Part shown: one piece after another, positions 1 through 64,000 of the stretch
Numbering within the stretch: position 1 is the stretch's first letter
How the letters are laid out: each line of letters begins with the position of its first letter
Assembly (NCBI GenBank): GCA_002721615.1
Contig: PBKW01000012.1
Location: 79,511-143,510 of the forward strand
Origin: Chloroflexota bacterium
GTDB lineage: Bacteria > Chloroflexota > Dehalococcoidia > Lucifugimonadales > Lucifugimonadaceae
Length of the DNA stretch: 64,000 bases
Direction: 5' to 3'
Made by a program: the position numbers and the translations under genes
Notes under the pieces: generated by a model
The model's database searches: none
The model's input: the letters and a program-made list of their open reading frames with translations, nothing else
What the model was told of the DNA's origin: nothing

Positions 1-1
1 C

Positions 2-193
2 CCAGGATATATAACCACAGCAACTGTAGACGTGTTATCAGAAAAATTAAAAGAAACAATTATGACATGGATACCTATGAAGAGATTTGGAAAACCAGAA
101 GAAATTGCTGGAATAGCTTCATTTATAGCTTCTGAAAAATCAACTTATATGACTGGTGAAATAATTAAAATAGATGGTGGAATGGCCATATAA
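2..193 (+). CDS. SDR family oxidoreductase, C-terminal fragment (FabG-like), truncated by the window edge
   Basis: Translation PGYITTATVDVLSEKLKETIMTWIPMKRFGKPEEIAGIASFIASEKSTYMTGEIIKIDGGMAI*; typical SDR C-terminus (R.G.PEEIA..., G..i.iDGG). Not in the ORF track. Confidence 0.85.
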   Translation, partial: PGYITTATVDVLSEKLKETIMTWIPMKRFGKPEEIAGIASFIASEKSTYMTGEIIKIDGGMAI

Positions 194-199
194 AAAATC

Positions 200-958
200 G
201 TGAATAAATTAAATCAAAAATTCGCATTAGTTACTGGTGGTTCGAGAGGCATTGGAAAAGCTATTTGTTTAGATTTAACAAAACACGGGTTCAATGTAGC
301 ATTCACATATTTTAGAAATTCTGAAATTGCCCAAAAAACTCTTACTGAATTAAAAAAAGAGAAAAAAGAATGTTTCTCAATTAAAACTCATCTAGGAAAA
401 GAAAAAGATATAGAAATTCTTTTTGAAGAAATAAAAAGTAAATTCGGAAAACTTGATGTGTTAGTAAACAATGCTGCAACAGGAATAAACGTTAAATCAG
501 AGGAACTTTCACCTAAACATTGGGACTGGGTAATGAATACAAATGCAAAAGGACCATGGATTTCATCAATTTTGGCAAGCAAACTTATGAAAAATGGAGG
601 GTCAATAATAAATATATCTAGTCCAGGGTCTCAAAAAGTTTTATCTAATTATTTTTCTGTGGGTGTATCTAAATCTGCACTAGAATCTGTGACAAGGTAT
701 CTATCAATAGAGTTAGCAGATAAAAACATCAGAGTAAATACAATTTCCCCTGGAATCATAAAGACTGATGCATTAAATGCATTCCCATCGGATTCTGAAA
801 TAAATTTACTTGCTAATAGAACCCCTCCTTCAGGAAAATTTCTTGAAACTACAGATGTAGCTAAGTTAGTAACATTTTTATGCTCTGATGATTCATATAT
901 GATAAGAGGTCAAAACATCATTATAGACGGCGGAGTAACACTTTTGCCTAGAATTTAA
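200..958 (+). CDS. fabL: Enoyl-ACP reductase III (FabL-type SDR), GTG start
   Basis: GGSRGIGKAI nucleotide-binding motif; YFSVGVSK gives a Y-x6-K active site; ALESVTRYLSIELADKNIRVNTISPGIIKTDALNAFP and MIRGQNIIIDGG resemble B. subtilis FabL. Confidence 0.75.
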   Translation: MNKLNQKFALVTGGSRGIGKAICLDLTKHGFNVAFTYFRNSEIAQKTLTELKKEKKECFSIKTHLGKEKDIEILFEEIKSKFGKLDVLVNNAATGINVKSEELSPKHWDWVMNTNAKGPWISSILASKLMKNGGSIINISSPGSQKVLSNYFSVGVSKSALESVTRYLSIELADKNIRVNTISPGIIKTDALNAFPSDSEINLLANRTPPSGKFLETTDVAKLVTFLCSDDSYMIRGQNIIIDGGVTLLPRI

Positions 959-969
959 CTAGATAAAAA

Positions 970-1800
970 TTACACGAACTTTTTCTTAGAAATAGCTATT
1001 GCATATCCCCCTGAAGATGAAGTAATTTTAGTTCCTCTCATATTTGAATCTATATCATCAACTTTAATCATATGCATAATATTCTGTACTTTTTTATAAG
1101 TATCTAGCCTAGCAATCACTTCTTGACCCACATAACATCCTTTAGAAAAATCTATTAATCTTTCTAAGCCTAAATCCAATGGATTATAAGAATCAATAAT
1201 TTCATTTCCTGATTTAGGGATAAGATTTTTTATTCTAAATAATTCAAAATCTTCTTTGGTCTTTTCTGAAATACCTATATTTAAAATCATTTTTTTTAAT
1301 TTATTTCTAGATGATTCACCATCTAAACAAATAAAATCTATTGAATCTAATCCATTAAATAATTCATGTTTTCCTATCAAGTATCTTTTAGAATTCATAT
1401 TAACTTCAATAAAATTACCTTTTTTAGTACTTTTTAGAGATGGAATGAATTTGTATAATTTATTTAAATCATTACCAATTATAGAGACTTTAAAAAAATT
1501 CTTCTGTTCTTGAATTCTAGAATCCTCTTCAATAGTAAATTTATTTATCCATGAAATGAGTTTTTTAACATTTTCTATATTTGACTCTAAAAGCAATTTA
1601 TTTTTATCTATTTTCCATACATTTAACACATCAATTATTTTTGCTTTTTCATCTGTGACTATAGTTGTTCGAATACATTTATCAGATAACCTTAAGACAC
1701 TATTTGTAGATAACCTATCTAATAGGTCTAAAGAATCTAAACCTTTTTGAAAAAGAAAACTTGCTTGACTAAAATTCACAAAAAATGTCTCTGAAAGCAT
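970..1800 (-). CDS. ygfZ: YgfZ/GcvT-like folate-binding protein (Fe-S cluster repair family)
   Basis: KGCYVGQEVIARLDTYKKV matches the YgfZ signature KGCYxGQE; adjacent to an A-type Fe-S carrier gene. Confidence 0.8.
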   Translation of the reverse strand: MLSETFFVNFSQASFLFQKGLDSLDLLDRLSTNSVLRLSDKCIRTTIVTDEKAKIIDVLNVWKIDKNKLLLESNIENVKKLISWINKFTIEEDSRIQEQKNFFKVSIIGNDLNKLYKFIPSLKSTKKGNFIEVNMNSKRYLIGKHELFNGLDSIDFICLDGESSRNKLKKMILNIGISEKTKEDFELFRIKNLIPKSGNEIIDSYNPLDLGLERLIDFSKGCYVGQEVIARLDTYKKVQNIMHMIKVDDIDSNMRGTKITSSSGGYAIAISKKKFV

Positions 1801-1803
1801 ACT

Positions 1804-2148
1804 CTAAACTGAAAAAGAGGTTCCGCAACCACAAGATTTTTTTGCATTAGGATTTGAAAACAAAAAACCTTTACCATTTAATCCATCAGAAAAATCTAAG
1901 ATTGTACCTGCCAAAAAAATAAAAGATTTCTTAGGGATCCTTATTTCGACTCCATGTTGTTTTATGATCTTCTCATTTTCAGCAGGAGTATCAACTATTT
2001 CAAGATCATAAGTTAAACCTGAACAACCACCACCTTTTACTGCAACTTTTAAAGCAAATGGGTTTTTCCCTTCATTTTCAGCAAATTTTTTTACTTTTGA
2101 AGCTGCTCTTTCTGTTATTTCAATTGTATTTATAGGTACTTGAGACAT
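1804..2148 (-). CDS. A-type iron-sulfur cluster carrier (IscA/ErpA/SufA, HesB family)
   Basis: GGGCSGLTYDLE and C-terminal CGCGTSF (three conserved Cys). Confidence 0.93.
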   Translation of the reverse strand: MSQVPINTIEITERAASKVKKFAENEGKNPFALKVAVKGGGCSGLTYDLEIVDTPAENEKIIKQHGVEIRIPKKSFIFLAGTILDFSDGLNGKGFLFSNPNAKKSCGCGTSFSV

Positions 2149-2250
2149 TTTAATTCTATTATATATAACAATTATATTAATTTATTTTAAAATATACTTT
2201 CAACATTGTATAACTCTTTATAATCTGTCAGTTATAATAATTAAAGAAAA

Positions 2251-2814
2251 ATGGTAAAAATTTACACAAAATCTGGAGACAAAGGCAAAACAAACCTACT
2301 ATTTGGAGGAAAAACTTCAAAATCTGATCTTCGTGTAGAAACATACGGAACAGTAGATGAAGCAGTTTCTTTTTTAGGACTAGCTAAATCTTTAATAACT
2401 AATAATGAAATAAAAAAAATTATTGAGGATTTACAACATTCTCTGTTTATTATTGGCGCTGAATTAGCTACGACCCCAAAAAATAAAAAGAAACTTAACA
2501 ATGAAGTTAAAACTATAACTACAGATATGGTTAATAACCTTGAGTCTTTGATAGACAATATTAATGAAAAAATTGACTTAGGGGATAAATTTATTATGCC
2601 AGGGAATTCTGTAGGATCTTCTGCTATTGATGTCGCAAGAACAGTTGTCAGAAGACTAGAAAGAAGAATAGTAGAATTAATAGGATCAGATATATCAATA
2701 AACTCTAATATTATTCCTTATGTGAACAGAGCTAGTGATCTTTTATTTATACTAGGAAGATTTGAAGACAAAAATAAAGTCACAAAAGAAGTAACTGATT
2801 TAAGAAAATCTTAA
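2251..2814 (+). CDS. Cob(I)yrinic acid a,c-diamide adenosyltransferase, PduO type
   Basis: MVKIYTKSGDKGKTNLLFGGK; TVDEAVSFLGLAKS; ARTVVRRLERRIV; YVNRASDLLFILGR. Confidence 0.92.
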   Translation: MVKIYTKSGDKGKTNLLFGGKTSKSDLRVETYGTVDEAVSFLGLAKSLITNNEIKKIIEDLQHSLFIIGAELATTPKNKKKLNNEVKTITTDMVNNLESLIDNINEKIDLGDKFIMPGNSVGSSAIDVARTVVRRLERRIVELIGSDISINSNIIPYVNRASDLLFILGRFEDKNKVTKEVTDLRKS

Positions 2815-2816
2815 AA

Positions 2817-3452
2817 ATGAAAAATCAAAAAATAGCAGTTATAGATCATAAATGTGCTAATTTACATAGTGTAATAAAAGCATTAGATGTTTTTAAAGTT
2901 GATGTAAAAATATGCAGATCTAAAACAGAATTACAAGATATAGATGGAATAATATTGCCTGGAGTAGGATCTTTTGATCCCGCAATGAGAAACCTAATTG
3001 AACAAGATTTAGATGATCCTATTAAAAAATTAACTCTTTCCGGAACTCCTTTATTAGGAATTTGCTTAGGAATGCAATTATTAATGGAAAACTCTGAAGA
3101 AGGATCATTAAATGGAATAGGTTTAGTAAATGGAACTGCAAAAATAATTGAATCTACTGACAAAGAGATCAAAATTCCTCATATGGGCTGGAATAATATA
3201 GAAATAAATAATAATAACTCTAGAATACTTAATGGAATTAAAGATAATGATTATTTTTATTTCGTTCATAGTTACAAATGTATTCCAACTAATTATTCAG
3301 AAATGACTGCATTCACAAAATATGGACAAGACATATGTGCAGTAATTGAAAAAAATAATATATTCGCGACACAATTTCATCCTGAAAAAAGTGGAAAAAT
3401 TGGCCTAAAAATTTATCAAAACTTTCTATCTTTTATTGAAACCGGAAAATAA
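2817..3452 (+). CDS. hisH: Imidazole glycerol phosphate synthase glutaminase subunit
   Basis: GVGSFDPAM, GICLGMQLL (nucleophile Cys), FHPEKSG; directly upstream of hisA and hisF. Confidence 0.95.
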   Translation: MKNQKIAVIDHKCANLHSVIKALDVFKVDVKICRSKTELQDIDGIILPGVGSFDPAMRNLIEQDLDDPIKKLTLSGTPLLGICLGMQLLMENSEEGSLNGIGLVNGTAKIIESTDKEIKIPHMGWNNIEINNNNSRILNGIKDNDYFYFVHSYKCIPTNYSEMTAFTKYGQDICAVIEKNNIFATQFHPEKSGKIGLKIYQNFLSFIETGK

Positions 3453-3455
3453 TTC

Positions 3456-4178
3456 ATGGAAATAATACCAGCTATAGATCTTATCAATGGGAAGGTAGTC
3501 AGACTTCATAAAGGAAAATATGAAGATAAAACAATTTTCTCTAATGACCCTTTAGAAATTGCTTACAATTGGGAAAATTCAGGTGCTAAAAAATTGCATA
3601 TAGTTGATTTGGATGGAGCCTTATCTGGAAATGTAGAGAACTTAAAAGTTATAAAGGAAATTAAAAAAAATACAAATTTATCAATACAAGTAGGTGGAGG
3701 AATAAGAGACTTAAATTCAGCAAATCACTTGTTAGTAGATATTGGAATAGAAAGAATAATTTTTGGAACTACAGCAGTAGAAAATCCTGATGAAATTGAA
3801 AAATCCATAGAACGCTTTGGAGATCAAAAAATAATAGTAAGCTTAGACTCAAAAGGAGATTTTATTTCAATAAAAGGATGGACTGAAGATTATAAAGTTA
3901 CAATTAAAGATTTTATTGAATCTATGGAAAATATTGGAGTAAAAAATTTTATTTTCACTGATATTACTAAAGATGGAACATTAGAACATCCAAATTATAA
4001 TAAAATTAATATTATGAAAAAACTGATCCCTAATGGTTTAACAATTGCTGGAGGAATCTCTGATATTCAAGATATTATACAATTAGCCAAATTAGAAATA
4101 GAAAAAGTTATTGTTGGCAAAGCAATCTATACGAACAATATAGATCTTAAAAAAGCTATTTCTATGTTTGAAAATTAA
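3456..4178 (+). CDS. hisA: ProFAR isomerase
   Basis: [39 protein letters not shown]. Confidence 0.95.
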
Positions 4179-4191
4179 TAAAGGAAATATA

Positions 4192-4950
4192 TTGTTAACT
4201 AAAAGAATTATCCCCTGTTTAGATATCGATAAAGGAAGAGTTGTAAAAGGAACTAGTTTTTTATCACTAAAAGATGCTGGAGATCCTAGAGAATTATCTA
4301 ATTTCTATAACAATCAAGGAGCAGACGAATTAGTATTTTTGGATATTACTGCTAGTTCAGAAGATAGAGATATAATATTAGATGTTGTTAAAAAAGTATC
4401 TTCAGAAGTATTTATACCACTAACTGTAGGAGGAGGAATAAGAAACCTCGATGATATTAGGAAACTACTTAATTCTGGTGCAGATAAAGTTTCTATAAAC
4501 ACTTCAGCTATTGAAAACCCAAATATAATTAGGGAAAGTTCTGAAGAATTCGGATCTCAATGCATTGTAGTTGCTATAGATGCAAAAAGAAATAATAACT
4601 CTTGGGGTGTGTTTACACATGGAGGAAGAATATCTACAGGGATTGATGCTATAAAATGGGCTGAAAAAGTTAATTTATTAGGTGCGGGAGAATTACTTAT
4701 TACTAGTATGGATGAAGATGGACAACAAAAAGGATACGATATAGATTTGCTGAAAAATATTCAAAAAAAAGTAACCATCCCGATTATTGCTAGTGGAGGA
4801 GCAGGAAATTTAAAACATATGTTAGAAGCACTAACAATTGGAAAAAGTGATGCTGTTCTTGCTGCAAGCATTTTTCACTATGGAAAATACACTATTAAAG
4901 AAGTAAAAGACTACTTAAATTCTCACCATGTTCCAATCAGATTAATTTAA
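4192..4950 (+). CDS. hisF: Imidazole glycerol phosphate synthase cyclase subunit; the ORF track starts at 4168, but 4192 (TTG) follows AAAGGAAA and gives the canonical (M)[12 protein letters not shown]
   Basis: [32 protein letters not shown]. Confidence 0.93.
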
Positions 4951-4957
4951 AATACGA

Positions 4958-5704
4958 ATGGAAATAGTTAAATTTAATAAACCAAAAGCAATAATATTTG
5001 ACTGTTTTAACACACTTGTTTCCAATAGCATAGAAGAATGGAAAAATGCTTTCAAACTAATTTGTTCTAATTTTGGTTTATCTATCACGCCTGAAGAATT
5101 CTGGAAAACTTGGAAAAATCATGAATTATTATTTAGAAGTACTAGATTACATACAAATAATGATTCTGAAAATCAATTTATCACACAAAAACCATTTAAA
5201 TCCTATTCTGAAGCTTGGAAAGAATGCTTAATAATTTCAGCATCAGAATTAAATTTAAAAATAAATATTGAAGATTGTTTACAAATCCTCCTTAATTCCC
5301 ATTCGAGAAGAAAAATTTTTGAAGAAACTAAATTTGTTTTAAATGAATTAAAAAAAGAATATAAAATTTTCATAATTTCTAATGCAGATGATCGTTTTCT
5401 ATATCCATGTATTCAACCTTTAGATATTCCTACATCTAACATTTTTAGTTCTGAGAGTTTGAAACTATATAAACCTGATAAAAAAATTTTTCAAAATGTA
5501 TTATTAAAACTAAAAATAAACCCAGAAGAAGCATGGTATGTAGGAGATAATTATTTTGACGACGTGATAGGATCATATTTAGCTGGTCTGAATCCTATTT
5601 GGATAAATAGAAACAATGTTTCTAAAAATAATAATTATAAAATAAATAAGTTAATAGAAATAAGAAATTTAACTGAATTAATTGTAACTTTAAATAATAT
5701 CTAA
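4958..5704 (+). CDS. HAD-superfamily hydrolase embedded in the his cluster
   Basis: Motif I FDCFNTL, motif II IISNAD, K in KPDKKIF, motif IV YVGDNYFDDVIG. Confidence 0.85.
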   Translation: MEIVKFNKPKAIIFDCFNTLVSNSIEEWKNAFKLICSNFGLSITPEEFWKTWKNHELLFRSTRLHTNNDSENQFITQKPFKSYSEAWKECLIISASELNLKINIEDCLQILLNSHSRRKIFEETKFVLNELKKEYKIFIISNADDRFLYPCIQPLDIPTSNIFSSESLKLYKPDKKIFQNVLLKLKINPEEAWYVGDNYFDDVIGSYLAGLNPIWINRNNVSKNNNYKINKLIEIRNLTELIVTLNNI

Positions 5705-5721
5705 AAAATGGAGAATATTAA

Positions 5722-6360
5722 ATGATAAAACAAAATCAAGAACTTATTCCTGCAATTATTCAAGATCACTCATCTCAAAAAATCTTAATGCTAGGATACA
5801 TGAATATTGAAGCGATAAACAAAACAATTGAAGGTCCTAATGTTTGGTTTTATAGTAGATCTAGAAAATCTCTTTGGGAAAAAGGGGAAACATCTGGAAA
5901 TTATTTGAAATTTATATCTATGCAAGTTGATTGTGATCAGGACACATTACTTATACAAGCAAAACCTATAGGCCCCACCTGTCATACAGGAGAAATATCC
6001 TGCTTTAAAGATTTAGAAAAATCAAATCAAAAAAACTTAGAAAATAATTTAAAGAAACCATATCAACCTAAAAGTGAAATAATTTATGAATTATTTAAAG
6101 TAATTAAAGATCGTCAAGTAAATCCTAATAATAATTCTTATACTTCTAAACTTTTTGAGGAAGGATCTGAAAAAATATCTAAAAAAATCATAGAAGAATC
6201 TTCTGAAACAATTATTGAATTCTTAGATACTGGTAGAAAAACTAATGAATTATTAGTAAATGAGATTTCTGATTTACTTTTTCACTTACTAGTTCTTATT
6301 CAATCAGCCAATATTGAATTAGATGAAATATTTGAAGAACTATCAAATAGAAGAAAATAG
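5722..6360 (+). CDS. hisIE: Bifunctional phosphoribosyl-AMP cyclohydrolase / phosphoribosyl-ATP pyrophosphatase
   Basis: HisI: MLGYMN, WFYSRSRKSLWEKGETSGN, DCDQDTLL, CHTGEISCF. HisE: SYTSKLFEEGSEKISKKIIEESSE, E.SDLLFHLLVL. Confidence 0.94.
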   Translation: MIKQNQELIPAIIQDHSSQKILMLGYMNIEAINKTIEGPNVWFYSRSRKSLWEKGETSGNYLKFISMQVDCDQDTLLIQAKPIGPTCHTGEISCFKDLEKSNQKNLENNLKKPYQPKSEIIYELFKVIKDRQVNPNNNSYTSKLFEEGSEKISKKIIEESSETIIEFLDTGRKTNELLVNEISDLLFHLLVLIQSANIELDEIFEELSNRRK

Positions 6361-6365
6361 ATAAA

Positions 6366-7244
6366 TTATTTATTTTCTTTAATTGCTAACTTCATACAAT
6401 GGATAGCCAACTCTAATTGCTCATCATTAGGTTTTTTAGTAGTTATTTTTTGTAAAAAAATTCCTGGCCAACTAATAATTTTAAAAAGAAAACCATTTTC
6501 CTTGCTTCCTGAAAATCTTATAATCTCATAACTTACAGCTACTAATAAAGGTATCAAAATTAATCTAGAGCTTACTAAAAACCATAAAGGTTCCCTAGGA
6601 AAAAACATGAAAATTATTAATGCTATGACAAAAATAGTAATTAAAAAAGAAGTCCCACATCTTGGATGTTCTGTAGGATATTTTTTGAGTTTTTCTATCT
6701 CTAAATCTTCATCATTTTCGAATGCAGCTACAGCCATGTGTTCAGCACCATGGTATTGAAAAACTCTTTGAATCTCTTTAGAAAGACTTATTAACCAAAT
6801 ATATCCAATTAAAAACAATAATCTCAATATTCCTTCTATCGCATTAGTTATTAAAGAGTTAAATCCAAAGCCTTCAAATATATTAGATATTAAAATTGGA
6901 ACAATAAAAAATATCCCTATCGCGAAAACAAATGAAAAAATCACTACTGGTATAACTGCCCACGGTGATTGTTTATTTTCTTCATATAATTCAACATCCA
7001 TATCTTCAGAGGAAACATAAGCAGAAAAATTTAGAGCTTTAGTACCTATAATTAGAGTGTCAACTAAAACCACTAGACCTCTTAAAATTGGAATATTCCT
7101 TATCTTCCCTATTGCCCAAGAGCTTGTTTCATAAGTTTTTTCTACAAAGGTACCATCTTCTTTTCTTACTACCACTGCAGCACGTAAAGCACCTCGGATC
7201 ATTATACCTTCAATAAGAGCTTGCCCACCAAACTTAGAACTCAT
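6366..7244 (-). CDS. DUF1385-family membrane protein
   Basis: GGQALIEGIMIRG N-terminus; YHGAEHMAVAAFE; HPRCGTSFL; multiple TM segments; next to rpmE. Confidence 0.85.
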   Translation of the reverse strand: MSSKFGGQALIEGIMIRGALRAAVVVRKEDGTFVEKTYETSSWAIGKIRNIPILRGLVVLVDTLIIGTKALNFSAYVSSEDMDVELYEENKQSPWAVIPVVIFSFVFAIGIFFIVPILISNIFEGFGFNSLITNAIEGILRLLFLIGYIWLISLSKEIQRVFQYHGAEHMAVAAFENDEDLEIEKLKKYPTEHPRCGTSFLITIFVIALIIFMFFPREPLWFLVSSRLILIPLLVAVSYEIIRFSGSKENGFLFKIISWPGIFLQKITTKKPNDEQLELAIHCMKLAIKENK

Positions 7245-7253
7245 TTAATCAAA

Positions 7254-7460
7254 CTATTCATCTAATTTAAAACGTCTCTTAAATCTCTCTACTCTACCTT
7301 CAGTATCTACAATACGCTGTTCCCCAGTAAAAAATGGGTGGCATTTACTACATAATTCAACAGTTAATTCAGATCTTGTAGATCCAACTTTCCATTTTTC
7401 TCCACAAGAACAAGTGACTACAGCATCAGGAAAATATTTTGGATGAATTTCAGATTTCAT
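7254..7460 (-). CDS. rpmE: 50S ribosomal protein L31 (Zn-type)
   Basis: [21 protein letters not shown]...[12 protein letters not shown]. Confidence 0.96.
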
Positions 7461-7468
7461 ATTTCACC

Positions 7469-7738
7469 TCAATTCTTATGATTGTTTAAAGGTTCAATAT
7501 TCACTCTTTTGTGACTTTTAGAACCAAAATCAAACTTTACTGTTCCATCTTTTAAAGCATACAAAGTATGATCTCTTCCTACTCCAACATTCAATCCTGG
7601 CTTAATAGGAGTACCTCTTTGTCTTACTAAAATAGAACCTGCAGTAACAAAAGTACCTGCATACTCTTTTACACCTAATCTTTTCCCCGCACTATCTCTT
7701 CCATTCCTAGATGTTCCGCTACCTTTCTTATGAGCCAT
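7469..7738 (-). CDS. rpmA: 50S ribosomal protein L27
   Basis: [24 protein letters not shown]. Confidence 0.97.
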
Positions 7739-7740
7739 AA

Positions 7741-8190
7741 TTATTTCCTAGATTCAGTCGTTTTTGTTGTTTTAGTTTTTGAAGATTTAATTGTTGTTTT
7801 TTTTGAATCAGTTTTCGTTTTTTTAGTAGAATTTGTTTTTGATGATTTTACATTTGATTTCTTAGTAGAAATAGAATTTTCAATATCCTTAATTAATACA
7901 TCTGTCATTAATTGACGATGACCTCTCCTTACTCTATATCTAGTTTTATTGTGATATTTGAAAGTAGTAACCTTATCATTCTTAATCTGTTCTTGTATTT
8001 CTCCAATCACAGTAGCATTCTTTACATTTGGAGAGCCAATACTAACTTTACCAGCCAAATAAGTTAACAATACTTGATCAAAATTAACCCTATCTCCAGA
8101 TGATCCCTCTATTTTCTCTATTTTTACTTTACGACCAGGTGTAACAGCATACTGCTTTCCGCCTGTTTCAATTATCGCATAATCATTCAT
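7741..8190 (-). CDS. rplU: 50S ribosomal protein L21 with a Lys/Thr/Ser-rich C-terminal extension; the likely start is the internal Met ([14 protein letters not shown])
   Basis: [31 protein letters not shown]; rplU-rpmA order. Confidence 0.93.
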
Positions 8191-8315
8191 TACTTTATCC
8201 TTATATAATAACCATGAGATTCTACAATTCAAAATGAATTGGGTCAATTAATTATACAAATTCTAATCAATATAATCATTAAATTAAACAATTAATTTTA
8301 TGAAAATTAAATTAT

Positions 8316-8792
8316 CTATAATTTATTATACTTTGAATCAAGCCAAATTAATGGATCACCTAAAGAAAAATTAAAATTATTAATAGTTGCTAAAAATAAT
8401 GTGTGATCATAAATTTTGATTTCCTTAAAAAGATTACATTCAAATTGTGCAATTGATTTAGAAATCACAAATTCTCCTCCAGGCATTTTCTTATAATCAA
8501 AAACATTTTCTTCTAAAATATTATCTTTACTAAAATATTCAGCTATTTTTTTTTGATTAGAGTTTAAAATACTTATACCAAATGATTTTCTTTGTTTTAT
8601 AAAATCATGAGTGTTTCTTTCTGTACTTATAGACACTAAAACAATAGGAGGGTTTAAAGATACTGAAAGAATCCCATTAGCAGTCATTCCATGAATATTT
8701 TTATCACTTAATCTAGTAGTAATAATACTAACTCCTGTAGTAAATCTTCCCCAGCATTCTCTTAAAGCTAACTGATCATCCAAATTTTTCAT
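8316..8792 (-). CDS. Flavin reductase-like FMN-binding protein
   Basis: GRFTTGVSIITT...GMTANGILSVSLNPPIVLVSI. Confidence 0.88.
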   Translation of the reverse strand: MKNLDDQLALRECWGRFTTGVSIITTRLSDKNIHGMTANGILSVSLNPPIVLVSISTERNTHDFIKQRKSFGISILNSNQKKIAEYFSKDNILEENVFDYKKMPGGEFVISKSIAQFECNLFKEIKIYDHTLFLATINNFNFSLGDPLIWLDSKYNKL

Positions 8793-8834
8793 TTTTGTAA
8801 TATAATAGAAGTTAATATTAATTGAAATGAATTA

Positions 8835-11321
8835 TTACTTTTTAGTCTGTTCAACTTTCAATGAAGACACAGCCCTAATAGAAGCAATTTTATCTTTAGG
8901 GTTTAATTTCATTAATGTTGAACCTTGAGTAACTCTTCCATATCTACTAATTTCACCCAAAGGTATTTCTTGTACTACAGCTTTCTCAGTTAATAAATAG
9001 ACATCACTTTCCTGTCCTACAACCTGTGCACTAGCAACTTTTCCATTCTTAGGAGTTATACGCAATGTCAAGTTTCCCTTACCTCCTCTACGTTGACGAG
9101 TGTAGTAACGCATATCTGATAATTTTCCAAAACCTTTTTGACTAGCAATTAATAAAGAATCTTCATTTCTTGCCAAATCCATTACTACAACCCTATCACC
9201 TTTTTTTAAGTTAATTCCTCTTACTCCACCTGCGTTTCTTAATCTTGATTTTATTTCTTCTAATGGAAACCTTATAGCTTGACCCATTTCAGTAACCATA
9301 ATTACATCTGGAAATATAGAGTCTTCAGAAGAATGATCTGGAATAGCTAATCTTACTGAAACTAATTCATCATCATTTTTAAGTTTAAAAGCATTCAATC
9401 CCGATTTTCTCAAATTTTTTAATTGAGACACTTCCATTCTTTTAATTAACCCAGTTCTTGTAGCTAATACTATATATGATTTTACTCTTTGATCTAGTTT
9501 AGGCACGGCTAAAATTGCGTTTACTTTCTCTCTTGGTTCTAAACTAATAATATTTGATACGGGAGCTCCTCTTGAATTCCTTGACTGATTAGCAGGCAAA
9601 TCAAAAACTCTTGTAGAAAAAACACGCCCTCTATCGGTAAAGAAAAGAAGAGAATCATGTGTATCACAAACCTGTAGATAAGGAGTTACATCTTCTTCTT
9701 GAGTCATTCTTTGTCCTTTAACACCTTTTCCTCCTCTATGTTGCCTTCTAAAAGAACCCGTACTCACTCTTTTAAGATATCCATTAAGACTTAAAGTAAC
9801 TACCATTTCTTCATGAGGTTCAACATCTTCCCTATTCCATTGCCCTAACTCTTGTTTATGTATCTTTGTTTTTCTTTTATCTCCATATTTTTCTTTGAGT
9901 TCTAGTGTTTCCTTTTTAATTTCTTCTAATATTTTATCGGGGTTACTTAGCAAAGATTCCAATTCAGAAATAGTTTTCAATAAATCATTATATTCATTAT
10001 CTAATTTTTCTCTTTCCAGACCAGTTAATCTTCTTAATTGCATATCAACTATAGATTGGGCTTGAACATCAGATAAATCGAAAGTCTGAATCAAATTGTT
10101 TCGAGCTTCCTCAACAGTTTTAGAGGCTCTAACGATTTCAATGACTTTATCAATATTATCTAAAGCAATCTTCAAACCTTCTAAAATATGAATTCTATTT
10201 TGAGCTTTATTTAATTCATATTTAGATCTATTAGTGATAATTTCAACTCGAAAATCTATAAAATGTTTAAGCACTTGCTTCAAAGTTAAAACTCTAGGAG
10301 TGCCATCAACTAATGCCAACATATTTATCGAAAAAGATGATCTTAAGGGAGTGTTTTTATATAAATTATTTAAAACAACAGCTGGAGTAATACCCCTTCT
10401 TAATTCGACAACAACACGAGTACCTTTTCTATCAGATTCATCTCTAACTTCAGAAATTCCTTCTATCTTTTTATTTTTAATTAATTCTGCAATTCTAATT
10501 ACTAAGTTAGCCTTGTTAACTTGATAAGGTATTTGATCAAAAATAATGCTTTGTTTTTCATTTTTACCTTCTTCAATTTTATGATTAGCTTGCATCATTA
10601 CTCTACCTTTTCCAGTAGCATAGGCAGATTTAACCCCTTCTAACCCCCAAATATGAGCACCTGTAGGAAAATCAGGGGCTTTAATAAATTCCATAAGATC
10701 TTCAACTGTAGAATCAGGATTTTCAATCAATGATATTATTCCATCACATACCTCTGAAAGATTGTGGGGAGCCATATTAGTTGCCATTCCTACAGCAATT
10801 CCTGATGCACCATTGACTAAAAGAGTTGGAAGAATAGTAGGTAGAGTTGTAGGTTCTTGTAAAGAAGCATCAAAATTATCTACCCAGTCTACTGTATCTT
10901 TATCAATGTCAGCTAATATCATGTCAGCTATAGGCGCTAACTTTGACTCTGTATACCTCATTGCAGCAGGAGGATCACCATCCACAGAACCAAAATTCCC
11001 CTGCCCATCTACTATGGTATATCTCATATTAAATGGTTGTGCCATTCTAACCATCGCATCATAAACTGCTCCATCTCCATGAGGATGATATTTTCCTAAA
11101 ACATCACCAACAACTCTAGCACTTTTTTTATATGAAGAATTAGATCTCATACCTGAATCATACATAGAATAAAGTATTCTTCTATGGACAGGTTTCATCC
11201 CATCTCGAACATCTGGAAGAGCTCTTGCAACAATTACACTCATTGCATAATCCAGATAAGAAGTTTTCATCTCATCTTCAATTCCAATTAAATTAAATTT
11301 CTCTGAATTTTCAGTAACCAT
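8835..11321 (-). CDS. gyrA: DNA gyrase subunit A
   Basis: [32 protein letters not shown]; active-site context AAMRYTE; GyrA box RQHRGGKG. Confidence 0.96.
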
Positions 11322-11390
11322 AATTTTTCTTAAATATATCTATTTTCACTTTATAATTCCCCCATACTTATCACAATAAAAACATAGATA

Positions 11391-11960
11391 TCAATCAACA
11401 ATATATTTAACTATATTTTCAAAACCTTTAGGTAATTTATTTTCCCCGAATAGAGGCCATAAAATCCCTAAAATTTCTTCTTCTCCTTTTACTTCTATAG
11501 CCTCAATGAACCCCTTTTCATGATTCATAGCAGAAATCATTAGATTATCTGCTTTAGAATTAATCTTTAAATTATTTAATCTAGAAGAAGAAACTTTTAC
11601 GTTTCCAGATCCCCCAATAATACTGGCTAATTTGGTTCCAAGACCAATAAATATTTCATTACTTGTACAAACTTTATTAAAATATTTTTCTCCTCCAAAA
11701 ATTTCATTAATTAAAAACATTCCGTGGTCAACACCTATAATTTTCAATTTCAGTTTTCTAGCTTTATTAAATACTTCTTGAAAAGTCATTTTTCTTTCTT
11801 GGCTCAAATCACTTTTTCCAATAACAAGTAAAGAATTTTCAGACCCTAAAATAGTGCTTTGATTATTTACAGATTTCCACTTCCCCACACCTAAATTAAT
11901 ATTCAAAGATTCATTATAATCTATCTTTTCATTGGGATCTGTAAAAAAAACTAAAACCAT
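11391..11960 (-). CDS. Class-I glutamine amidotransferase / peptidase C26-like protein lacking catalytic residues; the ORF track starts at 12005, but the internal Met at 11960 avoids overlap with pspAB
   Basis: IIGVDHGMFLINEIFGG aligns with GICRGMQLLNVALGG; GFIEAIEV..EEILGILWPLF aligns with DGVIEAIE...LGVQWHPE. Confidence 0.55.
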   Translation of the reverse strand: MVLVFFTDPNEKIDYNESLNINLGVGKWKSVNNQSTILGSENSLLVIGKSDLSQERKMTFQEVFNKARKLKLKIIGVDHGMFLINEIFGGEKYFNKVCTSNEIFIGLGTKLASIIGGSGNVKVSSSRLNNLKINSKADNLMISAMNHEKGFIEAIEVKGEEEILGILWPLFGENKLPKGFENIVKYIVD

Positions 11961-11974
11961 AAATAACTCAAAAA

Positions 11975-12547
11975 TTAAAATGGTATAGATGAAATACCAT
12001 ACCATTTGTTAAAGTCAGAAAGCATATCTAAGCCATTGGATCTTAAGATATCATGCATATCCAATTCTAAAGAACTTAATCTTTCTTCTCCAGAAGGAAC
12101 AAATGGATAATATCCTAAAACATCTGAGTTGAAAATTAGATAACAACTTTCAACTTTTCCATAAACATCAATTACTTTACTTTGAGTTAAATCTAGTTTG
12201 AAAACTGACCCAATTATATTATCGGATTTTACAATATTAGAGACAGCATTTATAACAGTGTAAGTAGTAGAAATTAGCTCTGTAAAATCCTCATCTCTAA
12301 TTAAAACCCAATATGTCCCTTGATCATCTTTTGAAATTCTAGTTACAGTTTTAGATTCTGGACGTCCATCTTTTACAATTTTATCTACATTAGCAGTTAA
12401 ATCTTGGAAAAAAACATGATCAGATGGAGAGAGTAAAACACCAGATTCTGTATATAATTTAATTGATTTTCTTTCTAAATAATTAGTTGATTGCAATATA
12501 GAAGACATAGCTTCCCAATGTGATTTTTTCTTTCTAAGAAAAAACAT
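11975..12547 (-). CDS. PspA-associated protein PspAB-like
   Basis: GTYWVLIRDEDFTELISTTYTVINAV...SCYLIFNSDVLGYYPFVPSGEERLSSLELDMHDIL; immediately downstream of htpX, the usual PspAB context. Confidence 0.7.
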   Translation of the reverse strand: MFFLRKKKSHWEAMSSILQSTNYLERKSIKLYTESGVLLSPSDHVFFQDLTANVDKIVKDGRPESKTVTRISKDDQGTYWVLIRDEDFTELISTTYTVINAVSNIVKSDNIIGSVFKLDLTQSKVIDVYGKVESCYLIFNSDVLGYYPFVPSGEERLSSLELDMHDILRSNGLDMLSDFNKWYGISSIPF

Positions 12548-13476
12548 TAAGAATCACTAAAAATGTTATTCATTTCTTGTCTCATTTTTCTCAATTTTCT
12601 TACCCTATCTTGAACAGGAGGATGAGTAGATAGCAACTTAGCTACATCGTCTCCGGACAGAGCAGGAATAATCATGAAGGCGCTTGCAGTTTTAACCGTT
12701 CTTAAATCTTGAGTAGGAATCTTAGAAATTGTGCCACTAATTTTTTCTAAAGCAGAAGCTAGTTCATCAGGTTTTCCAGATAAAAATGACCCTGTTCTAT
12801 CTGCACCATATTCTCTATATCTAGTAAGAGCCAAAACTAAAAGTTGCCCTATAAAATATACAAGCATAGTAATAAAATATATTACAATAATATAACCACC
12901 ATTTTGACGCCTATTTCCTCCATACATTCCACCAAAAAGCATATTCCAAAAAAACATTTGCATAAGAAAACTAGTAAACGTTACAAAGAAATTAGCTATA
13001 GCTAGAACCTTCATGTCTCCATTTATAACATGCCCTAATTCATGAGCTAAAACTGCTTCTAGTTCAGAGGAAGATAACCTTTCTCTAATACCAGTAGTCA
13101 CAGCAACCAAAGAATTCTTTGGATTTCTTCCAGTTGCAAAAGCATTCGGAACACTAGATTCCATAACAGCAATTTTAGGAGAAGGAATATTAGCTCTCTT
13201 AGCTAATCTTTCAACAATTTCAAATAATTGAGGATCTTGCTCTCTAGAAATCACCTTTGCTTTTGTAGACCATAAAATCATTTTGTCAGACATATAATAC
13301 TGAAAAATACCCATACCCAAAACTATTACTACTATAAAAGAAATCTGTACTCCAAAAGCATTCAAAATTAAACCAAAAAATGCATATAAAAGTCCCAATA
13401 AAAACCAAGTAAAATACATCCTTGAAACAAGACCTTTATCTCTCGACACTTTAAATGTGTTATTTTTTTCAACCAT
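12547..13476 (-). CDS. htpX: Protease HtpX homolog (M48 metallopeptidase)
   Basis: VLAHELGHVINGDM; NAFATGRNPKNS; REYGADRTGS; THPPVQDRV. Confidence 0.95.
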   Translation of the reverse strand: MVEKNNTFKVSRDKGLVSRMYFTWFLLGLLYAFFGLILNAFGVQISFIVVIVLGMGIFQYYMSDKMILWSTKAKVISREQDPQLFEIVERLAKRANIPSPKIAVMESSVPNAFATGRNPKNSLVAVTTGIRERLSSSELEAVLAHELGHVINGDMKVLAIANFFVTFTSFLMQMFFWNMLFGGMYGGNRRQNGGYIIVIYFITMLVYFIGQLLVLALTRYREYGADRTGSFLSGKPDELASALEKISGTISKIPTQDLRTVKTASAFMIIPALSGDDVAKLLSTHPPVQDRVRKLRKMRQEMNNIFSDS

Positions 13477-13541
13477 TTAATTCACCTTAAAAGATTTATG
13501 TTAATATTATTCTATATTGGTAACTCATTATTATCCACTAA

Positions 13542-14441
13542 ATGGAACCTCAATTGATTCAAAAAATTGATAAAAATTTCACGAATAAATTAGCATCAAT
13601 TGCAGAAAAAGCTGCATTAAAATCTGGAGAATTTGCTCTAGAAAATATTGATTCTGATATAAAAATATTTTCTAAAGAAGGGAAAAAGAATAATCTAGTC
13701 ACAGAAATAGATCGAAGGAATCAAAAATTTATAATTTCAATGATTAAAGACCATTTCCCAGACCATACAATCATTGGAGAAGAAGATAAAAAAAACATCA
13801 AGCCTAAACTTCATGAAATAGCATGGGTTATTGACCCTATAGATGGAACTACAAACTTTGTTAACAAATTTCCAATATTTTCTGTATCTATTGGTGTTCT
13901 TTTCCAAGGAATACCCATAGCAGGAGCTATATGGACACCATGGATGAATGAAAAAAGCCTCCTTTTAAAAGCATCTTTAGGTAATGGGGCAAGTATAAAC
14001 AATAAGAAAAACAAAATTCAAGATATCAATCCCTCAAAACTTTCTGAAGGTGGCATCGCTACATTGCCTTCAAAAATTGAAACCTATTTTAAGGTTAACA
14101 AAAATAAAAAAGAATTCATTGGTGAAAAAAGAGTTTTAGGTAGTTGTGCTTTTGAGATGATGTTAATAGCCAAAGGAATTTCTACTTACGGTATCCTCGG
14201 CCCTGCTTCAAGTTGGGATTTTGCTGCTGGAGTAATTATTATTAAAGAATCAGGAGGAGAAGTATTATCTATAAATAGTAAAAATGAATGGGAAAAATTC
14301 AAAGGTTTTCACGATAATTATCAAATCAATAATGAAACTATAGAAAATATTAGAAATTGGAAAGGAATAATGGCTGGAGGTTCAAAAAAAATTGTTAATT
14401 ACACTACTAAGAATTTAATTCCTAAAAAATCATCAAAGTAA
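13542..14441 (+). CDS. Inositol monophosphatase family protein (SuhB/HisN-like)
   Basis: GEED; WVIDPIDGTTNFVNKFPIFSVSIG; GSCAFEMMLIAKG; SSWDFAAGVIIIKESGG. Confidence 0.9.
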   Translation: MEPQLIQKIDKNFTNKLASIAEKAALKSGEFALENIDSDIKIFSKEGKKNNLVTEIDRRNQKFIISMIKDHFPDHTIIGEEDKKNIKPKLHEIAWVIDPIDGTTNFVNKFPIFSVSIGVLFQGIPIAGAIWTPWMNEKSLLLKASLGNGASINNKKNKIQDINPSKLSEGGIATLPSKIETYFKVNKNKKEFIGEKRVLGSCAFEMMLIAKGISTYGILGPASSWDFAAGVIIIKESGGEVLSINSKNEWEKFKGFHDNYQINNETIENIRNWKGIMAGGSKKIVNYTTKNLIPKKSSK

Positions 14442-15179
14442 GGGCCAAGGAACATTCAAGTTAACATCTAGGTAAGGATACCTATCTAGTTCAATTAAAA
14501 AATCTAATCTTTCAATAAAAAAATCAAAAGAATTTTGAGACAACCAATTCACTAAAAGATCTCTAAGTTTAATTTCATTATTCAGGTTATCTTTTAATTT
14601 CATTAAATCATTTTTAAGTTGATCAGAAATTTTCATTCCACTAAATTCAAACATTACTGTCCTTAATCTACTATTCTCATTAAAAGTCAAACCGTGATCT
14701 AAAGACCAAATTTTATTTTTTGAATCTTTAATACATGAACTAGCTTTTCTATCAGAATTATTAACTAACAAATCAAATAAAGCGAAACATTCAAAATTTT
14801 TTAAACATGAATCCCTCAAAGTAAAATAATTTTTATTTGAATCATGATCAATAAATTTTTGCAATGTACCAATTCCTAATGGACCATTCCGAATAGTTGT
14901 ACTTGGAATATTTGGCCATCCCAAAATTCTACTTATAACAAAGGAAGACATTTCACGTTTGTAAAGACTTTCTGAAGGAAAATCAAAAAGGGGCTTTTCA
15001 CCGATCATTGGTTTATATACACATAGTAATGAATCGTTAAAATTGGGGCAAGAAAGCTCTAATAAGAAGACTTGGTTGCTACCATCTAGTACTGATCTAA
15101 TATTTCCTGTTTTCCAATTATCTAATTTTTCCAAATATTCAGAAAATATTCTTTCATTTTCATATAAATATTTTATCAT
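14433..15179 (-). CDS. SCO1664-family (PI3/4-kinase-like) protein
   Basis: G..vFLLEL.......CVYKPMIGEKPLFDFP..SLYKREMSSFVIS; LFDLLVNNSDRKASSC; WSLDHGLTF; paired with a DUF3090 gene. Confidence 0.75.
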   Translation of the reverse strand: MIKYLYENERIFSEYLEKLDNWKTGNIRSVLDGSNQVFLLELSCPNFNDSLLCVYKPMIGEKPLFDFPSESLYKREMSSFVISRILGWPNIPSTTIRNGPLGIGTLQKFIDHDSNKNYFTLRDSCLKNFECFALFDLLVNNSDRKASSCIKDSKNKIWSLDHGLTFNENSRLRTVMFEFSGMKISDQLKNDLMKLKDNLNNEIKLRDLLVNWLSQNSFDFFIERLDFLIELDRYPYLDVNLNVPWPLL

Positions 15180-15196
15180 TTAAATAATGAGATATA

Positions 15197-15718
15197 TCAA
15201 TTCAAGTTTATATGACCATTCTTCTTGAAACATGGGCTTCCATCACAAGTTCCATCTAAGTTTTTTGGCAAATGACATAAGGGGCACTTCTTTCTTCCAG
15301 ATTCACATACTTTAATAATCTTATCACCTAAATTTTCCGCTTGAAGTTTATCCAAATAAATATATATTTTAATTAAAATATTTTCTTCATTTATTTCTTC
15401 AGATAAAAAAATTAATTTACATGTCTTAGAGTCTGAGTCTAAAGAAAAATCAGTTCCCTTAACCTCTAGATTAAATACCCCGAAATTTTCAATAAAATTG
15501 TCTTCTATCTTATCTTGAGTTTCCTCAGGGCTTTTTAATAACAAATACAATGAAACAAGTTGCTCTTTTTCCAACCAAATCTTTATTTTAGATTCATTTC
15601 TAGTTTCTTCTTGAACTTTGTTGAAATTAGTAAGACTTAAAAAAAATGTTCTATTACCAGGAGAACCTATTGAAACACATTCAATATTTTCTATATTTCT
15701 CACATAATAATTATTCAT
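15197..15718 (-). CDS. DUF3090-family protein
   Basis: SIGSPGNRTFFLSL N-terminus; C-terminal Zn-like CPLCHLPKNLDG..C..; adjacent to the SCO1664-like gene. Confidence 0.8.
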   Translation of the reverse strand: MNNYYVRNIENIECVSIGSPGNRTFFLSLTNFNKVQEETRNESKIKIWLEKEQLVSLYLLLKSPEETQDKIEDNFIENFGVFNLEVKGTDFSLDSDSKTCKLIFLSEEINEENILIKIYIYLDKLQAENLGDKIIKVCESGRKKCPLCHLPKNLDGTCDGSPCFKKNGHINLN

Positions 15719-15815
15719 AATCTATTTTTATATCATTCTTTCTAATATTTATTAAATACTTTATCTGAAAATCTAATAAACTCATGTTATAGTTACACAG
15801 TTAAAAAAAATTTTT

Positions 15816-17384
15816 ATGAAAATGAAAATGGAATTATACGATACAACACTTAGAGATGGCACACAACAAGAAGGCATATCATTATCTGTAAAAGATAAAA
15901 TTTCTATTACAGAAAAATTAGATGATATAGGAATACCTTTCATTGAAGGAGGATATGCTGGTTCAAATCCAAAAGATAATGAATATTTCAAGCTCATTAA
16001 AAACATCAATTTAAAACAAGCAAAAATTTGTGCATTTGGAAATACTAGAAAAATCAATGGAAAAGTAGATAGTGATCCAGTTATAAAAGCATTATTATCT
16101 TCTGAAACAGAAATCATTACTCTAGTAGGAAAATCTTCTGATCTTCAAGTCGAAAAAGTTTTAGAAACTTCTCTAGAAGAAAACCTTTCAATGATTTCTG
16201 ATTCTATAGAATATCTAAAAAACAGAGATAGAAAAGTTATCTTTGACGCTGAACATTTCTTCGACGGTTATATTAACAATCCTAATTACAGTATTAAAGT
16301 ACTAGAAACTGCAATAAAATTTGGTGCTGATACTGTAGTCCTATGTGATACAAATGGAGGAATGCTACCTGAAAAAGTATCTGAAATTACTAGAATAGTT
16401 TCTGAAACTATAGAATGCCAGATTGGAATTCATACTCATAATGACACTGACACTGCTGTAGCTTCTGCTATAGCAGCTTATCAATCAGGAGCAACTCATA
16501 TTCAAGGAACAATAAATGGTTATGGAGAAAGATGTGGGAATGCAAATTTAGTAAGCATTATTGCAAACTTACAATTGAAATTAGGAATAGATTGTTTGTC
16601 AAAAAATAATCTTTCTAGACTTACAGAATTATCTAATTTCGTTTCTGAAACAGTAAATAGACCTCCTTTTCCTTATTCTCCATATGTGGGAAAAAATGCT
16701 TTTACTCACAAAGGGGGATTACATGCTTCAGCTACAGAAAAGTTTATTTCCTCGTATCAACACATTGATCCGTCATTAATAGGTAACTCTACAGACGTTA
16801 CAATTTCTGAATTATCTGGAAAAAGTAATGTAAACAGAAAAATTAAAGAACTTGGATTAAATAATCAACTTGGAAATTCTGAAGCTCAAGAGATAGTAAA
16901 ATATATTAAGGATCAAGAAAATGAAGGATTCTCTTATGAAAATGCAACAGCTTCATTTGAATTAGTAGTAAAAAAATTTCTTCCAAATTACGAACCTCCT
17001 TTTGAATTAATAGACTTTGTTGTTCTTGTAGAAAACAGATCAAAATCAAATGGGAACCTTTTATGTGAAGCAACAGTAAAGGTGAAAGTAAAAAATTCTA
17101 TAGTTCATACTGCATCAGAGGGAAATGGGCCTGTAAATGCATTAAATAATGCTTTAATAAAAGCCTTAAGTCCATCTTATCCTAAAATTCATTCATTAAG
17201 GTTGACAGATTATAATGTAAGAGTAATCGATCAATCATCTGCGACAGAAGCCAGTGTACGAGTTGCTATAGAGACGGCAGATGATAAAGATGTATGGAGA
17301 ACTGTAGGTTGTTCTGCAAATATCCTTGAAGCCAGTTGGATGGCATTATCTGATTCTTTAGAATGGTATCTAATATTTAAATAA
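15816..17384 (+). CDS. cimA: (R)-citramalate synthase
   Basis: YDTTLRDGTQQEGISLSVKDKI; ETIECQIGIHTHNDTDTAVA; NGYGERCGNANL; KGGLHASA. Confidence 0.93.
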   Translation: MKMKMELYDTTLRDGTQQEGISLSVKDKISITEKLDDIGIPFIEGGYAGSNPKDNEYFKLIKNINLKQAKICAFGNTRKINGKVDSDPVIKALLSSETEIITLVGKSSDLQVEKVLETSLEENLSMISDSIEYLKNRDRKVIFDAEHFFDGYINNPNYSIKVLETAIKFGADTVVLCDTNGGMLPEKVSEITRIVSETIECQIGIHTHNDTDTAVASAIAAYQSGATHIQGTINGYGERCGNANLVSIIANLQLKLGIDCLSKNNLSRLTELSNFVSETVNRPPFPYSPYVGKNAFTHKGGLHASATEKFISSYQHIDPSLIGNSTDVTISELSGKSNVNRKIKELGLNNQLGNSEAQEIVKYIKDQENEGFSYENATASFELVVKKFLPNYEPPFELIDFVVLVENRSKSNGNLLCEATVKVKVKNSIVHTASEGNGPVNALNNALIKALSPSYPKIHSLRLTDYNVRVIDQSSATEASVRVAIETADDKDVWRTVGCSANILEASWMALSDSLEWYLIFK

Positions 17385-17389
17385 TTGTC

Positions 17390-17833
17390 TTAACTTCTAT
17401 ACTGATCACCATCAAATGTAATTTGTTCTTCATGAACATTTTTTTGTGAGTCAATTTTGAATGCCCTCATAATAGGGCGATTCTTTTCTACTAAAGAAAT
17501 CAAAATATAATAATAATTAACAGGATTGCCAAAACTGTGAGTAATAGCTTCTTTTATATCTGTTGATGAAGGATATGCTTGAGTATAAACATGAGAATGA
17601 TAAAACCCTATAATATCCAAGTCTTTTTTCTCTGATTCTAATGTAATTTTTAATAATTCATTAGGATCCATAGTATATCTTGTCAATGGTTCTTCATGTA
17701 TGTTTTTTATTCTAATATTCTCTGAAACTTGATTTTTATTACCCAGCAAAACTCCACATGCTTCTTCAGGATCTAAATTCAAAGAATGATCAAACATATT
17801 ACCTATAACTTTTTTGGGTAAAAATATCGCCAT
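17390..17833 (-). CDS. JAMM/MPN+ (M67) metallopeptidase
   Basis: PEEACGVLLG and GFYHSHVYTQAYPSSTD (HxH-x7-S-x2-D JAMM motif). Confidence 0.85.
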   Translation of the reverse strand: MAIFLPKKVIGNMFDHSLNLDPEEACGVLLGNKNQVSENIRIKNIHEEPLTRYTMDPNELLKITLESEKKDLDIIGFYHSHVYTQAYPSSTDIKEAITHSFGNPVNYYYILISLVEKNRPIMRAFKIDSQKNVHEEQITFDGDQYRS

Positions 17834-17880
17834 TTTTTATAATAAATTTTATTTAAACTTGAATGACTATAACCTAAAAA

Positions 17881-20211
17881 TTAACTTGGGGTCAATGATT
17901 GATGAGACTCTGCACTAGATTTTATCTCATCCCAATCCCAAAGTTGAGGAATTGTTTCTAAATTTGACCATAACTTACTCTGATCACTAAAATGTGGACT
18001 TCCAGGATGGCCAGAAGCTCCAAGAGGAACTATCCATCTAGATTTTTTCCAATCGGAAACATCATGAATATATCTATTAACAGATACAGAATTTACTTCA
18101 AAGTTTTCCAAATAACCTCCTTGTTGTGGAGTATCTGAATCTCCTCCCATAGATACATTGGGTGGATTCAAAAAAGAAGCATATTCTGGAAACATTGTAG
18201 ACAATGGATGTTTAGGATTAGTTTTGTGAACTTTACCCCATTTATAACTCTCCAAATTATCTTCATGAAATTTTTTTTCAAAATTTCCCAAATTTTTATT
18301 TACAGAAATTTTTAACAATTTTTCCAGATCAGAATAATTAATAAATTTTGACCCACCATTTATTTGATTGATCAATTGAGAATAAATTGAAGCTTCTATG
18401 AAGTCATAAGCTCTAGAAAATTCAGAAGAATCAATTTTATCAATCAAATTACCAAATATCATATTCAAAGATTCTTCTATTAGTGTTTTCCTAATCATTG
18501 AATACAATGTTGCAACTTTAGAGTCAGGACTCATTACAAAATCCCATTGTTTTATTAATTTTTCTAAATCATTTTGTGATTTAGAAAAAAGGTCCATTTC
18601 TAATAATTTTTTGAATAAAATTGAAGCTGGAATACTTAATCTATCTGAATGAATCTGAGACATATTTTCAACTGTTGCTTCAGCTTCAGGTAATTCCAAA
18701 ATTCTGGTAATTATTCTCGAAGCTCTATATGCAGGACGAAAATCATCTCCTATATAATAAGGAAAATCAGGACCTACCACTCTTTGATTACAAGTAACTA
18801 TATAACCAACATTTGGATTTACAGAAGAAGGCATTTCATAGTAAGGAATAAAATTTTTCCAATCATGATTCCCATCCCATCCTGAAACTATACCTTTATG
18901 GTTATCTGAGTTTCTTACTGGAATCTTTCCTCTCAACTTGTAACCTATTTTTCCTCTAATATCAGCAAAAACAAAATTATTTACTGGTTCAGTCCATTCT
19001 TCGAGTGATTCAATTAATTGATCTGAATTTTTAGCATGAAGTATTTGATATACAGTATCTACCCATTTAGTTCCAGAATTTGTTCCAGTATGACTAAAAA
19101 TTAATCCATAACCTGATCTAGGATTACCAGAAATTACAGAACCATGATTTGTTTTTACGACTTCAACAAATTCTTTTTTTCCATTTTTTACATTTATAGA
19201 CTTAATCTCTAAATCAGCTTTCAACCATCTGTTTTTATAGAAATATTCAAGATTTTTTCCATTTTCTCGAAATTTTTCTAGAAATAAATCTTGATAATCT
19301 GCATTTCCATGAGTCATACCATAAGCAAGATATTCAGTATGACTAAAATGTGGCGCACCAGGTAAACCTGGGATAGAGTAGCCACTTACAGCAAATTTTT
19401 CACATTCTAAATGTACTTGATAATAAACACTTGGCGTATCCAAAGCTCTATGAGAATCTCCTGCTATCAAAGGCAATCCTGACTTTGTTCTATCCCCTGA
19501 AATCACCCAAGCGTTACTCCCGATATCTGACTCTTTTAAGTAATTCAGCAAATTTACAGATTCAGAAAGAGAATTTATATCTCTCAATACTCTTTTATTT
19601 AATCTAGTATTAGGAGGAATTGTTAATAATTCAAATTCAGAAATTTCTCCCCAAATTTTTTTAAATAAATCTTCTCCTAATTCTTTAAATACTTTAGTTT
19701 TCAACAATTTCATCTCATATGTTCCCATAAACATATTTCTGATTTTATATACTGAAATACAGTCCCAAGGATTCCAACTTTTAGGCTTTTCATTTAACAA
19801 AGAATATTCCACAGGAAAATTATTAGTAGATTCTATAAAAGCATTTACTCCATTCGTATATGAATTCAACATTTTTTTAGCCAAATCTGAACTACATTCA
19901 TAATCTAATTTTGATGCTTTTAAAACATCAATTTTCAATACTAATTGATCATTATCAAACATTTCATAACCTAATAATTCAGAGGATTTCCCTAATGCTC
20001 TATGACGATCAAAATCCATATGCCACAACCTGTCCTGAGCTGTAGCAAAGCCCTGTGCAAAAAAAAGATCAAATTCATCTTTTGCTTTTATATGAGGTAT
20101 CCCCCAAGAGTCTCTATAAATATCAACTACACCATTAATTTGTTTAAAAATTAAATCCTTGTTGAAATCAGGCAGGAACTCTTCTAAATTCAATTTCGGA
20201 TTTGGGGACAT
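17881..20211 (-). CDS. Penicillin acylase family protein (Ntn hydrolase)
   Basis: VDIYRDSWGIPHIKAKDEFDLFFAQGFATAQDRLWHMD; GSNAWVISGDRTKSGLPLIAGDSH (SNAW Ser nucleophile). Confidence 0.93.
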   Translation of the reverse strand: MSPNPKLNLEEFLPDFNKDLIFKQINGVVDIYRDSWGIPHIKAKDEFDLFFAQGFATAQDRLWHMDFDRHRALGKSSELLGYEMFDNDQLVLKIDVLKASKLDYECSSDLAKKMLNSYTNGVNAFIESTNNFPVEYSLLNEKPKSWNPWDCISVYKIRNMFMGTYEMKLLKTKVFKELGEDLFKKIWGEISEFELLTIPPNTRLNKRVLRDINSLSESVNLLNYLKESDIGSNAWVISGDRTKSGLPLIAGDSHRALDTPSVYYQVHLECEKFAVSGYSIPGLPGAPHFSHTEYLAYGMTHGNADYQDLFLEKFRENGKNLEYFYKNRWLKADLEIKSINVKNGKKEFVEVVKTNHGSVISGNPRSGYGLIFSHTGTNSGTKWVDTVYQILHAKNSDQLIESLEEWTEPVNNFVFADIRGKIGYKLRGKIPVRNSDNHKGIVSGWDGNHDWKNFIPYYEMPSSVNPNVGYIVTCNQRVVGPDFPYYIGDDFRPAYRASRIITRILELPEAEATVENMSQIHSDRLSIPASILFKKLLEMDLFSKSQNDLEKLIKQWDFVMSPDSKVATLYSMIRKTLIEESLNMIFGNLIDKIDSSEFSRAYDFIEASIYSQLINQINGGSKFINYSDLEKLLKISVNKNLGNFEKKFHEDNLESYKWGKVHKTNPKHPLSTMFPEYASFLNPPNVSMGGDSDTPQQGGYLENFEVNSVSVNRYIHDVSDWKKSRWIVPLGASGHPGSPHFSDQSKLWSNLETIPQLWDWDEIKSSAESHQSLTPS

Positions 20212-20216
20212 AAAAA

Positions 20217-21314
20217 TTAATAATTAATTTTATTAGAAATTAAATCTCCAATTTCTGAAGTAGATAGAGATTTTTCATTTTCTTTAGCAATGTCTATTGT
20301 CCTATATCCTTCACTCAATATTGCATCAACAGAATTATCTATTAAATCTGATTCTTCATTAAGACCAAAAGACCAACGTAACATCATTGATGTACTAAGA
20401 ATAGATGCTATAGGATTAGCAATATTTTGACCTGCTATATCAGGTGCTGATCCATGAATAGGTTCATAAAGACCTAATGTTTTCTTTTGTTTACCAGGCA
20501 CACTAGATAAACTAGCAGAAGGAAGTAATCCCATAGATCCACCAATAACTGCAGCTTCGTCTGACAACATATCCCCAAAAGTATTTTCTGTAACTATAAC
20601 ATCAAAGATTTTTGGATTGGTAACTAACTGCATAGCTGCATTATCAGCTAACATATGTATCAATTCTACTTCTGGATATTCTTCGGATAATTCAGTTGCA
20701 ACCTCTCTCCATAATCTTGATGTAGCCATAACATTCATTTTGTCTAAAGAATGTAATTTTCTCTCTCTCCCCATAGCTAACTCAAAGCCAACTCTTAAAA
20801 CTCTTTCTATTTCATTCTCGTTGTAATAAAGAGTATCAACTGATTCTCTGATTCCATCTTCAGAATTCCATCTTTTTTTAGGTTCCCCAAAATATAATCC
20901 TGAGGTCAATTCTCTAATAATAATAAAATCTACATCATCAACAATTTCAGGCTTTAATGGACTAGCATAAACTAAATCTTTATAAACTTTCACTGGCCTA
21001 ATATTTGAAAAAAGATCTAATTCTTTTCTAATTCTCAATATCCCATTTTCAGGCCTTTCATTTTCAGATGTAACATCCCACTTAGGGCCACCAACTGCAC
21101 CAAACAATACTGAATCACATTTTAAAATATCATCTAAAGTTTCGTCAGTGATTGCTACACCATTCTTATCAATAGAACATCCACCAACATCACCAGTTTG
21201 AAGATTAAAAGTGTGACCAAAACGTGACCCGATTGCTTCTAATATTTTGATCGACTCTCTAGTAACTTCTGGACCTATACCATCACCAGATAAAACTGCT
21301 ACTTTAAATTCCAA
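20217..21314 (-). CDS. leuB: 3-isopropylmalate dehydrogenase
   Basis: VAVLSGDGIGPEVTRES; NTFGDMLSDEAA; YEPIHGSAPDIAGQNIANP. Confidence 0.95.
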   Translation of the reverse strand: MEFKVAVLSGDGIGPEVTRESIKILEAIGSRFGHTFNLQTGDVGGCSIDKNGVAITDETLDDILKCDSVLFGAVGGPKWDVTSENERPENGILRIRKELDLFSNIRPVKVYKDLVYASPLKPEIVDDVDFIIIRELTSGLYFGEPKKRWNSEDGIRESVDTLYYNENEIERVLRVGFELAMGRERKLHSLDKMNVMATSRLWREVATELSEEYPEVELIHMLADNAAMQLVTNPKIFDVIVTENTFGDMLSDEAAVIGGSMGLLPSASLSSVPGKQKKTLGLYEPIHGSAPDIAGQNIANPIASILSTSMMLRWSFGLNEESDLIDNSVDAILSEGYRTIDIAKENEKSLSTSEIGDLISNKINY

Positions 21315-21335
21315 ATTACCTCCGATGTTAAAGTT

Positions 21336-21938
21336 TTACCATCTGTTAATTCTGTTTTTTTCAAAAATAGAAATATCTTTTTCTAGCAATGTAGTTCTTC
21401 CAATATCATCCAATCCTTTAAGTAAACTCTCTTTACGAAAATCATCTATATCAAAATTTTTTGATAAACCTAAATCATCAGTTACAATTTGATTTTGTAA
21501 ATCAACAGTAACCATATAAGCCTCTTGATCTGCAGACAAAGAGTTAGACATAATATGACTTACTGCGGCTGAATCCAGTACTATTGGCAATATACCATTT
21601 TGAAAACAATTATTTTTAAAAATATCTGCAAAACTAGTGGAAATCAAAACTTTAAATCCATACTCTAGTAAAGCCCATGGAGCATGTTCTCTAGAAGATC
21701 CTGATCCAAAATTACTTCCTGCTACTAATATTTCTGATCCTAAATAACGAGGAGAATTTAGAATGAAGTCTGGGTTAGGTATTTCACCTTCAAGATATCT
21801 CCAATCAAAAAAAGCAAATTTGCCAAATCCAGTTCTTTCAACTCTCTTCAAAAATTGCTTTGGGATAATTTGATCTGTATCTACATTTGATCTATCTAAA
21901 GGAGCTACTAATCCAGTAAATTTTTTAAACGGTTCCAA
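21336..21938 (-). CDS. leuD: 3-isopropylmalate dehydratase small subunit
   Basis: GLVAPLDRSNVDTDQIIPKQFLK; GSNFGSGSSREHAPWAL. Confidence 0.95.
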   Translation of the reverse strand: MEPFKKFTGLVAPLDRSNVDTDQIIPKQFLKRVERTGFGKFAFFDWRYLEGEIPNPDFILNSPRYLGSEILVAGSNFGSGSSREHAPWALLEYGFKVLISTSFADIFKNNCFQNGILPIVLDSAAVSHIMSNSLSADQEAYMVTVDLQNQIVTDDLGLSKNFDIDDFRKESLLKGLDDIGRTTLLEKDISIFEKNRINRW

Positions 21939-21953
21939 TATATTCTCCTTACT

Positions 21954-23360
21954 CTATATATTCCAGTTTCTTATATCTGTGAAATGACCTTTTATTGCCG
22001 CTGCAGCAGCCATTTCAGGGCTTACTAAATGTGTTCTTCCGCCTTTACCTTGTCTACCTTCAAAATTTCTATTAGATGTAGATGCACATCTTTCTCCAGG
22101 AATTAAAATGTCAGGATTCATACCTAAACACATAGAGCAACCTGCTTCTCTCCATTCGAAACCAGAATCCTTAAATATTCCATCTAAACCTTCTTTTTCA
22201 GCTTGGATTTTTACAATCATAGATCCTGGAACAACCATAGCATTTACATTATTAGAGACCTTTCTTCCTTTAATAATTTTGGCGGCTGATCGTAAATCTT
22301 CTATTCGTGCATTAGTACATGAACCTAAGAAAACTCTATCTATTTTTATATCTTCTATAAGCATATTAGGCTCTAACCCCATATATTCAATGGCTCTTGC
22401 AGCATTCTCTTGATCTTCTGAATCAATGAAATCTAGAGGATCTGGAACTTTTCCAGAAACCTGAGTAACTTGACCAGGATTTGTTCCCCAAGTAACCATA
22501 GGTTCTATAGATTGAGAATCAATCTCAACTAAAGAATCATACTCTGATTCAGAATCAGATTTAAAACTATCCCAATAATCTACAACTTCTTTAAAGTCTT
22601 TATTATTTGGAATAAATTTTTTCCCTTCTAAATATTCGTAAGTTATTTCATCTGGACTTATCATACCGGCTCTTCCTCCACCCTCTATAGTCATATTACA
22701 TACTGTCATTCTCCCTTCCATAGACATATTTCTTATTGCATCTCCAGTATATTCAATAGCATGTCCAGTTCCACCTGCAACACCAATTTTTCCTATTATT
22801 GCTAAAACTAAATCTTTAGGTGAAACTCCTATAGGAAGATCACCATTAGTTCTTATTTCCATCTTTTTTGGTTTTCTTTGAATGAGAGTTTGTGTTGCTA
22901 AAACATGCTCTACTTCTGAAGTTCCTATTCCAAAAGCAAGAGTTCCAAATGCTCCATGAGTAGAAGTATGACTATCACCACAAACAATTGTCATTCCCGG
23001 TTGAGTTAAACCTAGTTCAGGGCCAATAACGTGTACAATTCCCTGATTACTACTGTTAATGTCATATAAATTAATATTAAATTCTTGACAGTTTTCTCTT
23101 AAAACTTCTATCTGTTTTTTAGCTATAGGATCAGTGATTTTTTCCCTATTTATCGTTGGAACATTATGATCAATTGTAGCTACAGTTAAACTAGGTCGCC
23201 TTACTGATCTTTGATTTAACCTTAAATTTTCAAAAGCTTGAGGAGAAGTAACTTCATGTACTAAATGTAAATCAATGTATATTAGATCTGGTTGACCTTC
23301 AGACTGAGATACAAGATGGCTATCCCATATTTTATCAAATAATGTTTTCTTATTAATCAT
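21954..23360 (-). CDS. leuC: 3-isopropylmalate dehydratase large subunit
   Basis: [38 protein letters not shown]. Confidence 0.96.
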
Positions 23361-23381
23361 TAATGAAATCCTCTCTTATTT

Positions 23382-24929
23382 TTATATTGTAGAATTAGAA
23401 CTTTCTTCTCTAATCATTATCATTCTATTAATAGCATTTACATATGCTTTAGCTGATGAAACAACTATATCAGCATCAGAACCCCTGCCAGAAAATATTT
23501 GACCTAAATCATCAGATATTCTAATAGTCACTTCACCCAAAGAATCAATCCCTTGAGTCACCGCATTAACACTAAACTCAGTTAGATTTACTGGAATTTC
23601 GATAATTTTATCAATTGCTTTACAAACAGCGTCAACCGGACCTGTACCAAATGATTCAACTTTCTTAACCCTCCCCTCAGGAATTTTCAGACTAACAGTT
23701 GCTTTAGGTTGAACCATATTTCCACACTGTACTTCAACAGAATCAATCTCAAAATTTCCTTCAAATGAACTTCTATGATGCTCAGCCATTAATGATTCCA
23801 AGTCAAGATCAGTGATTTCTTTTTTCTGATCAGCTAGTATTTTAAAAGCTGGAAAAACCTCTAATAATTCTTCATCATTCAAATCATATCCTAAATCCTG
23901 AAGTCTAGACCTAAGACCTGCTCTACCTGATAATTTTCCTAACACAAGTGCTTCTCCTCTCCAACCAACATCCTCTGGTTCCATAATTTCAAAAGTACTT
24001 CTATCTTTCAAAAATGCATCTTGATGAATACCAGAAGAATGTCTAAATGCATTTTGCCCAACAATTGCTTTATTCGCTTGTAAAGGAAATCCAAAAAGAT
24101 TACTTACTAGCCTACTTGTAGGGCCAATTTCAGAAGTCTTAATACTTGTAGATACACCAAAATAATCTTTTCTTGTCTCTAAGCCCATAACTAATTCTTC
24201 AATAGAAGCATTTCCAGCTCTTTCTCCTAATCCATTAATACAACCCTCTATTTGTCTAGCACCATTCTCAACAGCGGATAAACTATTTGAAACAGCTAAT
24301 CCTAAATCATTATGACAGTGTACACTTATTATAGAATTACCTAAATTTGAAACTTCTTTAGAAATTCGATTAATTAATTTACCAAATTCATTTGGAATTC
24401 CATATCCTACTGTATCTGGAATATTTACTGTAGATGCTCCTGCATCGATAGTTGCTTCTAATAAAGTAATAAGAAAATCTATATCAGTCCTAGTTGCATC
24501 CATAGGAGAAAACTCTACATCATCTACATATTGTTTTGCTTTCTTAACAGCAGTCACTGCCATCTCTAAAATTTCTTCTGGATCTTTTCTCATCTGATGT
24601 TCCATATGAATAGTTGAACTAGAAACAAAAGTGTGTATCCTTGGATCATTAGCAAATTCTAAAGCTTTCGCTGCTGATTCAATATCACTTGGAACTACTC
24701 TGGCAAGTGATGCTACGGTAGCATTTTTAACTTCTCGAGAAATTTTCTGTATCGCCTGAAAATCTCCTGGAGAACTTGCAGCAAATCCAGCTTCAATTAT
24801 ATCTACTCCCAGTTTCTCTAACTGTAATGCAATAACATTTTTCTCTTCTACTGTTAGCCCAGCGCCAGCAGACTGTTCTCCATCTCTTAAAGTAGTATCA
24901 AAAATAATTACTTTGTCTTTGTTTACCAT
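23382..24929 (-). CDS. leuA: 2-isopropylmalate synthase
   Basis: IFDTTLRDGEQSAGAGLTVEEK; SVHCHNDLGLAVSNS; NGLGERAGNASIEE; SSGIHQD. Confidence 0.95.
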   Translation of the reverse strand: MVNKDKVIIFDTTLRDGEQSAGAGLTVEEKNVIALQLEKLGVDIIEAGFAASSPGDFQAIQKISREVKNATVASLARVVPSDIESAAKALEFANDPRIHTFVSSSTIHMEHQMRKDPEEILEMAVTAVKKAKQYVDDVEFSPMDATRTDIDFLITLLEATIDAGASTVNIPDTVGYGIPNEFGKLINRISKEVSNLGNSIISVHCHNDLGLAVSNSLSAVENGARQIEGCINGLGERAGNASIEELVMGLETRKDYFGVSTSIKTSEIGPTSRLVSNLFGFPLQANKAIVGQNAFRHSSGIHQDAFLKDRSTFEIMEPEDVGWRGEALVLGKLSGRAGLRSRLQDLGYDLNDEELLEVFPAFKILADQKKEITDLDLESLMAEHHRSSFEGNFEIDSVEVQCGNMVQPKATVSLKIPEGRVKKVESFGTGPVDAVCKAIDKIIEIPVNLTEFSVNAVTQGIDSLGEVTIRISDDLGQIFSGRGSDADIVVSSAKAYVNAINRMIMIREESSNSTI

Positions 24930-24947
24930 ATTAATCCTATATAAATT

Positions 24948-25946
24948 TCAAGTAGTAGATTCTAGCCAAGGCATCATATCCCTTAATTCTTTACCTATTT
25001 TTTCTATAGGATGGATATTATTCTCTTCTCTAAGACGTTTAAACCTTGGTAAACCTTCATCATTTTCAGTAATCCATTCTTTTGCAAAGGTTCCATCTTG
25101 AATTTCATCTAATATTTTTCTCATATTATCTTTCACATTACTATCAACTACTCTTGGGCCTCTACTATAATCTCCATATTCAGCTGTATCAGAAATAGAA
25201 TACCTCATTTGGCCCATACCACCTTGATACATCAAGTCCACAATTAATTTTAATTCATGTAAAACCTCAAAATAAGCTGATTCTGGTTGATACCCCGCTT
25301 CAACTAAAACCTCAAATGCATTTTGCACTAAAGATGTAACACCTCCACATAAAACTGCTTGCTCACCAAACAAGTCAGTTTCAGTTTCTTCTTTAAACGT
25401 AGTCTCTAAAATTCCTGCTCTTCCTCCACCTATTCCTACTCCATATGCCAAAGCTTGATCTTTTGCATTTCCAGAAAAATCTTGATGAACTGCTACTAAA
25501 CAAGGAACCCCTAAGCCAGATTCAAAAACTTTCCTAACTCTGTGACCTGGAGCTTTAGGAGCTATCATAGAAACGTCAACGAATTTAGGAGGAATAATTT
25601 GTTTATAAAAAATTGTAAAACCATGGCAAAACATAATAGTTTGCCCTTCTTTCAAATTTGGAGACACATCTTCTTTATATACTGATGATTGAACAGTATC
25701 AGGAAGAGCAAACATTATTATATCAGCTTCTTTGGTTGCATCTTGATTAGAAACAACCTTTAAACCATCAGCTTCTGCTTTTTCTTTACTTTTACTTCCT
25801 TCATACAAACCTACAATTACTTCATTACCAGAATCTTTTAGGTTTAAAGCATGAGCATGACCTTGGCTTCCATATCCAAGTACTGCAATTTTCTTACCTT
25901 TTATCAAAGATTCATCAATATCTTTGTTGTAGAATAATGTAGCCAT
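24948..25946 (-). CDS. ilvC: Ketol-acid reductoisomerase (NADP+)
   Basis: [41 protein letters not shown]. Confidence 0.97.
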
Positions 25947-25947
25947 A

Positions 25948-26481
25948 TTAACTCTCCTTTTTTTTATTTATTTCTAAAGAACTTCTTAAAACCGCTACTC
26001 TTCCGGTTCTCATAATTTCTAATATTCCATACTGATTCATCAATTCAATTAAAGAATTGATCTTTTTACTATCACCAGTTGTTTCTATAGTCATTTCTTC
26101 AGTCCCTACGTCTACTACTCTTACTCGAAAAACATTAGCTAATTGTAAAATTTCACCTCTAATTTTCTCATCAGCATTTATCTTTATTAGAGCCATTTCT
26201 CTATAAGCAAAATTCTGATCAGTTATATCTGTCACTTCCACAATTTCTATTAATCTATCTAATTTAGCAGCTACTAGCCCTATAACATCTGGTGGGCCTT
26301 CAACAACAAAAGTCATTCTTGATAAACCTATTTTTTCAGACTTACCTACTGCTAAACTTTCAATATTAAATCCCTGTCTTCTAAAAAAACCTGCAATTCT
26401 AGCTAAAACACCAGGCCTATCTTCTACTAAAGCTACTACAGTTCTAGTCTCTATATTTGGGAGTTTTTCAGAAATACTCAA
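25948..26481 (-). CDS. ilvN: Acetolactate synthase small (regulatory) subunit
   Basis: [35 protein letters not shown]. Confidence 0.95.
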
Positions 26482-28178
26482 ATAGGTTCCTCCATTAATT
26501 CTTCTACACTTTGTCCAGAAGGAATCATAGGATATACGTTCTCTTCTTTTTTAATAATAAAATCTATTAAAAAAGGTCCTGGGTGTTCCTCAGCTTCATT
26601 AATAGCATCTTTCAAATCCTCCTGTCTTTCTACACGTCTCGATTTCATTCCATATGCATTTGCAAGCTTAACAAAGTCTGGGTTAGCTGTATAAGAATTC
26701 GCTTGATAATCTTTATCAAAGAAAAGTTCTTGCCACTGAGTAATCATTCCTAAATGATTATTATTCATAATTGCAAATTTCACAGGAATATTGTTTTCTA
26801 CAATTGTAGCTAACTCTGACATAGTCATCTGAAAACCACCATCTCCAGCAATTGACCAAACATTATGATCAGGTTTTCCTACTTGGGCTCCCATCGCAGC
26901 AGGAACCTCAAATCCCATCGTACCTAAACCTCCAGAAGTTACCCAAGAGTTTTGAGTATAAAAATGATAATGCTGGGCAGCCCACATTTGGTGTTGCCCT
27001 ACTCCAGTAACTACTATAGCTTTACCCTCAGTTTCCTCAAAAATAGCTTTAATAACATGTTGTCCCAACAAATCATCTGTCTCTTTAATTCTCAAAGATG
27101 GATGATCAGCCTTCATTTGTTCAATAGTCCTAACCCAATCTTGATGGGTTTTTTGTTCAACAATTGGGTTTAATTGGTTTAAAACATCTTTTACATTCCC
27201 AATTAATGGAACATCAATTTTGATATTTTTATTTATTTCAGCAGGATCTATATCTATATGAATTTTTTTAGACCTTATAGCAAAACGTTTAGTGTCACCT
27301 GTAATCCGATCATCAAATCTACTTCCAATAGCAATGATTAAATCTGCTTCATGAAGTGCTAGACTAGCCCAAGCAACTCCATGCATTCCCGGAAAACTTA
27401 GACTTAAAATATGATCTTCAGGAAATGAACTTATTCCTAATAGTGTAGTAACTACGGGAATCTGACATTTCTCTGCTAAATCTTTTAACTCTCTATATGC
27501 ATGAGAAATAATTACACCGTGACCAGCTAAAATCACAGGTTTTTTCGAACTATCAATTAACTTAGCAGCACTTTTTACATCTTTAAAATCAGCAATTGTC
27601 GGAGGATGATATCCCGGCAAATCAATAGGTTCATCCCATATGGAATCATCAAAATCAATTGATTCAGCAAAAACATCACGTGGTATATCAATTAAAACTG
27701 GACCCGGTCGTCCTGTTGTAGCTATATAAAAAGCTTCTTTAATTACTCTAGCTAAATCTTTAGGATCCATAACCAAATAACTATGTTTGGTTACTGGTAA
27801 AGTCGCTCCAGTAATATCAGTTTCTTGAAAAGAATCTTTTCCTATTCCAGGTCTTGCAACTTGACCTGTAATTGCAACTACAGGCGAAGAATCCATCATT
27901 GCTGTAGCTAAACCTGTTATTAAATTTGTTGCACCAGGACCTGATGTAGCAAAACAAACTCCAGCTTTTCCAGTAATCCTAGCATAGCCATCCGCCGCAT
28001 GGGATGCACCTTGTTCATGTCTGACTAGTATATGTCTCAAATCAGGAAATTGGGATAAAGATCCATAAAGAGGCAGAATTGCTCCTCCAGGAATACCAAA
28101 TACTGTATCTACTCCTTGTTTTAAAAGGCCTTCACATACTATTTGTCCACCCGTTTTCTTAGTCATAAATTTCTCCAA
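26478..28178 (-). CDS. ilvB: Acetolactate synthase large subunit
   Basis: TGGQIVCEGLLKQGVDTVFGIPGGAILPLY; RHEQGASHAADGYAR; ThDP motif GDGGFQMTMSEL. Confidence 0.96.
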   Translation of the reverse strand: MEKFMTKKTGGQIVCEGLLKQGVDTVFGIPGGAILPLYGSLSQFPDLRHILVRHEQGASHAADGYARITGKAGVCFATSGPGATNLITGLATAMMDSSPVVAITGQVARPGIGKDSFQETDITGATLPVTKHSYLVMDPKDLARVIKEAFYIATTGRPGPVLIDIPRDVFAESIDFDDSIWDEPIDLPGYHPPTIADFKDVKSAAKLIDSSKKPVILAGHGVIISHAYRELKDLAEKCQIPVVTTLLGISSFPEDHILSLSFPGMHGVAWASLALHEADLIIAIGSRFDDRITGDTKRFAIRSKKIHIDIDPAEINKNIKIDVPLIGNVKDVLNQLNPIVEQKTHQDWVRTIEQMKADHPSLRIKETDDLLGQHVIKAIFEETEGKAIVVTGVGQHQMWAAQHYHFYTQNSWVTSGGLGTMGFEVPAAMGAQVGKPDHNVWSIAGDGGFQMTMSELATIVENNIPVKFAIMNNNHLGMITQWQELFFDKDYQANSYTANPDFVKLANAYGMKSRRVERQEDLKDAINEAEEHPGPFLIDFIIKKEENVYPMIPSGQSVEELMEEPI

Positions 28179-28206
28179 TTTATCATAATTTTACTCCACA
28201 GAAACT

Positions 28207-28234
28207 AAAAAGCCCCGTCCTTGCAAGGACGAGA
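28207..28234 (-). terminator. Intrinsic terminator of the T-box expression platform
   Basis: Reverse strand TCTCGTCCTTGCAAGGACGGGGCTTTTT; 16-bp perfect palindrome then T5. Confidence 0.85.
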
Positions 28235-28433
28235 CAAAAATCCCGCGGTACCACCTTAATTAGCTTACGCTCACTTATTTACAATTTTACGTTATTAACG
28301 TCTTACCCTAAATAATATTCAGGTAAGCCACTCCAGGGCGAGTTCTTAATCATCTTGGTACTAGGATCACACCATTTCCTAGATCTCTCTTACCATTACT
28401 ATTAATAGTACTCCCTTTCATAGTGTTTAAAAC
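28207..28433 (-). promoter_or_regulatory. T-box leader RNA upstream of ilvB (ilv-leu operon), probable leucine CUC specifier
   Basis: Reverse strand contains AGAGAG...GGTGTGA (Stem I apical), AGTA...GAA-CTC-GCC (loop E/specifier region), canonical AGGTGGTACCGCGG at 28256-28243, and a terminator hairpin CGTCCTTGCAAGGACG followed by a T-run. Confidence 0.93.
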
Positions 28434-28439
28434 AGTCGA

Positions 28440-28468
28440 AGGATACACGAAGGAACACAAAACGTCAA
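28440..28468 (-). promoter_or_regulatory. Sigma-70-like promoter for the T-box/ilv-leu transcript
   Basis: Reverse strand TTGACG - 17 nt - TATCCT, immediately upstream of the T-box 5' region. Confidence 0.6.
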
Positions 28469-28538
28469 TTGCATTAACAACTTAATTTAAAATTTATTAA
28501 TCTAAAAATAAAAATTATTTTAACCCCACTAGAAAAGG

Positions 28539-29744
28539 TTATTTTAAGACAACTGAAGAAGTAATCTCGTTGATTAATTTTATTATAGAACTAGTGGACT
28601 TATCCCAAGTTAAATTTTTTGAATGACTTCTAGCATTTTTACCTAATTTTTTCCTTAACAAATCATTATTTAATAATATTTCGATTTTTTCCTGAAAGGG
28701 ACCTGGACATTTCCAATTAATTAAATAACCCGTTTTTCCATCTATCACAATGCTGGGTAACCCTCCTACTCTAGAAGCTACTACTGGCTTTCCACATGCA
28801 GCTGCTTCTAATGCAGCTAAACCAAAACTCTCATAATAAGATGGCAAAACACAAATATCTGAGCTTCCATAATAGTAGATGAGTTCATCTTGAGGAATTG
28901 ATCCTAGAAATAAAATTTTTTCTCTAACATTCAATTTAATAGCCAAATCTTTTAACCTTTTAATTTCTGGACTATTTCCTTCTCCACCTACTATAAAAAG
29001 TTGCACATCTAAGATTTCGATTGTCGCCATTACTTTAATAAGAATATCTATTCCTTTAAGTTTTTCGAGTCTTCCAACAAAAAGAATTATTCTTTTATCC
29101 AATGAAATATTAAGATAATTTCGGCAAAATTTTATATCTCTTTCTTGAAATTTTTTTATATTTACTCCTGGAGGTATAATAGATATTTTTTCTGGATCTA
29201 AATTATATAAAGATATTAAAGATTTTTTTTCATGATTAGACCATACAATAATATGGTCAACTTTTTTCGCAATTAAAGATTCATATTTAGATCTTATTGG
29301 AAGAAATTCATCCAATGGAAAAGCTTTTTGTTTTAAATCATTAAGAGTGTGAAAACTTGTAACATGTGGAACATGAAATTGTTTAGAAAGATCATTCCCT
29401 ACAATTCCAGACAACCAATAATGACTTGAGAAAATATCATAAAAATTATTTTCATGCTCAATAATTTTTATTACTTTTTTTGTAAAAATATTTATGTAAG
29501 AAAAGAGTTCTTTCTTTTCAGCATCTACTGGTCCAGAATCTATATGTATCAATCTCAAATTATCATTAATATTAATTATTTGAGGATCTTTAGGATCATG
29601 ACGTCTAGTAAAAATATCAACTTTATTTCCAAAATCAGCAATTCTTTTTGCAGTTTCTAAAAGGTAAACATTCATACCTCCAACATCTTTTATTCCTGCT
29701 TGTCTAATTGGACACCCATGAACACTTATAATTCCTAAATTCAT
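28539..29744 (-). CDS. GT4-family glycosyltransferase (MshA-like N-terminus)
   Basis: SVHGCPIRQAGIKDVGGMNVYLLETAKRIADFGNKVDIFTRR; FVGRLEKLKGIDILI; PSYYESFGLAALEAAACGKPVVAS. Confidence 0.9.
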   Translation of the reverse strand: MNLGIISVHGCPIRQAGIKDVGGMNVYLLETAKRIADFGNKVDIFTRRHDPKDPQIININDNLRLIHIDSGPVDAEKKELFSYINIFTKKVIKIIEHENNFYDIFSSHYWLSGIVGNDLSKQFHVPHVTSFHTLNDLKQKAFPLDEFLPIRSKYESLIAKKVDHIIVWSNHEKKSLISLYNLDPEKISIIPPGVNIKKFQERDIKFCRNYLNISLDKRIILFVGRLEKLKGIDILIKVMATIEILDVQLFIVGGEGNSPEIKRLKDLAIKLNVREKILFLGSIPQDELIYYYGSSDICVLPSYYESFGLAALEAAACGKPVVASRVGGLPSIVIDGKTGYLINWKCPGPFQEKIEILLNNDLLRKKLGKNARSHSKNLTWDKSTSSIIKLINEITSSVVLK

Positions 29745-29748
29745 TAGA

Positions 29749-30729
29749 TTAATCTGTAATTTTTACTGAATAAATTTTTTTGTCTGAAGCCCCTAAACGA
29801 TATTTATAATCTTCTGATCCTCTTAGAAAATCAAAAACTTTGATTCCATTTTCAATACAAATTTTAATATTTTCGATATGATTTATTAGACCTATTGATA
29901 GAAATTTATAATCAAAATCATATCCTGAATTATAAAGTAGATTTGTATTACCATTATTAAAATTTATAGAACCCGCAGAAAGATTATTGTTAACCTTAGT
30001 AATCATTAATCTTAATAATTTTTTTTCCGAAAATACTTCTACAATTTTTCTAAAAAAATCTTCTCTTTGAGTAGTAAAAAATTCTCTCTTCTTTTCATCT
30101 TGTTTCATTAACTCTATTAAATCATTCATTATTGGGATAGTGTCATTTTTGTGAGAATATTCTAAAGTTTCAACTTTTTCTTGATCTTCAATTCTACGTA
30201 ATTTTCTTTTAATTTCATGACGATTCTTTTTACTTAATAAAGACAAGAAATTATCCCACGATGAAGGAAGATAAATAAAAGGAGCCACATCTTCTTCAAT
30301 AATTTCTATTGATGAATATATTTTATCCTGTTTCAATGTTTCTAAAATTTTCAAAGTAGAAGAAGCTTCTTGAATTGACTCGAATTGAATTCTGTTAGCT
30401 TTCAGATGATTAAAACAGTAATCCAAAAAATCTGTAATAAAATTCTTAGAGATTTTTTCTTTAAAAATAAAATCTTGATAATCAAACAAATCTCTACTCC
30501 CGAGAAAAGTTATTAATTTGTCTTCTTTTATAATAGGAGCAATAACTGATTTTCCAGAATCATATACAAATAACAAATTCTTTTTACTGTCCTGAAAAAC
30601 ATCCCACCATATTTTTTTTATATCTAAAGAATTAAAAAATATATTATTTTGATAAAAATTATCCTTTAATATTTCTTCCCATTGTATTTGAACTTCTCGA
30701 AAAGATTCCAAATGATTAAGTAAATTCAT
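29749..30729 (-). CDS. GNAT/FemAB-like acetyltransferase (Acetyltransf_6-like)
   Basis: LSKKNRHEIKRKLRRIE ... NTNLLYNSGYDFDYKFLSIGLINHIENIKICIENGIKVFDFLRGSEDYKYRLGA. Confidence 0.8.
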   Translation of the reverse strand: MNLLNHLESFREVQIQWEEILKDNFYQNNIFFNSLDIKKIWWDVFQDSKKNLLFVYDSGKSVIAPIIKEDKLITFLGSRDLFDYQDFIFKEKISKNFITDFLDYCFNHLKANRIQFESIQEASSTLKILETLKQDKIYSSIEIIEEDVAPFIYLPSSWDNFLSLLSKKNRHEIKRKLRRIEDQEKVETLEYSHKNDTIPIMNDLIELMKQDEKKREFFTTQREDFFRKIVEVFSEKKLLRLMITKVNNNLSAGSINFNNGNTNLLYNSGYDFDYKFLSIGLINHIENIKICIENGIKVFDFLRGSEDYKYRLGASDKKIYSVKITD

Positions 30730-31792
30730 TTTTTTCCATTTTCTTATTCAATTCACCTATATTAGGATTAATAACTTCTATATCTATTCCTGAATATTTA
30801 AGAGGTATATCAGGATCCTTTAATCCATTTCCTGTTATAACACAGACAATATCTTTTCCTGAAAAATTAAAACCATTTTTGGAAAGTTTAATTAAACCTG
30901 CTACTGAAGCAGCCGAAGCAGGTTCACAAAAAACACCTTCTTTTCTAGCTAAAAACAAATATCCATCTATGATATCTTGATCAGAAACTGAATCTATAAT
31001 TCCTTCAGATTCTTTCTTAGCATTTAAAGCTCCTTCCCATGAAGCAGGATTGCCTATTTTAATAGCTGTAGCAATAGTTTCAGGGGATTCAACAATTTTA
31101 TTATTCACAATTGGAGAAGATCCCTCAGCCTGAAAACCCATCATGTTAGGCGTCTTAGTAGATTTGGAAAAATTTAAATACTCTTTAAAGCCTTTCCAAT
31201 AAGAGGTAATATTACCTGCATTTCCTACTGGAATGAAAACCATATCAGGCGAATTTCCAAGATTTTCAATAATTTCAAAAGCTGCAGTTTTTTGCCCTTC
31301 TATTCTAAGAGGGTTAATAGAATTTACTATTTCAACATTTAATTGTTCTCCTGCTTCTTTTACCAAATCCAAAGCATTATCAAAATTTCCTCTTATAGCA
31401 AATACTCTTGCTCCATAAGCTAAAGCTTGACTAAGTTTACCTTTAGCAATGTTAGATTCAGGTACTATGACTATGGTCTGTAATCCATATCTTGCACCAT
31501 AAGCAGAAGCAGAAGCACTAGTATTACCCGTTGAAGCACAAATTATATGTCCTTTATTTTCTTTTATGGCTCCAGAGATAGCAACAACCATACCTCTATC
31601 TTTAAAAGATCCAGTAGGATTACAACCCTCTAGTTTTAAATAAACATTAGCTTTAGTAATACTGGCCAGCTGAGGAGCTTCTATTAGAGGAGTATTTCCT
31701 TCACCCATTGAGATCAAAGGTAAATCTTTGGGTTCTAAAAAATTTTTATATTTTTTTAAAATTCCAAAACTATTTAAATTATAAGTCGTCAT
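30716..31792 (-). CDS. thrC: Threonine synthase
   Basis: LISMGEGNTPLIEAPQL; PTGSFKDRGMVVA (PLP Lys); CASTGNTSASASAYGAR; EPASAASVAGLIKL. Confidence 0.93.
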   Translation of the reverse strand: MTTYNLNSFGILKKYKNFLEPKDLPLISMGEGNTPLIEAPQLASITKANVYLKLEGCNPTGSFKDRGMVVAISGAIKENKGHIICASTGNTSASASAYGARYGLQTIVIVPESNIAKGKLSQALAYGARVFAIRGNFDNALDLVKEAGEQLNVEIVNSINPLRIEGQKTAAFEIIENLGNSPDMVFIPVGNAGNITSYWKGFKEYLNFSKSTKTPNMMGFQAEGSSPIVNNKIVESPETIATAIKIGNPASWEGALNAKKESEGIIDSVSDQDIIDGYLFLARKEGVFCEPASAASVAGLIKLSKNGFNFSGKDIVCVITGNGLKDPDIPLKYSGIDIEVINPNIGELNKKMEKNEFT

Positions 31793-32916
31793 TAATACAT
31801 TCCTTCAAACTGTGAAAGTACTGGATCTGTCTCATCAATAACTTCAGGAAGTACTGAAGCTAATCTTACTTTAGAATTTATCCAATTGTATATTTCATTA
31901 TTTAAATCCATATATATATATAATGATTTCCTTTCATTATTCAAAAATTCCACCAAAGCATTTTCAGCTAAAAGAGAGAAGGTTTTATCTGAAAGTTCTC
32001 TAGCTTCAGAAATCTCAGATATAACATATATGTCTGCACCACCTAATTCTGAATTGACAAATGGTTCACTTAAAGTTTTTACTTCAAGAAACCTCTTTCC
32101 GTCTTCGTCTACTCCAAAAAATAAAGGATCTAGATTATTCAAAATCCCCTCAGGAATCCATCCTATCTCTCCTTTTGTTCTTTTGGCTTCTGGGTCTTCT
32201 GAAACGCCAACTATTACATCCTCTATGTTATCTCCTCTATTCAACATTCTTGAAATTTCTCTTACTTTGTTAATATTTGGAGTCAACAAGGTAATCTTGT
32301 AAATATGTGCTTGAGGTTGGATTCTTGAAATACTTTTGGCTACTTCATCAGCAACTTTTTGTCGAAATAAATCTTTTCTAATAATATCTCTAAATACATC
32401 TTCATCAAGTTGAATAGAATTCAAAAACTGTTTCTTCTTTTCATTCAAAGAGGACAATGTCTCAGCACTCAATTGATTAATGTTACTTATATCTGAATAT
32501 CCTATTCTCTGAAAAAAAGCTTCATCTATTTCATCATCCTCTACAGTCAATCCCATTTTAGGTGCTACTTGATATGCTATTTCGTTTTCTGACATTAGTT
32601 TCAAAGCATCAAAAAGGGAACCACCTATTAAATAAGGCTCTCCTTTTTCTTCAGAAATTCTTTGATTGAATCTGATAAAATCTACTACATTTCCTCGACT
32701 ATAAATTTTATCTTCAACTACCAAAGCTTTAGTATTATATGGAGTAATATGAGTTTGAACATAATAAATCACAGGAATAAAAGTAATAATAATTAAAAAT
32801 ATCACGGCTAAATATATAAAAGGCCTATTTTTTAATTTTAATTTTCTAGAATTAGCAATTATCTCTGATCTACTTTCAGAGGAAGAAATATCAAGATTCT
32901 CTTTTTCAGGCATCAT
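31792..32916 (-). CDS. Membrane-anchored SurA/PpiC-like parvulin-type peptidyl-prolyl isomerase
   Basis: N-terminal TM helix; SurA_N-like region; HIYKITLL...SEDPEAKRTKGEIGWIPEG rotamase-like segment. Confidence 0.7.
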   Translation of the reverse strand: MMPEKENLDISSSESRSEIIANSRKLKLKNRPFIYLAVIFLIIITFIPVIYYVQTHITPYNTKALVVEDKIYSRGNVVDFIRFNQRISEEKGEPYLIGGSLFDALKLMSENEIAYQVAPKMGLTVEDDEIDEAFFQRIGYSDISNINQLSAETLSSLNEKKKQFLNSIQLDEDVFRDIIRKDLFRQKVADEVAKSISRIQPQAHIYKITLLTPNINKVREISRMLNRGDNIEDVIVGVSEDPEAKRTKGEIGWIPEGILNNLDPLFFGVDEDGKRFLEVKTLSEPFVNSELGGADIYVISEISEARELSDKTFSLLAENALVEFLNNERKSLYIYMDLNNEIYNWINSKVRLASVLPEVIDETDPVLSQFEGMY

Positions 32917-32962
32917 ACTCTTTTATTAATAAATAATTAGAATATTTTTTTAAAAAAATGTT

Positions 32963-33508
32963 TTATTTTTCAGAATCAGAAGTTACGTCTTTTTCAGCTT
33001 TAACCTCTTGATCAGAATCAGAAGTTACGTCTTTTTCAGCTTTAACCTTTTGATCAGAATCAGAAGCTACGTCTTTTTCAGCTTTAACCTTTTGATCAGA
33101 ATCAGAAGTTACGTCTTTTTCAGCTTTAACCTTTTGATCTTTTTCTTCAAGATCTCGATTCTTTGTATCTACATTTTCATTTGGTTTTTCAATTTTTACT
33201 TGATCTGCTTTTTCTATTTTATCTTGTTTATAAATAACAACTTTGGTATTTAGAGAATGATTAGCTGATAAAGGTAAAAGTGCCATATGTCTAGCTCTTT
33301 TTATTGCTACAGTTAAACTTCTCTGACATTTTGCACAAGTACCAGTTCTTCCTGCAGATTCTATTTTTCCTCTATCGGAAATATATTTCTTTAATAATCC
33401 AATATTTTTATAATCTAAAAAGTCGATTTTACACAACAAACAAGCCTTTCTTACAAAAGGTTTTTCAAATTTATTCCTAGAGGAGTATTTTGTGTTTTTT
33501 GTAGTCAT
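32963..33508 (-). CDS. rpsR: 30S ribosomal protein S18 with a repetitive charged C-terminal extension
   Basis: [61 protein letters not shown]; rpsF-ssb-rpsR order. Confidence 0.92.
32972..33139. repeat. 42-bp tandem repeat, 4 units, in the rpsR 3' end
   Basis: Unit agaatcagaagttacgtctttttcagctttaaccttttgatc at 32972, 33014, 33056 and 33098, with only isolated substitutions; encodes (Q-[KE]-V-K-A-E-K-D-V-[TA]-S-D-S-[DE]). Confidence 0.95.
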
Positions 33509-33535
33509 AATTCCTATCTATATTCTAAAGATTTA

Positions 33536-33973
33536 CTACCAAGGTAAATCTTCTACGGGTTCATCAATATTTTTATTTTGAGGTTCCTGATTAATATTTT
33601 CAATATTTTCTTTAGTATCAGTTCCTTGGTTCTGATCATTATCTTGTCTTCTATCTAAGAATTGAACAGTTATAGCTCTTACACCATAAGCTTTTCTAGG
33701 TTGCCCATCAGCACTTACATACTCTCTACTCTGAAATCTTCCTTCTACATAAACTTTGGATCCTTTGCCCAAATATTGATTAACTGATTCTGCTTGTCTT
33801 CCCCAAACAGAAACATCAAACCATTCAGTATTATCTACCCTTTCTCCAGAGGAACTATCATTATAACTTTGCGTAACAGCAATACTAAAATTTGTTACTG
33901 GATCACCTGAAGGAGTGTACCTCAATTCTGGATCAGCACCTAAATTTCCTATTAACATAATTTTATTAAGCAT
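33536..33973 (-). CDS. ssb: Single-stranded DNA-binding protein
   Basis: NKIMLIGNLGADPELRYTPSGDPVTNFSIAV; acidic DLPW C-terminus. Confidence 0.96.
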   Translation of the reverse strand: MLNKIMLIGNLGADPELRYTPSGDPVTNFSIAVTQSYNDSSSGERVDNTEWFDVSVWGRQAESVNQYLGKGSKVYVEGRFQSREYVSADGQPRKAYGVRAITVQFLDRRQDNDQNQGTDTKENIENINQEPQNKNIDEPVEDLPW

Positions 33974-33996
33974 TGTTAAATGTATTCCTCATATTA

Positions 33997-34377
33997 TCAA
34001 TCTTGAACACTACTCTGTTCAGCTTTTTGTCTAGAAGGTTTTTTGAATGTTGGAGAATCATCAATTTTTTCAGGAGAAATTGGTGCTTCAAATCGATTAA
34101 TAATTATCATTAAATGTCTTATTATATTTCTATCAGCATAAATTTTATTTTCAAGTTCCTGAGCATTAGATGGATCTAGAGAAAATCTAATCATATAATA
34201 ATGTCCTCTCTTATTACCCTTAATTTCATAAGAAAGATTGCGCATTCCATAATCAGTAAATATTACTGATTCACCTTTTAAATCAGATACAAGTGATTTT
34301 ACAGACTCTATAGATCCTTCTTTAGAATTATCATCCATCTTATCTTTTAATATCCATGTTAATTCATAATCTCTCAA
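33997..34377 (-). CDS. rpsF: 30S ribosomal protein S6 (TTG start)
   Basis: RDYELTWILK; KRGHYYMIRF; rpsF-ssb-rpsR order; AGGAG just upstream. Confidence 0.93.
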   Translation of the reverse strand: MRDYELTWILKDKMDDNSKEGSIESVKSLVSDLKGESVIFTDYGMRNLSYEIKGNKRGHYYMIRFSLDPSNAQELENKIYADRNIIRHLMIIINRFEAPISPEKIDDSPTFKKPSRQKAEQSSVQD

Positions 34378-34412
34378 TTAATCTCTCCTAGATTTAATTA
34401 CAACAGCAAATG

Positions 34413-34418
34413 ATTATA
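34413..34418 (-). promoter_or_regulatory. Candidate -10 box (TATAAT) for rpsF-ssb-rpsR
   Basis: Reverse strand TTGAAATTTGCTCTGAAATGATATAAT ahead of rpsF; the -35/-10 spacing is short (about 15 nt from TTGAAA). Confidence 0.4.
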
Positions 34419-34449
34419 TCATTTCAGAGCAAATTTCAAATATAATTTT

Positions 34450-35703
34450 TCAATCATCAATACCTGGAACATGAAACTCTAATGCCAATGATAAAGCTTT
34501 TTCCTTAATTTTTTCCAATTTTTTATCATTTTCTTTGAATTTTATGGCCTCATGAATCAATTCTGAAATTAAAAGCATTTCTTTTTCTTTCATCCCTCTA
34601 CTAGTCACCGCGGGGGTTCCAATTCTTATTCCACTAGTTACTCTAGGGGATAATTCATCATAAGGTATAGAATTCTTATTTATAATTATACCAACTTTTT
34701 TAAGTATTGTTTCTACCTCTAATCCAGTACACCCTCTGCTAGTAACATCAATCAAAACTAGATGATTATCTGTGCCACCAGATATTACTCTGAAACCTAA
34801 CTCCTTTAGACTATTAGATAAAACTTTTGAATTTAAAATTATCTGATAGCAATAAGTTGTAAACTCTGGCTTTAAAGCTTCGTTAAAAGCTATAGCCTTA
34901 GCAGCTATATTATTCATAAAAGGTCCTCCTTGAATACCTGGGAAAACTGACCTATCAATACTTGTAGCAAATTTTGAATCACACATAATTATTGCTCCTC
35001 TAGGACCTCTAAGAGTTTTATGTGTAGTAGAAGTTGTAATATCAGCTACATTAATAGAAGAAGGATGTAATCCTGTGGCTATAAGTCCAGAAATATGAGC
35101 TACATCTGCTAATAAAATTGCATTAACTTCTCTAGCAATTTCTTTAAATTTTTTAAAATTTATTGATCGAGGATAAGCACTAGCTCCACAAACAATCATT
35201 TTAGGCTTAAATTCTTCAGCCTTCTGAAATACTCTCTCATAATCAATTATTTCAGTTTCTGGTTCTACTCCATAGTAATCAAATTCGTACAATTTTCCTG
35301 AAAAGTTTACTGATGATCCATGACTAAGATGTCCCCCTTGATCTAATCTCATTCCTAAAATTTTATCCCCAGGTTTCAATAATCCCGAATAAACCGCCAT
35401 ATTTGCTTGAGTTCCACTGTGAGGTTGAACATTTACATGATCACAGTTAAAAAGTTTCTTAGCTCTTTCAATAGCAAGATTTTCAGCTACATCAACATTT
35501 TCACAACCTGCATAATATCTCTTACCTGAATAACCTTCTGCATATTTATTTGAAAAAATTGAACCCGTAACATTTAAAACTAATCTAGAAGGATAATTTT
35601 CAGAAGCTATCAAAATGATTTCATCTCTAATTCTTTTTTCTTCTTCTTCAAAAGCAGAGAATATCTGAGCATCTAATTTTTTTAGCGATGATTTAAAATT
35701 CAT
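34450..35703 (-). CDS. glyA: Serine hydroxymethyltransferase
   Basis: LIASENYPS; NKYAEGYSGKRYYAGCENVD; TTSTTHKTLRGPRGAIIM (PLP Lys). Confidence 0.96.
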   Translation of the reverse strand: MNFKSSLKKLDAQIFSAFEEEEKRIRDEIILIASENYPSRLVLNVTGSIFSNKYAEGYSGKRYYAGCENVDVAENLAIERAKKLFNCDHVNVQPHSGTQANMAVYSGLLKPGDKILGMRLDQGGHLSHGSSVNFSGKLYEFDYYGVEPETEIIDYERVFQKAEEFKPKMIVCGASAYPRSINFKKFKEIAREVNAILLADVAHISGLIATGLHPSSINVADITTSTTHKTLRGPRGAIIMCDSKFATSIDRSVFPGIQGGPFMNNIAAKAIAFNEALKPEFTTYCYQIILNSKVLSNSLKELGFRVISGGTDNHLVLIDVTSRGCTGLEVETILKKVGIIINKNSIPYDELSPRVTSGIRIGTPAVTSRGMKEKEMLLISELIHEAIKFKENDKKLEKIKEKALSLALEFHVPGIDD

Positions 35704-35794
35704 TTATTTATCTTATTAAATTTTAATAGAATATAGAATAAAATATATACATATTCTAATGGAAAATAAATTTGATAGAAAATAAACTATAAAT

Positions 35795-36676
35795 ATGAAT
35801 TTTGTTGATTTAAACGGTCATATTCTCCATGAATATGATCCTAACATAAAAAACATAAATGAGACTTTAGAAATTATTAAAAAAGCTTCAAATATTGGTA
35901 TTGAAACAATCATTGAAACACCTAATAATGTATTTTTGCATAAAGTTGAATCCACTGAAATTCAAGAAAAAATAGATAACTTAACATCTTTTTTAACTGA
36001 ACTAGAGATTAATAACATGAATTTATTATTAGGATCAGAAATAAATCTAGATATACAAATGCCTGCAAATATTTCATTAGGCAAAACATTAACAATTAAT
36101 TCTACAAAATATCTATTAATTAAATTTCCATATTTAGGACTACCTGAAAATTTTGAGTCAACTCTAAGTCTTCTAAATATTATGGGAATCAACCCTATAC
36201 TACTAAACTTAGAAAAAAATAATTATATTCAAAAAAACCCAAAAATTATTTTTGAACTTATAAAAGAAAATTGCCTGATACAATTATCGTCATCAAGTTT
36301 ATTAAATTCTTCAAATGAGAATGTTAGAAGTTTTTCACAATTCCTTATAAAAAATCAATTAGTTCATACGGTTTCAGGATTTGTGAATTCCCAAATTTCA
36401 GATATTGAAAAAAACCTAGAAGAGATAATTGATTTTATTGAATCTTCATCAAATATTCATACTGTAGAATTACTTTTGTACACTAATCCAAATTTAATAG
36501 CTTATGGTAATGATCCCAGAACAGAAATAGAAATAATAAAACCCACAAAAATTAAATCATTTTTTAAATATCCTATTCAAAAAATCCCTACTTTAATAGA
36601 ATATTTTCATTGGAAATTATTAAGCATAATTAAATATTTAAAAATACAAATTAATAATTTAAAATATAGAAATTAA
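35795..36676 (+). CDS. CpsB/YwqE-like PHP-domain protein, probable pseudoenzyme
   Basis: Colinear with CpsB-type tyrosine phosphatases: FVDLNGHIL ~ MIDxHxHIL, IIETPNN ~ IxATPHH, LLGSEINLDI ~ xxGAEIYLD, GINPILLNLEK ~ GITPVIAHIER, LVHTVSGFVNS ~ LVHVVASDMHN. Confidence 0.65.
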   Translation: MNFVDLNGHILHEYDPNIKNINETLEIIKKASNIGIETIIETPNNVFLHKVESTEIQEKIDNLTSFLTELEINNMNLLLGSEINLDIQMPANISLGKTLTINSTKYLLIKFPYLGLPENFESTLSLLNIMGINPILLNLEKNNYIQKNPKIIFELIKENCLIQLSSSSLLNSSNENVRSFSQFLIKNQLVHTVSGFVNSQISDIEKNLEEIIDFIESSSNIHTVELLLYTNPNLIAYGNDPRTEIEIIKPTKIKSFFKYPIQKIPTLIEYFHWKLLSIIKYLKIQINNLKYRN

Positions 36677-37635
36677 TTTATTTCTACCTGGGTACACCAA
36701 TCAAAATAATCTTCTCTTTTTCCAGTTACTACATCAAAATATATTTTCTGTAATTTTTGTGTGATTTCACCTTTATTCCCATCTCCAATTTTTCGATTGT
36801 CTAAGTTTCCCACACTAGTAATATGAGCTGCAGTTCCAGTTAAAAATATTTCATCTGCCAAATACAATTCGCTTCTCTGAATCTTCCTTTTTTTCACTTC
36901 TATACCCAATTCTCTCCTAGCTATTTGTATTACAGAATCTCGTGTAATCCCTAACAAACAATTATCAGTCTCAGCAGGAGTAATAATTTCTCCACCTGAA
37001 ATCATAAAAAGATTTTCTCCACTTCCTTCAGAAACAGTTCCTTCATCATTAAGTAATATAGCTTCGTCATAACCCCCTAAAATTGCTTCAGTTTTAGCTA
37101 ATATACTATTTGTATATAACCCAGATAATTTCACTCCTGTAGGCATCATAGAATCATTAGGTCTTCTCCAACTTGAAGTTTGACAATTAATAGCTTTATC
37201 ATTATCAATATATCCACCAAATGGAATAATAATTAAACTAAAATTACTAGATAATTCATGTAATTTTAAATTAGCAACTAATTCTTCGCTTTTAAATGCT
37301 AAAGGCCTAATATATACATCTTGAAGATACCCACATTTTTTTAATAAACTAATGGTAATTTCAATATAATCATCTACAGAAAAAGTGTTGATTTCATCCT
37401 TTATTTGAAGATCTTTAGGAGGAAAAATCTTTAAAATATTACAACCTCTTATCAACCTTTCATAATGTTCCTTAAGCCGAAACACAACCATTTTCCGAGA
37501 ATCATCATTCCAATTTCCTCTAATTCCTTCAAACACAGCGGTTCCATAATGTAATGCATGTGTCATTATGCCAACTTTTGCTTCTTCTAATGGAATTTGT
37601 TTTCCACTTAAAAAGGCCCAAGGCTGAGATCCCAT
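36673..37635 (-). CDS. ilvE: Branched-chain amino acid aminotransferase
   Basis: THALHYGTAVFEGIRGNW; IYIRP-like VYIRPLAFKS; SGLYTNSILAKTEAILGGYDEAILLN; VSEGSGENLF. Confidence 0.94.
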   Translation of the reverse strand: MGSQPWAFLSGKQIPLEEAKVGIMTHALHYGTAVFEGIRGNWNDDSRKMVVFRLKEHYERLIRGCNILKIFPPKDLQIKDEINTFSVDDYIEITISLLKKCGYLQDVYIRPLAFKSEELVANLKLHELSSNFSLIIIPFGGYIDNDKAINCQTSSWRRPNDSMMPTGVKLSGLYTNSILAKTEAILGGYDEAILLNDEGTVSEGSGENLFMISGGEIITPAETDNCLLGITRDSVIQIARRELGIEVKKRKIQRSELYLADEIFLTGTAAHITSVGNLDNRKIGDGNKGEITQKLQKIYFDVVTGKREDYFDWCTQVEIN

Positions 37636-37809
37636 TTTCTCTCCTTAAAAAACTATTCAATAATTTTGTAAAATTATATATAAAAGTCTAAATATCACAT
37701 TGAGGTTACACCTTGAAAAATAATATTACAAATTAGAGATATTAAATATTGAAATATTCAAAATGTTTTTATATAAGTTTTATATAAATGATAAAAATTT
37801 ATTTTATTT

Positions 37810-38553
37810 TTGTTGAAAATGATCATTAAGGAAAAAATAGCAAATATTTTCTCGATTTTTGTCTTAACTATTTTATTTTTATCTTGCACTAGTAACATAG
37901 AAGATAACGATAATACAAAATTAGAGAACGAGAATTCTGGAAAAACAGAAAATTTTTCTGATTGGGAGTATCGAGGTTTTCAAATAAAAGAATCAGAACT
38001 TAACATATTTTTATATCTTATTAAAGGTGAAATATCAGATATAAAATTATTATTAAATGATTCTTTTCATCCTAATCAAGTAATTGCTGAACCCAATGAT
38101 ATTTACAACTTTAAATTTAACAATCTTAAAGATGGAATTAATTCTGTAAGAATATCAAACAATAAAAAATCATTATCAGTTGCGATTAAAAACCAACCTT
38201 TTCAAGGAAAAATTGTTGAATCTAACACTATTTTTACTATTAAAGTAAATGAAGAAGTGAAAATTAAAAATACTGGAATGATAGTTAGGTTGATTTCTTT
38301 ATCGAGAGACTCTAGATGTGAAGACCCTACAGACAAATTTGATTGCATGCATGATCCAAGGACTTTTTTAACTTTTCAATTATCAGCACCTAGATATATT
38401 CCTGAAAGCCCTACAATTCTAAAACCTCAAACAGAAATTGCAGCAGGTGTTTACCATGATTTTCCTTTTTCAATAGAAGAAATAGAGCCTCCACCTAAAA
38501 AAGGTATAGTTATTGAACAATCAAAGTATGAAGTAAAGATGAAAGTTCAATAA
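37810..38553 (+). CDS. Hypothetical lipoprotein
   Basis: N-terminal hydrophobic segment ending in lipobox-like FLSC; no family recognised. Confidence 0.6.
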   Translation: MLKMIIKEKIANIFSIFVLTILFLSCTSNIEDNDNTKLENENSGKTENFSDWEYRGFQIKESELNIFLYLIKGEISDIKLLLNDSFHPNQVIAEPNDIYNFKFNNLKDGINSVRISNNKKSLSVAIKNQPFQGKIVESNTIFTIKVNEEVKIKNTGMIVRLISLSRDSRCEDPTDKFDCMHDPRTFLTFQLSAPRYIPESPTILKPQTEIAAGVYHDFPFSIEEIEPPPKKGIVIEQSKYEVKMKVQ

Positions 38554-38570
38554 AAAACGCTCAGTTCCAT

Positions 38571-39500
38571 TTATTCCACATTTATTGAATTGTAAAGAAC
38601 AGTATAAAAACTTTCACATACTGGCATATCAATACCATTATTTTTTCCAATCTTTAACGCTGCTCCCATTAAATCATCAAGCTCTAAAGGTTTCCCAGAT
38701 AAAATATCTTGCTGAAGAGATGATTGAATATTTTCTTTATCTTTCAAAAGATAATTAAGATTTTTTTCAACCAAATCACTAGGTAGAAAAACACCTTTTG
38801 ATTTAGCAACTAAATATATTTCCTGCATCATTTTTTCACAAATTGATTTTCCATATGGAGAATCTAAAATATCCACGAAAGATGACCTTGTGCTAGCCAT
38901 AATTGGCCCAATTGCTCCTACCAAAATTAATTTTGACCACAATACACTTTCTATATCATTAGATATTTCTATTTGAATACCTTTTACGGATAATACTTCT
39001 TTTACACTATTTAAATATTTAAAAGTATTTTTTCTATGACCAAAACGAATTAAAGCTGTCTCTCCAGTCTGAGTGACCGTTCCTGGATTTTCTCTTGAAA
39101 CTTCAATATATGTAGATCCTTCTAACAAATTTTCCCATCCATACTCTTTGGAAATTTGATCTGCACTAGAAATCCCATTCTGAATTGTTAAAATAATTGT
39201 CTTATTACCAACTAGAGGACTCATTTCTTTTATAGCAATTTTGTTGGAGTAAGTCTTAACACAATATAAAATTAAATCCACTTCTCCCACAAAATCAGGA
39301 GAGTCGATAGCATTCACAGGGATAACAAAATTATCCCAAAATGATTTAACTGAAACACCAGAGGAACTCAATTTCTTTAGATGTTCTCCTCTTGCAATAA
39401 AAACTACATCTAAACCTGCTTTAGATAACATAGATCCAAAATAAGTACCTACAGCACCTGAACCCATAATCACAATTTTTTTAATTTCAATTCGATTCAT
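38571..39500 (-). CDS. panE: 2-dehydropantoate 2-reductase family protein
   Basis: IVIMGSGAVGTYFGSMLSKAGLDVVFIARG; YCVKTYSN; LTIQNGISS; SSLQQDILSGKPLELDDLMGA. Confidence 0.9.
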   Translation of the reverse strand: MNRIEIKKIVIMGSGAVGTYFGSMLSKAGLDVVFIARGEHLKKLSSSGVSVKSFWDNFVIPVNAIDSPDFVGEVDLILYCVKTYSNKIAIKEMSPLVGNKTIILTIQNGISSADQISKEYGWENLLEGSTYIEVSRENPGTVTQTGETALIRFGHRKNTFKYLNSVKEVLSVKGIQIEISNDIESVLWSKLILVGAIGPIMASTRSSFVDILDSPYGKSICEKMMQEIYLVAKSKGVFLPSDLVEKNLNYLLKDKENIQSSLQQDILSGKPLELDDLMGAALKIGKNNGIDMPVCESFYTVLYNSINVE

Positions 39501-39598
39501 AAAATTTTAAGATTTTTTGAATTATAATTACATAATTGTATTCTTATTAGATCATATAAAATAAAAATATTAGAGTATACAGTATTTAGGAAAAAACA

Positions 39599-40297
39599 AT
39601 TAGAGAAAATAATAGAAAATTAAACGAGTTAAGACCTATAGAAATTGTAACTGGAATCGTGAAAAATGCAGATGGATCTGTTCTAATTAAAACTGGAAAT
39701 ACTCACGTAATTTGTACTGCAACAATTTCTGAAAAAATTCCTCCCTGGTTATCTAATCAAGGATGGATTACAGCAGAATACTCTATGCTTCCAGCATCGA
39801 CATCTTCTAGAGTTTCTAGAGAAATAACCAAAGGAAAGAAAAATTCCCGATCTCAAGAAATACAACGTTTGATAGGAAGATCATTAAGGTCATCATTAGA
39901 TTTAAAATTATTAGGAGAAAAAACAATTACTATTGATTGTGATGTTTTAAATGCTGATGGAGGAACAAGAACAGCATCTATTACTGGAGGGTATATAGCC
40001 CTAAAAATAGCTCTTAATAAAATATTCAATGAAAAAAAAATAAACAACGAAATATTAACTCCTATAGCTGCCACAAGCATAGGAATAGTCAAAAAAAAAG
40101 TTTTACTAGACTTAAATTATGAGGAAGACTCTCAAGCAGATGTAGATTTAAATATCGTAATGAATTCAAAATTAGAAATTATAGAAATTCAAGGAACAGC
40201 AGAAAAAAAATCTTTTTCTAGAAAAAAATTAAATGAAATGTTAGATATAGGAACCGAGGGAATAAAAAAAATATTAGCTATACAAGAAGAGTTCTAA
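39599..40297 (+). CDS. rph: Ribonuclease PH; the ORF track starts at GTG 39659, but homology extends 20 codons upstream to a probable ATT start
   Basis: (I/M)RENNRKLNELRPIEIVTGIVKNADGSVLIKTGNTHVICTA aligns end to end with the RNase PH N-terminus; AGGA at 39588-39591; GWITAEYSMLPAST; DCDVLNADGGTRTASITG. Confidence 0.9.
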   Translation: MRENNRKLNELRPIEIVTGIVKNADGSVLIKTGNTHVICTATISEKIPPWLSNQGWITAEYSMLPASTSSRVSREITKGKKNSRSQEIQRLIGRSLRSSLDLKLLGEKTITIDCDVLNADGGTRTASITGGYIALKIALNKIFNEKKINNEILTPIAATSIGIVKKKVLLDLNYEEDSQADVDLNIVMNSKLEIIEIQGTAEKKSFSRKKLNEMLDIGTEGIKKILAIQEEF

Positions 40298-40298
40298 T

Positions 40299-40802
40299 TT
40301 GAATATAAAAATAATAAAAAAATTTGTTCCTATTTCTGTAATTGGAGCCAGCAATACTGATAAGAAAAATTTAAGTACAGCTTTCAAGGTAGGTCAACTA
40401 ATTGCTTCAAATAAAGGAGTTGTTATATGTGGTGGATTGGGGGGAATAATGGAATCTGTATGTAAAGGTGCTAAAAGTAAAAATGGACTTACTGTAGGAA
40501 TATTGCCTGGAAATGATCCCAACGATTCTAATGATTGGGTAGACATAAAAATTCCAACAGGAATTGGATATGCTAGAAATGTTTTGGTAGTGAATGCAAG
40601 TAAAGTTTCTATAGCGATTTCTGGTGCTTTTGGAACTCTCTCTGAAATAGGTCATGCTCTTGCAGAAAATAAAAAAGTGATCGGTCTCAATACTTGGAAT
40701 CTAGACCAAAAACATATTGATTACAATAATATAGATATAATACATCAAGATACTCCAGAAAAAGCTGTAAAATTAGCTTTCAAATATGCACTAGAACAAT
40801 AA
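40299..40802 (+). CDS. TIGR00725/LOG-like Rossmann-fold nucleotide-binding protein
   Basis: GVVICGGLGGIMESVCKGAKSKNGLTVGILPG; ISGAFGTLSEIGHAL. Confidence 0.85.
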   Translation: MNIKIIKKFVPISVIGASNTDKKNLSTAFKVGQLIASNKGVVICGGLGGIMESVCKGAKSKNGLTVGILPGNDPNDSNDWVDIKIPTGIGYARNVLVVNASKVSIAISGAFGTLSEIGHALAENKKVIGLNTWNLDQKHIDYNNIDIIHQDTPEKAVKLAFKYALEQ

Positions 40803-40812
40803 CAAATATAAT

Positions 40813-42174
40813 ATGACTGCAAGAATAAAAAGAATAATAGCAAGACAAGTACTAGACTCTAGAGGAAATCCTACAATATGGACAGCAGTAATTACTGATA
40901 AAAACGAGAAGTATTATAGTGTAGTTCCCTCAGGAGCAAGTAAAGGATCTAGGGAAGCTTTAGAGTTAAGAGACAATAATAATAAAAATTTCAACGGGAA
41001 AAGTGTCCTAACAGCAATATCAAATACAAACAATAAAATTTCTGAACAACTAAAAGGCCAAAAAGTAACTGATCAGAAAGAAATAGACCAAATAATGATT
41101 GATCTAGATGGAACTAAAACCAAAGGTTCTTTAGGAGCTAATGCTATTTTGGGGGTATCAATGGCGTTAGCTAGGGCAGGAGCTAAAGAAGAAAATGTAG
41201 AATTATTCCAGTATATTAGAAAAATATATGATCCCCTCGATGATTCTTGGAATTATTCCACGAAATATCTTGAAAACTTCTCTGACTCAATGCCTACAAA
41301 AAATTATTTCTTACCTAATCCTATGTTTAATATGATTAACGGAGGATCTCACGCATTCAATTCAACAGATTTTCAAGAATATATGGTCGTACCTATAATA
41401 GGAAACTTTCAAAAATCTCTTCAATGTGGATTTGATATTTACAATGAATTGAAAATCATTATAGAAAACAAGAAACTTCCTTCAACAGTTGGAGATGAAG
41501 GAGGATTTGCTATTTCTAGTATTAATAATTCTGATCCTTTAGATTTACTTATTGAAGCAACATTAAATACCAAATGGATACCCGGAAAAGATGTGAAATT
41601 TGCTCTAGATATAGCTGCATCAGAATTTTTTGATAAAGAAAAAAATATATATGAACTCAAATCAGAAAAACTAAAATTAAATTCTGAAGAACTAGTTACA
41701 ATCTATGAATCACTAATTTCTAAATATCCTATTTACAGTATTGAAGATGGACTTTCAGAAGATGATTGGGATGGGTGGAAAAAAATGACATCAAAAATAG
41801 GAACTGATATTCAACTAATTGGGGATGATTTATTTGTTACTCAAAAGGAATACTTAGATAAAGGTATAAAAGAAAATTCTGCAAATTCAATACTTATAAA
41901 ATTAAATCAAGTAGGAACAGTTACAGAAACTATAGAAACAATTATTATGGCTCAAAAAAATAATTTCTCAACTATAATCAGCCATAGATCAGGTGAAACT
42001 GAAGATACTTTTATTGCAGATTTAGCAGTAGGGACAAATTCAAACCAATTAAAATCAGGAGCACCTGCTAGAGGAGAACGAATAAGTAAATATAATCGTA
42101 CTCTTTTGATCGGAGAAAACAATCTAGGGCATTTAAAAACATTAAAAATAAATAAAATAGGAATAAAAGGTTAA
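40813..42174 (+). CDS. eno: Enolase (with an internal insertion)
   Basis: ARQVLDSRGNPTIW; MINGGSHAFNSTDFQEYMVVP; VGDEGGFA; SIEDGLSEDDWDGW; LIKLNQVGTVTET; SHRSGETEDTFIADLAVG. Confidence 0.94.
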   Translation: MTARIKRIIARQVLDSRGNPTIWTAVITDKNEKYYSVVPSGASKGSREALELRDNNNKNFNGKSVLTAISNTNNKISEQLKGQKVTDQKEIDQIMIDLDGTKTKGSLGANAILGVSMALARAGAKEENVELFQYIRKIYDPLDDSWNYSTKYLENFSDSMPTKNYFLPNPMFNMINGGSHAFNSTDFQEYMVVPIIGNFQKSLQCGFDIYNELKIIIENKKLPSTVGDEGGFAISSINNSDPLDLLIEATLNTKWIPGKDVKFALDIAASEFFDKEKNIYELKSEKLKLNSEELVTIYESLISKYPIYSIEDGLSEDDWDGWKKMTSKIGTDIQLIGDDLFVTQKEYLDKGIKENSANSILIKLNQVGTVTETIETIIMAQKNNFSTIISHRSGETEDTFIADLAVGTNSNQLKSGAPARGERISKYNRTLLIGENNLGHLKTLKINKIGIKG

Positions 42175-42178
42175 AAAT

Positions 42179-43195
42179 ATGAAAAAAACAAAAATAGGAA
42201 TAAATGGTTTTGGACGTATAGGAAGACAACTTACTAAAGCACTTCTTCAAAATTTTTCTCATGAAATAAAAATAGTGGCTATTAATGATTTAGCACCCAT
42301 TTCAAATTGTGCCCACTTGTTTAAATATGATAGTACATATGGAAATTTTCAAGGAAATATTGATAGTGATGATAATTATCTGATAATTAATAATGAAAAA
42401 ATCAAAGTCTTTTCAAAAAAATCACCTTCTGAAATACCTTGGAATCAAGAGAATGTAGAAATAGTAGTAGAATCTACAGGTTTTTTTACTGATGCGTCTG
42501 ATGCTGGAAACCACTTGGGAGATTCTGTAAAAAAAGTAATTATTTCTGCACCAGCAACTAACGAAGACCTGACTTTGGTGTTAGGCGTAAATCAGGATAA
42601 GTATGACCCAAGTTCTCATCATATAATATCAAATGCATCATGCACTACAAATTGTGTAGCTCCAATGGTAAAAGTAATTCATGATAGCTTCGGAGTAGAA
42701 AATGCTTTAATGTCCACGATTCATTCCTATACTAATGATCAAAAAATTCTAGATCAAATGCATTCAGATTTAAGAAGGGCTAGATCAGCAGCTGAAAATA
42801 TAATTCCTACTACAACTGGAGCAGCTAAAGCAGTCACAAAAGTTATTCCAGAATTAGAAGGAAAAATAGATGGCATGGCTTACAGAGTTCCTACTGCTAC
42901 TGTATCAGTGACTGACCTCACATTAACCTTGAAAGATAAAGCTAATACTACTGAAATTAATGCTGAATTTGAAAAATTCAGTAAGAATAGCTTAAAAGGA
43001 ATTCTAAATTATTCAAATGAACCTTTAGTATCCTCAGACTTCAGAGGGAGTCCTTACAGTGTGACAATAGATGGATTATCTACAAGTTTCGTAGGAAATA
43101 ACTTTCTTAAAATTGTGGGCTGGTATGACAATGAATGGGGTTATGCTTCAAGAACTGCAGATGTAGTTTCTTTATTAGCATCTAAAGGATCATAA
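42179..43195 (+). CDS. gap: Glyceraldehyde-3-phosphate dehydrogenase, type I
   Basis: KIGINGFGRIGRQLTKAL; NASCTTNCVAPM; STIHSYTNDQ; WYDNEWGYASR. Confidence 0.96.
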   Translation: MKKTKIGINGFGRIGRQLTKALLQNFSHEIKIVAINDLAPISNCAHLFKYDSTYGNFQGNIDSDDNYLIINNEKIKVFSKKSPSEIPWNQENVEIVVESTGFFTDASDAGNHLGDSVKKVIISAPATNEDLTLVLGVNQDKYDPSSHHIISNASCTTNCVAPMVKVIHDSFGVENALMSTIHSYTNDQKILDQMHSDLRRARSAAENIIPTTTGAAKAVTKVIPELEGKIDGMAYRVPTATVSVTDLTLTLKDKANTTEINAEFEKFSKNSLKGILNYSNEPLVSSDFRGSPYSVTIDGLSTSFVGNNFLKIVGWYDNEWGYASRTADVVSLLASKGS

Positions 43196-43222
43196 TAAAA
43201 TATAATTTTTGGAATAAGAATG

Positions 43223-43249
43223 AAATTGTTAACAATTTTAGATTATAAT
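43223..43249 (+). promoter_or_regulatory. Candidate promoter/operator of pdxST: 16-bp palindrome just upstream of a TATAAT box
   Basis: AAATTGTTAACAATTT (43223-43238) then TATAAT at 43244-43249, about 40 bp before the pdxS start. Confidence 0.4.
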
Positions 43250-43288
43250 GAAAACACAAAAATAATTATCTGATAAACAGGTTGCAGA

Positions 43289-44242
43289 ATGTCTACAATT
43301 AACTCAACAAATAAAAACGGTAACACTTCTTCAAATAAAGAATGGAAACAATTAGAAAAACCCAAGACTGGAAGCTGGACAGTAAAAGGAGGTTTAGCTC
43401 AAATGTTAAAGGGTGGAGTAATAATGGATGTTGTTACCTCAGAACACGCTAAGATAGCTGAAGATGCAGGAGCAGTGGCTGTTATGGCACTAGAAAGAGT
43501 CCCTGCAGATATAAGAGCAGATGGAGGAGTGGCTAGAATGTCAGATCCTGAGTTGATTTCAGGAATCATAAATTCTGTAAGCATCCCAGTAATGGCTAAA
43601 TGTAGAATTGGGCACTTCGTTGAGGCACAAATTCTTGAATCTTTAGGTGTAGATTATGCAGATGAATCTGAAGTGCTAACAGAGGCAGATACTAAGCATC
43701 ATATTAATAAATGGAACTTTAAAATGCCTTTTGTTTGTGGAGCAAGAAATCTAGGTGAAGCCTTAAGAAGAATTGGAGAAGGGGCTGCTATGATAAGAAC
43801 TAAAGGAGAAGCTGGAACTGGAGATGTAGTACAAGCTGTGAGTCATGCTAGATCTGTACTTGGTCATATACAAAAAATTACTATCATGTCAGAAGAAGAA
43901 TTAATGACCGAAGCGAAAAATATTGGAGCTCCTTATGAATTACTAATTGAAATAAAAAGATCTGGAAAATTACCAGTTGTAAATTTTGCAGCTGGTGGAA
44001 TTGCAACACCTGCAGATGCTGCCTTAATGATGCAACTAGGTGTAGATGGTGTATTTGTTGGTTCAGGAATTTTTAAATCTGGAAACCCTGCTAAAAGAGC
44101 CGAAGCAATAGTAAAGGCGACAACCCATTATAATGATCCAAGCATATTGGCTGAAGTATCTAAAGGTTTAGGAGAGGCAATGGTAGGGATAAATGTATCC
44201 ACTATACCTGAAGATTCAAGATTAGAAATTAGAGGGTCTTAA
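43289..44242 (+). CDS. pdxS: Pyridoxal 5'-phosphate synthase lyase subunit
   Basis: [52 protein letters not shown]. Confidence 0.97.
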
Positions 44243-44251
44243 CAAATCTAT

Positions 44252-44842
44252 ATGAAATTGGGTGTACTGGCATTACAAGGAGATTTTAAAGAACACGTAA
44301 AATCATTTTCGCAACTGGGAATAGACACTTTAGAAATACGTAATCCAGAGGAATTAAGTAATTTAAATGGTTTAGTTATCCCTGGTGGCGAAAGCACAAC
44401 AATAACAAAATTGATTGACATCTATGGTTTCCGTGATGCTATATTAAAATCAGTAAAACAAGGAATGAATATTTGGGGAACATGTGCTGGAATGATTGTT
44501 GTATCAAAAAGATTAACAGATCCTTATCCTAACCCTCTAGGTTTAATAGACATAGAAGTTTCAAGAAATTGGTATGGTAGTCAAATTAACAGTTTTGAAG
44601 TAGCCATCCCTTTCAAAGAACTTGGCCCCAAAGTATTCCCTGGAATATTTATTAGAGCGCCATATATTTCATCTGTAGATGAATCCAATAAATCTATAAA
44701 AGTATTAGCTCGATTATCAGATGGTACACCCGTAGCTATTATTCAAAAACATAAAAATCACAAAATTTTGGTTACTTCCTTTCATCCAGAGCTAACAGAT
44801 GATCTTAGAGTTCATCAATATTTTGTAAAAATGACTGAATAG
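44252..44842 (+). CDS. pdxT: Pyridoxal 5'-phosphate synthase glutaminase subunit
   Basis: GVLALQGDFKEHVKS; GLVIPGGESTTI; IWGTCAGMIV; SFHPELT. Confidence 0.96.
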   Translation: MKLGVLALQGDFKEHVKSFSQLGIDTLEIRNPEELSNLNGLVIPGGESTTITKLIDIYGFRDAILKSVKQGMNIWGTCAGMIVVSKRLTDPYPNPLGLIDIEVSRNWYGSQINSFEVAIPFKELGPKVFPGIFIRAPYISSVDESNKSIKVLARLSDGTPVAIIQKHKNHKILVTSFHPELTDDLRVHQYFVKMTE

Positions 44843-44859
44843 ATAAAGAGTATATTCTA

Positions 44860-46386
44860 GTGACATCAAATTATAATTTTCAAGAAGATTTATCTGCTTT
44901 AATAAACATACTACCTTTAAGAATTCAAAGATTTCTTAAAAATAATGAAGAATTAGAATCCTTAGTAGAAGTAGTATTAGATCTAGGCAGATTGCCTGAA
45001 GTAAGATTTCCAAATGATCAAATTCCAATTCCCGGTAAAGAAGTAACCCATAATGAAATAAATTCTTTTTTAGAAAAAGTAGGAGATTTTGGAGATGATA
45101 ACCGTGCAGGAGTTGAAAGAACTCTACATAGAATATCTGTAATTAGAAATCGCTTAGGAATTCCTATAGGAGTGACTTGTAGAGTAGGTAGAGCTATATT
45201 CGGAACTATAGCTAGCATTGAAGATATAGTCTTGAGAGGTGAAAGTGTTTTACTATTAGGAAAACCAGGTGTAGGAAAAACAACAATGCTAAGAGAGGTA
45301 GCAAGAGTACTTTCAGGAATAGCAAAAAAAAGAGTGATTATCGTAGATACTTCTAATGAAATAGCTGGAGACGGAGACGTTCCTCACTCTGCAATAGGAA
45401 ACTCTAGAAGAATGCAAGTTCCCTCGACACCTGAACAACATAAAATAATGGTAGAAGCAGTTGAAAATCATATGCCTGAAGTAATAATTATTGATGAAAT
45501 GAGTACTGAACTTGAAGCATTAGCAGCTAGAACTATAGCAGAAAGAGGAGTGCAACTTATTGCTACAGCTCATGCAAATAATTTAGAAAATATAGTTAGT
45601 AATCCAACCCTTTCAGATTTAGTAGGAGGAACTCAAACTGTTACATTAGGTGATATTGAAGCGAGAAGAAGAAAAACTCAAAAAACAATACTTGAAAGAA
45701 AGCATGACCCTACATTCCCGGTTGTTGTAGAAATTAGAAACAGAAAAACTGTAGGAATACACAAAGATGTATCAAAATCAGTAGACAACATTTTAAAAGG
45801 TATTACTGTAATCCCTGAGATAAAATCATTAGATGGATCAAATATTTCTGCTCCTAAGATAAAATTACCTGAAAAACAAAAACCAGAATTTTTCAATGAT
45901 TCTAAACTAATATTTCCATTTGGAGTGCCTAAAAATACCTTAAGAAAATTAATACGAGAAGAAGGAGAACACCTGAAAATTACTGATAATCCAGAAAATG
46001 CTGAAATTTTAGTAACTACTAAATCTCATTATGGGAGAAGGCCAACTGCATTGAGAGAAGCTGAGATAAAAGGTATACCCATTTACGTTTTGAGAAAAGG
46101 ATCAAAAGAGCAAATTAAACAATTTATAAATTCATCCCATAAAATTAAAACTAATCAAAATAATCTTGATTCAAATAATTTAAAGAAAGCTATTGAAGAA
46201 ACTAATGAAGCTATATTAAAAGTATTAAATGGAAGTGATAAAATTATTCTTTCTCCCCAAAATTCTTATGTTAGAAAATTACAACATCAAATGGTTTTAA
46301 GAGAAAAATCTATTATTACGGAAAGTATAGGAGAAGGAAAGTCAAGAAGAGTGGTACTATCCAAGGATTCTTATCAGAATGTCTAA
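44860..46386 (+). CDS. R3H-domain AAA ATPase (ycf45/SpoIIIAA-like)
   Basis: Walker A LLLGKPGVGKTTMLREVARVL; Walker B EVIIIDEMSTELEALAARTIAERGVQLIATAHAN; C-terminal R3H-like VLREKSIITESIGEGKSRRVVL. Confidence 0.88.
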   Translation: MTSNYNFQEDLSALINILPLRIQRFLKNNEELESLVEVVLDLGRLPEVRFPNDQIPIPGKEVTHNEINSFLEKVGDFGDDNRAGVERTLHRISVIRNRLGIPIGVTCRVGRAIFGTIASIEDIVLRGESVLLLGKPGVGKTTMLREVARVLSGIAKKRVIIVDTSNEIAGDGDVPHSAIGNSRRMQVPSTPEQHKIMVEAVENHMPEVIIIDEMSTELEALAARTIAERGVQLIATAHANNLENIVSNPTLSDLVGGTQTVTLGDIEARRRKTQKTILERKHDPTFPVVVEIRNRKTVGIHKDVSKSVDNILKGITVIPEIKSLDGSNISAPKIKLPEKQKPEFFNDSKLIFPFGVPKNTLRKLIREEGEHLKITDNPENAEILVTTKSHYGRRPTALREAEIKGIPIYVLRKGSKEQIKQFINSSHKIKTNQNNLDSNNLKKAIEETNEAILKVLNGSDKIILSPQNSYVRKLQHQMVLREKSIITESIGEGKSRRVVLSKDSYQNV

Positions 46387-47005
46387 ACTAATCTCTATAG
46401 AAGGATCAGATGGAACAGGCAAGACAACACAATCTCTTGCTCTTGTTAACAATTTTAAAAAGCATAACAAAGAAGCAATTCTGGCTAGAGAGCCAGGTGG
46501 TACTAATATTGGAGAAATTCTTAGAAAAATACTTAAAAATGATAAAAATATTGAACCTCTATCTGAATTATTATTATTCCAAGCTGCTAGAACAGAATTA
46601 ATAGAAAAAATTATTTTTCCCGCACTAAAATCAAATAAAATAGTAGTAGTTGATAGATATAAAGATTCTACTTTAGCATACCAAGGTTTTGGAAGAGGGT
46701 TAGATATAGAACTAATTAATTTATTAAACAATATTTCTACACAAAATCTTGAACCAGATTTAACTATTCTACTTGATATGCCTGTTGAAGAAGCTATAAA
46801 CAGAACATCTCAAAGACAACAAGTTTCTCAACAAATAACAGAAACAAATTTTGAAGATGAATCTATAGATTTCCATACTAGAGTATCTAATGGATTTAGG
46901 ACTTTAGCTAAAAAATCAGACAAATGGATAATTGTAAATGGATCACTGGACATCAATCAAATATCAGAAATAATTTGGAAATCAGTAAAAAATTTATTTG
47001 ATTAA
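46379..47005 (+). CDS. tmk: Thymidylate kinase
   Basis: LISIEGSDGTGKTTQS; LAREPGGTNIGE; VVDRYKDSTLAYQGFGRG. Confidence 0.95.
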   Translation: MSKLISIEGSDGTGKTTQSLALVNNFKKHNKEAILAREPGGTNIGEILRKILKNDKNIEPLSELLLFQAARTELIEKIIFPALKSNKIVVVDRYKDSTLAYQGFGRGLDIELINLLNNISTQNLEPDLTILLDMPVEEAINRTSQRQQVSQQITETNFEDESIDFHTRVSNGFRTLAKKSDKWIIVNGSLDINQISEIIWKSVKNLFD

Positions 47006-47475
47006 CTTTGTTTTTTCCAATCATTAATTATTTGAATATCATGGTCAAAAGCCAATTCGGGTAATTCAGTTAATAAAAACTCTTTAACTTCATCAATTTC
47101 ATGGTTCATCTTTATATTGCCTGATAAAACTTTGGCTTCATAAGCACATAAGATTATTGGGTTATCATTATAAGAATATACTCCTATTAAATTAGATACT
47201 TCGATTTTTAAATTGGTTTCTTCCATAACTTCTCTTTTCAATGCATCTTCAAGTTTTTCACCTCTATCTACAAAACCAGATGGAAAACTCCAACTACCCA
47301 TAGAAGGATTAATAGCTCTTTTAACTAATAAGATGCTTTGATTCTGAAAAATTATAGCTGCCACTGCAACTTTAGGGTCCAAATAAATTATAGTCTTACA
47401 ATTATTACAGTAATAATGTTTTTTCAAAAACTTTATTGGACCTGAACAATTACTACAATAATTTAATTTTTCCAT
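47002..47475 (-). CDS. NUDIX hydrolase with an N-terminal zinc ribbon
   Basis: CSNCSGPI..KKHYYCNNCKTIIY; NUDIX box GFVDRGEKLEDALKREVMEETNL. Confidence 0.92.
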   Translation of the reverse strand: MEKLNYCSNCSGPIKFLKKHYYCNNCKTIIYLDPKVAVAAIIFQNQSILLVKRAINPSMGSWSFPSGFVDRGEKLEDALKREVMEETNLKIEVSNLIGVYSYNDNPIILCAYEAKVLSGNIKMNHEIDEVKEFLLTELPELAFDHDIQIINDWKKQS

Positions 47476-47562
47476 AAGAGAACTTTAACAGTGTCGAAGA
47501 AAATATCCTATTCTTAAAAAAAATAATAAAGTAAATACAAATACAAATAACACAGGAGAAAA

Positions 47563-47757
47563 ATGCCAATCATAAATATTACTTGGTATGAAGGACCAAC
47601 AGATGAACAAAAAAAGAAAGTCGCTGATTCAGTGACTAAATCAATTGTCAAAATATTGGACACCCCAGAATATCCATGCAAACCTGATGTAGTACAAATT
47701 ATTTTTAACGATATAAAAAAATCTAATGTATCTAGAGCCGGAATTATCCAAGGATAA
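47563..47757 (+). CDS. 4-oxalocrotonate tautomerase family protein
   Basis: MPIINITWYEGPTDEQKKKVADSVTKSIV: Pro2 (Pro1 after Met removal) and family size/pattern. Confidence 0.85.
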   Translation: MPIINITWYEGPTDEQKKKVADSVTKSIVKILDTPEYPCKPDVVQIIFNDIKKSNVSRAGIIQG

Positions 47758-47790
47758 TTAATCTAATAAAGAAATCAATTAGAACAATTT

Positions 47791-48486
47791 TTATAAATCT
47801 ACTTTTAGAGTTCCTATAGGTCTTCTATCATCGCAATACCACAATTCATTATCTTTAATAGTCATTCCATGGACTTCCACATTTCCAGGGACTCTAAAAG
47901 CATCATACACTCTACCATCACTTAATCTAATTTTGCTTATTACACCCATAGCAGTATCAGCAGCCCAAATCATTCCTTCTTCTTGAGCCCAAGCAATTCC
48001 ATGAACTCTAAATCCAGGCACTTTTACCCTATCAACTTCTTTCCAATTTTTGGGATCCATAATATGAATATATTGAGATGGAGGAGATGCAATAAACAAT
48101 AATCCATCTTTCCACTCAAGTCCATGATCACCTGTTGGAGTTAACTCTTCTTCTTTTGCGAAAGCTTCGCTTGTAGCATTAATTCCAGCACCCGGCGAAT
48201 CATATATTTGAATTGTTTTACCAGAACTACTGTCTATTTTATGAATCTTACAATCATATGTAGAAGATATCCAAATATTCTCTTCAGAGTCTAAAGTTAT
48301 CCCAGAAGAACGGTCTGTAGTAGTTTGTAACTCTTTAATAATTTTTCCTGATTCCCAATCCAATAGATGAACTTTAGAATTCCCTTGATCTACAATCCAT
48401 AAACCATCTTGAGAGGCTTGAAGCCCATTAGGTTTAGGACCAGGAGACACCATAAGTTGAATAGGAGATGCATATCTAACTTTCAT
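47791..48486 (-). CDS. NHL/SMP-30/Vgb-like beta-propeller protein
   Basis: Repeated GLWIVDQGNSKVHLLD, NIWISSTYDCKIHKID and MIWAADTAMGVISKI blades. Confidence 0.7.
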   Translation of the reverse strand: MKVRYASPIQLMVSPGPKPNGLQASQDGLWIVDQGNSKVHLLDWESGKIIKELQTTTDRSSGITLDSEENIWISSTYDCKIHKIDSSSGKTIQIYDSPGAGINATSEAFAKEEELTPTGDHGLEWKDGLLFIASPPSQYIHIMDPKNWKEVDRVKVPGFRVHGIAWAQEEGMIWAADTAMGVISKIRLSDGRVYDAFRVPGNVEVHGMTIKDNELWYCDDRRPIGTLKVDL

Positions 48487-48908
48487 AAATAATCCTTACT
48501 ATCTTTATTAATGAATTTTAATATAACAACATAATAATAAAAATCAAAAATCAATAAAAATCCACCTTGAATTATCACTCCAATTCCATGTCCCTGATTA
48601 ATATCAAATATTCCAAAAAACAAAAATATACCTGCTAACACATAGAATAAATCTAAAATCGAATTTATTCCTAAAATCTTCTTTAATTTAGACAAATTTT
48701 GAATATGAGATTGATTTCTAATCTTCCTAACAATAAAAGGAAATATAGCTATCAAACAATCTATTAAACCCCAAATGATAAATTGAAATCCAATAGCATT
48801 AATAAAAGAATTATCGAAAAAAAACAGAATTATTCCATTCAAAGATGAACATAATCCCCAAATAAAAAGATTTAATGAAATTTCATGTTCAACATTTTTG
48901 ATTTTCAT
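48483..48908 (-). CDS. Hypothetical four-TM membrane protein
   Basis: Several hydrophobic segments; overlaps the propeller gene start by 4 nt; no family recognised. Confidence 0.55.
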   Translation of the reverse strand: MKIKNVEHEISLNLFIWGLCSSLNGIILFFFDNSFINAIGFQFIIWGLIDCLIAIFPFIVRKIRNQSHIQNLSKLKKILGINSILDLFYVLAGIFLFFGIFDINQGHGIGVIIQGGFLLIFDFYYYVVILKFINKDSKDYL

Positions 48909-48992
48909 TAACGTATGATAAATAAAATATTATTTTTTAAGAATTATACTATTAATAAAATTATATAATCTTATTCTAAAAAACTGATTTAA

Positions 48993-49250
48993 ATGACTAA
49001 AGCTTTTATTGAAATATACACTACTCATGATTGTTCTTTCTGTAAACAAGCAAAGAATCTTTTGAACAAATATTCATTAGAATTCATAGAACATAATGTT
49101 GATTCCCAAGTTAATCGTGAACTAATGAAGAAAAGAGCAAAAGGAAATTATTCAGTACCTCAAATATTTATAAATAAAAAATTGATTGGAGGATTTAAAG
49201 AATTAGCCATATTACATAAGACAGGAAAACTGAAAAGTTTATTAAGTTAA
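48993..49250 (+). CDS. Glutaredoxin
   Basis: IYTTHDCSFCKQAKNLL (CxxC); SVPQIFINKKLIGGFKEL. Confidence 0.92.
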   Translation: MTKAFIEIYTTHDCSFCKQAKNLLNKYSLEFIEHNVDSQVNRELMKKRAKGNYSVPQIFINKKLIGGFKELAILHKTGKLKSLLS

Positions 49251-49316
49251 ATTTATGCAAAAATTCAATTAAAAATGTTAATGTATAAAAATATACTTAA
49301 CTATTAAGGAAATTTT

Positions 49317-49508
49317 ATGACTACTTATGAATGTGGAGATTGTGGAATGGGAATTGGAACTTTAAATTGCTCTTGTGGAGTAGAATTAGTTCATGAATCT
49401 ATATTGACTGAAGATGGAGAAACCGTTCAAGTGTCTCAATGTCCAAAAGGATGTGGAAAAATTAAATCTCCAACTTGTTGTGGCACTGATATGAATCCAT
49501 CAAACTAA
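49317..49508 (+). CDS. Small Cys-rich zinc-ribbon-like protein
   Basis: CGDCGMGIGTLNCSCG...CPKGCGKIKSPTCCG; SD AAGGA upstream. Confidence 0.6.
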   Translation: MTTYECGDCGMGIGTLNCSCGVELVHESILTEDGETVQVSQCPKGCGKIKSPTCCGTDMNPSN

Positions 49509-49531
49509 CAACCCATTCTAAATCTAATCTC

Positions 49532-51118
49532 ATGAAATATGATGCTATTGTAATTGGATCTGGTTCAGCAGGATCAATTATTGCAACGCGTTTAAGCGAA
49601 CAAAAAGACAAATCTATCCTATTGATAGAAGCTGGTCCTGACTATGAAAACATAGATAGTTTACCTAATGAAATTAAATATGGTTATTCTACTGGAACAG
49701 ACAACAATCAGTTTTCTCAAAATCATGACTGGAAATTCGTAGGCCAAGCAACAAAACTTGCACCTAAAATGTCGGTTCCTAGAGGAAAAGTAACAGGTGG
49801 ATCTAGTGCTATAAATGGTCAAATATTTTTTAGAGGAGCGCCTGAAGATTATGATGAATGGGCTTCTCAAGGAAATGATGAATGGAATTATATAAAATTA
49901 CTCCCTTATTTCAGAAAATTAGAAACAGATCTTGATTTTCAAGATGATTTTCATGGAACCGACGGTCCAATAATGGTCAGAAGACACTTTAGAGATGAAT
50001 TAACACCACAAGATGATGCTTTTTACCAAGCTTGCCTTGATAATAATTATGGAGAAAGTAAAGATCTCAATCACCCTGAATCAACTGGAGTAAGCCCTAC
50101 ACCTATTAACAATATAAAAGGAATTAGATGGAGTACTGCAATAGGATACTTGGATTTATCTAGACATAGATTGAATCTGACCATTAAATCAAATTGCTTT
50201 GTTAGAAAAATATTATTCAATAAAGAAAAAGCTATAGGAGTACAAGTAGAAAGTAAAGGTGAAGTCTTTGAAGTATTAGGGAAAAAAATTATTCTATGTG
50301 CAGGAGCTGTAGGCTCACCTCATTTATTATTGTTATCAGGATTGGGTCCTAAAAATCAACTTAAAAAATATAACATACCAATAATTAAAGATTTACAAGG
50401 GGTAGGAAAAAATCTGAGTGACCATCCTATTGTGTGGGTTACTTATAAGACTAAAAAGTCTTTTACGTTAAATCCCTTAACTTATTCTATGCAAGTTTTA
50501 TGTCGTTATACTGCAAAGAATTCAAAGTTCAGAAATGACATGTTATTAGTTATGTCTAATTATGCTCATGATAATAAAACCACAAAAAAATATCCTGCTC
50601 ATCCAGATAATTTGCTATCACGGAATTCAGGAAAGCCTTTAGGTATTAGAATAATAGTCGGACTTTGGCTAGCAGAAAGTAAAGGAGAATTATCTCTAAC
50701 ATCTAACGACCCAAAAGTTCAGCCATTTTTAAATTTCAATTATTTAAACACAGAGTTCGATAAGAAAAGGATGAGAGAAGCAATACATAAGGCTATAGAG
50801 TTAGGAAACCATGCTTCTTTTAAAGATATTATAGAAAAAAGAGTTGACCCTACTGATGAAGATTTAGAATCAGATATTGATCTAAATAAATGGCTTTTAA
50901 AAAATTCTATGACAGGTCAGCATATATCTGGAACATGTAAAATGGGACCATCTTCTGACAAAATGTCTGTTGTAAATCAATATGGAAAAGTTCACTCTGT
51001 AGAAAATTTATTTCTAGCAGATTCTTCAATAATGCCACATTGCATTAGAGCCAACACTAATGTTACTACTATGATGATTGGAGAAAGAATGTCTGATTTC
51101 TTCAAAGCTATTATTTAA
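49532..51118 (+). CDS. GMC-family oxidoreductase (choline dehydrogenase-like)
   Basis: DAIVIGSGSAGSIIATRLSE; PRGKVTGGSSAINGQIFFRG; CAGAVGSPHLLLLSGLGP; QHISGTCKMG. Confidence 0.94.
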   Translation: MKYDAIVIGSGSAGSIIATRLSEQKDKSILLIEAGPDYENIDSLPNEIKYGYSTGTDNNQFSQNHDWKFVGQATKLAPKMSVPRGKVTGGSSAINGQIFFRGAPEDYDEWASQGNDEWNYIKLLPYFRKLETDLDFQDDFHGTDGPIMVRRHFRDELTPQDDAFYQACLDNNYGESKDLNHPESTGVSPTPINNIKGIRWSTAIGYLDLSRHRLNLTIKSNCFVRKILFNKEKAIGVQVESKGEVFEVLGKKIILCAGAVGSPHLLLLSGLGPKNQLKKYNIPIIKDLQGVGKNLSDHPIVWVTYKTKKSFTLNPLTYSMQVLCRYTAKNSKFRNDMLLVMSNYAHDNKTTKKYPAHPDNLLSRNSGKPLGIRIIVGLWLAESKGELSLTSNDPKVQPFLNFNYLNTEFDKKRMREAIHKAIELGNHASFKDIIEKRVDPTDEDLESDIDLNKWLLKNSMTGQHISGTCKMGPSSDKMSVVNQYGKVHSVENLFLADSSIMPHCIRANTNVTTMMIGERMSDFFKAII

Positions 51119-51124
51119 TTACAA

Positions 51125-51538
51125 TTAGTTATCTAAATAATTAAATGAAAGTATTACATTTATTTCAGAACTAATACTTTTTGAAACAGGACAATTTTTA
51201 GCCGAAGTTTCAAGAATTCTCTTATTTTCTGGAGATAATTCTTTAGTGAAAAATATACCAACATGAATTTCTGAAATCCTACGAGGTGCTGAACTCATAA
51301 CCTTTGTTATTTTTGCAGAAGCTCCATCAATATCTATTCCATATTGTTGTGCTGTAATACCCATAGTAGTCAATTTACAGCTTCCTAATGAAGTAACAAA
51401 TAGATCTGTTGGAGAAAAAGCTTCTCCTTTTCCTTTATTATCGGTAGGAGCATCAGTGATAATTTCATCACTAGACTGCAAATGAACAGAATTAGTCCTT
51501 AAATTACCTAAATACTTTATTTCTACTTGGTTAGCCAT
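51125..51538 (-). CDS. OsmC family protein
   Basis: FSPTDLFVTSLGSCKLTTMGI; NCPVSKSIS (conserved Cys pair). Confidence 0.88.
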   Translation of the reverse strand: MANQVEIKYLGNLRTNSVHLQSSDEIITDAPTDNKGKGEAFSPTDLFVTSLGSCKLTTMGITAQQYGIDIDGASAKITKVMSSAPRRISEIHVGIFFTKELSPENKRILETSAKNCPVSKSISSEINVILSFNYLDN

Positions 51539-51586
51539 AATAATTAAATTAAAATTTTAATTTGAAATTAATTATAAAATAAAAAT

Positions 51587-51805
51587 ATGCTAATAAAAAA
51601 TCTTTCGGAAGAAATACAAATTTTAAACCATGGATCTCCTTTTGATGCCACAAAAACTGATCTGACAATTATCATTTTATTTCTACATGTGCCTTTAGTA
51701 ATTGCAACGAGATTAAGCAGAAAATCAATCACATTAAAAAAAATATTGTTTTCATTTTATGTGATTAGTATGATAGTTTTCTTTTGTCTAGTTATATTAT
51801 TCTAA
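51587..51805 (+). CDS. Small two-TM membrane protein, unknown
   Basis: Two hydrophobic segments; 9-nt gap to the ctaG-like gene. Confidence 0.5.
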   Translation: MLIKNLSEEIQILNHGSPFDATKTDLTIIILFLHVPLVIATRLSRKSITLKKILFSFYVISMIVFFCLVILF

Positions 51806-51814
51806 TCTTGATAT

Positions 51815-52741
51815 ATGCATTTCTTATCTTCTACTTATAAAAACATTAATTCTTTTAACCACTCTGGTTCATCAGATCAGACCATGGAAACATTTTGGGA
51901 TTTCATCAATAAATGGAATTTTCTAAACATCACAAATGTTAGTGGAATTATTAGCCTTACATTACTAATTTTAATTATTGGTACATATCTCATTGGATTG
52001 ATTAGATTAGTAAAAAAATCTAATCTAAAAAAAATGAGAATCGTATCTATAACTACTGCTCTTTTTCTAGTACTTTTCGTGTTAGAAGGACCGATAGATT
52101 ATTTTGCAGAGCAAATGTTTTTTATTCATATGATCCAACATCTAACAATAATGGTAATAATTGCGCCAGTACTTCTTTTCTCTAATCCAATGCCGATGTT
52201 CATTTGGGGAACTCCAAATTTTTTAAGAAAAATAATCTCAAAACCTTTTTCTGGTAATAGTTTATTGAAAAGAACTATAACAAAGATCACAAAACCAAAG
52301 TATTCTTTGTCAATTTATATAATTGTTTTGTACTTCTGGCACATACCTTTCTTCTACAATGCAGCTCTACAAAATAATGGTGTACACTACATTAATCATC
52401 TTCTATTCTTCTTTGCATCAATAATTTATTGGTGGCCAATTATAGGACCATCTCCCGTAAAAAGTCCTTTATCTGTAATTAAAAAAATCATTTATGTATT
52501 AATTGCAGTTACTCCATCTGCTGCATTAGCAGCATTTATAACTTTTTCTCCTACACCCTTGTATGATTATTCTTCAACTCCACTCCACTGGAATGTAGCA
52601 AGTCATGTAGAAGATCAAAGATGGGGAGGAATAATTATGTGGCTTCCAGGCAATTTTCTATTTTTGGGGTTTTTAATCGGATTATTTTTTTTATGGGCTA
52701 AAGAAGAAGAAAAAGACGCTCTTCCAAAACTAAAAAAATAA
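51815..52741 (+). CDS. Caa3-type cytochrome oxidase assembly-like membrane protein (CtaG family)
   Basis: FVLEGPIDYFAEQMFFIHMIQHLTIMVIIAPVLLFSNP; YFWHIPFFYNAAL; HYINHLLFFFASIIYWWPIIGPSP. Confidence 0.85.
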   Translation: MHFLSSTYKNINSFNHSGSSDQTMETFWDFINKWNFLNITNVSGIISLTLLILIIGTYLIGLIRLVKKSNLKKMRIVSITTALFLVLFVLEGPIDYFAEQMFFIHMIQHLTIMVIIAPVLLFSNPMPMFIWGTPNFLRKIISKPFSGNSLLKRTITKITKPKYSLSIYIIVLYFWHIPFFYNAALQNNGVHYINHLLFFFASIIYWWPIIGPSPVKSPLSVIKKIIYVLIAVTPSAALAAFITFSPTPLYDYSSTPLHWNVASHVEDQRWGGIIMWLPGNFLFLGFLIGLFFLWAKEEEKDALPKLKK

Positions 52742-52780
52742 GTTGTAGAAGTATATTTTCATTATTAGTATTATTACTAT

Positions 52781-53014
52781 ATGTCTATTTATTATGTATT
52801 GATCACATTTTCAATATGTTGGCTATTTATTGAAGCCACATTTTTTATTTCCAATAAATTAGTAATAGAAAGCAACTTAAATTATTCAAATTATTCCTTT
52901 TTAAATTACTTTAGATCATTAGCACTATTTTTGTTAACAGGAACAATAATTTTTATGTCAAATTTTCAAATTAATTTCGATTTTCAGAAATATTATTTCG
53001 TTTGTCCACTATAA
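52781..53014 (+). CDS. Small membrane protein, unknown
   Basis: 77 aa with two hydrophobic segments, between the ctaG-like and MFS genes. Confidence 0.4.
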   Translation: MSIYYVLITFSICWLFIEATFFISNKLVIESNLNYSNYSFLNYFRSLALFLLTGTIIFMSNFQINFDFQKYYFVCPL

Positions 53015-53020
53015 AAATCA

Positions 53021-54253
53021 ATGAGAACATTAAAAAGAAATAATTTTATTCCCTTAATGGTTTTAATTGGAGGAAGCGGTTGTTTATTTATCTCTTTTGG
53101 AATAAGACACTCTTTCGGAATGTATCTTATTCCTATATCCAATTATTTAGAAGTAGGAAGAGAGATTTTTGGTTTTGCTATGGCTATTCAAGTATTACTT
53201 ATAGGTGTCGGATCTCCTATTTTTGGTGCATTATCAGACAAATATGGATCTGGAAAAGCTGCATTCTTAGGAGTAATTCTAGCTATGTTAGGTTTAACTT
53301 GGATGTCAAACGTCAATAATTCTTTTGATCTAATAGGTTCTCTAGCATTGATGGGGATAGGAGGTGCAGGATGTGGCACTGCAGTTGTATTAGGTGCTGT
53401 GGGAAGATCAGTCAAAAGAGAAAACAGAACATTATCATTAGGAGTAGTGATGGCAGCAGGATCATTAGGACAATTCGTGATGGTTCCTATTGTTGCATAC
53501 CTTATTCAAATATCTAGTTGGTCAAATTCACTAATTAATTTAATTTTCATTGCATCTCTAATGTTACTATTTTCTTACATATTAAGTTTTTCAGGAAAAT
53601 CAAAATCTTCAAAAGAAGGATCAGATCAAACTATAAAAGAATCTCTTAAGGAAGCATTTAGTTCTAAAAGTTATAATCTCTTAACTATAGGTTTTTTTGT
53701 ATGTGGTTTTCATGTGACATTTGTAGCCACTCATCTTCCAGCTTTCCTAGAAGATCAAAGCTTACCAACATGGCTAGGAGGATGGTCATTAGCATTAGTA
53801 GGATTGTTTAATATCATTGGGACTTTATTATTTGGTCGCCTAGGAGACAGTCTCTCCAAAAAAAATTTATTAGCTGTTTTATACTCTTTAAGGTCGGTAC
53901 TATTTCTTCTTTTTATAATTCTCCCTAAAAATGAATTAAGCGTTTTATTGTTCGCAAGTTTTCTAGGAATTCTCTGGCTTTCAACAGTTCCATTAACTAG
54001 TGGAATTATTTCAGATGTTTTCGGTTCTTATTACATGTCAACACTTTATGGAATAACATTTTTTTCACATCAAATTGGCTCTTTTTTGGGATCTTGGCTA
54101 GGAGGAAAAATATTTGATTTCTATGGCTCATATGATGCTATGTGGTGGATATGTGTAGCATTAGGATTCATATCAGCAATGTTCCATGTTGCTATTATAG
54201 AAAAACCAGTAAAAAGACTCTCTAATAAAAAATCAATTTATCAAAATGAGTAA
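53021..54253 (+). CDS. MFS transporter
   Basis: 12-TM-like hydrophobicity; GALSDKYGSGKAAFLG and GRLGDSLSKKNLL loop motifs. Confidence 0.9.
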   Translation: MRTLKRNNFIPLMVLIGGSGCLFISFGIRHSFGMYLIPISNYLEVGREIFGFAMAIQVLLIGVGSPIFGALSDKYGSGKAAFLGVILAMLGLTWMSNVNNSFDLIGSLALMGIGGAGCGTAVVLGAVGRSVKRENRTLSLGVVMAAGSLGQFVMVPIVAYLIQISSWSNSLINLIFIASLMLLFSYILSFSGKSKSSKEGSDQTIKESLKEAFSSKSYNLLTIGFFVCGFHVTFVATHLPAFLEDQSLPTWLGGWSLALVGLFNIIGTLLFGRLGDSLSKKNLLAVLYSLRSVLFLLFIILPKNELSVLLFASFLGILWLSTVPLTSGIISDVFGSYYMSTLYGITFFSHQIGSFLGSWLGGKIFDFYGSYDAMWWICVALGFISAMFHVAIIEKPVKRLSNKKSIYQNE

Positions 54254-54712
54254 AACTTTATATTTTGCATATGGTAGTAATCTTCATTTGGAACAAATGA
54301 AAAACAGATGCCCTGATTCTGAAGTTTTCATGTGTTTCATTTTAAAGAACTTCAAACTTATTTTTAGAACAGTTGCAGATATAGAAAAAGATGTTGGATC
54401 TCAAGTAAATGGAGTGATCTTTAAAATTTCTCAAAAAGATGAAACTTCTCTTGATAGATATGAAGGAGTGCCAACTCTATATAAAAAAAATTATTTTGAA
54501 GTATCCATTGAAAATAAAAAACATAAAGTTTTATATTACAAAATGACATCTTTATATAATGGATATGGGAACCTTCTTTAAAATACTATAATGTTATTGA
54601 AAAAGGATATGAACAAAATTCTCTTAATAAAAAAAGTTTAATAGATGCAAGAGAATTCTCAATAAAAAATTCAAGACCAACTACATACACTTCTCAAAGA
54701 TGGAAAGATTAA
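54246..54712 (+). pseudogene. Gamma-glutamylcyclotransferase-like (AIG2/GGCT fold) gene with an apparent frameshift near 54551-54570
   Basis: Frame 1: MSKTLYFAYGSNLHLEQMKNRCP...GVIFKIS..DETSLDRYEGVP ends at 54581; another frame continues homologously as IWEPSLKYYNVIEKGYEQNSLNKKSLIDAREFSIKNSRPTTYTSQRWKD*. Confidence 0.75.
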
Positions 54713-54738
54713 ATAATATGAGAAGATATATTATTTAA

Positions 54739-54972
54739 ATGGAGAAAAAAGATATGCAAGAAAAGAAACTAGAATATTCGTGCGAAAAATGTAAAAATTC
54801 CACTTACGAAGAAGGAAAAATAAGTACCACAGGTTCAGGTTTAAGTAAATTCCTAAATCTTCAGAGTAATAATTTTCTCACTATTTCCTGTACTAAATGT
54901 GGCTACACTGAAATTTTCAAAGGTAAGAAAAGTGGAGCCTTATCTACTATATTTGATGTTTTGACAAATTAA
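54739..54972 (+). CDS. Zinc-ribbon nucleic-acid-binding-like protein
   Basis: YSCEKCKNSTYEEGKISTTGSGLSKFLNLQSNNFLTISCTKCGYTEIF. Confidence 0.75.
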   Translation: MEKKDMQEKKLEYSCEKCKNSTYEEGKISTTGSGLSKFLNLQSNNFLTISCTKCGYTEIFKGKKSGALSTIFDVLTN

Positions 54973-54988
54973 GGAAATAATAAAAATT

Positions 54989-55207
54989 ATGACAGTACTG
55001 AAAAGCATTAACGATTCATTAAAAACCAAAAGAAAATTATTATTACTTATTCTTAATATCACGCTAGTAGTATTTATAATTCTTGAAATAATGCTCTTTT
55101 CGGAAAGATCAAATATCATGTCAGAAGAAGAATTTAGAGAACATAGACTACAACTATGTAATGATGGACATCTTAGTGCTAGACAATGTGCTCGTGTAGT
55201 TCAATAG
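54989..55207 (+). CDS. Small single-TM membrane protein
   Basis: KTKRKLLLLILNITLVVFIILEIMLF helix and a short tail with two Cys; similar to the ORF at 55525. Confidence 0.5.
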   Translation: MTVLKSINDSLKTKRKLLLLILNITLVVFIILEIMLFSERSNIMSEEEFREHRLQLCNDGHLSARQCARVVQ

Positions 55208-55223
55208 TTATTAATCAAAATAG

Positions 55224-55538
55224 ATGATCCCTGTAATAAAAAACAAAAAAGACTTTGATAACCCTGTATTGAATATAACTGATGGAGTTCCTACTGTAGT
55301 TTCGTTATACCATGATCATGAACCAGGAGAATCTAGTAAACACCATTCTCATGATTGGGAACACCAAGTTTATATAACTCGTGGAAATGGAATTTTATGG
55401 GTAGATGAAGTTGAATATAAAATCAAAGAAGGAGATTTCATTCTTGTACCTCCAAATTGTACTCATCATTTCAAAAATACTGGAAAAGAAATTCTAAGTA
55501 GGATCACTTTCAATCCCAAAGAAAGTGAAAATTTATAA
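55224..55538 (+). CDS. Cupin-domain protein
   Basis: HDHEPGESSKHHSHDWEHQVYITRGNGILWVDEVEYKIKEGDFILVPPNCTHHFKNTG. Confidence 0.9.
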   Translation: MIPVIKNKKDFDNPVLNITDGVPTVVSLYHDHEPGESSKHHSHDWEHQVYITRGNGILWVDEVEYKIKEGDFILVPPNCTHHFKNTGKEILSRITFNPKESENL

Positions 55539-55740
55539 AAGAATAGATAAAAATAATTTGAATTTAAAAAATTTAAATAATTATTTAAATAATAAAAAAA
55601 CTTATTTGTTAATCTTATTAAACATCTTGTTAATAATATTCATAGTTTTAGAAGTTTCAATTTTATACAATCTTAATGACGGATTTAAAAGTGTTAAAAG
55701 TGAAAAAATGAGAGATATATGTGTAGGTGACCTATGCTGA
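55525..55740 (+). CDS. Small single-TM membrane protein, possible paralog of 54989-55207
   Basis: NKKTYLLILLNILLIIFIVLEVSILYN with C-terminal CVGDLC. Confidence 0.45.
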   Translation: MKIYKRIDKNNLNLKNLNNYLNNKKTYLLILLNILLIIFIVLEVSILYNLNDGFKSVKSEKMRDICVGDLC

Positions 55741-55761
55741 TTATCAAGTGAGAATTAATTT

Positions 55762-55923
55762 ATGACAGAAAAAAATAACCAAGAAGAAAAACAAAAAGAA
55801 ATAGAAAAACAAAAAGAAATAGATTATTCCTCTATAAAACAAGGGAAATTTTTCATCAATTTACTAATCGCCTTTATTCTTCTAATACCCATCATGTTTA
55901 TTATGAACATCTGCCAAGGTTGA
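55762..55923 (+). CDS. 53-aa single-TM protein not in the ORF track
   Basis: MTEKNNQEEKQKEIEKQKEIDYSSIKQGKFFINLLIAFILLIPIMFIMNICQG*; charged N-terminus with EKQKEI duplication, then a TM helix; next ORF starts at 55925. Confidence 0.45.
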   Translation: MTEKNNQEEKQKEIEKQKEIDYSSIKQGKFFINLLIAFILLIPIMFIMNICQG

Positions 55924-55924
55924 A

Positions 55925-56179
55925 ATGAAATCTATATTAAAACTTGGCATTACTATTGGATTAATACTCTTTTGTGTAGGATATTTATACACAATTATTA
56001 TAGCATTCAGAATAGGTTTTATATGGGGTTTAATTTCTTTACCTTTTGGGATATTTTTTTGTATAGCAGAAGGTTTGTTTTGGGATAAGTGGACACCCTT
56101 TTTTCAAACTGCCATAGGTTTAAGTCTTTTAATAATTTCTATTCATTTATTCAGAAAAAAATTTAAAGAAGGAATTTAA
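55925..56179 (+). CDS. Small membrane protein, unknown
   Basis: 84 aa with two to three hydrophobic segments. Confidence 0.5.
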   Translation: MKSILKLGITIGLILFCVGYLYTIIIAFRIGFIWGLISLPFGIFFCIAEGLFWDKWTPFFQTAIGLSLLIISIHLFRKKFKEGI

Positions 56180-56187
56180 AAATAAGG

Positions 56188-57606
56188 ATGTTTTACAACA
56201 TTTCAGAAAACACATCTAAAAAAATAATCAATCTTATAGAATCTAATAATTTCGAAAAAGTTTTTAGTTTTGAATCAATTTTTGCGGGATATTTTGAATC
56301 TGGAGACAACGTTTTTTTAGTCAGAGACACGTTAGGAATAGTACCTTTATATTACAGAATTCATGAAGATGAAATTAAAATTAGTATTAAGCTTACAGAT
56401 TTAATTCAAAAAGGAGATAAAATTAATAAAAAAGGGGCGGTAGATTTCATATCTTTTGGATCAACGAGGATTAGTCCAATTATAGAAAACATCAATATTT
56501 GTTCTCCTGGATCTATTATCCAATTTAACAAAAAAAGAAAAGACTTATCTCTCCTTTATAAGAATCAAATTCATCCAAGAAATTTAAATAAAATTAATGA
56601 GAATAATATACTAGAAGAATATAAAAAATTATTTTCATCAGCTATTTCCAAAAATCAGACTAAAAAAAATCAAGTGATTTTTCTTAGTGGAGGAATAGAT
56701 TCTGCATGTATAGCAGTCAAAGACAAAAATATTTTGGATGCTATAACTATTCTTCCATGGGGAAAAAATTCTTCAGAAAAAGAATTTTCTAAAATAAATG
56801 CAAAAATAGCAGATATAAAATCTCATCAATTTTTAGATGTTAATGAAAAAGTATTGAATAAAAACGTTCCTGAATTAATAGAAAAATACGGAACTCCTCT
56901 TGGAACTATTCATTACTTGGTTATGGACCACGCTTTTTCTAATAATTTTTTAAGTAAATACTCTTCTATAGCCTTTGGTCAAAACCTAGACACATTATCA
57001 TGCACTGCTGGTTCACAACCCACATCAATACTTTTACCTTCCATTATTAGAAACAAAATATTTAAAGAAAAAAATGTGGTTAATTTTTTCCTTAATAGAA
57101 ACACCGGACTATTATCTTCTGAAAATCAAGAAATTATTGATGAATATATATCAGATGATTTAACTGAATATCAAAAAATAATTTTATCAGGGATATTCAT
57201 TACACATACACCTTTAGACAGCGAATATTTCATTTTACCTTCTCTAGTTAACAATAAAAATATTTTTAACCCATATTATGATCAAAAAATCGTCGAATTT
57301 TTTCTCGGATTAAAGAAAAAAGTTTATTTTGATTTTTCTCGAAAAACTTGGAAATTTCCTATTAAAATAGATAAACAAATTCAAAAAAAACTTTGGGAAT
57401 ATTTAAGTAATAATAAAAAATTTCAACAAAAAAAAGGATTATATCTTTCATCTCAAAATATTTTAATAAAAGATATTTTGAAATCTACCCCAAAATTTCT
57501 AGAAGGAAAACCAATAAAATTAGAAAATCAAAGATTTGCTGCTAAGAATTTTATCGACTTTTGTAAAGAATATGATCTTGAAAACCCAATATCATTCACA
57601 CAGTAA
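56188..57606 (+). CDS. Asparagine synthase-like protein lacking the N-terminal catalytic Cys
   Basis: NVFLVRDTLGIVPLYYR (Ntn-like DxxGxxPLYY), VIFLSGGIDSACIA PP-loop; N-terminus MFYNIS rather than MCGI. Confidence 0.75.
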   Translation: MFYNISENTSKKIINLIESNNFEKVFSFESIFAGYFESGDNVFLVRDTLGIVPLYYRIHEDEIKISIKLTDLIQKGDKINKKGAVDFISFGSTRISPIIENINICSPGSIIQFNKKRKDLSLLYKNQIHPRNLNKINENNILEEYKKLFSSAISKNQTKKNQVIFLSGGIDSACIAVKDKNILDAITILPWGKNSSEKEFSKINAKIADIKSHQFLDVNEKVLNKNVPELIEKYGTPLGTIHYLVMDHAFSNNFLSKYSSIAFGQNLDTLSCTAGSQPTSILLPSIIRNKIFKEKNVVNFFLNRNTGLLSSENQEIIDEYISDDLTEYQKIILSGIFITHTPLDSEYFILPSLVNNKNIFNPYYDQKIVEFFLGLKKKVYFDFSRKTWKFPIKIDKQIQKKLWEYLSNNKKFQQKKGLYLSSQNILIKDILKSTPKFLEGKPIKLENQRFAAKNFIDFCKEYDLENPISFTQ

Positions 57607-57740
57607 TCTATATTAAAGTAAAGAAAATTTTGTAATGTAATTTTTGTTATTGAAAATCTAAAATAAAAAAATATATTATAAGGATTCCATAGAAACTAAT
57701 TTACTATTAATATGGTTTTATAAATGAATTCAAGAAAATC

Positions 57741-58265
57741 ATGATATTCAAGGAACAGAATATAAAAGGAGTATACATAATAACTCCTGAACCTTTCTCT
57801 GACGAAAGAGGTTCTTTTATGAGAAATTTCTGTCAGAAAGAATTCGATGATCAAGGAATTGATAAAGAAGTAAAACAAGCAAATCTTTCTTACAACAAAT
57901 CAGCTTATACTTTAAGAGGATTCCACTATCAATTGGAGCCTTTTCAGGAATCTAAAACTATGACATGTGTAGATGGAGAAATATATGACGTAGTAGTAGA
58001 TTTAAGAAAAGAATCTAAAACCTATAAAAAATGGATTTCTACAACTCTAAACCCTCAAAACAGGCTGAGTATACATATCCCTAAAGGATGTGCTAATGCT
58101 TTTCTAACTATGAAAAACAATACCCTTGTTCACTATTATTCTTCACAAATATACTCCCCTAATCATGAAAGAGGCGTTAATTATAAAGATCCAGAATTTA
58201 ATTTTGAGTGGCCTATTCAGCCTCAAATAATTTCAGAAAAAGATAATAATCACCCATTTATATAA
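57741..58265 (+). CDS. dTDP-4-dehydrorhamnose 3,5-epimerase (RmlC) family protein
   Basis: GVYIITPEPFSDERGSFMRNF; QANLSYNKSAYTLRGFHYQ; VVDLRKESKTYKKW; IPKGCANAFLT. Confidence 0.92.
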   Translation: MIFKEQNIKGVYIITPEPFSDERGSFMRNFCQKEFDDQGIDKEVKQANLSYNKSAYTLRGFHYQLEPFQESKTMTCVDGEIYDVVVDLRKESKTYKKWISTTLNPQNRLSIHIPKGCANAFLTMKNNTLVHYYSSQIYSPNHERGVNYKDPEFNFEWPIQPQIISEKDNNHPFI

Positions 58266-58266
58266 T

Positions 58267-59148
58267 ATGAGATTATTAGTTACAGGAATAACAGGTTTTT
58301 TGGGAAAAAATTTAATTAATAATCTTCCAAGCGACTGCGATTTATTAGCTATTGCAAATTCTAAATCAATTAAAAAGTATCAGGGTTTTAATAATATCAA
58401 ATACATTAATTGCAATTTTGAAAATTTCACAGAATTCTCTGATGATATTATCAAATTTAATCCAGAAACAGTATTGAACTTAGCATGGAAAGGAATTCCT
58501 AATTTCTCTTTGAAAAATTCTAAATACAATATAGAAAAAACTATGGATTTTTTCGACTTCATATCAGAAAAAACTCTTTGCTCCAAATTTATTTCTATCG
58601 GAAGCTGTGCAGAATATTTTAACCCGGATGGAGAGACTGATGAAAATTATCCTAAAAATCCAAAAAATGATTTTACCTGGGCAAAAATAACACTAGATAA
58701 ATATTTAACAAAAAAATGTAATGAAAAAAACATAAACTATATTAACTTAAAACTTTTTTATGTTTATGGAAAATACCAAAGAGATGATTCTCTAATTCCT
58801 TATTTAATTAAAACTTATAAAAATAAAACTAAGCCAGAAATTAAAAATCCTTTCAATTCTCATGATTTCATTTATATTGATGATGTTATTTCTGCAATAT
58901 GGGGGATAATAAACAATGACACATCAGAGGGATCATATAATATAGGTTCTGGTAAATCGATTTCTATATATGAAGTTAATGAAATTATAAGATCCGAAAT
59001 GAAAATATCTGACAAAATTAAACTAGAAAAACAAAATTCACAAATCCCAAATATAGATTTTTATGCCAACAATAAAAAAATAAAAGATGAAATTAATTGG
59101 ATTCCAAAAACTAACATCATAGAAGGCATCAAAAACTGTATTACTTGA
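58267..59148 (+). CDS. NAD-dependent epimerase/dehydratase (extended SDR)
   Basis: MRLLVTGITGFLGKNLI; SIGSCAEYF; FTWAKITLDKYL; DFIYIDDVISAIWGII. Confidence 0.88.
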   Translation: MRLLVTGITGFLGKNLINNLPSDCDLLAIANSKSIKKYQGFNNIKYINCNFENFTEFSDDIIKFNPETVLNLAWKGIPNFSLKNSKYNIEKTMDFFDFISEKTLCSKFISIGSCAEYFNPDGETDENYPKNPKNDFTWAKITLDKYLTKKCNEKNINYINLKLFYVYGKYQRDDSLIPYLIKTYKNKTKPEIKNPFNSHDFIYIDDVISAIWGIINNDTSEGSYNIGSGKSISIYEVNEIIRSEMKISDKIKLEKQNSQIPNIDFYANNKKIKDEINWIPKTNIIEGIKNCIT

Positions 59149-59258
59149 TAAGGTCTTATTCAAATAGATTAAAAAGCATTCTATAAAACCCAAAATATAA
59201 TATATAATCGAGACCTATTAATGAAATTACTTAAATTTTATCCGTATAATATTTCAAA

Positions 59259-59819
59259 ATGAAACAAACTAATTTAAATGAAATTATTGAAAATAATGTA
59301 AAGTCTCTACAAGATCTTGATGTAAACTCAATTGAAAAAGTTGCATCAGAAATCCTTGAAGTTAGAAATAATGAAGGAACTTTATATATAGCTGGTAATG
59401 GAGGAAGTTCATCAACTGCTTCTCATTTCGTAAATGACTTAACCAAAGCTACTAGAAAAACATCAAATAAATTAAACATTAAAGCTACATGCCTTTCTGA
59501 TAACACTTCCTTAATTACAGCAATATCTAATGATATTAGCTATGATGAAATTTTTAGATTTCAAATTGACAAGAATATTTCAACAAGAGACTTGTTAATA
59601 GTAATTTCCGCTAGCGGTAATTCCAAAAATTTAGTTAAAGCAGTTGATTATTGTAAAAATAATAGGATAAAAACTATTGGTTTATTGGGTTTTGATGGAG
59701 GAATTCTCTTAAAAAAAGTTGATACCCCTATATTAATTAAATCAGCAATTGGAGAATATGAACTGGTAGAAAATATCCATCTGACTATCTGTCATATGAT
59801 TACGAAATATCTTTCATGA
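59259..59819 (+). CDS. gmhA: SIS-domain sedoheptulose 7-phosphate isomerase
   Basis: TLYIAGNGGSSSTASHFVNDLTKATR; DLLIVISASGNSKNLVKA. Confidence 0.87.
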   Translation: MKQTNLNEIIENNVKSLQDLDVNSIEKVASEILEVRNNEGTLYIAGNGGSSSTASHFVNDLTKATRKTSNKLNIKATCLSDNTSLITAISNDISYDEIFRFQIDKNISTRDLLIVISASGNSKNLVKAVDYCKNNRIKTIGLLGFDGGILLKKVDTPILIKSAIGEYELVENIHLTICHMITKYLS

Positions 59820-61006
59820 AAAGTAAAATAAACCTTTCACAGTGTGTAATTTTAGCAGGAGGTTTGGGTGAGAGAATGATGCCTCTAACTGAAAAAATCC
59901 CAAAACCTCTTATTTCTATTAATAACACCCCCTTTCTATTTCATTTACTAAAAATGCTCAAGGATAATAACTTTAAAGATGTATTAATTTTAGGAGGATA
60001 TAAATCCGAAGAAATAGAAAAATATATAACTAGTATTGGCAATATTGGATTAAATATAACTTTTTCTAACTTAGATTTATTTGCCCAAACATCGAAAAGA
60101 TTAAATCATGCTAAAGATCTTATAGAAAAACATTTTCTATTAATATATTGCGATAACTATTGGCCAATTGATTTGAAAGGGATATTAGAAAAATTTAATT
60201 CTGAAAATAATTTAGCCCAAATTACTGTATATGATAATAAATTTGGTTATACAAAAAATAATGTTGATTATTCAGAAAATAAAATTATTAATTACGACAG
60301 TTCTAGGCAATCACCAAACTTAAAAGGCGTAAATATAGGTTATATTGTAATGAATAAATCTTGCCTAGAAAATATTGGCGATCAAAACATTGATTTTGAA
60401 TCAAAGATATTTCCTAATTTAATCAAAAACTCTCAGCTTGGATACTTTAAAACAAAACATAAATATTACAGTATAGGAAGTTTAAATAGACTACCAATAA
60501 CAGAAAAATATTTTTCTAATCAAAAATACATATTCCTAGATAGAGATGGAGTTTTAAATGAGAAAATGCCAAAAGCTCAATATGTCGTTTCTTGGGATCA
60601 ATGGAAATGGAGAGATGGGGCACTAGAAGGTCTAAAGTTTCTAAAAGAAAAAAACATTAAAGTAATCATTATCACAAATCAAGCAGGAGTATCTAGATTA
60701 AGAATGAGCAAATCAGATTTAGACAACATTCACAAACAAATGTTGGAAGATATTAGAAATTATGGTGGTGATATAGAAAAAATATATGTATGCACATGTA
60801 ATTGGAATGATGATTGTGATTGTAGAAAACCTAAGCCTGGAATGCTTTTTCAAGCACAATTTGATTTCGATTTTAAAATGGAGAAAACTTTTTTTATTGG
60901 AGATGATGAAAGAGATAAATCAGCAGCTATAAAAGCTGGCTGTAAACCCATTTTAATTAAGGGAAATGATAGATTAGATCTTATAGTGAAACAACTCTTT
61001 GACTAG
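59816..61006 (+). CDS. Fusion: sugar-1-phosphate nucleotidyltransferase (HddC-like) plus D,D-heptose bisphosphate phosphatase (GmhB-like HAD-IIIA)
   Basis: N: VILAGGLGERMMPLTEKIPKPLI. C: YIFLDRDGVLNE..., IITNQAGVSR, CDCRKPKPGML, FIGDDERDKSAAIKAGC. Confidence 0.9.
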   Translation: MKSKINLSQCVILAGGLGERMMPLTEKIPKPLISINNTPFLFHLLKMLKDNNFKDVLILGGYKSEEIEKYITSIGNIGLNITFSNLDLFAQTSKRLNHAKDLIEKHFLLIYCDNYWPIDLKGILEKFNSENNLAQITVYDNKFGYTKNNVDYSENKIINYDSSRQSPNLKGVNIGYIVMNKSCLENIGDQNIDFESKIFPNLIKNSQLGYFKTKHKYYSIGSLNRLPITEKYFSNQKYIFLDRDGVLNEKMPKAQYVVSWDQWKWRDGALEGLKFLKEKNIKVIIITNQAGVSRLRMSKSDLDNIHKQMLEDIRNYGGDIEKIYVCTCNWNDDCDCRKPKPGMLFQAQFDFDFKMEKTFFIGDDERDKSAAIKAGCKPILIKGNDRLDLIVKQLFD

Positions 61007-61014
61007 GTGAAATT

Positions 61015-62052
61015 ATGAAGTATTTAGTCACAGGTCATAAAGGTTACATAGGATCTGATTTAACAAATAAATTATTAAGATTGGGACATGAAGTAATTGG
61101 GATAGATAATGGTTATTTCGAAGATTGTAGATTTGATGAATATCCAACAAAATCTTTATATCAATCAATAAAAAAAGATTTAAGAGAAATTACCAAAATT
61201 GATCTAGAAGGAATAGATACTGTTTTTCATCTTGCAGCATTAAGTAATGATCCAATAGGAAATTTAAATTCAACTTGGACTAGTCAAATAAACAACTTAG
61301 GTTCTGTGAGATTAGCAAATTTATGTAAATCAGTAGGTGTATCAAGATTCTTGTTCTCTTCAAGTTGTATCATGTATGGAGAATCTAACTTAGATACAGT
61401 AGATGAAACTTCTCCTGTTGACCCTAAAACTGACTACGCTAAAAGTAAAGTTGATGCTGAAAAAAAAATACTGAAATTAGCTGATTCAAAATTTGCTCCA
61501 GTTTCATTGAGAAATGGAACAGTATATGGATTGTCTGAGTTCATGAGATTTGATACTGTAACCAATGATTTTACAGGATCAGCAATGTGTACAGGCAAAA
61601 TAATTATCAAAGGAAATGGGAAACCTTGGAGACCAGTAGTCTACATTGGAGATGTGAGTAGATCTTTTATAGAAATATCAAGAGCCCCTATAAATATTAT
61701 TAGTGGAGAAATTTTCAATAATGGATCTGATGAATTAAATATACAAATATTTAAACTTGCTGAAATTGTTGCAAATACCATTCCTGGAACAGAAGTTAAA
61801 GTCTTACAAAAAAATGACGAAGATCAAAGAACTTACAGAGCTTCATTTAATAAAATAAAAAAATATTTTCCTGACTTCAAATTTCAGTTTAATCCAAATG
61901 ATGGTGTAAAAAAACTCTATGAAGAATTTCAAGGCATAGGATTGAAGAAAAATGATTATTTATCTGGTAAATTCATTAGAATGAAAAACTTAACTCGTTT
62001 AATTGAAAATAACCTTTTAGATAACAACTTATATTGGGTAAATAAGTCATAA
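61015..62052 (+). CDS. NAD-dependent epimerase/dehydratase (extended SDR)
   Basis: MKYLVTGHKGYIGSDLTNKLL; FSSSCIMYG; DYAKSKVDAE; RPVVYIGDVSRSFI. Confidence 0.9.
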   Translation: MKYLVTGHKGYIGSDLTNKLLRLGHEVIGIDNGYFEDCRFDEYPTKSLYQSIKKDLREITKIDLEGIDTVFHLAALSNDPIGNLNSTWTSQINNLGSVRLANLCKSVGVSRFLFSSSCIMYGESNLDTVDETSPVDPKTDYAKSKVDAEKKILKLADSKFAPVSLRNGTVYGLSEFMRFDTVTNDFTGSAMCTGKIIIKGNGKPWRPVVYIGDVSRSFIEISRAPINIISGEIFNNGSDELNIQIFKLAEIVANTIPGTEVKVLQKNDEDQRTYRASFNKIKKYFPDFKFQFNPNDGVKKLYEEFQGIGLKKNDYLSGKFIRMKNLTRLIENNLLDNNLYWVNKS

Positions 62053-63059
62053 TGGCAATAAAAAATGAAAAGAAATTGGTTGTCTCTTCCACACCTTTAA
62101 GAATATCTTTTGTTGGAGGAGGTACAGATTTTCCAAAATTTTACAAAAAGCATGGTGGATCTTTTATCAGTTCAACAATTGATAAAGAAACAATAGTAAC
62201 AGTTAAACGTCACGGTTCAATTTTTGAGGAAAACTATAGGCTTAATTATTCATCTTCTGAAATCACCCATGAATTAAAAGAGATAAGAAATGAAATTGCT
62301 AGAGAATGTATAAAACTCACTGGAACGAAACCTCCAATATTCGTTAATACGATATCAGATTTACCTGAAAAATCTGGACTAGGATCTTCTAGTTCTTTTT
62401 GCGTTGGATTATTAAATGCTCTTTTTGAATTGAATAACGAAAAAATAAATAAAGAGGATTTGGTAAAAGCAGCAATAGAAGTAGAAATAAATATCTTAGG
62501 AAAACCAATTGGGATTCAAGATCATTATGCTGCTACTTATGGAGGTTTAAATTACTTTCATGTTTCCACTTCAGGAAAAGTATTAGTAGAGCCTATTAAA
62601 TTAAATGAAAATAAGATCAATAAAATGCTTTTTAAAAAATTTTTACTTTTTTGGACAAAAATACAAAGAAGTTCTTCAGATATACTAACCGAACAAAATA
62701 ATAACACTGAAAAAAATATTTCTGATTTACTTTTTATAAAAAATCAATGCCCTATATTTTGGGACTTATTAAATAACAATTTCGAAATTCAAACAATGGG
62801 AAAATTAATAAAAGAAGGGTGGGAAAAGAAAATTAATCTTTCATCAAAAATCACAAACACTAAAATAACTTCATGGTACGAAAAAGCAATAAATAACGGA
62901 GCATTAGGAGGAAAATTATTAGGAGCAGGTGGCGGTGGATTTATCCTCATAGTAAGTGAATATGAATCTAGGGAAAATATCAAACATTCATTAAACGAAC
63001 TTTTAGAGATTGAAGTTAATTATAACCCAAAAGGATCCAGAATTTTACTTGTTCAATAA
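62052..63059 (+). CDS. hddA: GHMP-family heptose-7-phosphate kinase (HddA-like)
   Basis: TPLRISFVGGGTDFPKFYKKHGG; DLPEKSGLGSSSSFCVGLLNAL; IGIQDHYAATYGGLNYF; GGKLLGAGGGGFIL. Confidence 0.92.
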   Translation: MAIKNEKKLVVSSTPLRISFVGGGTDFPKFYKKHGGSFISSTIDKETIVTVKRHGSIFEENYRLNYSSSEITHELKEIRNEIARECIKLTGTKPPIFVNTISDLPEKSGLGSSSSFCVGLLNALFELNNEKINKEDLVKAAIEVEINILGKPIGIQDHYAATYGGLNYFHVSTSGKVLVEPIKLNENKINKMLFKKFLLFWTKIQRSSSDILTEQNNNTEKNISDLLFIKNQCPIFWDLLNNNFEIQTMGKLIKEGWEKKINLSSKITNTKITSWYEKAINNGALGGKLLGAGGGGFILIVSEYESRENIKHSLNELLEIEVNYNPKGSRILLVQ

Positions 63060-63092
63060 ATTCAATACTATATGATATGAAAAGGAGGAAAC

Positions 63093-64000
63093 ATGAGGAT
63101 TGTAGACAAATCATTAATCCCAAATGATTCAAGTAAAGTTGAAGATATTTTAGATTTAGGAACATCACCTTTAGCTAATGGATTAGTAAATAGTAAAGAT
63201 TTAGAAAATGTTCGATCTTATCCATTAAAGTTAGGAAGATGTACAATTTCTGGGCATGTACAACTGACTACATTTATTGAACCAAAAGAAATGTTTACAG
63301 ACTATTTATATATTTCCTCTGTATCATCTACTCTAAAAACTCACCTTGAAAAAATTTCTGACTTTATTAGTAATTATTTTAAAATAGGAAATGAAGACTT
63401 ATGTATTGATATAGGATCTAACGATGGAACTCTTTTATCAGGATTCTTAAAGAAAGGTAAAAGAGTTTTAGGAGTAGATCCAGCAACTAATTTAGCTAAA
63501 TTAGCGAAAGAAAAAGGAGTAAATACTATTCCAGCATATTTTGGTCTAGAAACAGCTAGTCAAATTTTAAATTCGCATGGTAAAGCAAAAATTATTTCTC
63601 TTACAAACACATTCCCTCACTTACAACAACTTGATGATTTTATTAAAGGGATTGATGTACTGCTAAAAGAAGATGGAGTTGTATTTATAGAAACACATTA
63701 TTTAGCAGATATTTATGATCAGGTAGCCTTCGACACAATATATCATGAACATGTTTCTTATTGGCACCTGTCACCTATAAAGAAAATGTTTGAAAATTTT
63801 GGATTTGAAATTTCATACGCCGAAAGAATACCTCTACATCATGGTCAATTAAGAATATTAATTTCAAGAAAAGGTGTCAGAACTCCCGACAATTCTGTAA
63901 ATGATCTTATTAAATGGGAAAAAGATAACAAAATAGGTGAAAAGTCTACATGTCAAAATTTTGCAAAAAATTCTATTGATATCAAAAAAAATCTTAATGA
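63093..64000 (+). CDS. Class I SAM-dependent C-methyltransferase (Methyltransf_13/14-like), truncated at the window end
   Basis: ILDLGTSPLANGL; YPLKLGRCTISGHVQL; LCIDIGSNDGTLLSGF; TIYHEHVSYWHLSPIKKMF; strong AAGGAGG before ATG. Not in the ORF track. Confidence 0.88.
   Translation, partial: MRIVDKSLIPNDSSKVEDILDLGTSPLANGLVNSKDLENVRSYPLKLGRCTISGHVQLTTFIEPKEMFTDYLYISSVSSTLKTHLEKISDFISNYFKIGNEDLCIDIGSNDGTLLSGFLKKGKRVLGVDPATNLAKLAKEKGVNTIPAYFGLETASQILNSHGKAKIISLTNTFPHLQQLDDFIKGIDVLLKEDGVVFIETHYLADIYDQVAFDTIYHEHVSYWHLSPIKKMFENFGFEISYAERIPLHHGQLRILISRKGVRTPDNSVNDLIKWEKDNKIGEKSTCQNFAKNSIDIKKNLN

Follow-up and report, generated by a model that had tools for sequence, protein, structure and literature searches.

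A free-standing PHP protein of a SAR202 bacterium, probably a catalytically dead pseudophosphatase that arose at its present locus from an enzyme of the CpsB/YwqE type

Can a metal-dependent phosphatase that has been stripped of its metal ligands be kept for something other than catalysis, or is such a gene simply on its way out? The question is raised by a locus in the window, the whole stretch of 64,000 nucleotides (29.6% GC) analysed here, which comes from a 1.46 Mb genome (G000; 27 contigs, 89.6% complete) assigned to Chloroflexota; Dehalococcoidia; SAR202; Ca. Lucifugimonadaceae. An earlier note had described there a full-length frame between glyA and ilvE, and its coordinates proved exact: the frame is complete, from an ATG at 35795 to a stop codon ending at 36676. 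A gap of 91 bases separates it from the divergent glyA, and it overlaps the convergent ilvE by 4 bases.

34450-35703, minus strand: glyA, divergent neighbour and one boundary of the conserved slot (open reading frame and synteny)
35795-36676, plus strand: degenerate CpsB/YwqE-type PHP protein of 293 aa (PF19567, PDB matches, AlphaFold2/Foldseek)
36673-37635, minus strand: ilvE-type aminotransferase, convergent, the other boundary of the slot (open reading frame and synteny)

The family to which the protein belongs is clear. It matches PF19567 (CpsB_CapC) over profile positions 1-232 of 234 with 99.8 bits (E 2e-28), the curated cut-off being 27 bits, which is also exceeded by its orthologues in three congeneric SAR202 species (G001-G003). 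Noise aside, the sole sequence matches in the PDB are YwqE (3qy6, E 3.7e-23) and Cps4B (2wjd, E 1.3e-13), and no matches were obtained with the protein as query against collections of genome contigs and viral contigs. An AlphaFold2 model, guided by an alignment of 61 homologues that mostly have complete sites, reached pLDDT 89.5 and pTM 0.83, and Foldseek ranked 3qy6 (E 8.4e-16, TM normalized to the target 0.88), 2wjd (TM to the target 0.85) and 3qy8 at the top, with weaker matches to archaeal RNase P subunits and a histidinol phosphatase below them. Single-sequence modelling fails (pLDDT 37.5), so that the evidence for the fold consists of sequence homology and of a homologue-guided model. 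On this basis a PHP fold is confidently predicted, namely a distorted alpha/beta barrel with the ligand positions at the strand ends, as the earlier note had held of the scaffold. The protein also carries a C-terminal extension (36512-36673, approximately residues 240-293, with a predicted helix at 267-290) that is not found in its congeners; basic, Trp-rich tails are seen on the homologues of genera g12, g9 and g4 of the family as well.

In Cps4B, three metals are bound by nine residues, M1 by H5, H7, E80 and D199, M2 by E80, E108 and H136, and M3 by D14, H42 and H201, while the phosphate is bound by R139 and R206 (PMC2777267). The equivalent positions in the window protein, all on the plus strand and assigned by alignment, are the following.

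35813-35815, plus strand: N7, at Cps4B His5 (M1)
35819-35821, plus strand: H9, at Cps4B His7 (M1), retained
35840-35842, plus strand: P16, at Cps4B Asp14 (M3); all four species of the genus have Pro here
35924-35926, plus strand: N44, at Cps4B His42 (M3)
36038-36040, plus strand: E82, at Cps4B Glu80 (bridging M1 and M2), retained
36122-36124, plus strand: K110, at Cps4B Glu108 (M2); Lys or Arg in all four species of the genus
36206-36208, plus strand: N138, at Cps4B His136 (M2); all four species of the genus have Asn here
36215-36217, plus strand: K141, at Cps4B Arg139 (phosphate binding)
36380-36382, plus strand: F196, at Cps4B Asp199 (M1); Phe or Ile in the genus
36386-36388, plus strand: N198, at Cps4B His201 (M3)
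36404-36406, plus strand: I204, at Cps4B Arg206 (phosphate binding)

Read in the order H5, H7, D14, H42, E80, E108, H136, D199 and H201, the site has become N, H, P, N, E, K, N, F and N; since only H9 and E82 are left, two ligands of nine, M1, M2 and M3 are all incomplete, and the two arginines that bind phosphate have given way to other residues (R139 to K141, R206 to I204). The serial alteration of the ligand motifs that had been reported is thus real, with seven ligands changed, but the list then given lacked the D14 to Pro and E108 to Lys changes, the loss of both arginines and the surviving His and Glu. In a sample of 62 sequences, which was partly chosen by motifs containing H5, H7 and D14 and is biased for these three, the full set of nine positions is kept in every one of the 52 homologues that come from outside the family's altered genera (13 with the conservative change E80D), and the loss in the window protein therefore exceeds chance. 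With D14, H42, E108, H136, D199 and H201 gone, the tri-metal centre would be unable to form, and with it the ancestral hydrolysis of phosphoesters would be lost; the barrel could have been kept as a binding or scaffold module, in which the lysines now standing at the old E108 and R139 positions are candidates for binding an anionic ligand where the metals once sat.

Is this copy alone in its condition? Each of G001, G002 and G003 has an intact orthologue in the same glyA-ilvE slot with none or one of the ligands (none in G001 and G002), oriented against ilvE and glyA as in the window genome, and all four share the gene order enolase, RNase PH, panE, lipoprotein, ilvE, PHP, glyA, rpsF, ssb and rpsR. 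The last of these, rpsR, shows in the window four near-perfect 42-bp tandem repeats (32970-33139) that make up the acidic and lysine-rich C-terminal tail of bS18. Six other congeneric genomes gave no match, but they are 55-76% complete and their silence is no evidence of loss; the contig of G009 stops just past glyA. The alignment is uncertain at R139 and R206 in G001-G003, and at H42 in genus g6. Several states, P16, K or R at 110, N138, F or I at 196, and G195, are common to the four species and point to an old common condition rather than to scatter. The gene is therefore no isolated pseudogene, as the earlier note had maintained, and the genus does not present the picture of one decaying copy among close orthologues that keep their histidines; these are kept in genera of the family that are further removed. 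The same orthologues exclude a random open frame misread as a gene. The window assembly is indeed fragmented, and a sequencing or assembly artefact might be suspected for this reason, but changes of the same class recur in the same place in the assemblies of three other species and in g6, and the family match has an E-value of 2e-28, which makes such an explanation extremely improbable.

The protein could also have acquired a new chemistry, acting as a hydrolase or isomerase with one metal or none through H9, E82 and the new lysines. Both residues are kept in the window protein, and the replacement of E108 by Lys or Arg and of H136 by Asn is common to the genus; H9 and E82, by contrast, are not kept in all of the sister species, G001 and G002 being devoid of any ligand, so that the genus shows no conserved set of acid and base residues, and we regard this possibility as very unlikely.

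The feature that had first drawn attention, a repeated replacement of His by Asn taken as the signal of a retained role, did not survive closer comparison. All four lost histidines have become Asn in the window protein, but at these sites the congeners carry K, N, E or L, and H136 to Asn is the only such change common to the four species. Among the conserved histidines of nine neighbouring genes in the same species, 60 of 78 are kept and 18 are replaced, eight of them by Asn, the commonest substitute in the neighbouring genes of the genus; under this spectrum four Asn out of four have a chance of about 0.04 (0.44 to the fourth power). Asn makes up 12% of the window protein at a GC content of about 30%. 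The literal run is specific to the window sequence, and a designed pattern of His-to-Asn change is rejected as the main signal; the run mostly reflects base composition and codon adjacency, being largely expected at 30% GC.

Whether the altered gene is maintained is better judged from substitution rates. The orthologues of G001-G003 are 40-43% identical to each other with omega of 0.19-0.21, at synonymous sites near saturation, and judging from these values of about 0.2 the gene is under purifying selection in the sister species. Comparisons of the window gene with the same orthologues gave 25-31% identity and omega of 0.40-0.75, again at nearly saturated sites, against 0.13-0.17 for ilvE in the comparison with the congeners. 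Comparable divergence is seen in further rapidly evolving genes of the locus (lipoprotein 27-31%, panE 33-35% and rpsF 34-39% identity). As the nearest relatives are only 25-31% identical, selection on the window species' own branch is not cleanly demonstrated. Of the Asn substitutions, whose fixation under purifying selection the earlier note had proposed to check by dN/dS, N138 alone is common to the genus; the signal of purifying selection on the gene is seen among the sisters and is weak in pairs that include the window species. The ratio of PHP to ilvE distances, 4.1 in g1 (the genus of the window) and 4.4 in g6 versus 3.0-3.6 in g5, g12 and g11, suggests that the gene evolves at most modestly faster in g1 and g6 than in the less degenerate genera.

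The loss of ligands is graded across Ca. Lucifugimonadaceae. Complete sites are found in all 12 homologues sampled from other families of the order, and within the family in g4, g7 and g9 (11 sequences). In the ligand order used above, g2 reads HHCHESHNH, g11 reads LHDHE(S/T)RDH in six of seven sequences (with M for L in the seventh) and g5 reads (K/N)HDH(S/T)EHEH in all four, whereas g12 lacks E80 and has D199E in 18 of 18. Three or four ligands are left in g6 (8/8) and none to two in g1 (4/4); in g3, g8 and g10 the gene is absent from the locus, where PIG-L and PAP2 are still present. The cultured Ca. Lucifugimonas marina JH1073 has a partly dismantled copy with six of the nine ligands. Sequences of g11 and g12 retain the whole of M3 together with both arginines while M1/M2 is broken, and binding of phosphate without binuclear catalysis is conceivable there. 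A single origin of the losses in g1 and g6 finds no support in a tree of nine genes of the locus, whose backbone is weak (support 26-57), and the ligand sets of the two genera differ; hence their losses are likely, though not proven, to be independent.

Such a series invites the view of slow decay, in which the hydrolase became useless after streamlining or a change of habitat, its ligands drifted and the gene was then deleted as in g3, g8 and g10, so that the genus of the window would be at a late stage. The progression from a complete site through 6-7, 3-4 and 0-2 ligands to absence of the gene is what this would produce, the linked PIG-L and PAP2 genes have already been lost in the window genus, and omega is high in pairs that include the window species. 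Against it, members of a genus share one ligand signature despite having diverged for long (g11 7/7, g12 18/18, g6 8/8), omega is about 0.05-0.2 for pairs in g11 and g12 and among G001-G003 (0.05-0.16 in g11, where computable), and partial loss is also met in genomes of 2-4 Mb (g11, g12 and g2). Furthermore, neutral simulation at the observed pairwise divergences produced on average 11-17 in-frame stops and never zero, and the real frames have none. Absence from the locus in three genera shows that the gene is dispensable; unused genes should go quickly from small, streamlined genomes (PMC11994032), and at 1.46 Mb and 29.6% window GC this favours retention. We consider decay possible, if rather unlikely, and the most probable reading of the gene is that of a retained, catalytically dead PHP pseudophosphatase, descended in place from a metal-dependent phosphatase of the CpsB/YwqE type. 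The earlier note's preference for a retained non-catalytic role over decay is accordingly upheld by the intact degenerate orthologues, the purifying selection among the sisters and the ligand losses that are fixed within other genera, and weakened by the unclean signal on the gene's own branch.

In which setting could a pseudophosphatase of this kind work? The absence of a kinase partner nearby, pointed out before, extends to the whole window assembly (89.6% complete), in which the BY-kinase model TIGR01007 gave weak Walker-type matches, the best with 32 bits against a cut-off of 108; none of the genomes of the genus has a BY-kinase above the cut-off, and a capsule/BY-kinase reading is rejected on this ground. 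The classical pair does occur within the family: in G064, a relative from g5, an additional CpsB paralogue whose site is complete stands beside a BY-kinase in a 788-aa frame (L092, contig 37), apparently in a separate polysaccharide island. Two genes of the same super-locus as PHP offer another context, the glycosyltransferase among them lying six kilobases from the PHP gene.

28539-29744, minus strand: MshA-like GT4 glycosyltransferase (TIGR03449, 325.8 bits, below the cut-off of 462.5)
29749-30729, minus strand: FemAB/GNAT-like acyltransferase adjoining the glycosyltransferase (PF13480)

This pair recurs jointly in other SAR202 families and may belong to an undescribed glycoside or thiol pathway. 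In the same stretch, a T-box leader (RF00230, 131 bits, 28222-28430, minus strand) lies directly upstream of an apparent ilvB-ilvN-ilvC operon. The MshA-like glycosyltransferase is present in 50 of 60 relatives, with matches below the equivalog cut-off, and inositol-1-phosphate synthase in 52 of 60, the window genome included. Beyond the super-locus shared in Lucifugimonadaceae, seven genomes of other families have the glycosyltransferase beside the PHP gene (G038, G049, G051, G055 and G056) or about 1.8 kb away (G043 and G059), and G059 (L039) has PHP, PIG-L, an MshD-like GNAT and the glycosyltransferase side by side. In the rest of the family's genera the slot also holds a PIG-L deacetylase on the glyA side and a PAP2 phosphatase and a membrane protein on the ilvE side; the window genus has lost all of these from the slot, and g6 keeps PIG-L. 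In the making of mycothiol, a phosphatase acts between MshA and MshB (PMC4360819), a step which the PHP enzyme of this locus would fit, and the linkage points to an ancestral context in a glycosyl/inositol-phosphate pathway. The linked glycosyltransferase, with the ancestral PIG-L and PAP2, fits a glyco-phosphate role better than tyrosine signalling in capsule synthesis; a strict role as pathway phosphatase is weakened by g3, g8 and g10, which keep the other genes without PHP. The pathway of mycothiol proper is rejected, as all matches to MshC (TIGR03447) among the relatives are under the curated cut-off and the model also matches in 14 of 14 controls, so that cysteinyl-tRNA synthetases seem to be what it picks up. 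Among other SAR202 families, several (G038, G039, G041, G044-G046, G050-G053 and G055), though not that of the window, have a second CysS/MshC-like match in a frame of 728-859 aa, longer than a normal CysS and possibly a fusion protein.

The likely setting of the pseudophosphatase would then be the surrounding glycosyl and phospho-sugar pathway, with its MshA-like glycosyltransferase, its FemAB-like acyltransferase and, ancestrally, PIG-L and PAP2. A bolder version, quite unlikely to hold as a whole, is that in SAR202 group I the PHP phosphatase of an MshA/PIG-L-type pathway repeatedly and independently became a regulator or scaffold that binds a phospho-ligand, with the tri-metal centre taken apart in a different place in each genus, and that the complete-site orthologues are phosphatases of sugar or inositol phosphates (candidates for an MshA2-type step, the dephosphorylation of GlcNAc-inositol-phosphate) and not of phosphotyrosine. 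Were the sugar-phosphate role true, the default annotation of CpsB_CapC proteins as tyrosine phosphatases would be affected, and the linkage to the MshA-like glycosyltransferase and PIG-L suggests that sugar phosphates may be the substrates of members encoded away from capsule operons. One locus ranging from nine ligands to none is a natural experiment on a metallo-phosphatase that loses catalysis while the fold stays, and with six of nine ligands in the cultured JH1073 the series is open to laboratory work.

Four known systems are worth comparing. The PHP tyrosine phosphatases CpsB, Cps4B and YwqE (PF19567) have the sequence family and the predicted barrel in common with the window protein, which differs in having lost seven of nine metal ligands and both phosphate arginines, in a genome with no detected BY-kinase and at a locus that is not a capsule operon; free-standing inactive members of this family did not come up in searches of open-access papers. 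Pathways of the MshA/MshB type, as for mycothiol and bacillithiol, resemble the locus in the nearness of PHP to an MshA-like glycosyltransferase, with PIG-L adjoining in the family and in G059, and differ in that MshC is not detected here above the cut-off and some genera have the glycosyltransferase and PIG-L without PHP. The weak fold matches to archaeal RNase P subunits (6k0a_C, E 4.7e-4; 2czv_A, E 9.4e-4), which we take to be Rpp30, recall another barrel used as a subunit, with no sequence relationship detected; Rpp30 is a barrel-type, non-catalytic subunit of RNase P in an RNA-protein complex. A further parallel is the PHP domain of E. coli DNA polymerase III alpha, which lost metal ligands and kept its fold and a structural role (PMC3666897); that domain belongs to another PHP family and is fused within a polymerase, whereas the window protein is a free-standing member of the CpsB family.
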